From the NCBI GenBank assembly GCA_903934035.1, contig CAIZMK010000135.1, positions 1 through 34,899 on the forward strand: 34,899 nucleotides of DNA, read 5' to 3'. The translations under genes and the position numbers were made by a program. This document shows positions 1 through 34,899 of this stretch, piece after piece. A model generated the notes under the pieces. It worked only from the letters and a program-made list of their open reading frames with translations, searched no databases and was not told the origin of the DNA. Position 1 is the first letter of the stretch. Each line of letters opens with the position of its first letter. This DNA comes from an uncultured Methylococcaceae bacterium (lineage in GTDB: Bacteria > Pseudomonadota > Gammaproteobacteria > Methylococcales > Methylomonadaceae).

Positions 1-30
1 ACGCGCGAACGATAACATTGTGGTAAAGAT

Positions 31-116
31 CGTAGGGGCGTATTGCATACGCCCTTATAAAATAAGCTCTATAACATTGGACTTTCAATGTTGGGCGTAT
101 GCAATACGCCCCTACG
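31..116. repeat. Inverted-repeat element, type A (24-bp arms)
   Basis: The arms at 31-54 and 93-116 are exact reverse complements of each other (core GGGCGTATTGCATACGCCC), separated by 38 bases. The same core recurs as a tight palindrome at 10061-10089 and as a partial copy at 34746-34760, so this is a dispersed family. It has no coding capacity and looks like a REP- or MITE-like non-autonomous element. The arms and copies are seen directly; mobility is inferred. Confidence 0.85.
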
Positions 117-156
117 GTGATTTTTATCGTTTCCACGCCGATAAGAAGCTTGTGTA
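102..156 (+). repeat. Left copy of a ~55-bp repeat, inverted at 34705-34760
   Basis: Read in reverse complement, this block aligns with 34705-34760 along its whole length with one single-base gap and about six mismatches (hand alignment). It joins the right arm of the type A element to a second conserved stretch around GAAGCTTGTGTA. The copies lie near opposite ends of the window in opposite orientation. They may be two members of a genome-wide family rather than a dedicated pair. Confidence 0.75.
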
Positions 157-166
157 GATACCTATG

Positions 167-198
167 CTCTTTACTAAAGAGGGTTTAGGGGGGATCTT
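167..198 (+). repeat. Hairpin repeat, type B, left copy
   Basis: A small hairpin (CTCTTT at 167-172, AAAGAG at 176-181) is followed by a G-rich tail, TTTAGGGGGGATCTT. The segment matches 34788-34819 at about 26 of 32 positions, and an inverted relative runs to the right edge of the window. Only one arm is apparent here, so this may be a solo or decayed copy of the element at 34786-34899. Confidence 0.65.
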
Positions 199-732
199 AA
201 AAATAATCATTTAATCGATTGAAAAGTAGGGGCAGGTTGAGACTTGTATGTTCCTATTGTGAAAAATGTACTGATAGGTAAGCTAAAATCATAAGGCTTA
301 CACAGTATCTAAAGCGCTTTTAATATTCCTGTTGGTTTAATATTACAAAGTCTTTGTAAATGGCTGAATCTATTCGTCCATTTGTCAAATTTAAATGTTC
401 TTTTTATTCTAGGCCTCTTAGAATTTCCCTCTGTCTTCTTTTTATCTCTCTTTTTGACTGATGATTAATTGGTCGTAGATTTTACTTATTAAATGCTGTT
501 AATTATGGATCGGCTGTCTGTAAGGTATATGTATATTTAACTGTAATTTAGTAAGACAAAGTCCTGTTAAATAAATAAATTTAATCTGTATAAATATATG
601 GTAATTGGCTTATTTTATAGTCAGCGCAATTCAGGAATAATGAATGAAGGTTTAGAAGTATAGTAATTGGTAATAAAAATTAGTTGAAATCTTTAAAATC
701 AATTTTAGGCAGTACACTAACTGGGTGATGAG
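199..732 (+). other. Gene-free AT-rich leader upstream of flhD
   Basis: No credible reading frame was found on either strand. The stretch is strongly AT-rich. It contains a perfect 10-bp palindrome AAAGCGCTTT at 311-320 and a 17-bp near-palindrome at 343-359 (arms TTACAAAG and CTTTGTAA around one T). Either could be an operator for the flhDC master regulator, which in known bacteria has a long, heavily regulated upstream region. No convincing sigma70, sigma28 or sigma54 promoter could be fixed by eye because the composition makes weak matches common. Confidence 0.4.
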
Positions 733-1050
733 ATGGGCGCAGATAATTTAATGAGAGAAATTCGCGATATTAATTTAAATTATTTAATATTAGCTCAGCA
801 CATGATACGCGAAGATATGGATATGGCTATTTATAGGCTGGGAATTAGTCAAGAAATAGCGGTCACTATAAATAACTTAAGCAGTGCTCAGCTAATGAAA
901 TTAGCTAGTAGTACCTCGATGATTACCAGTTTTCGCTTTGATGACGTTATGATATTGGAAATGTTGACAAATGACAAAAAGTCAGTGCCAATGTCTCATG
1001 CGCATTCGGCAATATTATTGGCAAATCAGCCGGTTAGAGATATTTGCTAG
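733..1050 (+). CDS. flhD: Flagellar transcriptional regulator FlhD
   Basis: FlhD is one half of the FlhD4C2 complex that activates flagellar class II promoters with sigma70 RNA polymerase. The 105-residue product has the family's usual length and the conserved opening with REIRDINLNYLILAQ and MIREDMDMAIYRLG, followed by the FRFDD segment. The ATG is preceded by a purine-rich GGTGATGAG stretch. It lies 30 bases upstream of flhC and is almost certainly cotranscribed with it. The sequence resembles betaproteobacterial FlhD more than the enterobacterial form. Assignment is firm; the lineage remark is an impression from remembered motifs. Confidence 0.95.
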   Translation: MGADNLMREIRDINLNYLILAQHMIREDMDMAIYRLGISQEIAVTINNLSSAQLMKLASSTSMITSFRFDDVMILEMLTNDKKSVPMSHAHSAILLANQPVRDIC

Positions 1051-1080
1051 CTAAGGTTAGTTCAGAAATGGAGACGTGTC

Positions 1081-1632
1081 ATGGCTAGAAAGCAACAAAG
1101 TATACTAGAAGAATTAAAAGAAATTCAATTGGCATCTGAGTTAATAACATTTGGTGCACGTTTACAGTTGCTTGAAATGGAGATCGGACTGTCTCGTGAT
1201 CGTTTAATTAAACTCTATAAAGAACTGCGTGGTGAATCTCCGCCTAAGGGTATGTTGCCATTTTCAGTTGATTGGTTTTTAACCTGGCAGCCCAATATTC
1301 ACTCCTCATTATTTATCGCTATATATAGACAATTAATTGCCAATACTTCAGTTACTGGTATCGAAGCTAATATTAAAGCTTACAAATTATATTTAGAACA
1401 AATGCCAGCAGAAGATGATGAAGAACAAGTGTTATCTTTAACTCGTGCTTGGACTTTGATTCGTTTTATTAATAGTTCAATGTTAACAGTTGCTACCTGT
1501 GAATGTTGTACAGGCCAATTTGTTTCTCAGCCCTTTGATCGAATTCATTATGTTTGTGGTTTATGCCATGTACCTAGTCGTGCAGGCAAAACTCGTAAGG
1601 CTAGCGAAGAGCTGTTGTTGTTTGCGAGTTAA
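1081..1632 (+). CDS. flhC: Flagellar transcriptional regulator FlhC
   Basis: FlhC is the DNA-binding and zinc-binding partner of FlhD. The 183-residue protein shows SRDRLIKLYKELRG, the PPKGMLPFSVDWFLTWQPN segment typical of the family, and two CxxC pairs (C140/C143 and C159/C162) matching the zinc site of FlhC. An additional cysteine, C142, sits inside the first pair. The PSRAGKT tail after the second pair is typical of betaproteobacterial FlhC. Start codon and length fit the family. With flhD it should control flagellar operons, including the flhB operon further along in this window. Confidence 0.96.
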   Translation: MARKQQSILEELKEIQLASELITFGARLQLLEMEIGLSRDRLIKLYKELRGESPPKGMLPFSVDWFLTWQPNIHSSLFIAIYRQLIANTSVTGIEANIKAYKLYLEQMPAEDDEEQVLSLTRAWTLIRFINSSMLTVATCECCTGQFVSQPFDRIHYVCGLCHVPSRAGKTRKASEELLLFAS

Positions 1633-1693
1633 GCGGGCAATCAATATTATGGCTTAAGCTTATCAATCTGATATATCTTTAGGAAGGTGAGCA

Positions 1694-2125
1694 ATGCATG
1701 TTAGTGAAGTTATGACTAAGCCGGTAGTGACTATTGGTTTAGATGAAAGTGTTAGAGACATCAAGGAAGTTTTTGAAAATACTAGAATACGTCATATTTT
1801 AGTAGTCGATGAAGGTAGGTTGTTTGGTGTGGTATCTGAACGTGATTTACTTAAGTCGATGAGTCCCTGTTTAGAAGATCATCTTTATACCACTCGTGAT
1901 TTAGCATTGCTTAATCAACGAGTGCATCAAATAGTCATTAGAAATCCGTTTTCATTAAATGTTAATGCCGGAGTTCATGAGCTCATCAATATATTTAAAA
2001 ATAAGCGTATTGGCTGCATTCCAATTGTAGATGATAATGCTGTTCCTGTAGGCATTGTTACCCGTAGCGATATATTTAGAAATTTCGATAAGATTTGTGC
2101 AGTTTATTTTGATAGAGAAGACTAA
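1694..2125 (+). CDS. CBS-domain pair protein inside the motility operon
   Basis: The 143-residue protein consists almost entirely of two CBS motifs forming one Bateman module. The first runs about residues 1-60 (HVSEVMTKPVVTI, FGVVSERDLL) and the second about residues 77-137 (GCIPIVDDNAVPVGIVTRSD). Such modules bind adenine nucleotides or S-adenosylmethionine and regulate partners; no catalytic domain is attached. It starts after an AGGAAGGTGAG ribosome binding site, 61 bases after flhC, and ends 3 bases before motA, so it is translated in the flagellar operon. A role as a nucleotide-responsive modulator of the stator or of FlhDC is inference from position only. Confidence 0.85.
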   Translation: MHVSEVMTKPVVTIGLDESVRDIKEVFENTRIRHILVVDEGRLFGVVSERDLLKSMSPCLEDHLYTTRDLALLNQRVHQIVIRNPFSLNVNAGVHELINIFKNKRIGCIPIVDDNAVPVGIVTRSDIFRNFDKICAVYFDRED

Positions 2126-2128
2126 ATT

Positions 2129-2995
2129 ATGATGATAATTATTGGTTATGTCGTTGTTATGGCGGCAGTGTTTGGTGGCTTTGCTTTATCTGGAGGGCAT
2201 TTAGCTGCTTTATTTCAACCATTAGAACTATTGATGATAGGAGGTGCTGCTATTGGTGCTTTTTTGGTTGGAAACGACATGAAGGCCATCAAGTCCACCT
2301 TGAAAACTTTAGGAAGTTTATTTAAAAGCTCAAATTACAGTCGTTTATTGTATGTGGAGTTGCTGCTGTTGATGTATCGCTTTCTAAGCAAAATTCGTTC
2401 TGAAGGTTTAATAGCGATTGAAAATGATGTTGAAAAGCCAGAAGAAAGTCCCTTGTTCAATGATTATCCTTTAGTTTCTGCTGACCATCATTTGGTTGAA
2501 TTCTTAACAGATTATTTACGTTTAATTGTTTCTGGGAAAGCAGATCCCTTTCAGCTAGAAAATCTGATGGATAACGAAATAGATACTCATCATGAAGAAG
2601 CTGAAGTTGCTATTCATTGTATTGCTAAATTAGGTGATGGTTTGCCTGCATTTGGTATCGTAGCTGCTGTAATGGGAGTAGTGCATACCATGGAATCAGT
2701 GACTTTGCCACCCGCTGAATTAGGGGAGTTAATCGCACATGCTTTAGTGGGTACTTTTCTAGGTATTCTATTAGCTTATGGTTTCGTCGGTCCTTTATCA
2801 GGGTTAGCCGAGCAAAAACTGCATGAGTCTTCTAAACCCTATCATGTAATTAAAGTGACATTAATTGCCAGTATGAATAATTATCCTCCCGCATTAGCTG
2901 TTGAATTTGGCCGTAAGGTTCTTTTTTCAACTGAGCGTCCAACATTTAATGAGATTGATGAGGAAATAAGACAATCCAAAACCAAGGCTAGTTAA
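2129..2995 (+). CDS. motA: Flagellar stator subunit MotA
   Basis: MotA is the multi-pass membrane subunit of the ion channel that drives the motor. At 288 residues it is close to the enterobacterial length. It has two N-terminal membrane segments, the cytoplasmic region with RSEGLIAIENDVEKPEES carrying the charged residues that contact FliG, and the third and fourth membrane segments containing GDGLPAFGIVAAVMGVVH with the conserved proline. Two adjacent ATG codons (2129, 2132) could start it; the choice changes one residue. It follows the CBS gene by 3 bases and precedes motB by 2, suggesting translational coupling. It belongs to the proton-type MotA branch by similarity. Confidence 0.96.
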   Translation: MMIIIGYVVVMAAVFGGFALSGGHLAALFQPLELLMIGGAAIGAFLVGNDMKAIKSTLKTLGSLFKSSNYSRLLYVELLLLMYRFLSKIRSEGLIAIENDVEKPEESPLFNDYPLVSADHHLVEFLTDYLRLIVSGKADPFQLENLMDNEIDTHHEEAEVAIHCIAKLGDGLPAFGIVAAVMGVVHTMESVTLPPAELGELIAHALVGTFLGILLAYGFVGPLSGLAEQKLHESSKPYHVIKVTLIASMNNYPPALAVEFGRKVLFSTERPTFNEIDEEIRQSKTKAS

Positions 2996-2997
2996 TT

Positions 2998-4032
2998 ATG
3001 GCTGAAGCACCTCGTCCTATCATTATAGTAAAGCGCAAGAAAGTTGTCGCGGGTGGTGCTCATGGTGGTGCTTGGAAGATAGCTTATGCCGATTTTGTTA
3101 CGGCAATGATGGCTTTCTTTTTATTAATGTGGTTATTAGGTATTACAGAAGAAGTAACGCGTGGTGGTATTGCTGATTATTTTAAAACGCCGATCAAGTC
3201 AGCGGTTTTAGGTAAGAAAGGCACTAATGTCAGTGTAATCGAACTAAAAGGTGGTGGTAAAGATGCTGCAGAGTCTAAACAAGGACTAACTACCAATAAG
3301 ACTAAAGCTTTACCTATTAAAGAGATAAACGTAAATAAAGCCAAGGAAGCTTTGAAGCGTGAAGAAATGAAAAAAATGGAGGGCATGAAGGCGAAGTTGG
3401 ATCAATTAATTGAAATTAACCCTAAATTAACGCCTTTCAAAAATCAATTGTTAATAGATGTCACCAGCGAAGGTTTACGTGTACAAATAGTTGATGAAAA
3501 AAATCGTCCTATGTTTGCCTTGTCAAGTGCTGAGTTATCGCCAACTGCAAGAACCATTTTGCTTGAGTTAGCTAAAACTTTAAACGAGTTGCCTAATAGA
3601 ATAAGTCTGTCTGGACATACAGATGCTAAGCCCTTTGCTAATGGTGGTCAGGAATATACTAATTGGGAGTTATCCTCAGAGCGTGCAAATGAAGCGAGGC
3701 GCGTACTTATTCAAGGCGGAATGCTTGAAGATAAGTTGTTGCGCGTAATTGGGCTGTCATCATCTGTGCTTTTAGATGCTCAAGATGCCTTAAATCCGAT
3801 TAATCGTCGTATTAGTATAATTTTATTGAATAAGCAAGCAGAAGAATCCGCACAAAGTGAGGGTAGTCGTCAGACTGTTAATATAAAAGACCCTAGAAGT
3901 GACGATGATGAGTCGGCACCAGATGCAAATGCTTCTAAGGTCGAACCTGGTCAGCCAGTTCCAGAGGTGGAGGTACCTCCAGCTGAAATTAATCAGAAAA
4001 TAGTGGGTGGAAATGAGCCTGTAAAACCCTAA
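2998..4032 (+). CDS. motB: Flagellar stator subunit MotB
   Basis: MotB anchors the stator to peptidoglycan. The single membrane helix after AYADFVTAMMAFFLLMW carries D32, the ion-binding aspartate at the same number as in E. coli. The OmpA-like peptidoglycan-binding domain lies about residues 160-280 (SGHTDAKPF, NWELSSERANEARRVL, NRRISIILL). A tail of about 60 residues rich in Pro, Glu, Asp and Val follows the OmpA domain and lacks obvious structure. It is the last gene before a likely weak terminator and a 142-base gap. A second stator pair, motC/motD, lies on the opposite strand. Confidence 0.96.
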   Translation: MAEAPRPIIIVKRKKVVAGGAHGGAWKIAYADFVTAMMAFFLLMWLLGITEEVTRGGIADYFKTPIKSAVLGKKGTNVSVIELKGGGKDAAESKQGLTTNKTKALPIKEINVNKAKEALKREEMKKMEGMKAKLDQLIEINPKLTPFKNQLLIDVTSEGLRVQIVDEKNRPMFALSSAELSPTARTILLELAKTLNELPNRISLSGHTDAKPFANGGQEYTNWELSSERANEARRVLIQGGMLEDKLLRVIGLSSSVLLDAQDALNPINRRISIILLNKQAEESAQSEGSRQTVNIKDPRSDDDESAPDANASKVEPGQPVPEVEVPPAEINQKIVGGNEPVKP

Positions 4033-4089
4033 GAATTTTCTACGATAATTGTATGTTTTCGATTAATTAATTCATTAAGAGTTAATGTT

Positions 4090-4116
4090 AAGGCATTTCT
4101 GCCTTGTTCTTGTGTA
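4090..4116 (+). terminator. Possible weak intrinsic terminator after motB
   Basis: A 6-bp stem (AAGGCA 4090-4095, TGCCTT 4100-4105) with a TTTC loop starts 58 bases past the motB stop. A T-rich but interrupted tract follows. The stem is short, so this may attenuate rather than end transcription, separating the flhDC-motAB part from the che part of the operon. Confidence 0.4.
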
Positions 4117-4174
4117 TTTGCTTTATTATTTTTATCTTAAAATTAGCAAAAATATGGATTATTAAGGCTGCTAG

Positions 4175-4912
4175 ATGAATCAAAAAACAAATGAAATTGA
4201 TGAAGACGCTATCAATCAGATGATTGAAGATTTTGGCTTTTCTCCAGAATCTTTTGAACAGGCTGAGCATGATCAGGTGGATGCTCTGCTTACTTCAAAT
4301 CAAGCAAAAGAAGAAGCTAAGAGTAAAGTGATGTATGAGCGCTTGGGCGTTACTGTTCGTCATTTACATGATTCTATACGAGAAATAGGTTATGAGCAGA
4401 AAGTATTAGATGATACTTTAATTGAGATTTCTAATTCTCAAGATCGTTTAAATTATATTGCTACCTTAACAGAGCAAGCAGCTAATAAGGTTTTAAATGC
4501 AGTTGATGAAGCACTGCCCATTCAAGCTGATCAAATTGTAAAAACAAAAGAAATGCTGGTTAAATGGACATCTATGCTAAATAGCCTAGAAAAAACCGAT
4601 GGTTTAGCTGAAATAATTGAACATTCTATAAATTATGCCAATTTAGTGGCTGAGAACTCAGAGTCTGAGAAAGATCGACTAATGGTCATCATGATGGCTC
4701 AAGACTTTCAGGATATAACTGGACAAATTATTAAGAAAATTGTCGGTTTGGCTCAGACTCTTGAAATAGAATTAGCACAAATTTTAAAAGATTGTGCACC
4801 AGGTAATGTGACCGTAGAAAAACCTGTTGATTTATTATCAGGTCCTATCGTTCCAGACATGGCTTTGGTGCAAGATGATGTAGACAGTATGTTGGCTGAT
4901 TTAGGTTTTTAG
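4175..4912 (+). CDS. cheZ: CheY-P phosphatase CheZ
   Basis: CheZ dephosphorylates CheY-P to reset the motor. The 245-residue product has the [13 protein letters not shown] helix (about 62-74), a long helical hairpin, and the active-site segment [12 protein letters not shown], in which D180 and Q184 correspond to the catalytic Asp and Gln of E. coli CheZ. It ends in [13 protein letters not shown], the tethered CheY-binding peptide. The N terminus carries related sequence: NQMIEDFGF (residues 14-22), and [10 protein letters not shown] (32-41). AAGG at 4164-4167 is the ribosome binding site. Its position before cheW, apart from cheY, is unusual because cheY and cheZ are normally neighbours. Assignment is firm. 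Confidence 0.94.
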
Positions 4913-4961
4913 ACCCACATACATTAATAATTCAAGTCTTATCAATATGGAGAAAAATAGC

Positions 4962-5477
4962 ATGAGTAAATCTGGAGCTGAAGGATTAGGGTATTTAGGT
5001 GATGATGGCGAAGATCTTGCATCTGGCAAAGAGTTTTTGTCTTTTATCTTAGGAGCTGAAGAATACGGCATTGATATCTTAAAAGTTCAAGAAATCCGAG
5101 GTTATGAACCTGTAACTCGTATTGCTAACGTTCCTGACTTTATAAAAGGTGTTGTTAATTTAAGAGGCACCATAGTTCCAATTTTGGATATGCGCATTAA
5201 ATTCAATTTAGGATCTAGAACTTATGATGATTTAACCGTGGTGATCATTCTTAATGTCAATAACCGAGTTATGGGCATTGTCGTCGATGGTGTGTCTGAA
5301 GTAATTATGTTAGAAGATGACAAAATTAAGCCACCACCAGAAAAATTAGGTTCAGCATTTAATACCGATTATTTAATAGGTTTAGGTGTTTTGGACGAGC
5401 GAATGTTAATTTTGATTGATATTGATAAATTAATGTCTAGTGATGAAATGGGCTTAATTGATTCATCTGTGGCATAA
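4962..5477 (+). CDS. cheW: Chemotaxis coupling protein CheW
   Basis: CheW is the SH3-like adaptor linking chemoreceptors to CheA. The product shows [18 protein letters not shown], the [20 protein letters not shown] core, and [10 protein letters not shown], all standard for the family. The start is set at the ATG at 4962 because GGAG at 4949-4952 lies nine bases upstream. The in-frame ATG at 4947 overlaps that ribosome binding site and would add only five residues. The resulting 171 residues match the usual length. It lies six bases before cheB. Confidence 0.95.
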
Positions 5478-5483
5478 AATAAA

Positions 5484-6560
5484 ATGGCTATTAAAGTTTT
5501 GATTGTCGATGATTCTGCATTAATGCGTAGCATAATGACTGAAATTATTTCGAGTCACCCTGACTTAGAAGTCGTCGGTGTGGCACCTGATCCTTTGGTC
5601 GCCAGAGATTTAATTAAACAATTGGATCCAGATGTTCTAACATTAGACGTTGAAATGCCTCGTATGGATGGCTTAGATTTTTTAGAAAAACTAATGCGCT
5701 TAAGGCCTATGCCTGTCATTATGGTTTCTTCGCTTACTGAGAATGGTTCTGATATCACTCTAAGAGCATTAGAATTAGGTGCGATTGATTATATAACTAA
5801 ACCAAAATTAGCCATAAAGTCAGGTATGTTAGAGTATGCTGATTTATTGGTCGATAAAATAAAAATAGCTTATTCTGCAAAAGCTAACATTGATTTTCAT
5901 GCTAAAAGACTTAAAAATAAACTTCCTATGGAAGTTTTGTCCTCGGTAGGAAGTCATTATTTAAGTAGCGAAAAGTTAATTATGGTGGGTGCCTCAACGG
6001 GTGGGACTGAAGCCATAAAAGAGTTTTTAATGCAAATGCCATCAGATTGCCCCGGTATTTTAATTACTCAGCATATGCCTAAGGGCTTTACCTCACAATT
6101 TGCACAGCGATTAGATCGTATCTGTAATATAAGAGTGTTAGAAGCCACCGGTGGAGAGCGGATTTTACCAGGTCATGCTTATATAGCACCAGGTGATCAG
6201 CATATGCGTTTAGCAAAAAATGGCGCTAATTACATAATACAGCTTGATAATGAACCTCCTGTAAAAGGACATCGTCCGTCGGTGGATGTTTTATTTCATT
6301 CGGCTGCTAAATATGCAGGTAAAAATGCGGTAGGTGTCATTTTGACGGGTATGGGTAAAGATGGTGCATTGGGATTGTTGGAAATGAGAAATATGGGGGC
6401 TTATAATTTTGCCCAAGACCAAGATTCCTGTATCGTATTTGGTATGCCTAGAGAAGCTATAGCAATTGGTGCGGCCCATGAGGTTGCTCCGTTATCAAAT
6501 TTAGCAGGTTTAGTGCTTGATCATTTTAAAAAGAATGAAAAACCTGCGCTTAGGTTATAG
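5484..6560 (+). CDS. cheB: Protein-glutamate methylesterase CheB
   Basis: CheB removes methyl groups from chemoreceptors and deamidates glutamines, giving adaptation. The 358-residue protein has an N-terminal receiver domain with phospho-acceptor D55 ([11 protein letters not shown]) and the K107 region (YITKPK). A linker leads to the esterase domain with the catalytic triad S171 (GASTGGTEA), H197 (TQHMP) and D293 (GMGKDG). Its partner methyltransferase CheR is not encoded in this window, nor is any receptor. CheB lies directly behind cheW and is followed after 65 bases by cheY1. Confidence 0.96.
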
Positions 6561-6625
6561 AAATAAGGTAAATAAAATGCTAAGTTTTAATAATAATCTT
6601 GTATGGTTAAATTATTGGAGTAGTC

Positions 6626-7018
6626 GTGGTAGATTTTAAAGATATGAGATTTTTAGTAGTAGATGACTTTTCAACTATGCGTCGAATAATTCGCAATCTT
6701 TTGAAAGAGTTAGGTTATAACAATGTTGATGAAGCCGAAGATGGTAGTATGGCTTTGGCAAAATTAAATCGTGACACCTACGATTTTATTGTTTCTGATT
6801 GGAATATGCCAGTTATGGATGGCTTAGAGCTTTTAAAAGCAGTACGAGCTGATGCTAAACTTGCTCATATACCTATGCTAATGGTCACTGCTGAAGCTAA
6901 AAAAGAAAATATAATTGCTGCTGCACAAGCAGGTGCAAGTAGTTATGTTGTAAAGCCATTTACTGCAGCAACGCTAGATGAAAAAATTAGTAAAATTCTT
7001 GAAAAGCTAAATAAATAA
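6626..7018 (+). CDS. cheY: Chemotaxis response regulator CheY (CheY1)
   Basis: A single-domain receiver of 130 residues, the closest in the window to E. coli Che[14 protein letters not shown], phospho-acceptor D58 in [10 protein letters not shown], switch residues in VTAEA and K109 in VVKPFTA. Phosphorylated CheY binds FliM and changes rotation. The GTG at 6626 is the likely start: GGAG at 6617-6620 precedes it and the N terminus then matches the family length, whereas the next ATG would trim six residues. It is followed after 13 bases by the small CheZ-like gene. Confidence 0.95.
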
Positions 7019-7031
7019 ATAGATTAAGGTT

Positions 7032-7511
7032 ATGGAAAAGTCTGACCAATATTTAGTATCGACTGAAATGATTGATTTTACTCGATCTATTGATACGCAT
7101 TTTGTTGCAGCTATTGCAGATATAAGACAGATTACTTTAATTTTGGATGAGGCTGTTAGTAAACTGCATAATAGTTTTTTTTTGATCAATAATAGCTTAG
7201 AAGCTAATCGTGGCAATTTAGGTGATTTGGATATTGATGTATTAACTCCTTCACTTAATACCGCCGTTACTGCGTTACAATTTCATGATTTAACGAGCCA
7301 ACTTTCAAGTCGCTTAGTCAATCGTTTAGATGGAATGAGTGAGATCCTTGAATGTACTCAGTATTTAAGTGGTGATAAATCTGAAACGCTCGTAGATGTT
7401 TTAGCAATTCTTAATGCACGTGTGCTGGAACACAATGATAACTTACATAAAAAATTTAATCAGTCATTGAATCAACAGCATATGGAGAGTGGTGATGTTG
7501 AATTATTCTAA
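7032..7511 (+). CDS. Second CheZ-type protein with DxxxQ motif
   Basis: A 159-residue all-helical protein lying between the two cheY genes. The segment LQFHDLTSQLSSRLVNRLDGM (written here as LQFHDLTSQ followed by LSSRLVNRLDGM) resembles the CheZ active-site helix. D86 and Q90 align with the catalytic Asp and Gln in the DLTGQ motif of CheZ. It lacks the N-terminal LHD..RELGY helix and the canonical C-terminal CheY-binding peptide, although it ends in the acidic-hydrophobic ESGDVELF. It is therefore a shortened CheZ-like protein, possibly acting on one of the flanking CheY proteins. The motif is seen directly; phosphatase activity is inferred. It could also be a non-catalytic CheY-binding helical protein. 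Confidence 0.75.
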   Translation: MEKSDQYLVSTEMIDFTRSIDTHFVAAIADIRQITLILDEAVSKLHNSFFLINNSLEANRGNLGDLDIDVLTPSLNTAVTALQFHDLTSQLSSRLVNRLDGMSEILECTQYLSGDKSETLVDVLAILNARVLEHNDNLHKKFNQSLNQQHMESGDVELF

Positions 7512-7544
7512 TCAGTTCAAGAATGAAAGTGTGGAGTACATAGT

Positions 7545-7913
7545 ATGATAACTGTCCTAGCTGTTGACGATTCTCGTTCATTGCGGCAAATGGTAGTCTT
7601 TAGTCTTAAATCAGCGGGTTATCAAGTAGTAGAAGCTGAAGATGGTGTTGATGGACTTGAGCAAGCACAAAAGCAAGTTTTTGACGTGGTATTAACAGAT
7701 CAAAACATGCCACGTATGGATGGATTAACGTTAATTGAGAATTTGCGTGCATTGCCGGCCTATATGAAAACACCTATTTTGATGTTAACTACAGAAGCCG
7801 GTGATGAGATGAAAGCTAAAGGTCGTGCCGCAGGAGCTACAGGGTGGTTGGTTAAACCTTTTGATCCTGAGCGTTTAATTGCTGTGGTTAATAAAGTCGC
7901 TAATAAATCTTAA
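7545..7913 (+). CDS. Second single-domain CheY-like response regulator (CheY2)
   Basis: A 122-residue receiver without output domain: VLAVDDSRSLRQM, phospho-acceptor D52 in TDQNMPRMDG, TTEAG switch threonine and WLVKPFDPE lysine. It differs clearly from CheY1 (TDQNMP instead of SDWNMP) and resembles the receivers that sit directly upstream of cheA in many non-enteric chemosensory clusters. It may be a phosphate sink, a second motor regulator or an adaptation signal; sequence alone does not decide. cheA begins 12 bases downstream, with its AAGGAG ribosome binding site overlapping the stop codon of this gene. Confidence 0.92.
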   Translation: MITVLAVDDSRSLRQMVVFSLKSAGYQVVEAEDGVDGLEQAQKQVFDVVLTDQNMPRMDGLTLIENLRALPAYMKTPILMLTTEAGDEMKAKGRAAGATGWLVKPFDPERLIAVVNKVANKS

Positions 7914-7924
7914 GGAGCATTGGA

Positions 7925-9994
7925 ATGGCAATCGACATCAGTCAGTTTTCTGAGATGTTTTTTGAAGAAACTGAAGAGCTTTTGGCTGATTTAGAAAGGT
8001 TGCTTCTTACCGTCGATATAGACGCACCTGATATTGAAGACATCAATGGTATTTTTAGAATAGCTCATAGCATTAAGGGAGGTGCAGCAACATTTGGTTT
8101 TTCTGATTTAATTGAGATTACCCATGTTCTAGAGTCTATGCTTGATAAAATTCGTCATGGAGAAGACGTTTTTACTGCTGATCATCAAGAGGTTTTATTG
8201 CAATCTCGTGATGTTTTAAAAATGCAGTTAGATGGATTAAGATATAATTCGCCAGTAGATGTTGATAAAGCTGTAGACATTAAAGCTGTTCTGTTGTCTA
8301 TGATTGACAAACAAGCTTTAGAACCTGCTCCACAGGTATTAAAAGCCGAAGTAAATTTGGTTCCAGAAGTTCAAGAAATTTCTAAATTTTCTAAACAATT
8401 TATCATTGAATTACCCGAAGTATCAGCTAGAGATTTAGAGTCACTTATAGAAGAGCTATCTTTGTTAGGTGATTTAACGCATAAGCAAGAAGAGGGTAAA
8501 TGCGTTATTTTAGATTTAGCTACCGATGAAGGTGTTGATGATATATTGGCATTATGTTCATTCGTACTTGATCCCAATTTAGTTAAAGTTGTAGAAAAAA
8601 GTGCAGGACAACCCACTCAAGTAGTTGAACCTCCAAAAGCCGCCCCTACAATTTCAGACGATGATGACAGTTTTGGTTTCTTTGATGACCCTGAACCAGT
8701 TGTTGAAAAGCCAGTTGTAGTCGCACAAGCAGAACCTATACCTGTTCCAACACCACCTATACCGCCTGTTGCAGCTAAAAAACCAGCCCCTAAAGTTGAG
8801 GCTGCCGCTGTTAATACTGATGCTACTAGTATTCGTGTCAGTGTAGAAAAAGTTGATCAATTAATCAATTTAGTGGGTGAGTTAGTCATTACTCACGCTA
8901 TGATTTTAAAGCGTGCAGAGGGTATGGATGATGTTTTATATGAAACTCTGTTAAATGGTATTACTCAATTAGGGCAAAATAGTCGTGACTTGCAGGAAAC
9001 TGCCATGTCAATGCGTATGATGCCTATCGATGTTGTGTTTTCACGTTTTCCTCGTATGGTTCGTGAATTAGCTACTAAGCTCGGTAAACAAATAAACTTA
9101 GTTACTCAAGGTAATAACATTGAATTAGATAAAGGTTTAATTGAGCGAATTATTGATCCACTTACGCATTTAGTTAGAAATAGTATTGATCATGGTATTG
9201 AAACTACTGATATACGTTTGCAAAAAGGCAAAAGTGAATTGGGTCGTTTAACTTTATCAGCAACGCATCAAGGTGGACATGTTCTGATTGAGGTAAGTGA
9301 TGATGGGGCTGGACTTAATCGCGAAAGAATTCTTAAAAAAGCTCAATCTGAAGGAATAGCCATTCGTGATGGAATGACTGACGATGAAGTTTGGCAGTTA
9401 ATATTTGCACCTGGTTTTTCTACTGCAGAAACGGTCACTGACTTATCGGGTCGTGGGGTCGGCATGGACGTGGTTAAGCGTAATATTAACAGCTTAGGTG
9501 GTGTTGTGAATATTAAGTCGGTAGTGGGTGTTGGTACGGTTACTTCGGTTTCATTACCCTTAACATTAGCTATCATGGATGGCATGTCTGTCAAAATTGG
9601 TGAAGAAACATACATCCTACCTCTTAATTACGTGCTGGAATCATTCCAACCCTCAGAAGCTAACCTTAAAGAAATTAACGGCACTAGTAGTTTGATTTTT
9701 GTGCGTGATAGATATTTACCTATTATTCCGTTGCATGAGGTTTTTGATATTGAAGCTCGTCATAAGGAACCTACCTCAGGAATTTTAGTTGTTATTGCTT
9801 CTGATGATAAAAGAGCTGCACTTTTAGTTGATGAGTTAGTAGGTCAGCAACAGATAGTTGTTAAGAATATTGAATCGAATTTCAGAAAAATTAATAATAT
9901 TTCCGGAGCCACTATTATGGGCGATGGTAAAGTCTCATTAATTATTGACGTTAGCGATTTATTAAATAGTCAATACACGCGTATTCCCCTTTAA
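7925..9994 (+). CDS. cheA: Chemotaxis histidine kinase CheA
   Basis: CheA phosphorylates CheY and CheB on receptor signals. Domains of the 689-residue protein in order: P1 HPt (1-125) with phospho-histidine H48 in AHSIKGGAATFGF; a P2-like response-regulator binding region (about 158-225); an acidic and proline-rich linker (226-298, including DDDDSFGFFDDPEP); P3 dimerisation (about 301-370); P4 ATPase with N-box HLVRNSIDHG (around N419), G1 DDGAG (459-463) and G2 GRGVGMDVVKRN (509-520); P5 CheW-like domain to the end. AAGGAG at 7912-7917 lies seven bases before the ATG. It is the last gene of the + strand motility operon. Confidence 0.97.
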   Translation: MAIDISQFSEMFFEETEELLADLERLLLTVDIDAPDIEDINGIFRIAHSIKGGAATFGFSDLIEITHVLESMLDKIRHGEDVFTADHQEVLLQSRDVLKMQLDGLRYNSPVDVDKAVDIKAVLLSMIDKQALEPAPQVLKAEVNLVPEVQEISKFSKQFIIELPEVSARDLESLIEELSLLGDLTHKQEEGKCVILDLATDEGVDDILALCSFVLDPNLVKVVEKSAGQPTQVVEPPKAAPTISDDDDSFGFFDDPEPVVEKPVVVAQAEPIPVPTPPIPPVAAKKPAPKVEAAAVNTDATSIRVSVEKVDQLINLVGELVITHAMILKRAEGMDDVLYETLLNGITQLGQNSRDLQETAMSMRMMPIDVVFSRFPRMVRELATKLGKQINLVTQGNNIELDKGLIERIIDPLTHLVRNSIDHGIETTDIRLQKGKSELGRLTLSATHQGGHVLIEVSDDGAGLNRERILKKAQSEGIAIRDGMTDDEVWQLIFAPGFSTAETVTDLSGRGVGMDVVKRNINSLGGVVNIKSVVGVGTVTSVSLPLTLAIMDGMSVKIGEETYILPLNYVLESFQPSEANLKEINGTSSLIFVRDRYLPIIPLHEVFDIEARHKEPTSGILVVIASDDKRAALLVDELVGQQQIVVKNIESNFRKINNISGATIMGDGKVSLIIDVSDLLNSQYTRIPL

Positions 9995-10060
9995 TACCTA
10001 AGCAGCTGTGTAAAGAAATATTACGTTCCCGATTAGGGAGGTATATTTGTAGTGAAAGCA

Positions 10061-10089
10061 TTTAAGGGCGTATTGCATACGCCCTTAAA
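10061..10089. repeat. 29-bp palindrome between converging operons (type A core)
   Basis: Arms TTTAAGGGCGTAT and ATACGCCCTTAAA are perfect complements around a TGC loop. The core matches the type A element at the left edge. It lies 67 bases past the cheA stop and upstream of nothing: hpt ends from the other side at 10313. The strong 13-bp stem could stop transcription from both directions, although it has no long T-tract. The rest of 9995-10312 holds no gene I can support. Confidence 0.75.
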
Positions 10090-10312
10090 ATACATATAAT
10101 TTGAATTTTCGATAAATAGAGCTAAGCTTGAACTCTACAAAACAATCATCCCCAGTGTCATTAATCTAAGTGTTCTTTAGTTATTTTAGAAGTGGTTTTA
10201 GCTACGAATCCGTAAAATAATCCACTCGCATTAAAACTTAAACTTACCATAAAAATCCCGTCACGAAATTGATTCAGTCTCAAAATGTCTGATTACAATT
10301 ATTAGTCGTACC

Positions 10313-10693
10313 TCAATGCATAGATGAAATTTGCTTATCTAATGCTTTTAGGGTTTGCTCTAATATGTCTAAAAAATATTCACTTTTGCTGACATCAATA
10401 TGACCTTCTTTTAATGAGTAATTGAGAGTTAGGCTGGCAGACTGTAATGATTTAGCTCCTATCATTTGTGCTGAACCCGCTATTTTATGAGCTTCTCGTT
10501 GAACTGTTATCAATTGGTTATCTTGCAGAGCTAGTTTGATATCTTGGAGTTTTTGTGAATAATCTTTGTAAAAACTTGTTAGCAAATCTTTTAGCTGTTC
10601 CTGATTATTGCTAGTTATTAAATTTAACTCTGTTAATTCAATAAGTGGCGGTGATTGTTCTTGGTCTTTAATAATGAGTTGATTATCGTTCAT
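10313..10693 (-). CDS. Stand-alone histidine phosphotransfer (HPt) protein
   Basis: A 126-residue helical protein with the HPt signature AHKIAGSAQMIGA around phospho-histidine H69. HPt proteins carry phosphate between a hybrid kinase receiver and a final response regulator. It lies 92 bases downstream of a hybrid sensor kinase that has a receiver but no HPt domain of its own, so the two probably form one relay. No obvious ribosome binding site precedes the ATG. The terminal response regulator is not identifiable here; the CheY proteins across the convergence are possible acceptors, but that is speculation. Confidence 0.85.
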   Translation of the reverse strand: MNDNQLIIKDQEQSPPLIELTELNLITSNNQEQLKDLLTSFYKDYSQKLQDIKLALQDNQLITVQREAHKIAGSAQMIGAKSLQSASLTLNYSLKEGHIDVSKSEYFLDILEQTLKALDKQISSMH

Positions 10694-10785
10694 AGCTTTT
10701 GGTGAATTTATTTTGCAAATAATTTAAAATTGACTTTAGTAAAGTTACTAATGGTTTTCTGTTAAAGGTTAATTACTTAACCTTA

Positions 10786-12396
10786 TCATTTAATCTGAAC
10801 TAATACAGTGACCAATTCATTTTTTAAGCATTCAAATATAATGGGTTTTGCAATAAAACTATTCATTCCTACTTCAAGGCAGGCTTCTTTTTCATGCATT
10901 AAAACACCGGCACTCATGCCGATGATAGGCAACTCATTAATGTGATGTGTTTTTCGAAGTAACTGAGTGGCTTGTAAACCATCCATAATAGGCATTTGAA
11001 TATCCATTAACACTACATCAAAGTTTTTTGATTTCATCATTTCAATGGCAATAGCTCCATTTTCAGCTATTTCGATGTCTTTGATATTCAATTTATTTAA
11101 TAACAGTTTAGCGACGATTTGATTCATTGAATCATCTTCAACTAGCAATACTCGTTTAGTTGATAATAAATTATCATCTATGTCGATTAGTTGGCTATCA
11201 ACGTTTGTTTTATCATAATCTTGAGTGGATTCAAAATCCAATTCAAAACTAAATGTTGATCCTTGTCCTAATTTACTTTCTACCTTAATTTCCCCACCCA
11301 TTGATTGGACTAATTTTTGTGAGATAACTAAGCCTAGTCCTGTTCCACCAAAGCGTCTCGTGATGGTGTTATCTGCTTGTGAAAAGCGGTGGAATAATTG
11401 CGAAATTTTAGCTTCTGATATGCCAATGCCAGTGTCATGGATAGAAAATTTGAGGCGGTTAATGTTCTTGTCAGTTGAAGTGCAATCAGAGTAACCAATT
11501 TCTAAAGTTACCATACCTATAGGCGTAAATTTAAAAGCATTGCTTAGTAAGTTGAGTAATATTTGTTTTAAGCGTAAATCATCACCTATTAAGGTATATG
11601 ATTTATTTGTAATACATGGACAATTACAATTTAGAGTGAAGTTTTGTATGTCATTTGGAAATAGCAGTAGGATTGAATCAAGTAAATCTTTAAATACGAA
11701 AGGTCTATTTTGTAACGAAAAACCGTTTGCTTCAATTTTCGATAGTTCAAGAATATCATTCAGTATGGTCATCAAGTGTGAGGATGCTGTATTAATCTGC
11801 CGGAGGTACTGCTTCATTTCCTCGAGATTATTACAATCTTGTGCTAATGAAGACAGGTTGATCACACCATTCATAGGGGTTCTTATTTCGTGCGACATAT
11901 TAGCTAAAAATTGGCTCTTAGTTAAAGCTAATTGTTCGGCTTTGTTTTTTTCGGCTAAAAGATTTTGTTGAACATTTTTTAGGTCAGTGATATTTCTTTG
12001 TATTCCTACCCAGTAAATAAGATGACCTAATGTATTAAAATAGGGCGTAATTGTAAATGAATTCCAAAAAGTACTGCCATCTTTGCGATAATTACAAAGT
12101 TCAATGCTAATGGGTTCTTGCTTTTCAATGGCTAATTGTAGAGCTTTAACTGAGTCTTTATCAGTTAGTTCACCCTGAAGAAATTTTGGGGTTTTGCCTA
12201 AGGACTCTAGTTCGCTATATCCGGTATGAAAGGTAAATGCTTTATTAATATAGATAATATGTCGTTTATGATCAGTGATGATTACGCCATCAATAGGGTC
12301 ATTATTGAAAAGTGATTTGGCGTGTATTATGAATTGTTTATCTGAATTCATTGTTTGCCATGGTTTTTTTAAGACCCTTAAGACATTTAAAATCAT
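10786..12396 (-). CDS. PAS-domain hybrid sensor histidine kinase with receiver
   Basis: The 536-residue protein has, in order, one PAS domain (about 25-138), a HisKA domain with phospho-histidine H169 (FLANMSHEIRTPMNG), a HATPase domain (N-box LLNLLSNAFKFT, DTGIGI at 321-326, GTGLGL at 351-356) and a receiver with D465 (LMDIQMPIMDG). No membrane segment or signal peptide is visible, so it is probably cytoplasmic. The PAS domain is LOV-like (GKTPKFLQG at 67-75, RKDGSTFWN at 104-112), but the position of the flavin-reactive cysteine is proline, so flavin photochemistry of the LOV type is not expected. GGAAG precedes the start. It pairs with the HPt gene downstream. Confidence 0.93.
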   Translation of the reverse strand: MILNVLRVLKKPWQTMNSDKQFIIHAKSLFNNDPIDGVIITDHKRHIIYINKAFTFHTGYSELESLGKTPKFLQGELTDKDSVKALQLAIEKQEPISIELCNYRKDGSTFWNSFTITPYFNTLGHLIYWVGIQRNITDLKNVQQNLLAEKNKAEQLALTKSQFLANMSHEIRTPMNGVINLSSLAQDCNNLEEMKQYLRQINTASSHLMTILNDILELSKIEANGFSLQNRPFVFKDLLDSILLLFPNDIQNFTLNCNCPCITNKSYTLIGDDLRLKQILLNLLSNAFKFTPIGMVTLEIGYSDCTSTDKNINRLKFSIHDTGIGISEAKISQLFHRFSQADNTITRRFGGTGLGLVISQKLVQSMGGEIKVESKLGQGSTFSFELDFESTQDYDKTNVDSQLIDIDDNLLSTKRVLLVEDDSMNQIVAKLLLNKLNIKDIEIAENGAIAIEMMKSKNFDVVLMDIQMPIMDGLQATQLLRKTHHINELPIIGMSAGVLMHEKEACLEVGMNSFIAKPIIFECLKNELVTVLVQIK

Positions 12397-12549
12397 GAGC
12401 TTCCATTAACATTAAAAAAACAGTATCTATTGAATTGAAGTTAGATTGTAGCTTATGTCTTACAAAAGTAAAGTCAATGCAAATATTTTCAATAATAAAT
12501 AAGTGCAATTTAAGAATATAAATGATAGATAGAATAATAGTTTTAATGC

Positions 12550-13431
12550 TTAGTGGATTTCGTTTCTGGATGCTGATGGATATTCTTCGGTTGATTTAGC
12601 CATAATTGAAAGTTGAACTCTTCGATTACGCATCCGGCCTTCAGGGGTGGCATTTGTGGCAATGGCTTGATTATCAGCGTTGCCAACTGCAGCTAAACGT
12701 TTGGAGTCAATGCCTGCATCAATAAGCAGTCTAACGACACTACTAGCACGTGCAGCGGAAAGTTCCCAATTTGAAGGATAATAGGCATTATTAATGACTT
12801 TATTGTCTGTATAGCCGGCAACATGGATTAGTTGTGATTGATCTTTTAGGATATCAGCAATAGGCTGTAAAATTTGTATTGATTCAGGATTAAGCTTAGC
12901 TTCTGCAGCACCAAACAATATGCTAGCGTTGATTTCTATACTAATTCCCCAGTTTGAAAGTGTTACATGAACTTTGCCTTGATTGACTAATGGTGCTAAG
13001 CGTTGCTCTAATTCATGGGCAATATTTTTGATTTGAGTTTTATTTTGTTCTAGTTTTTGTTGTTCTTCATTTGCTTTAGTTATTTCAGTTGGGTTAACTG
13101 GTGTAGGCTCTTCGCTTATGGAGGTTAATTCAAGGGCAGGGGGTATTAATACCGATATGGGCTCAGGAGCAAGAAAATCAGTAGGTAATTGAAGGTTTTC
13201 TAACATTAATGGATTGCTAGAGATATTCCCTAATTTTGATGAAATTGGCGCAGAGGGATTGCCTAAAGCATTGCCTAAGGAACTCGACATTTGCAGAAAC
13301 TTTTTTTCTTGTACTGATGACACGGCATATAACACGACAAAAAATGCAAACATCGAGGTCATTAGGTCGGCATAAGAAATTAACCAGCGGTCTTTATCCT
13401 CTGGATCTTCAGGAATTCTTTTACGAGCCAT
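12550..13431 (-). CDS. motD: Second flagellar stator subunit, MotD (MotB-like)
   Basis: The 293-residue protein has the short N-terminal MotB-type motif DRWLISYADLMTSMFAFFVVLYAVSS with ion-binding D22, one membrane helix, a helical linker rich in Glu, Asn and Gln (about 100-150), and an OmpA-like domain (about 155-282: HVAGYTDNKVI, NWELSAARASSVVRLL, RMRNRRVQL). The aspartate-based motif and neighbourhood match MotD of Pseudomonas, where MotCD is the high-load stator. It overlaps motC by 11 bases, indicating translational coupling. Confidence 0.92.
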   Translation of the reverse strand: MARKRIPEDPEDKDRWLISYADLMTSMFAFFVVLYAVSSVQEKKFLQMSSSLGNALGNPSAPISSKLGNISSNPLMLENLQLPTDFLAPEPISVLIPPALELTSISEEPTPVNPTEITKANEEQQKLEQNKTQIKNIAHELEQRLAPLVNQGKVHVTLSNWGISIEINASILFGAAEAKLNPESIQILQPIADILKDQSQLIHVAGYTDNKVINNAYYPSNWELSAARASSVVRLLIDAGIDSKRLAAVGNADNQAIATNATPEGRMRNRRVQLSIMAKSTEEYPSASRNEIH

Positions 13432-14182
13432 AATTACGATCCTGATGCCAATGACTACTCATGCGTTCTTTAATTAACATGGGGTGCTCGCCTTGTTTAA
13501 TACACAATAAGGCGTCTGCTAGCATTTCGCGTTTTAGAATTTCAATTTGTATATGTTGTTTGAGTTTATTGGCGATAGGTAGAAAAACCAAATTGGCTAA
13601 GCCTATGCCATAGATAGTTGAAACAAAAGCCATAGCAATTCCTGGGCCAATTAAATGAGGGTCACTTAAATTTTCCATAGTGTTAACAAGGCCCATAACT
13701 GCACCGAGTATGCCCATGGTCGGCGCATAGCCGCCTGCGGCTTCCCAAACTTTAATAGCTTGGCGTTGATTACGCTCATAACTATTAATGTCTATGTCAA
13801 GAATGTCGCGAATTTTATCTAATTCGACACCATCCACTACTAAACGTAAGCCTTTTGCTATAAAGGGGTCTGGATAGGTATTGATATGCCGATCTAACTT
13901 TAAAAATCCTTCCATACGAGCTGTAGTGCTCCAGGTTTGAATAGTGGTTGTTAATTCTGGATAAAAGTCGCTGTAAGGTACAAAGGCTCGTCGTAGCATA
14001 CGAATGCCACGAATAAGATTGGATAAGCCATTTTGCAATAATACGGCACTTAACGTTCCACCTAAAACGATGATAATGGCCGTGGGATGTAATAAAGATC
14101 CTAGTGGTGATCCATCTATCCATTGTCCAGAGATGATCACAACTAAGCCTAAGATTAGACCTGCTAAACTTCCCCAATCCAT
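13421..14182 (-). CDS. motC: Second flagellar stator subunit, MotC (MotA-like)
   Basis: The 253-residue MotA-family protein has N-terminal hydrophobic segments (SLAGLILGLVVIISG, TAIIIVLGGTLSAVLL) and the third and fourth membrane segments around GGYAPTMGILGAVMGLVNTME, which holds the conserved proline. The shorter length and motifs fit the MotC/PomA-like branch rather than enteric MotA. A perfect AGGAGG (complement of 14187-14192) lies four bases before the ATG, one of the strongest ribosome binding sites in the window. It starts 90 bases after flhG, where the sigma factor gene fliA sits in Pseudomonas; no fliA is present. Confidence 0.92.
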   Translation of the reverse strand: MDWGSLAGLILGLVVIISGQWIDGSPLGSLLHPTAIIIVLGGTLSAVLLQNGLSNLIRGIRMLRRAFVPYSDFYPELTTTIQTWSTTARMEGFLKLDRHINTYPDPFIAKGLRLVVDGVELDKIRDILDIDINSYERNQRQAIKVWEAAGGYAPTMGILGAVMGLVNTMENLSDPHLIGPGIAMAFVSTIYGIGLANLVFLPIANKLKQHIQIEILKREMLADALLCIKQGEHPMLIKERMSSHWHQDRNYGS

Positions 14183-14272
14183 AGTGCCTCCTGTGTACTG
14201 AAATTAAATGCCTTTTTTATTAATAGCTTCAATAAATTGGTATGTTCAAGTGATGGCTGCTGCATGTTGATA

Positions 14273-15073
14273 TTAATTGTTAGCTTCAACTAACTTGGTT
14301 GCAATAGATCTAAATACGCCCGCAGAAACAGCAGTCGGAAAGGCGTCAATAACGGTTTTACCCATTTGTGCGGCTCGAGATATGAAATCATCTTGAGGAA
14401 TTGCACCCATAGAAATTAATGGTACGGCTAAATAAAGTTTTGCAGCTTGACTCATATTGTTTTGAATCAAGGTAGCTTGTTCAGGCGTAGAGCCAACCAT
14501 CAGAATATGATAGGGTCTGCGACCTAATTGTGCATGTAAGGCCTTGATTTGTAGGTAAGCCGATTTAATGGAGTCAGCGGTGATGTTAGTTAATACAATA
14601 ATATCAGCATTTGATAAGGCAGGTAGCAAAAAGGGATTGTCATTTTCTAAAAAAACATCAACTAAGCAAAAATTGATATCTGGTTTAATATTAATTAAGG
14701 TTTGAGACAAGCTTTCGAGTGCCGAGGGCTGATCTTTTAGGCTATTGATAGGGTTGCTCGATAGTTTGCTAAAATAAATACTTCGGCTTTGTTCAAACAT
14801 AAATTGACTGAAATCGCTATTGAGTTCAGTTGAATCAGATAAGTAAATACCTTGAGGCTGGTCTGAAATAGAACTGATGCCTTGATTGTTGAGACTAGCA
14901 TCCAGTAAATGCACATCGCTACCTTTATTAACTAATGCTGCTGCCAGGTTATTTAATACTGCATTTTTTTGTGCAGCAGGAATAGCTGATAAAAAGGCAA
15001 TGTGTTTAGTGGAGTTAGCGCTTATTAAACGACGTAAGCCATCTGCTTGATCTTGGCGTGAATTACTTGACAT
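14273..15073 (-). CDS. flhG: FlhG-type MinD/ParA-family protein with degenerate P-loop
   Basis: FlhG (FleN) limits flagellar number and activates the FlhF GTPase through an N-terminal DQAxGLR motif, present here as DQADGLRRL (8-16). The remainder keeps the MinD/ParA layout (LLDAS at 56-60, membrane-side C-terminal helix region), but the Walker A loop is not recognisable. Where SGKGGVGKT is expected, residues 29-37 read SAIPAAQKN, so the glycines, the signature lysine and the Thr are gone and only K36 remains. ATP binding and dimer cycling are therefore doubtful. The reading frame is intact and overlaps flhF by 11 bases, so it is not a frameshifted pseudogene. Identity rests on the DQADGLR motif and on context. 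Confidence 0.8.
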   Translation of the reverse strand: MSSNSRQDQADGLRRLISANSTKHIAFLSAIPAAQKNAVLNNLAAALVNKGSDVHLLDASLNNQGISSISDQPQGIYLSDSTELNSDFSQFMFEQSRSIYFSKLSSNPINSLKDQPSALESLSQTLINIKPDINFCLVDVFLENDNPFLLPALSNADIIVLTNITADSIKSAYLQIKALHAQLGRRPYHILMVGSTPEQATLIQNNMSQAAKLYLAVPLISMGAIPQDDFISRAAQMGKTVIDAFPTAVSAGVFRSIATKLVEANN

Positions 15074-16262
15074 GATTGGTTTGTTTACTTGGGTTGCTGT
15101 GAGTGGTGTCGTTTGTCATTAATAAAGGTAGTTCACTTTCTTCATAGCGGGTTGCACTTTTTGCATGGCGATGCTGAAAAGCACGGCCTACTAATTTTTC
15201 AGCATCGATTAAATGCAGGTCTTCTGGTACACGCTGGCCAGTACCTACATAAAAAAGTTTAAGTTTTTGCCGTAAAATTACATCTAAGGCATTACTTAAG
15301 GTAACAGCTTCATCAAGTTTCGTTAATATACAACCTGTTAAGCCAGAGCCGCGATAAGAGGTAACCACTTCATTAAGGGTTTCAATAGTGCTAGTCGCGT
15401 TCATGCATAATATGCGTTTAATAGGATTTCTAGCCCCCGATAGCATAGCAATTTGCTCTGCAACCATTTGGTCGCGCTGACTCATACCTACCGTATCAAT
15501 AATTACGGTATGTTTGTTTTTTAGTTCATCTAAAGCGATATGTAAGTCCGTTTCATCTCGAACTGAATGAATCATAACACCCAAAATTTTCCCATAAATT
15601 CGGAGTTGTTCGTGTGCACCAATCCGGTAACTATCCGTAGTAATTAAGCCTAATTTAGAAGCGCCATGGCGCATTACACAACGTGCTGCAAGTTTAGCGG
15701 TTGTTGTGGTTTTACCAACACCAGTGGGACCAACTAAAGCAAACACACCACCTTGATCTAAAAAGTGATCTTCATTGGTTATAATAGATAAATTTCGCAT
15801 CAGGGTATCTTTTGACCATTGCAGGCCTTGTTCAATATCAATTTCTGCAGGAACATTTTCGGCTAAATATCGCGATAAACTAGCGCTAAAACCCATAGCT
15901 AATAATTCACGTAAAATACCTGATTTTGCGGGGTGTTGATGCTGTTGACTTGTCCATGATAAAGCTGACAACTGGTTTTCAAGTGAGCCTCGCATCGATC
16001 TGATTTCTTCCATGATGGCAGAAATATCATTTGTTGTTGGAGTCTCTTGAATTACTTCTGGTTTTATATGATCCAATTGGGGCGGATTTGTTACGTTCGA
16101 TTCTTCAATCGCTAAAGCAAATTCGCGTTCATCCGAAGCTAGAATTTCGACTCCATTATTAACTGAACGATTAGATAAAATTATGGCATCAGGCCCGAGA
16201 GATTCTCTAACTTGGCTTAATGCGTCGCGTGCAGTCAATGCGAAAAAGCGCTGAGTTTTCAT
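15063..16262 (-). CDS. flhF: SRP-family GTPase FlhF
   Basis: FlhF is the SRP-type GTPase that places polar flagella. The 399-residue protein starts with the basic B-domain motif KTQRFFALTARDALSQVRE, then a variable linker, an N domain (about 113-165) and the G domain with P-loop GPTGVGKT (178-185), TTDSYRIGAHEQL (208-220), DTVGMSQRD (256-264) and TKLDEA (314-319). All GTP-binding motifs are present. It overlaps flhA by four bases and flhG by 11, so the three are translated together. The intact GTPase contrasts with its degenerate FlhG partner. Confidence 0.96.
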   Translation of the reverse strand: MKTQRFFALTARDALSQVRESLGPDAIILSNRSVNNGVEILASDEREFALAIEESNVTNPPQLDHIKPEVIQETPTTNDISAIMEEIRSMRGSLENQLSALSWTSQQHQHPAKSGILRELLAMGFSASLSRYLAENVPAEIDIEQGLQWSKDTLMRNLSIITNEDHFLDQGGVFALVGPTGVGKTTTTAKLAARCVMRHGASKLGLITTDSYRIGAHEQLRIYGKILGVMIHSVRDETDLHIALDELKNKHTVIIDTVGMSQRDQMVAEQIAMLSGARNPIKRILCMNATSTIETLNEVVTSYRGSGLTGCILTKLDEAVTLSNALDVILRQKLKLFYVGTGQRVPEDLHLIDAEKLVGRAFQHRHAKSATRYEESELPLLMTNDTTHSNPSKQTNHVK

Positions 16263-18331
16263 GCAGCAGCTCCGACAAAGTTAGTAACTTTAATAGTATA
16301 AGAGTCGGGTAATTCTGCTTGAGACAATACTTTAAGGTCTGGTAATGTTCGATGTAAAAATCGAGCTAGCATGGTTCGAAGAGGCGCGGGGACTAACAAT
16401 ATAGGTGGGTAGCCTAAATCCTCTTGCATTTGAGCTTTTCTTACTGTCTGAGTCACTAAAGTTTCTGCGAGGCCCGGTTCAATGCCTCCTCCATCTTGGT
16501 TGCCAGATTGCATCGATTGTAATAATAATTGTTCTAGTCGATTATCTAAAGCCATTACCGGTATTTCTTGGCTACCTGGAATAATTTGTTCGAGTATGCT
16601 GCGACCTAATGCAATACGCACCATTGAAGTGAGTAAACTAGCGTCTTGAGTTTGAGGTCCGTATTCAGCGATGGTTTCAAAAATAGTATGCATATCTCTA
16701 ATATGAATATCTTCAGATAATAAGTTTTGTAAGATTTTTTGTAGTATGGGTAATGGTATTACCTTTGGTATTAACTCATCCACTAACCCTGGTGCTTCAG
16801 TGTTCATGTGGTCAAGCAAAGCTTGGAGTGCGTGCCTATTTAATAATTCAGCTGCATATTTCATTAGCAATTGACTGAGATGGGTTGCAACTACAGTACT
16901 AGCATCAACGACAGTATAACCCATGCCCTGTGCTTTCTCGCGTAATGATGTACTGACCCATACTGCAGGTAGTCCAAATGAGGGGTCAGTCACTTTTCTA
17001 CCAGGTAAATCTTCGGTAATCATGCCTGAATTAATAGCGAGCACTTGATCTGGGTATGACTCTCCTTTACCAATTTCAACGCCTTTTAATGTTACCCGGT
17101 AGCCAGTGGGTGTTAGACTTAAATTATCAACTATATTAATGCCGGGCGGTAAAAAGCCCATATCTTGAGTGAATTTTCTGCGTACGCCTCTAATGCGACG
17201 AAATAAATCGCCATTTTGATTTTTATCAACTAAGGGTACTAAACGATAACCTACTTCAAGGCACAATGCTTGAACAGGTACTACATCTTGCCAAGTTACT
17301 TCTTCCATGTCAGGATTGATAACGGCTGCAGCTTCAACCTCTGCATCAGCAGTAACTGGAGGTTTGTTTTGGAAATAATAGGCTGTGCCGCCAATTAATA
17401 AAGCGAGAAACAAAAAAGCTAAATGAGGCATGCCAGGAATCATTCCTAATCCACCCACAATACCCGCTGTAATATAAAGTACTTGAGCTTTCATGAAAAG
17501 CTGAGTGACTAATTGAGTTCCGACATCTTCATCACTTACCACGCGCGAGACAACGGCACCCGCAGCTACAGATATAATTAAAGAGGGAAGCTGTGCAACT
17601 AGGCCGTCACCAATCGCTAGCATGGTATAGGTTTCAATCGCCTCTGAAAAAGCTAAGTCATGTTGTACCATGCCAACGACGAGGCCGCCGACCATATTAA
17701 CGATTACGATAATAATGCCTGCAACAGCATCACCTCGCACATATTTACTAGCACCGTCCATCGCGCCATAAAATTCTGCTTCTTGGGAGACTTCTTTACG
17801 ACGTTTACGTGCATCTGCTTCGCCAATTAACCCAGCATTTAAATCAGCATCGATAGCCATTTGTTTTCCAGGCATCGCGTCTAAAGCAAAGCGAGCACCC
17901 ACCTCGGCTATACGTCCAGCACCTTTGGTAATAACCATAAAGTTAATAATGGTCAGAATGATAAAAACCACCACGCCCACTAAATAATTTCCACCAATCA
18001 AAAAGTGACCGAAGGCTTCAATTACTTTTCCTGCGGCATCAGGGCCATTATGTCCTTCTGTTAAAACGATACGCGTTGAGGCAACGTTAAGCGATAGCCG
18101 TAAAATAGTTGTTAATAACAACACCGCAGGGAAAGCCATAAAGTCAAGTGGGCTGACCGTATAAAGGGCTGTTAATAAGACAATAACGGAAATTGAAATA
18201 TTAAAACTAAAAAATATGTCTAGGGCAAAAGGGGGGACCGGTAAAATCATCAGCGAGAGCATGATGATAACTAGTCCGGGAGCCGCCAGCGCTTTTGAGT
18301 TAATGGCTGATAAGAACTTGCCTATATTCAT
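16259..18331 (-). CDS. flhA: Flagellar export gate protein FlhA
   Basis: FlhA forms the nonameric export-gate ring of the flagellar type III secretion system. The 690 residues comprise an N-terminal membrane part of about eight helices with the family signature around DAMPGKQMAIDADLNAG, and a cytoplasmic substrate-docking domain from about residue 360. Length and order are standard. It overlaps flhB by four bases on one side and flhF by four on the other. No anomaly was seen. Confidence 0.97.
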   Translation of the reverse strand: MNIGKFLSAINSKALAAPGLVIIMLSLMILPVPPFALDIFFSFNISISVIVLLTALYTVSPLDFMAFPAVLLLTTILRLSLNVASTRIVLTEGHNGPDAAGKVIEAFGHFLIGGNYLVGVVVFIILTIINFMVITKGAGRIAEVGARFALDAMPGKQMAIDADLNAGLIGEADARKRRKEVSQEAEFYGAMDGASKYVRGDAVAGIIIVIVNMVGGLVVGMVQHDLAFSEAIETYTMLAIGDGLVAQLPSLIISVAAGAVVSRVVSDEDVGTQLVTQLFMKAQVLYITAGIVGGLGMIPGMPHLAFLFLALLIGGTAYYFQNKPPVTADAEVEAAAVINPDMEEVTWQDVVPVQALCLEVGYRLVPLVDKNQNGDLFRRIRGVRRKFTQDMGFLPPGINIVDNLSLTPTGYRVTLKGVEIGKGESYPDQVLAINSGMITEDLPGRKVTDPSFGLPAVWVSTSLREKAQGMGYTVVDASTVVATHLSQLLMKYAAELLNRHALQALLDHMNTEAPGLVDELIPKVIPLPILQKILQNLLSEDIHIRDMHTIFETIAEYGPQTQDASLLTSMVRIALGRSILEQIIPGSQEIPVMALDNRLEQLLLQSMQSGNQDGGGIEPGLAETLVTQTVRKAQMQEDLGYPPILLVPAPLRTMLARFLHRTLPDLKVLSQAELPDSYTIKVTNFVGAAA

Positions 18332-19479
18332 GTTTTAGTCTCGGAGTTTAATGGATCCATGTCGGCAGGAACCTCTACAAAATCGGGATATACGGGTTTG
18401 ATTTCACCCTCAAGATTCCAGCTACGTAATTGGAATACATAAGCTAATACTTGTGCGACAGCGCTATAAAGTGGTGCAGGAATTTCATCGCCCAATTCAG
18501 TATGTTGATACAAGGCTCGAGCTAAAGGTGGAACTTCCATGATAACAATTTTATTTTCAGCGGCAATTTCACGTATCTTGGTGGCTAATTCATCTATGCC
18601 TTTAGCGATTACTAAAGGTGCTTGATTTGAATTTTCTGGATATTTAATTGCAACGGCATAATGAGTCGGGTTGGTAACAATAACGTCTGCTGTAGGAACA
18701 TCTGCCATCATGCGGCGCCTAGCCATTTCACGTTGCATGGCACGAACTTTAGCTTTAATTTCTGGATTGCCGTCAGATTCTTTGGATTCTTGTTTTACTT
18801 CTTGACGCGTCATCTTCATTTTTTGTGAATAATGAATCATTTGATAAGGCGCGTCAATTAAAGCGATCAGAGCTAGTGCGCTGACTAACGCTGTAAAGGT
18901 CGTTAGCATTAAATGACCTAGCTCAGCACTCGCTACAGAAAGCGATTGTGCAGATAAGGCAAATATATCATCAATTTGGGTGCTCATGACAGTCCAAGCG
19001 ACGATACCAACCAATATTGTTTTTCCGATAGCTTTCAATAATTCAATCAATGCATGAGTAGAAACCATGTTGGCTAAGCCTGACATCGGGTTTAATTTGC
19101 CAAAATTGGGCCCTAAGGCCTTGGTGCTAAATAAAAAACCACCAATCAACATCGGTGAGACTATTGCTGCGAGCATTAATAAAGCAACAAAAGGCGCTAA
19201 AGTAAGCAGTAAGTCAATAAACTGTTGTAATAGGCCTGCGCCTAATAGTGCAGGATCCATAACATGTAAGCGATCAAAACTTAAGCTTTTAGAGAGCATG
19301 TGTTTGAGTTGTCTAATGATGGCTTCACCTGACAACCAAAATCCAGAGGCAGCAGCCATGAGTACCGTAAAAGTAGCTAATTCTTTCGACCTCGGAACAT
19401 CACCATTTTCTCTGGCCTTTTCAAGTCGTTGTGATGAGGGGTCTTCGGTTTTCTCAGCATCACTGTCTTCATCAGCCAT
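18328..19479 (-). CDS. flhB: Flagellar export switch protein FlhB
   Basis: FlhB sets export specificity, switching from hook to filament substrates after self-cleavage. The 383-residue protein has the N-terminal AEKTEDPSSQRLEKARENG motif, four membrane segments (about 30-215), and the NPTH autocleavage site at 270-273 in IVTNPTHYAVAIKYPE. A tail of about 25 residues after the conserved domain is acidic. It is the first gene of the - strand flagellar operon. An AGGA stretch precedes the ATG, and a possible FlhD4C2 box lies 113-138 bases upstream. Confidence 0.97.
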   Translation of the reverse strand: MADEDSDAEKTEDPSSQRLEKARENGDVPRSKELATFTVLMAAASGFWLSGEAIIRQLKHMLSKSLSFDRLHVMDPALLGAGLLQQFIDLLLTLAPFVALLMLAAIVSPMLIGGFLFSTKALGPNFGKLNPMSGLANMVSTHALIELLKAIGKTILVGIVAWTVMSTQIDDIFALSAQSLSVASAELGHLMLTTFTALVSALALIALIDAPYQMIHYSQKMKMTRQEVKQESKESDGNPEIKAKVRAMQREMARRRMMADVPTADVIVTNPTHYAVAIKYPENSNQAPLVIAKGIDELATKIREIAAENKIVIMEVPPLARALYQHTELGDEIPAPLYSAVAQVLAYVFQLRSWNLEGEIKPVYPDFVEVPADMDPLNSETKT

Positions 19480-19873
19480 CAGGAGTTCCTAGGTCTATAT
19501 TCCATTTATTCTTTAGTGAAACTGCTTTGAAAAAACAAAGTAATTAATGTTGATCTATTATCGTCGCTTTTTAAGAGAAAGAATTGCGCGAGAAAGGCGG
19601 TAATATGCCCGCTATTTAAGGTACAAGAACTTATTTGTAGTAAAAACTTTCTGTTAATTGAGAGATAACTAATTAAGCAGTCCTTGTAACTGTAAGATAA
19701 TTGTCGTGTATGTTTAGTTGTTAATATTTAATTTCTAATTACAATTTAATTAAACGACTCTGCCCAATAATATAGTCACTGCTGATGTTAGTCATGAATT
19801 ATTTTATACACATTTGATTGGCATAAAGGTAGACTCGGGTTTTATTAATATCATTTTTAAGCTTTAAATATTT
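19480..19873. other. Divergent intergenic region flhB / uracil-DNA glycosylase
   Basis: This stretch of 394 bases holds no supported gene. It must contain the start signals for the flhB operon on the - strand and for the glycosylase gene on the + strand. Apart from the candidate FlhD4C2 dyad, no clear promoter could be assigned. It is strongly AT-rich from about 19620 onward. Confidence 0.6.
19592..19617 (-). promoter_or_regulatory. Candidate FlhD4C2-binding dyad upstream of flhB
   Basis: On the - strand the sequence reads AAATAGCG, then ten bases, then CGCCTTTC. The first half matches the AAATARCG core of the enterobacterial FlhD4C2 box exactly; the second half matches the inverted core CGYTATTT at five of eight positions. 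The outer parts of the consensus match poorly. Position (113-138 bases before flhB) and the presence of flhDC in the window make it plausible. It is inferred, not established. Confidence 0.35.
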
Positions 19874-20515
19874 ATGGATGCAACTCCTTTTTTTGATCAA
19901 AACTGCACTCAATGTCCGCGTCTACATCAGTTTTTAGTTGAGGTAAAAGACCTCCATCCTAATTATTACGCTCGACCAGTTGCAGCGTTTGGTGACGTTG
20001 ATCCACAATTATTAATTGTAGGTTTGGCACCAGGCATGCATGGTGCTAATGCTACAGGACGGCCTTTTACCGGCGATTATGCAGGGCTGCTGTTATATGA
20101 AGCGCTTTATGAGTTTGGATATAGTAATCAAATTAACTCTGAATCTTTGTCTGATGGATTGATACTCAAAAAATGTCGTATTACTAATGCTGTTAAATGT
20201 TTGCCGCCTCAAAATAAGCCTTTGGGTAAAGAGATAATACAGTGCAATAGTTTTTTGGCGGCAGAACTTAATATTCTGGCAGAAAAAGCAATTATCTTAG
20301 CATTAGGTACGGTAGCTCATCAGGCTGTGTTGAGGGCTTATGATTTAAAACAGAGTAATGCTAAATTTGCTCATAAGGCAAAGCATGCCTTGCCAGGTGG
20401 GCGAACATTGATCGATTCTTATCATACGAGTCGATATAACATTCAAACTAAGCGTTTGACTAGGAATATGTTTTTTGATGTTTTTCGTAGTATTAATGAA
20501 TTAATGAGTAATTAA
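19874..20515 (+). CDS. Iron-sulfur uracil-DNA glycosylase, family 5 (UDGb)-like
   Basis: The enzyme would excise uracil from DNA in base-excision repair. The 213-residue protein has motif A GLAPGMHGANATGRPFTGD (50-68), which resembles the GLAP..G.NRTGR.FTGD form of family 5 rather than the family 4 GEAPG form. Motif B is HTSRYNIQTKRLT (from H184), where Thr replaces the usual Pro of HPS. Cysteines C11, C14, C109 and C124 are spaced to bind a 4Fe-4S cluster. There is no clear ribosome binding site. It stands alone between the flagellar block and the glycan locus. Confidence 0.9.
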   Translation: MDATPFFDQNCTQCPRLHQFLVEVKDLHPNYYARPVAAFGDVDPQLLIVGLAPGMHGANATGRPFTGDYAGLLLYEALYEFGYSNQINSESLSDGLILKKCRITNAVKCLPPQNKPLGKEIIQCNSFLAAELNILAEKAIILALGTVAHQAVLRAYDLKQSNAKFAHKAKHALPGGRTLIDSYHTSRYNIQTKRLTRNMFFDVFRSINELMSN

Positions 20516-20758
20516 ATAGAAATTAATAAAGACAGCTCGATTATTAGCTGATATTATCTACCCAACTTGAAAAAGCGGCGTAACTAAGAAACTAATTTAT
20601 AATTGCATTTTAAGTGATTAGTTAATCAATAGAATCTTCAGAGACTCAGAATAGAAGTTATTCAATGCTAACAATTGAGTCACTGCTGTAATCATAAAGT
20701 TATTCAACTGAAATTCGTACTTCTTCTTTAATGCTAGATGTTGGCAAGTCAAATAATT

Positions 20759-21577
20759 ATGATAAAAATTGTTAAAAATTGTTATAACTACCGCGAACTG
20801 GTTGCAGCTCTCGTTTGGAAAAATATTGTTATACGTTACAAGCAATCTTATCTAGGAATATTGTGGGCGGTTTTGAAACCCATCATGCTCATGTTGATAT
20901 TTACCTTGGTAAGAAGTTTTGTGGGTATCGATACCGGTAATATTCCTTATCCAATATTGACTTTTGCTGCTCTGTTACCTTGGGTGTTTTTTCAAGAGTC
21001 AGCATCGGAAGGTGTGAGTAGTGTCACCTCTAATGCGGCCTTAATTAAAAAAATATATTTTCCTCGCGAAGTTTTCCCCATTACTGCGATGGTGACAAAA
21101 ATAGTGGAGTTGGTAATTAGTTTTGGCATTCTAGCTGCCATGATGCTTTATTATAAGATGATGCCTACTGTTTACAGTTTGTGGGTTCCTGTTGTTATTT
21201 TATATACAATGATAGTGGCTTTAGGTATTAGTTTTTTTGGTGCAGCTATTAATGTTTATTACCGAGATATGTCACAGGCTTTGCCGGTGGTGTTATCGTT
21301 ATTAATGTATGGTTCACCTGTTATGTATCCTTTGAGTTTGGTGCATAAAAAACTGATAGAAGAGCAGGCTGCCGGTCATTGGTCTAATGATTTGTATACA
21401 CTATATACACTTAACCCTTTGGCAGGAATTATAGACAGTTTTCAACGAGTCATGCTTAAGGGTTTGCCGCCAGATTTCGAAGCACTTTATCCCGGCTTAG
21501 TTTTAACGCTAGTAATATTGCCACTCAGTTATCTATATTTTAAGCGTGCTGAAAATTGGTTTGCTGATGTTATTTAA
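20759..21577 (+). CDS. wzm: Polysaccharide ABC exporter permease (Wzm-type)
   Basis: This is the membrane subunit of an ABC-2 type exporter for O-antigen or exopolysaccharide. The 272-residue protein has the family opening YRELVAALVWKNIVIRYKQSYLGILWAVLKP followed by six hydrophobic segments (first about 30-50; others around 60-80, 105-130, 137-165, 172-195, 240-260). The ATG at 20759 is chosen over one seven codons upstream because family members begin near MIK..; neither has an obvious ribosome binding site. The ATPase gene follows after 50 bases. Confidence 0.93.
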   Translation: MIKIVKNCYNYRELVAALVWKNIVIRYKQSYLGILWAVLKPIMLMLIFTLVRSFVGIDTGNIPYPILTFAALLPWVFFQESASEGVSSVTSNAALIKKIYFPREVFPITAMVTKIVELVISFGILAAMMLYYKMMPTVYSLWVPVVILYTMIVALGISFFGAAINVYYRDMSQALPVVLSLLMYGSPVMYPLSLVHKKLIEEQAAGHWSNDLYTLYTLNPLAGIIDSFQRVMLKGLPPDFEALYPGLVLTLVILPLSYLYFKRAENWFADVI

Positions 21578-21627
21578 ACCACAACCTCTTTTTAATTTGT
21601 TAACTAATCTTACGACTAAACACTCTT

Positions 21628-22857
21628 ATGCCTATTATTGAAGTTACTCATTTAACTAAAGAATATCAGTTGGGTCACATTACTAGCCTTAAAGAAAATA
21701 TAACTAATTCTTATAGGCGCTTGCTTGGTAGGCCTATTCATAAAAGAGAAAACTTTAAAGCCTTAGATGATGTGAGTTTTAGTATAGAACAGGGTGAGGT
21801 GGTGGGTATCATTGGTCATAATGGCGCAGGTAAAAGTACTTTGCTTAAGCATTTAGCCAATATATCAAAACCTACCAAAGGCAGTGTCAAAGTTCTTGGC
21901 AGCGTAGCTCCGTTGATAGAAGTTGGTGCAGGTGTTAATCCGGAGTTAACAGGTCGAGAAAACATCTACTTAAATGGGGCTATTTTAGGAATCCCTAAAA
22001 AAATCATTCACAAAAAAATGGATGAGATTATAGAGTTCTCTGAGTTAGAACAATTTATTGATACACCGGTAAAGCGGTATAGTTCGGGAATGTCCGTTAA
22101 ATTGGGCTTTTCGATTGCGACTAGTTTAGATGCAGATATTTTGATCGTTGATGAAGTGTTGGCTGTAGGTGATTTGGCTTTTCAAAGAAAGTGTTTTGAT
22201 CGTATGGAAGATATGATCATTCATCAAGGCAAAACCGTTTTGCTGGTGAGTCATAATATTCGCCAGGTTGAGCGACTGTGTCCTAAAGTAATATTATTGG
22301 ATCATGGACGTATTGCTGCAATTGGAGATGCCATTCAAGTATGTAATCAGTTCTATAAACAGAGCGATGAAAAAATACACCAACAACTGGCCTCTGGAAA
22401 TAATTCCTCCTTGATGAGTGAAGGCGTAGATATAGTATTGGTACAACTAGCTGATGTTTATGGTAATAGCATAGAAGAGCTTGATTTTCAGGATGATCTT
22501 TATCTCCATATTGATTACTTCGTGCATAAGAGAATCGAAAAACCAGTTTTTGGTATTGGTTTTCATACCACTGACTTCATTTATTTAGCGAGCCGAGATT
22601 CTTTAAACTTTTTTTTCAATACACCCTTGGAAGCGGGAAATCATCATATTGTTTGTAAAGTTGCCCGCTTCCCCTTTAATCCTGGGGTCTATGCACTACG
22701 CTTGGGAATTGCTGATGGTGAAGTCATGGTTTCTTATGGGGAAAATGTAGTACAGATATATGTTACTTCGAAAGACCAATCTTTATCGTACATTAAGGAA
22801 GCTGGATTTATTCCTCTTGATGTTAGTTGGCAAGTCAATCCGCAGTCGATTAATTGA
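21628..22857 (+). CDS. wzt: Polysaccharide ABC exporter ATPase with Wzt C-terminal domain
   Basis: The 409-residue protein combines an ABC ATPase (1-240) with a C-terminal beta-sandwich Wzt domain (about 255-400). Seen are Walker A GHNGAGKST (63-71), signature YSSGMS (151-156), Walker B ILIVDEVLAVGD (171-182) and switch H209. In O-antigen exporters the C-terminal domain recognises the glycan's non-reducing end cap, so a terminal modification is expected. A SAM-methyltransferase-like gene follows directly, consistent with methyl capping, but that link is inference. Confidence 0.95.
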   Translation: MPIIEVTHLTKEYQLGHITSLKENITNSYRRLLGRPIHKRENFKALDDVSFSIEQGEVVGIIGHNGAGKSTLLKHLANISKPTKGSVKVLGSVAPLIEVGAGVNPELTGRENIYLNGAILGIPKKIIHKKMDEIIEFSELEQFIDTPVKRYSSGMSVKLGFSIATSLDADILIVDEVLAVGDLAFQRKCFDRMEDMIIHQGKTVLLVSHNIRQVERLCPKVILLDHGRIAAIGDAIQVCNQFYKQSDEKIHQQLASGNNSSLMSEGVDIVLVQLADVYGNSIEELDFQDDLYLHIDYFVHKRIEKPVFGIGFHTTDFIYLASRDSLNFFFNTPLEAGNHHIVCKVARFPFNPGVYALRLGIADGEVMVSYGENVVQIYVTSKDQSLSYIKEAGFIPLDVSWQVNPQSIN

Positions 22858-22928
22858 TAAATACAGCAATAATCAGCGCGTTGTTCTATAGCAATCTAAA
22901 TTTTTTTTGCAAATAAGGTATATACAAC

Positions 22929-23633
22929 ATGTCAATTGCAAATATGTTACGTACAAAATATCGGCATTGTACAAATCAAAGATTCACCGCAACAGAAGGA
23001 TACAGAAATAATTTCTACTCCAAATTGGGCATCAGACAGAATACTTTTAATACATTGTTAAAACTTTTAGAAAACCAACATAAATCTTTTTATAACATCA
23101 TAGAAACGGGTACAAGTCGATCTGGAATGGAAAATATTACGGGTGATGGTGCCTCGACTTATATATTTGATACTTTTGTCAATTATTATGATGGTTCGGT
23201 TACTTCAATAGATATTGATTCAATAGCAGTATTAAAAGTTAACTCTACAACATCAGAAAAAACCAATGTTATTTGTAACGATTCACTTAAAGAACTAAAA
23301 AATATTAATAGCGAAATAGACTGTTTTTACATAGATTCTTACGATGTTGATATGTTAAACCCTTTACCTGCAGCTGAACATGCACTTAAAGAATTCCAAG
23401 CAATTGAAGATAAATTAAATTCAAAAACTATTATTATGATAGATGATACTCCCAATTCTGAAGAGTATTTACCTCCTTGGATTGAAGAATCTCTTAATAA
23501 ATTAGGTAAAACAAAAATGGATATAAAGTGGCCTAATGGCAAAGGAATGTTACTGGTACCTTATCTTGAAAAAAATGGATATACAAAATTGTCTCATGCC
23601 TATCAAGCTATATTTGTAAAAGAATCTATTTGA
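22929..23633 (+). CDS. SAM-dependent methyltransferase-like protein
   Basis: The 234-residue protein has a Rossmann-type glycine motif (IIETGTSRSG, about 57-66), an acidic strand end (TSIDIDSIAV), and ECFYIDS/IIMIDDTP-like strands (DCFYIDSY, IIMIDDTP) typical of class I methyltransferases found in surface-glycan loci. AAGG lies before the ATG. No family name can be given with confidence. It may methylate a sugar, perhaps the terminal one recognised by the Wzt domain. Its base composition is more AT-rich than the flanking exporter genes, with frequent AAA and AAT codons, which may indicate separate acquisition. Confidence 0.65.
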   Translation: MSIANMLRTKYRHCTNQRFTATEGYRNNFYSKLGIRQNTFNTLLKLLENQHKSFYNIIETGTSRSGMENITGDGASTYIFDTFVNYYDGSVTSIDIDSIAVLKVNSTTSEKTNVICNDSLKELKNINSEIDCFYIDSYDVDMLNPLPAAEHALKEFQAIEDKLNSKTIIMIDDTPNSEEYLPPWIEESLNKLGKTKMDIKWPNGKGMLLVPYLEKNGYTKLSHAYQAIFVKESI

Positions 23634-23789
23634 CTTATAAAGCGGAGGTAAGTGGAAAAGATAAATTAATATCATGTATAGACTGAGAAAATTAGTGATG
23701 ATTTCTTCATTGTAATACCATAAATTTATGTTGTTTTTTATTAACTTAGTAACGTTGATTTTGGTGAGAATTATTTTTTAAAAGAATCT

Positions 23790-25025
23790 ATGAATTTACA
23801 AATTGAATCTAAGACTATCCAAAAACCAGATACAGACATTGTTAAAATGAGAATTTTATTTGTCTCACATGATGGCGGCATGGCCGGAGCACAACAAACT
23901 CTCCTAACATTACTGACCACTATTGATCGTAGTCGCTTTGAGCCATTCCTACTAGTTCCTTATGAGGGTAAATTGAGTCATGCGGTTAATGAAATGGGTA
24001 TGCCGGTATTCGTCCGGCATATGAGTCACTGGGTGCCTGGAATAAATTCAGTATCACGCAACCAGCGTTTTTCGTACTTTGTAATATTATTGAAAACCTT
24101 GCGCGCGAGAAGTTGGGCAATTACACACCTGATTGAGAATAATCAAATCGATTTGGTTTATACCAATACTGTAACTTGTATTGAAGGTGCTGTTGCGGCT
24201 CACATGACACATACCCCGCATATTTGGCATATTCATGAACCCATACTTGGTAATAGTGAACTCATACCGTTGCTACCTTTTTGTTTGTATTCGTTCATCA
24301 TAAATAGTTTTTCTAAGGTTGTTATTTTTTGTTCTAACAGTTTAGCGAAGTCTTATCCATTATTCACAAAAAAAACGAACATCGTTTATAACGGATTATC
24401 ATTCCCAGCTACGTTTGACAAAGTATATGCTCATGATGCTATAGCAAAACGTCTCGGAATTAATCCAACTCAAAAAATTGTCGCAGTGGTTGGTGCATTA
24501 CAGCCAAGAAAAGATCATTTAACATTCTTAGCTGCTGCTCATGAAATTGTTAAAGATAACAAAGACGTCGTATTTATTATTGTTGGGGCAGGGTCGGAAA
24601 GTTATACCAACTCGATTAAGGAAGAAATCAAGTCATTAGGCTTGGCCTCATCAGTTAAATTGACTGGCTGGTGGCCAGAAGACAGAAAAAACGAACTTTT
24701 AGCAGGGATTGATATTTTAGTCGTTTCCTCAGAACAAGAGTCGTTCGGGTTAACAATCATAGAAGCACTTGCCTTGGAAACGCCCGTTGTTTCAACTCGT
24801 TGTGGCGGTCCAGAAGAGGTGGTCCAGGAAGGCGTGACAGGATTGCTTGTTAAAGTTAAGGAACCGAAGGAGTTAACTAAAGCCGTTATTCATCTGCTCG
24901 ATAATCCCCAGTTTGCTAGGGAGCTTGGAATCGCAGGGAGGCAAGATGTCCTATCAAGATTTAGTGTAGAACATTATATCGCGGGTATTCAGGAAGTTAT
25001 AAAAAAAACTATATCCAATAAATAG
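23790..25025 (+). CDS. GT4-family glycosyltransferase
   Basis: The 411-residue GT-B fold transferase has an N-terminal Rossmann domain opening with MRILFVSHDGGMAGAQQTL and a C-terminal donor domain with VGALQPRKDH (about 234-243) and the E317-to-E325 EX7E motif (ESFGLTIIE). Such retaining enzymes add sugars to lipid-linked glycans at the cytoplasmic membrane face. The first ATG gives a 19-residue extension before MRILF; translation from the internal ATG at 23847 is possible, but neither has a strong ribosome binding site. It is separated from its neighbours by about 160 bases on both sides, so it may have its own promoter. Confidence 0.93.
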   Translation: MNLQIESKTIQKPDTDIVKMRILFVSHDGGMAGAQQTLLTLLTTIDRSRFEPFLLVPYEGKLSHAVNEMGMPVFVRHMSHWVPGINSVSRNQRFSYFVILLKTLRARSWAITHLIENNQIDLVYTNTVTCIEGAVAAHMTHTPHIWHIHEPILGNSELIPLLPFCLYSFIINSFSKVVIFCSNSLAKSYPLFTKKTNIVYNGLSFPATFDKVYAHDAIAKRLGINPTQKIVAVVGALQPRKDHLTFLAAAHEIVKDNKDVVFIIVGAGSESYTNSIKEEIKSLGLASSVKLTGWWPEDRKNELLAGIDILVVSSEQESFGLTIIEALALETPVVSTRCGGPEEVVQEGVTGLLVKVKEPKELTKAVIHLLDNPQFARELGIAGRQDVLSRFSVEHYIAGIQEVIKKTISNK

Positions 25026-25187
25026 TACTTAATTTCTGGGATAGCTTTAATTAATCCTTATAAACAAAAAACTTCATCTTAATGGGATCTGCTTAAGGAA
25101 GTAAGTTGAATCAATTACAGGTGGTGTGTATTGCATATTGATACATTCTATAAACGACTTAGCAGACAAAATACATAGAGCAAAATA

Positions 25188-26423
25188 ATGACAAAAGTTC
25201 GCGCCATTGCCTTCTACCTTCCCCAATATCACCCAGTACCCGAAAACAATGAATGGTGGGGTAAGGGCTTTACTGAATGGACTAATGTGACTAAAGCTAA
25301 GTCACTCTTTCTTGGTCATTATCAGCCGCACATGCCAGCAGACCTAGGTTTTTATGACTTGCGTTTACCAGAAGTGCGTGAACAGCAAGCAGCGCTGGCA
25401 AAAGAATATGGTATTCATGGTTTTTGTTATTATCACTATTGGTTTAATGGCCGAAGAATTCTTGAGCGACCGGTAAATGAAATTCTAGCTTCTGGAACTC
25501 CCGATCTCCCTTTTTGCCTCTGCTGGGCCAATGAAAACTGGACTAAAACATGGAGCGGCGGTTCTCAGGATATACTCTTAGAGCAGAATTACAGTCATGA
25601 AGATGATTTAGAGCACATTCGCAGTTTGATTCCTGCGTTTGAGGATTCTCGCTATATACGCATTAATGGAAAACCTCTGTTCTTAGTCTACCGTACCGAG
25701 TTGTTACCCGATCCTATCAAAACGGTAGCTATTTGGCAGGAAGAAGTAAAGAAAGCTGGATTGAGAGGACTTTATCTGGTTCGTGTTGAAAATTTTGTAA
25801 AAGACGTTGATCCCAACAGTATAGGATTCGATGCAGCAGTTGAATTTTCACCCGACTCATCCAAGGCAGGAGTGACATTGTTTCGTGGTGGTCTGGCAAG
25901 TCTCTTGACAAAATTAAACTTATTTCCTACTGTTTTTAGGGATAATCATGTTTATTCTTATTCTGCAACTGTACAGGGAATGTTATCTAAATCAGAACCA
26001 AGCTACCCTTGGTTTCGTTGTGTTTCTCCGATGTGGGACAATAGTGCACGACGTAGTGTTAAAGCTGCTGTTTTTATTGGCTCCACACCTGGAATTTATA
26101 AACAATGGCTGAACAAAATAATCGCCCGAACTCGGCAAAATTATAAAGGTGACGAACAGATTGTTTTTATAAATGCTTGGAATGAATGGGCCGAAGGTTG
26201 TCATTTAGAACCTGACCAGAAATGGGGGCACGCCTATCTGGAAGCTACACGCGATGCGCTGGCGACAGACAAAACAGATGAATTTGTTCCTTCTTTGAAA
26301 AATACCACTAATCCACGTCAGCTTAAGCAAATATATTGGCGGGCATCTCAATTTATTTTGGAGGTCCGCACAATTTTTATAACCGCGCTTTGGTATTCGA
26401 AGCATCGTCTGCCACCACAATGA
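25188..26423 (+). CDS. WbsX-family glycosyltransferase-like protein
   Basis: The 411-residue protein matches the WbsX family (glycosyltransferase WbsX, GT99-like): AFYLPQYHPVPENNEWWGKG (8-27), EWTNVTKAK, YYHYWFNG (81-88), CWANENWTKTW (112-122), and FINAWNEWAEGCHLEPD near residue 330. The fold is TIM-barrel-like and resembles GH99 glycosidases. Members are common in O-antigen and exopolysaccharide clusters; donor and linkage cannot be read from sequence. It overlaps the next gene by four bases (ATGA). Confidence 0.93.
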   Translation: MTKVRAIAFYLPQYHPVPENNEWWGKGFTEWTNVTKAKSLFLGHYQPHMPADLGFYDLRLPEVREQQAALAKEYGIHGFCYYHYWFNGRRILERPVNEILASGTPDLPFCLCWANENWTKTWSGGSQDILLEQNYSHEDDLEHIRSLIPAFEDSRYIRINGKPLFLVYRTELLPDPIKTVAIWQEEVKKAGLRGLYLVRVENFVKDVDPNSIGFDAAVEFSPDSSKAGVTLFRGGLASLLTKLNLFPTVFRDNHVYSYSATVQGMLSKSEPSYPWFRCVSPMWDNSARRSVKAAVFIGSTPGIYKQWLNKIIARTRQNYKGDEQIVFINAWNEWAEGCHLEPDQKWGHAYLEATRDALATDKTDEFVPSLKNTTNPRQLKQIYWRASQFILEVRTIFITALWYSKHRLPPQ

Positions 26424-27412
26424 ATATGCAAAAATCGCCTGATATATCGATTGTCCTTCTAAACTGGAACGGTGTGGAAGATACACTAGCCTGCCTAGAT
26501 TCTCTTCGTTCGCTGACTTTTACAAATTACAATATAATCGTAGTCGATAATGGCTCTACCGATGGTTCAGTTCATGAAATAAAAACTAATTTTCCAGATC
26601 TAACGGTTATCGAAACCGGCCAGAATCTAGGCTATGCCGAAGGCAATAATGTCGGAATTCGTTATGCACTAGAACATGATGCCGAATTTATTTTTTTGCT
26701 AAATAATGACACCATCGTAGCGCCTGATGTTCTTGATCAATTAGCTAATGCTGCTTTACAAAATCCTGATGCTGGGGTATTTGGTGCAACGCTTTTTTAT
26801 ATGGATAAGCCTGATACTGTTTGGTTTGCCGGAGCGCAATGGAATGCCCAAAAATTAGTGTTCGATTTTCCTTATCAAGATCAGACGTTGCCCAATAATA
26901 TAAACACAGCAACGGACTATGCCTGCGGTGCTGCACTATTTTTTCGTGCTGAAGTTGCGCATTCTATCGGTTTACTGGATGCACGTTTTTTCTTGGTATG
27001 GGAAGAGTCTGATTGGTGCTTGAGGGCAACACGAGCGGGCTATGGCTGCAAACAGGTTCCTACTGCCTATGTTTGGCATAAAGTTGGAGCGTCATTTTCT
27101 GGTGAAAGCTCTCCATTACGGCAATATTTCAGTTTTCGTAACCGATTATTATGGGCTGAAAAAAACCTATCTTTGAAAGATTTGGTGCTTTTAATTGATG
27201 ATTCCTGCAGGTCTTTTTGTCCTACATTTATTCTATCAAAATCTGAAAGAGATTCTTTCATTAAACGGCTGGTCTGGGCAACTAAGGATTGGAAGAATAC
27301 ATGGTTCTCTAGTGCATTACGTGCCAAACGACGTGGTGTTATGGATTATTTTTTAAGAAGTTTTGGGGATTGCCCTAAAAGTATTAGAGCTTTAAATAAT
27401 ACGTATAAATAA
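26420..27412 (+). CDS. GT2-family glycosyltransferase (rhamnosyltransferase-like)
   Basis: The 330-residue GT-A transferase shows ISIVLLNWNGVEDTLACLDSL, VVDNGSTDGS, the metal-binding region LLNNDT and the acceptor-side ED motif WEESDWCLRATRAGY. This layout is typical of dTDP-rhamnosyltransferase-like GT2 enzymes (WbbL type), though substrate is not proven. The start is placed at 26420, where ATGA overlaps the stop of the WbsX gene. A longer open frame from 26336 would run into the WbsX coding sequence and add 28 residues unlike the family. Confidence 0.92.
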   Translation: MNMQKSPDISIVLLNWNGVEDTLACLDSLRSLTFTNYNIIVVDNGSTDGSVHEIKTNFPDLTVIETGQNLGYAEGNNVGIRYALEHDAEFIFLLNNDTIVAPDVLDQLANAALQNPDAGVFGATLFYMDKPDTVWFAGAQWNAQKLVFDFPYQDQTLPNNINTATDYACGAALFFRAEVAHSIGLLDARFFLVWEESDWCLRATRAGYGCKQVPTAYVWHKVGASFSGESSPLRQYFSFRNRLLWAEKNLSLKDLVLLIDDSCRSFCPTFILSKSERDSFIKRLVWATKDWKNTWFSSALRAKRRGVMDYFLRSFGDCPKSIRALNNTYK

Positions 27413-27471
27413 ATAACAAATGCATCTATTAAATTAAATCTAGAAAAATCTAACTATAAAAATAAAATTTC

Positions 27472-29373
27472 ATGCATTCAATAACACTATCTACTATTTT
27501 TAAGTCAACAGACTCCTCTTATATTATCCAGATTAAGGACGCCAAGCGATCTGTTCGTGAATTTGAGGGTGGGCAGTTACTTATAGATCAATTTGATAAG
27601 GTTAAATGCGCCTTCCTTCGGCTGAGCGGTGGTCTCAATATCGAGTTACTAGTTCATAGTCCCTATCAGCTTCAGGAGATAAAGTCTGGCGGATATTTAG
27701 GTACCCCGCTTACAAAAAATAAACCCTACTTTTGGATTCCAGATTTACCACAAAATCGTAGGATTAATATTGATAATTGTATTTTGAGCGAACAACTGGC
27801 TCCAGTTTGTAGTCTTCGTTGGGATGCTTACAATAGCTTGTCATTTCAAATATGTAGCTCAGAGAATTTTGTCACTGATGGAATAATCTGGCAATTTGAT
27901 GAAGACTACTTTAATAACGAAATTAATTCGTTATTACCTATAGAAAATCAAGGCTATTTTCTTTGGGGATCTCATGGCTGTATTAATAAGCCTGCTGATT
28001 TATATCGTCATTTGATTAATGGGGCAGTTTACGATTTACGTTATTCATGGCCGCATAACAAAAAATGCTTTTCAGAAAATGAAGCGCATGCGCTTTATAC
28101 AGTTTTCTCAGGCTTAGAAAAAAAAACCGGTAAATCGATTTATCGCTATTTTCAACAACAATTGGTTTTGTCATTGATTCAGCGACAAGCCGATGATGGT
28201 GGCTGGTATCATGGCATGTGGACGGATAGCACTGAATGTCATTACCGCTTGCACACCAGCGGTGTACATTTGTTAATGGATGAATTCCAACGAACTGGCT
28301 GTCCTCAGGTTAAAGCCAGTTTACAGAAAGCGGTTGCTTTTCTTTCTAAAACGACTGATCAGCTCGATTGTGGCATTTGGTTTCTACATGATTCTTTGGA
28401 GTTATCCGAACAGGCTATGAATAGCGGGCCATTTAAATGGATAGCCAATAAAACGCTGGGTAAAAACCTATCGAATATGCTGGTATTAAATACCCATCTG
28501 GATACAACAATCGCTATTAGCCGTTATGGGCGCATAACAGGTGATAAGCAATATCAAGATTTAGTGATTTCTGCATTAAATTCGACGCGTGCAGTTTTGG
28601 GTCTGAACAGCGCTGACTGGTTATACAAACCTTTGTTTTGGGCTATCGGTTTAACCATGCTGCCTACCGAGCAGGCGAGTAAGCTTTCATTTTCAGTGCG
28701 GGCTATTAAACGTTTCGCCGCAGGTTATTTAATTAAAAAACTGCCTGATATAAAAGCGAGCTATCCACGCTTAGTCATGCCCAATGGCTATATCGACCGT
28801 GAATTATCCTTAAGAACTTGGGCGATAGATTATCAAACTATTAATTTAATGGATTTGGCGCGTCATGCTTATGCTTTTCCTGATGCTTTTGATGAATGTA
28901 TTTTGGATAAGGCGATGGCTTTTACCCAAAACAGCGGCCTGATTAAACGTTACCGAGATTTATCCCCTGATAAACGCTATTCAGTCGGCTTTTGGTCAGA
29001 GGCGCTTTATTATCGATGTCTTGCAAAGCCTGATATGAAGTATCGGCAATGGTTGGCAGAGGCGATATTAGAGTGTCATGATCTTAAGTTTGGTATATCT
29101 CCCTCTTTATTAGGTGCTAATGGAGAGGCAGTAGCTTTTAATCAACAAGTATCAGAGCCCTTAGCACTTAATTCAGAGTTACTGATGGCTAATTTGTCTC
29201 ATGGTAAGCATGTGGAACTATTGTTGGTAAATACTTCAGACCAATCTGTTACCGTTTCATGGATGTCAGGGCAAGACCCTGCTCTAACATGGAGTAATTC
29301 TCAAGGTTGCCAAGTGATTAATGGTGAATTAATTATAAATAGTCGAAATTGGCTTATTGGCGTCAATCAATAA
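27472..29373 (+). CDS. Large protein of unrecognised family in glycan locus; possible alpha/alpha-toroid enzyme
   Basis: I do not recognise the family of this 633-residue protein. The N-terminal 160 residues look beta-rich. From about 165 to 530 the sequence is helical with aromatic and acidic clusters: DDGGWYHGMW (241-250), ECHYRLH (255-261), NTHLDTT (340-346), NGYIDRE (438-444), AIDYQT (451-456) and FWSEALYYR (507-515). A beta-rich tail follows (about 565-633). This pattern resembles glycan lyases, unsaturated glucuronyl hydrolases and uronyl C5-epimerases with an alpha/alpha toroid, but no family signature settles it. No signal peptide is seen, so it acts in the cytoplasm, perhaps on the lipid-linked glycan. 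It sits 12 bases before a GT4 gene. Confidence 0.6.
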   Translation: MHSITLSTIFKSTDSSYIIQIKDAKRSVREFEGGQLLIDQFDKVKCAFLRLSGGLNIELLVHSPYQLQEIKSGGYLGTPLTKNKPYFWIPDLPQNRRINIDNCILSEQLAPVCSLRWDAYNSLSFQICSSENFVTDGIIWQFDEDYFNNEINSLLPIENQGYFLWGSHGCINKPADLYRHLINGAVYDLRYSWPHNKKCFSENEAHALYTVFSGLEKKTGKSIYRYFQQQLVLSLIQRQADDGGWYHGMWTDSTECHYRLHTSGVHLLMDEFQRTGCPQVKASLQKAVAFLSKTTDQLDCGIWFLHDSLELSEQAMNSGPFKWIANKTLGKNLSNMLVLNTHLDTTIAISRYGRITGDKQYQDLVISALNSTRAVLGLNSADWLYKPLFWAIGLTMLPTEQASKLSFSVRAIKRFAAGYLIKKLPDIKASYPRLVMPNGYIDRELSLRTWAIDYQTINLMDLARHAYAFPDAFDECILDKAMAFTQNSGLIKRYRDLSPDKRYSVGFWSEALYYRCLAKPDMKYRQWLAEAILECHDLKFGISPSLLGANGEAVAFNQQVSEPLALNSELLMANLSHGKHVELLLVNTSDQSVTVSWMSGQDPALTWSNSQGCQVINGELIINSRNWLIGVNQ

Positions 29374-29385
29374 CAGGATTTAATT

Positions 29386-30534
29386 ATGCATATAGGCATT
29401 GTAACGTCAGAATTCCCTCCTGATATTGGTGGCGTAGAAATTTATGCTGCTGAATTTGCTAAAGCTTTGGTGGCTTTTGGGTATGAAGTTACAGTATTTT
29501 TGCATACACATCACAATATTGAAGTTTCCATGCCTGGTATTACTTTATGTCCAGTATTGAAATTCTGCCGACGATTAGATCGAGATATTTTGAAGCAATA
29601 TGACGTTGATGCTTGGCATGTCATGAATGCGGCTCATAGTTGGTTAGCACTTGAAACGGATAAGCCAGTGGTGGTTTCCATTCATGGCAATGATTTTCTT
29701 AATCCTTATCCATTAATTGGAACACCTGCATTGGCAAGCTGGGGGCCACTTTGGAGATACGCTAATCTACTTGCGCCCTTAGACAGATGGTTTGGCAATA
29801 AACTAACATCTAAATATATGAGAGAGGCGTTACCAAAAGTAAAGGCTATTCTGGCCAATAGTCAATACACTGAGCAGGTTTTTCTGAAGAATTATTCAGA
29901 ATGTGTAGGTAAAACATTGGTTGCTCAAGTCGGCGTCAGCGACAATTTTTTGGCTACATCACTGGGCAACAAAAATAATGATATAACCCAGTTATTGACT
30001 GTTTCACGTTTATCAGAACCACGAAAAAATGTAGACAGAGTGCTTGAAGCACTTAGCCAATTAAGTACTCAATTCGATTTTCGTTATACCATTATTGGTG
30101 ATGGCTCTTTTAAAACATCGTTAGAAATGCAGGTTACAAATCTAGGTTTAGAAAATAAAGTTAAGTTTCTTGGACGGCAATCTACAGAAAATGTTATTGC
30201 TGCAATGCGATTAGCTGATCTATTTATTTTACCTTCGTCTACATTACCCAATAGTCATGAAGGCTTTGGTATTGTTTATTTGGAAGCGGCTGCTTGCGGA
30301 ACTCCGTCTTTAGCAACTCGACAAGCCGGTGCCATTGAAGCGATTAGTGATGGGGTAAGTGGTTTTTTTGTTGAAGAACCCACTGTTGAAAATATTAAAG
30401 ATGCCTTGCAGCAATTTTTAAAAGATGAAGTGACTTTTAACAGTCAAACTTGCAGGCATTTTTCTGAACAATTTACTTGGCAACGAGTGGTTGAAAAAGC
30501 ACTGCCTTTTTATATTACAGAGAAAAGCTCATGA
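29386..30534 (+). CDS. GT4-family glycosyltransferase
   Basis: The 382-residue GT-B transferase begins with GIVTSEFPPDIGGVEIYAAE, the glycine-rich acceptor loop of GT4 enzymes. It has VSRLSEPRKNVDRVLEAL in the donor domain and an EX7E motif in SHEGFGIVYLEAAACGTPS. It is distinct in sequence from the GT4 encoded at 23790. Its stop overlaps the start of the next gene (ATGA), and it begins 12 bases after the unassigned 633-residue protein, so the three probably act on the same repeat unit. Confidence 0.94.
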   Translation: MHIGIVTSEFPPDIGGVEIYAAEFAKALVAFGYEVTVFLHTHHNIEVSMPGITLCPVLKFCRRLDRDILKQYDVDAWHVMNAAHSWLALETDKPVVVSIHGNDFLNPYPLIGTPALASWGPLWRYANLLAPLDRWFGNKLTSKYMREALPKVKAILANSQYTEQVFLKNYSECVGKTLVAQVGVSDNFLATSLGNKNNDITQLLTVSRLSEPRKNVDRVLEALSQLSTQFDFRYTIIGDGSFKTSLEMQVTNLGLENKVKFLGRQSTENVIAAMRLADLFILPSSTLPNSHEGFGIVYLEAAACGTPSLATRQAGAIEAISDGVSGFFVEEPTVENIKDALQQFLKDEVTFNSQTCRHFSEQFTWQRVVEKALPFYITEKSS

Positions 30535-31466
30535 AAAAACCGCTAATTTCCATCATTATGCCTTGTTACAATGCAGAAGCTTTTTTGGAAGCAACGGTCG
30601 CCAATGTTTTTCAGCAAACTTATTCCAATATTGAATTAATTATTGTTGATGATGGTTCGACTGATAATAGTCCTGAGTTATTAATCGCAGTTGAAAAAGT
30701 CTACCCTGCTATAACCTTACTTGTGCAAAAGAATAGTGGTCCTTATATTGCGCGTAATTTGGCCTTGCAATATGCAAAAGGAGAGTTTATTGCTTTTCTT
30801 GATGCGGATGATTATTGGACGTCTGATTGCTTAGAAAAGTTATATCTAGCCTTGATTAAGGCAAATGCAGACTTAAGTTATTGCGGTTGGCAGAATGTCG
30901 TTGAAAATGGCGAAGACGGTCAGTTGTATGTTCCACCTGCTTATGAAGATGGTGACCTGTTCGCTCATTTTTTAAAAGGTTGTCCGTGGCCTATTCATGC
31001 GGCACTTACACGTAAAAGCATCGTTAATAAGTTAGAAGGGTTTTCGACCCGCTGTTTTACGGCGATGGATTATGATTTTTGGATACGACTTTCCGCGATC
31101 ACCCAAAATATCGTTCTCGTTCCCGAAGTGTTGGCTTTCTACCGCTGGCATGATCATGGACAAATATCTTCTGTCAAATGGCGGCAAGTCTTAGATGCTT
31201 GGCGCGTTAGAAAAGACTTCGCGGCTCAACATACCGAGCTTATTAAACATTTGGATTTATCCATACGTAATGAATTGATTAATGCTCCGTTGTACAAACA
31301 CGCCTTTGAAGCATTTTGGAAGCGGGATTTTGTATCCGCGCAAATATTATTTCGAACATTGTTAAAGAATGATTTATGGCAATTCGGTGATCTTAAATAT
31401 CTGATACCAGCGTTATTACCATTAACTTTATATAGTCAATTGCTATTGTTTTTGGATAAGAAATGA
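30531..31466 (+). CDS. GT2-family glycosyltransferase
   Basis: The 311-residue GT-A transferase shows SIIMPCYNAEAFLEATVANV, IIVDDGSTDNSPE, the DxD-type metal site FLDADDYW (about residues 91-98), and DYDFWIRLS before the C-terminal part. C-terminal residues (LIPALLPLTLYSQLLLFL) are hydrophobic and may associate with the membrane. It overlaps the preceding GT4 gene by four bases. The sugar specificity is not readable. Confidence 0.93.
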   Translation: MKKPLISIIMPCYNAEAFLEATVANVFQQTYSNIELIIVDDGSTDNSPELLIAVEKVYPAITLLVQKNSGPYIARNLALQYAKGEFIAFLDADDYWTSDCLEKLYLALIKANADLSYCGWQNVVENGEDGQLYVPPAYEDGDLFAHFLKGCPWPIHAALTRKSIVNKLEGFSTRCFTAMDYDFWIRLSAITQNIVLVPEVLAFYRWHDHGQISSVKWRQVLDAWRVRKDFAAQHTELIKHLDLSIRNELINAPLYKHAFEAFWKRDFVSAQILFRTLLKNDLWQFGDLKYLIPALLPLTLYSQLLLFLDKK

Positions 31467-31503
31467 ATGGTTTGAATAGTCGTTATCACATAAAGAGGAA
31501 TCA

Positions 31504-32274
31504 ATGCAGCGCTTTGTCATCTTAATGTATCACATGATTTCAGAGCCAAAAACGACTGCTGAAATTAAATATGCTTGTCCGCCTAAGCAATTTGAACAAC
31601 ATTTACAAATGCTATTAAGCTCAGGGTTTAATCCTGTCAGTATCAAAGCGATTGAAGATTATTATATTCACCAAACACCGTTACCAGACAAGGCTTTTTT
31701 GGTAACTTTAGATGATGGCTTTGAGGATAACTATCGCAACGCTTTTCCAATTTTGAAACGACATCAGATACCAGCAGTTATCTATTTAGCAACTGGTTTG
31801 ATCGGTAAAACTAATCAGTGGATGACTATGCCGACTTTTTCTGAATGCAAAATGTTGTCTTGGATGCAAATTAAAAAGATGGCAAGCCAGGGCATAGACT
31901 TTGGTTCACATACGGTGACTCATCCAAAACTGAATGAATTAGATGATGATAGTGTGGGTAGGGAGTTAGTCCAATCAAAGAAAATCATTGAAGAGCATTT
32001 GGGTGTTGAGTGCAAGCACTTTGCTTATCCTTATGGATTACTCACTGAAAAAACGCCTGAATTAGTACAGCAAGCAGGATTTAAAACAGCCTGCACGACA
32101 CGATCAGGTTTTAATAATGAAGAGCGTGACCCATTGATGTTACATCGCATTGAAGTTTATGGCGATGATTCAACTTGGAAGCTTAAACAAAAAGTTATCT
32201 TTGGCATTAATGATGCAAGTTGGTTTTTTCCTTTGAAATATTATTGGACAAGGCTTTTTGCAAGGCTTAGTTAG
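31504..32274 (+). CDS. Polysaccharide deacetylase (NodB-homology domain, CE4)
   Basis: The 256-residue protein carries the NodB-homology motifs: LVTLDDGFEDN with D70/D71 (general base and metal ligand), SHTVTH with metal ligands H136 and H140, and FAYPYG (173-178). Opening RFVILMYHMIS is typical of CE4 enzymes in surface-polysaccharide loci. These remove N- or O-acetyl groups from glycans; no signal peptide is visible, so a cytoplasmic substrate such as a lipid-linked sugar is possible. A GAGGA stretch precedes the ATG. It sits between two GT2 genes. Confidence 0.93.
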   Translation: MQRFVILMYHMISEPKTTAEIKYACPPKQFEQHLQMLLSSGFNPVSIKAIEDYYIHQTPLPDKAFLVTLDDGFEDNYRNAFPILKRHQIPAVIYLATGLIGKTNQWMTMPTFSECKMLSWMQIKKMASQGIDFGSHTVTHPKLNELDDDSVGRELVQSKKIIEEHLGVECKHFAYPYGLLTEKTPELVQQAGFKTACTTRSGFNNEERDPLMLHRIEVYGDDSTWKLKQKVIFGINDASWFFPLKYYWTRLFARLS

Positions 32275-32319
32275 TTTATGGTTACAAAATTCATATAAGC
32301 ATTAAATTTGAAGTCAAAA

Positions 32320-33258
32320 ATGATTACATCGTATCCCATTAAAGATCAAATCACTGTCGCAATATGTTGTTACAATGCTGCTCACTATTTACCGAACTTG
32401 ATCGAAAAATTGAGCATACAAGAGTGTTCAATTCCTTTTGAAGTGTTGATTATTAATAATAACAGTAACGACAATACCCAAGAGCTCATTGCACGTCTTG
32501 CTGAAGCTCATAACGTTACATTACGCCTTGTTAACGAATTTGAACAAGGTATTGCTTTTGCAAGGAATCGAGCGATACAAGAAAGCCTGTCGAGTCGATA
32601 TTTGGCGTTTATTGATGCCGATGAATTACCTAGAAAATTCTGGTTACAGGCCGCTATTAATGTATTGCTCGATGATGAAATCGACTGCGTGGGTGGAAAA
32701 ATATCCGTGTCTTTAAGTTCACGACCAAAGTGGTTAAGCGATGAGCTTTTACCTTTTTACGGAGAGGTTAATTACAGTGATCAACGATTTCAAATTCATG
32801 AGCTCTCGACCCCAATATGGAGCGGAAATATTGCTTACAATATGCGGATATTCCATCAGGGCCTGCGATTCGATACCCGCTATAATCGTAAAGGTAATGC
32901 TCTGGGTGGAGGGGAAGATAGTATGATGTTTCGTCATTTACTAAAAAATAAATTCAAGTTGATTTATGAGCCTAGAATGGAAATTTTACACTTAATACCT
33001 GATGAAAAAATTAAGCGCGGGTATTTTTTAAAAATTCATTACATTGCAGGTGAAAAGTCAGGCTTATATGACATCGATTTTAATGAAAAAAAAATATTTG
33101 GTATTCCAAGGTTTATGTTTTTACAGTTATGTAAAAAAATTTTTTTGGTTTTACATCTACGCTTTGTAAAACATTTAGTCTATATGCGTGAAGCTATGAA
33201 TGTTACGTACCATCTGGGGAAGATGGTTGGCTATTACAAAAAGCATATTAACGAATAA
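32320..33258 (+). CDS. GT2-family glycosyltransferase
   Basis: The 312-residue GT-A transferase has ITVAICCYNAAHYLPNLIEKL, LIINNNSNDNT, the metal site FIDADELP, and GGGEDSMMFR in the acceptor region. The ATG at 32320 is preferred; a TTG four codons upstream keeps the frame open but has no ribosome binding site, nor does the ATG. This enzyme belongs to a different GT2 subgroup from the other two in the locus (INNNSNDNT instead of VDDGSTD). It is the last glycosyltransferase of the cluster. Confidence 0.92.
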   Translation: MITSYPIKDQITVAICCYNAAHYLPNLIEKLSIQECSIPFEVLIINNNSNDNTQELIARLAEAHNVTLRLVNEFEQGIAFARNRAIQESLSSRYLAFIDADELPRKFWLQAAINVLLDDEIDCVGGKISVSLSSRPKWLSDELLPFYGEVNYSDQRFQIHELSTPIWSGNIAYNMRIFHQGLRFDTRYNRKGNALGGGEDSMMFRHLLKNKFKLIYEPRMEILHLIPDEKIKRGYFLKIHYIAGEKSGLYDIDFNEKKIFGIPRFMFLQLCKKIFLVLHLRFVKHLVYMREAMNVTYHLGKMVGYYKKHINE

Positions 33259-33347
33259 TACTAAACCTATGATGGAATTTTATTACTTATTTACTCTATA
33301 CCTAAGCAATGATCTCAATTTTTAACAATCATTATTAAAATCTACTT

Positions 33348-33938
33348 ATGAAAAAATTTAAATTATCCTTATCATTTATATTTTTAGCTCAATTGCATCT
33401 AGTCACTGCCGTAGCCGATGAGACAACTTTGCAAAATATGTATTACATTACAGCAAGTGAGGCTAGGCTATTACCACCATTTTGTATGGGTTTGTCAATA
33501 GGTAACTTCAGAGAAGATGCTAAGTCTCTCAAACAAAATATAATTATGCCAGGCGAACATACTCAGCATTTTTGTCATGGCATGAAAGCACTCATTAGAG
33601 GAGATAGGGGCGATAAAAAATCTTATGAAAATGCAGTTTCAGAGTTCGAATATGTTCAAGAACATTCAACTAGTCAACATGAATTATTGGATAGCGTTAG
33701 TCTATACAAAGCTGAAGCTTTAGGTAAATTGGGCAAAACAGGGCCGGCGCTCACTGAATATAACAAAGCCATACAATTAAATAATAAGTATCATCAAGCT
33801 TATGCTCGATTAGCAGATTATTATTTAACGCTAGGTATGAAACAAGACGCAATAGATACTATTAAAGTTGGACTTAGATTCTCTCCAGAATCAAAAGGTT
33901 TAAAAAACCGTTTACATAAATTATCAGCTGATAAATAG
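33348..33938 (+). CDS. Secreted TPR-repeat protein
   Basis: A 196-residue protein with a signal peptide (basic KKFK, hydrophobic stretch, likely cleavage after A23 in AVADE). The N-terminal mature part has LPPFC (C46) and HFCHGM (C76), a cysteine pair that could form a disulfide in the periplasm. TPR helices follow at about 114-147 and 148-181 (AEALGKLGKTGPALTEYNKAI can be read as AEALGKLGK then TGPALTEYNKAI). Similar small TPR proteins occur beside polysaccharide clusters; a scaffold role in glycan assembly or export is inferred. Function is unknown. Confidence 0.8.
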   Translation: MKKFKLSLSFIFLAQLHLVTAVADETTLQNMYYITASEARLLPPFCMGLSIGNFREDAKSLKQNIIMPGEHTQHFCHGMKALIRGDRGDKKSYENAVSEFEYVQEHSTSQHELLDSVSLYKAEALGKLGKTGPALTEYNKAIQLNNKYHQAYARLADYYLTLGMKQDAIDTIKVGLRFSPESKGLKNRLHKLSADK

Positions 33939-34016
33939 CTTTATGCTGCTGATGATTAGTGTAAGTCATTACTGGCTCGTTTAGTTTTAAAATCCGACAA
34001 TATAGAAGGTTGCTCC

Positions 34017-34691
34017 ATGACAATTAAAGATTGGTTAACAGAAGATAGGCCTAGAGAAAAGCTTTTGCAGCGAGGGCCATCGGCTTTAACCGATGCTGAA
34101 TTGTTAGCTATTTTTTTACGGACAGGAACGCCAGGTAAAACCGCTGTTGATTTAGCTCAACAATTGCTGGCCGATTTTGGCTCATTAAAAGCCTTGCTAG
34201 ATGCCGATCAACAACAATTTTGTCTAGGTTTGGGTTTAGGTAGTGCTAAATATGCCCAGCTACAAGCAGTACTTGAAATGGCTAAACGTCATTTTAATGA
34301 AGTACTAAAGCGCGGTAGTGCTTTAACGAGTCCAGAGATTACTCGCGCTTATTTGAGCGCTCAATTGCGCGGTTATAGTTATGAAGTATTCGCTTGTTTA
34401 TTTCTTGATAATCAACATCGAGTCATACAATTGGATGAATTATTTCGAGGGACTATAGATGGTGCTAGTGTCTATCCTAGAGAAGTGGTTAAGCAAGCGT
34501 TAAGCTATAATGCCGCTGCCGTCATTTTTGCACATAATCATCCTTCGGGAATTTCCGAACCTAGTCAGGCTGATAAGCAAATTACTGATAAGCTTAAGCA
34601 AGCCCTAGCTTTATTTGATATACGAGTGTTAGATCATTTTATTATAGGAGATGGCTTACCTTATTCATTTGCAGAGCATGGCTTGTTGTAA
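34017..34691 (+). CDS. radC: RadC family JAMM-domain protein
   Basis: The 224-residue protein matches the RadC (UPF0758) family: [20 protein letters not shown] at the N terminus, a helix-hairpin-helix region (about 50-75), and the C-terminal JAMM/MPN+ metalloprotease-like domain with H173-N-H175-P-S-G and D186, the HxHx10D zinc ligands. DNA-repair involvement was proposed historically but is disputed; the catalytic role is unsettled. A GAAGG ribosome binding site precedes the ATG. The gene is a typical housekeeping marker bordering the variable glycan locus. Confidence 0.96.
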
Positions 34692-34704
34692 TCTATGGAT
34701 AAGT

Positions 34705-34760
34705 TACACAAGCTTCTTTATCGACTTGGAAGTTATAAAAAACACCGTAGGGGCGTATTG
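34705..34760 (-). repeat. Right copy of the ~55-bp repeat, inverted relative to 102-156
   Basis: Contains TACACAAGCTTCTT at 34705-34718 and CGTAGGGGCGTATTG at 34746-34760, in the same order and spacing as the reverse complement of 102-156. The type A core breaks off at 34760: the sequence turns to AGACTGTG where the left-edge copy continues to its palindrome centre. The block begins 14 bases after the radC stop. Confidence 0.75.
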
Positions 34761-34785
34761 AGACTGTGAAAGTATTCTTTTTATT

Positions 34786-34899
34786 CCCCTCTTTAGCAAA
34801 GAGGGGTTAGGGGAGATTTGATCTATTAAAAAATTATTATTAAATATCAATAATCTATGACTTAATAAAATCCCCCTCGATCCCCCTTTTACAAAGGGG
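34786..34899. repeat. MITE-like element with inverted ends, type B (cut by window edge)
   Basis: A left end CCCCTCTTTAGCAAAGAGGGG with tail TTAGGGGAGATTT is mirrored by a right end AAATCCCCCTCGATCCCCCT followed by an A/T loop and AAAGGGG at the window edge. About 45 AT-rich bases lie between. The inverted ends plus short AT-rich middle are what a miniature inverted-repeat element looks like. The last bases of the right end may be missing. The copy at 167-198 is a relative of the left end. Confidence 0.65.

Follow-up and report, generated by a model that had tools for sequence, protein, structure and literature searches.

The 159-residue protein encoded between the two cheY genes of a chemotaxis operon from an uncultured Methylococcaceae bacterium (hereafter X) is homologous to the helices on either side of the signalling domain in McpA-like chemoreceptors, without the receptor's signalling part. 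Most likely X derives from a receptor and acts as terminator or docking partner for the F7 CheY encoded beside it; it may perhaps be a CheZ-like phosphatase. The window is the whole 34,899-nucleotide stretch analysed, in which cheZ, cheW, cheB, cheY1, X, cheY2, and cheA are closely spaced on the forward strand (Table 1). The open reading frame coordinates agree with an earlier sequence-only reading that placed X between cheY1 and cheY2. That reading also noted correctly that cheZ has shifted away from cheY, since cheY1 lay within 300 bp of cheZ in 18 of the 24 loci of relatives where cheZ was seen. Its description of the canonical CheZ was sound as well: D180 and Q184 were invariant in 18/18 aligned CheZ proteins, as was the LGF part of the C-terminal ADLGF. 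Orthologues of flhC, motA, and motB were present in relatives.

Table 1 Flagellar and chemotaxis features of the window.
Feature	Coordinates	Strand	Basis or description
flhD, flhC, CBS-domain ORF, motA, motB, upstream of cheZ	733..4032	+	names by reading translations
cheZ, canonical	4175..4912	+	PF04344, 1.8e-48
cheW	4947..5477	+	PF01584 match at 5031-5444
cheB	5484..6560	+	receiver and methylesterase; named by reading translation, not family scan
cheY1, motor-type CheY, F6-derived by comparison with PMC7184735	6626..7018	+	PRK10610 CheY, 1.2e-67
X, 159-aa ORF between cheY1 and cheY2	7032..7511	+	McpA-related helical hairpin with DxxxQ and GDVELF tail
LQFHDLTSQ motif of X, residues 82-90 (D86, Q90)	7275..7301	+	
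X C-terminal GDVELF tail and stop	7491..7511	+	
cheY2, F7-type CheY (D52; Asp87 at E. coli Lys92 position)	7545..7913	+	gene order compared with PMC7184735
cheA with Hpt, CheY-binding, dimerisation, ATPase, and CheW-like domains	7925..9994	+	family scan

With motif and tail masked, X matched the helices flanking the signalling domain in 45/45 McpA-like receptors at 12.3–52.0 bits. Controls reached at most 10.9 bits for shuffles (845 scored of 900 made), 8.4 for 45 reversed sequences, and 10.5 for 72 ordinary receptors. The register of the receptor motif was fixed, with 119 residues from LLALN to the D of DxxxQ in all 45, also in Vibrio, and none of 73 ordinary receptors had D/Q at these positions. 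In ordinary receptors of this genome, methylation-type glutamates lie at that place (e.g. LVEESAAAA in L143), so the receptor Asp and Gln may serve another purpose. X has base helices, DxxxQ, and a tail with Val or Ile in second place in common with McpA-like receptors of F7 systems, which in some lineages occupy the same slot before the F7 cheY, but those receptors are ~400 aa long with a signalling domain, whereas a Pfam scan did not find the MCP signalling domain (PF00015) in X. Its base helices, conserved non-pentapeptide C-terminus, and place in an F7 operon agree with an McpA-like receptor as set in the published F7 stages (PMC7184735); the likeness to the P. aeruginosa McpA group follows the description in that paper. 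In Shewanella oneidensis, overproduced McpA is reported to enhance swimming (PMC9855816). A Vibrio F7 operon, listed with cheR and anti-sigma genes outside the query, runs cheY-cheA-cheW-cheW-receptor (DEWEEF)-cheD-cheB-receptor, the last receptor bearing LQFTDIIVQ and EGEVELF, and published stage 1 likewise places mcpA after cheB (PMC7184735). The 2020 model of the origin of E. coli chemotaxis has mcpA disappear from such operons as F7 gained control of the flagellar motor (PMC7184735). X is apparently its remnant in the same slot.

The sequence-only reading had called X a CheZ-type protein, a family assignment that was not borne out. X had no Pfam match to CheZ (PF04344) or to the CheC, CheX, and FliY phosphatases, and its clear relatives were the McpA-like receptors. 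Eight of 29 members of the X family matched PF04344 at E values up to 1, and the best-scoring relative scanned (L133; 1.1e-4, residues 16–137, 122 residues and thus beyond the motif) reached 22.6 bits against a curated cut-off of 30.7. Unmasked X scored a median of 6.6 bits against our own CheZ profile (shuffles, −0.6); the motif-masked median was 0.7 bits, compared with 0.95 for reversed and −0.6 for shuffled X, and by this profile no likeness beyond the motif was evident. The monomer model of X had helices at residues 3–58, 65–113, and 117–152 and a low-confidence end (pLDDT 77.3, pTM 0.58; the CheZ model had pLDDT 66). Among solved structures, Foldseek gave this model no match at E ≤ 0.001; the 50 matches listed were unspecific helical proteins without CheZ among them. 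A profile search of the PDB with X reached CheZ (1kmi) only at E 0.45, ranked below unrelated coiled coils. X and CheZ do have in common an F-[QH]-D-x-T-x-Q context and a predicted helical hairpin with a low-confidence end and a conserved C-terminal peptide, which is xLGF in CheZ and GDVELF in X.

D86 and Q90 lie where the sequence-only reading had placed them, within ALQFHDLTSQ, and both were kept in 81/81 short relatives, a set biased by having been fetched by motif or tail patterns. The pair was also kept in 7/7 X or McpA-type proteins from loci reached via CheY2 (L162, L163, L165, L166, L167, L269, L270), themselves chosen by a D...Q expression plus the tail. The residue preceding D was Gln in 72 and His in 9 of the 81. 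The motif of X contains both DXXXQ and AXXFQ, with His replacing the Q of the latter; these are the CheZ motifs in the accessible part of PMC7750401. An hhalign comparison put D86/Q90 in register with D180/Q184 of CheZ over 25 columns (E 2.4e-4, probability 43.6%).

A tethering peptide had been thought absent from X, wrongly, as the protein ends in the conserved peptide MESGDVELF. The form G-D-[IV]-E-L-F ends 79/81 short relatives, and the tail of X was the sole match in the genome to G[DE][VIM][DE][LF]F-stop. We rejected an ordinary CheR/CheB pentapeptide because the second-place Val/Ile falls outside x-[HFYW]-x2-[HFYW] and because the McpA C-terminus, with Val in second place, is reported to bind none of four CheR proteins (PMC7184735, where its conservation is called unexplained). 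A relaxed form of the tail was carried by CheD in 45/45 (25/30 in another count). CheD occurred in 75/77 profile-positive genomes, and in the sister genome AMbin126 (L062) X and cheD share a contig, with cheD ~8 kb upstream. The genome that holds the window also encodes a CheX-domain protein (contig C11; PF13690, 3e-9) ending in GELELF; like X it is chemosensory and encoded beside CheYs, but it belongs to another domain family and is not similar to X by Pfam.

X lay directly before cheY2 in 79/80 loci, a slot that holds either a short X or a full McpA-like receptor, and 75/77 profile-positive genomes had an F7 CheY. In a 56-row tree of F7 CheYs, 25 with X, 6 with a receptor, and 2 with neither fell on one side of a branch with support 99/95. 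Repeated interchange between X and McpA was considered on the same tree and set aside: the 'short' label changes three times on the best topology, but the starred branches force only one change. The direction of change was presumably from receptor to X. A single scan with the X of the window found no viral relative, and tblastn with one betaproteobacterial X found no plasmid copies, but a plasmid reached via CheY2 holds a divergent X.

In stages 1 and 2 of the published F7 scheme, F6 systems alone have cheZ (PMC7184735). Gene order and the published stages together mark cheY2 as the ancestral F7 CheY and cheY1/cheZ as an F6-derived pair, from which the roles of the two CheYs in this operon can be proposed. 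The earlier suggestion that each CheY has its own dephosphorylation route stands as far as gene pairing goes, X with cheY2 and, in most loci where cheZ was seen, cheZ with cheY1, so that a partner for each fits; phosphatase chemistry in X would be a guess from its residues. Asp occupied the E. coli Lys92 position in 78/80 CheY2 rows. Lys92 of CheY is the salt-bridge partner of the CheZ catalytic Asp, so the CheZ geometry could not be copied exactly. This Asp87 was found in 6/6 CheYs with X or McpA directly upstream, including that of the window, a link that is no proof because relatives share descent and 4/24 other CheYs (L164, L168, L173, L175) also have it.

We give an even chance to the following mechanism. 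An McpA-like F7 receptor would have lost its long signalling hairpin and kept two base helices with a short loop between them, the CheZ-like Asp/Gln pair being on the base and the docking tail at the end. The tail would take X to a partner common with CheD, in the simplest case the F7 CheY, where Asp86/Gln90 would hasten phosphoryl loss from CheY2 or otherwise shut it down, while the motor would be driven by the cheY1/cheZ pair. The masked McpA-flank homology, the identity of the Vibrio receptor, the common slot, fixed register, invariant D/Q, pairing with cheY2, CheZ-like motif context, and the GELELF end of the CheX-domain protein encoded beside CheYs all favour this mechanism. A precedent is CheT of Sinorhizobium meliloti, in the accessible part of a review a DXXXQ protein favouring one of two CheYs (PMC12654446). 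Likened by that description, it resembles X in being encoded in an operon with two CheYs; unlike X, CheT is alphaproteobacterial and complexes with CheR. Against the mechanism stand the Asp in place of Lys92, the receptor motif at a methylation-type position, the CheZ profile and structure searches, and the fast unaided decay of a Comamonas CheY adjoining cheA by locus tag, the presumed cheY2 orthologue (PMC6391922).

A less probable alternative, though one of real weight, is that X is a non-enzymatic docking protein or competitor whose McpA base and tail hold CheD, CheY2, or another reader of the tail near or away from the array, D and Q being packing or binding residues. The tail is conserved nearly as well as the motif and is common with CheD, the motif falls on the methylation helix of receptors, and the likeness of X to CheZ is mostly motif. 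Asp and Gln kept throughout X and the 45 McpA-type receptors in a CheZ-like F-x-D context nevertheless exceed usual packing demands. We regard as improbable a role for X as decoy substrate for, or regulator of, CheD (or CheB/CheR), with Gln83/Gln90 mimicking deamidation sites and the tail delivering X to the adaptation enzymes. CheC acts in this way on CheD elsewhere, and the register of the motif, the tail common with CheD, the near-constant presence of CheD, and the AMbin126 locus would fit; however, His or Gln precedes D in X in place of a paired Glu/Gln methylation site, and the McpA C-terminus is reported to bind none of the four CheRs. Very unlikely is a true but highly divergent CheZ from cheZ duplication: the hhalign register and the sub-threshold L133 match speak for it, but relatives of X stay under the curated cut-off, masked X scores like reversed sequence, the homology lies clearly with McpA flanks, and the tail is unlike the LGF end.

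X may thus switch off a second, ancient CheY, since two helices, a CheZ-like Asp/Gln pair, and a tail common with CheD have been kept. What seems to survive of the receptor, its base and tail, is a small unannotated protein adjoining the F7 CheY, with the tail also on CheD, and this offers testable handles: the binding partner of the tail, an own terminator for the F7 CheY, and phosphatase residues on a receptor. A bolder version, which we think rather doubtful, is that the McpA-like rod has, at a fixed level, a built-in CheZ-like active site that was cut free as X, with h-E-L-F serving on McpA, X, CheD, and CheX-type phosphatases as the code for docking to the F7 CheY and coupling signal termination to adaptation. 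If true, a route to CheY dephosphorylation would have come from a receptor, and the conserved McpA C-terminus would be accounted for.

In the window, the plus-strand operon runs flhDC, a CBS-domain ORF, motAB, cheZ, cheW, cheB, cheY1, X, cheY2, and cheA, where X is a 159-aa protein. The sequence-only reading had assigned X a CheZ-like Asp/Gln pair (hereafter DxxxQ) at D86 and Q90, and ORF translations of the window confirmed its coordinates and residues. Searching Pfam up to E 10 gave nothing for X, and NCBIfam gave a single weak, unrelated match; X was identical in Methylococcales bacterium AMbin126. Between cheA and a second motA/motB-like pair lay a hybrid histidine kinase of the PAS type and, separately encoded, an Hpt-like protein, all named by reading translations; the second pair gives two stator sets within one window.

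Features of the window and of related loci (L, loci examined; C, contigs of the window's genome)
Feature	Location	Strand	Characteristics
cheZ	window 4175-4912	+	
cheY1	window 6626-7018	+	
X	window 7032-7511	+	LQFHDLTSQ; ends GDVELF
cheY2	window 7545-7913	+	
cheA	window 7925-9994	+	
X to cheA, within the flagellar/che block	window 7032-9994		suggested transfer
PAS-type hybrid histidine kinase, Hpt-like protein	window 10313-12396	-	
Second motA/motB-like pair	window 12550-14182	-	
Second DxxxQ protein	L193:5827-6411 (C218)	-	194 aa; IQFQDVVRQ; ends KIELF; immediately follows a CheY
CheX-domain protein	L191:4032-5000 (C11)	+	PF13690 (3e-9); ends GELELF
178-179-aa family	L233:4059-4595	-	
178-179-aa family	L234:2653-3189	+	
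178-179-aa family	L236:4034-4567	-	
X-like protein, Comamonadaceae plasmid	L270:10890-11872	+	LQSEDALVQ; ends GSIDLF

A single-sequence search found X in 6/61 near genomes, the window's own included. A five-row profile matched 97/201 genomes of the order and 77/276 of the class, these matches combining short X with longer receptors and another family of 180 aa, while some may be CheZ-length ORFs. From 248 relatives in a named-genome scan we retained the best 80, which to judge by record title come mostly from Betaproteobacteria (Oxalobacteraceae, Thiobacillus, Methylophilaceae, Malikia) and Methylococcales with a few MAGs whose titles match neither, and recovered the X protein from all 80 loci. 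Across these best 80 of 248 and the window, D86 and Q90 were conserved in 81/81 proteins and the last six residues were GDIELF (69), GDVELF (10), GEITLF (1), or other (1), a set biased by scan patterns drawn from the motif and tail. Loci reached via cheY2 kept D and Q in seven X or McpA-type proteins, one with LQSED in place of LQFxD, but these were recognized by a D...Q expression and are not a blind test.

Gene order paired X with cheY2. X was directly upstream of cheY2 in 79/80 loci, with cheA next in 78/79 of these, and the nearest recognized gene upstream of X was motB (48 loci), cheY1 (5), motA (2), or none (25). cheZ was seen in 24 loci and was paired with cheY1 in most, lying at most 300 bp away in 18/24; of the remaining six, five were Methylococcales-type loci arranged as in the window, and the sixth was L082. 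Ortega et al. 2020 (PMC7184735) provided the staged ordering of operons of the F7 chemosensory class. Stage 1 contains an anti-sigma antagonist, cheY, cheA, two cheW, aer2, cheR, cheD, cheB, mcpA, and further genes; mcpA and two neighbours relocated to the operon front at stage 2 and are reported lost at stage 3; stage 4 has flhDC-motAB at the front and an F6 cheY/cheZ pair at the back, giving two cheYs; and at stage 5 CheD and F7 CheY are lost together. The window operon is stage-4-like, with cheY2 the F7 CheY and cheY1/cheZ the F6-derived pair.

Many profile matches were receptors of about 400 aa, and 6/6 scanned longer relatives had an MCP signalling domain. Since a Vibrio operon with the stage-1 order carries a DxxxQ receptor immediately after cheB, we regard these longer proteins as McpA-like. 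The Asp of DxxxQ was 119 residues (17 heptads) past LLALN in 45/45 receptor ORFs from the first 61 loci. Among ordinary receptors, 0/73 had D/Q at that register (73 of 80 reach the position), those of the window's genome had methylation-type sequence there (e.g. LVEESAAAA in L143), and those of other loci ended in EWEEF, DWEEF, or SWEEF in 49/73 cases. With motif and tail masked, the X profile scored 45/45 receptor flanks at 12.3-52.0 bits, above every control: the 845 scored shuffles reached no more than 10.9 bits, the 45 reversed sequences 8.4, and the 72 ordinary receptors 10.5. X is accordingly kin to the DxxxQ receptors.

Any tie between X and CheZ would be remote. Unmasked X scored a median of 6.6 bits against the CheZ profile (shuffles -0.6), hhalign kept D/Q in register across 25 aligned columns at E 2.4e-4 with a probability of 43.6%, and one relative matched PF04344 over 122 residues, below the cut-off. 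Masked X had a median of 0.7 bits vs 0.95 for reversed X, and homology beyond the motif was not recovered with the CheZ profile. That X is a putative phosphatase of CheY2 is a guess, drawing on the conservation of D/Q within an FxDxTxQ context like that of CheZ, the pairing of X with a CheY from a system described without CheZ in stages 1-2 (PMC7184735), and CheT as precedent (PMC12654446). A structure model also predicts a hairpin in X with D86 ~24 residues from the turn, similar to the Asp-to-turn distance in Azorhizobium CheZ (hairpin 87-195, D165; PMC7750401; midpoint computed here). However, position 92 in CheY2 was Asp, not Lys, in 78/80 (CheY1 kept Lys in 45/46 rows, with one gap), the motif of X is at the methylation-helix register, and fold evidence for a CheZ-like structure is weak. 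Comamonas CheY1, taken as a cheY2 orthologue from its locus tag adjoining cheA and its D52, is described as decaying fast and proposed as a phosphate sink (PMC6391922). Searches of the open literature turned up no paper that we recognized as describing X, DxxxQ in McpA, or a common McpA/CheD tail.

The McpA-type ending was found on both X and CheD. For the McpA C-terminus, PMC7184735 describes high conservation, Val at the second place in P. aeruginosa, an inability to bind CheR, and an unclear role. CheD ORFs of the 80 loci ended in G[DEA][IV][DE]LF in 45/45 cases, 11 with one extra residue; only 4/45 passed when [VILFM]E[LI]F was strictly required at the end, and 25/30 CheD in a class sample passed a relaxed tail test. 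CheD was present in 75/77 profile-positive genomes and F7 CheY in 75/77, a count in which one genome (G496) may fall outside the 276-genome class set, and p values for both co-occurrences are overstated because the genomes are related. In the window's genome, the pattern [VILFM]-E-[LF]-F-stop occurred at 39 sites, fewer than the 50 for a reversed control pattern, and ended only five ORFs of at least 100 aa, all chemosensory: one with a CheX domain, two receptors, X itself, and, next to another CheY, a second DxxxQ protein. Given the joint loss of CheD and F7 CheY at stage 5, F7 CheY would be the simplest candidate for what the tail binds.

Besides the second DxxxQ protein, its cluster encodes CheA and a ParA-like ATPase as well as a receptor that ends in RFELF. 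The CheX-domain protein has two CheYs next to it, one of which shares 69% identity with CheY2. A further family in relatives' che clusters, with no convincing Pfam match, had FQFYDRMQQ (again DxxxQ) in two translated members and ended in DIELF, KVELF, or NIELF. The plasmid X-like protein precedes cheY2 and adjoins another unannotated 158-aa protein.

An unrooted F7-CheY tree of 56 chosen rows and 118 columns placed CheYs with X upstream (25), with a receptor (6), and with neither (2) on one side of a branch with support 99/95. The best tree had three changes of short X, and well-supported branches force only one. Because the tree has 118 columns and is unrooted, we infer from the published stage order (PMC7184735) the direction in which a receptor was reduced to X. 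The window clustered with other Methylococcales and the betaproteobacterium Malikia (98/91; 99/98 in the other tree), suggesting transfer between classes; together with the few near genomes containing X in the single-sequence search, this grouping suggests that the flagellar/che block moved between classes.
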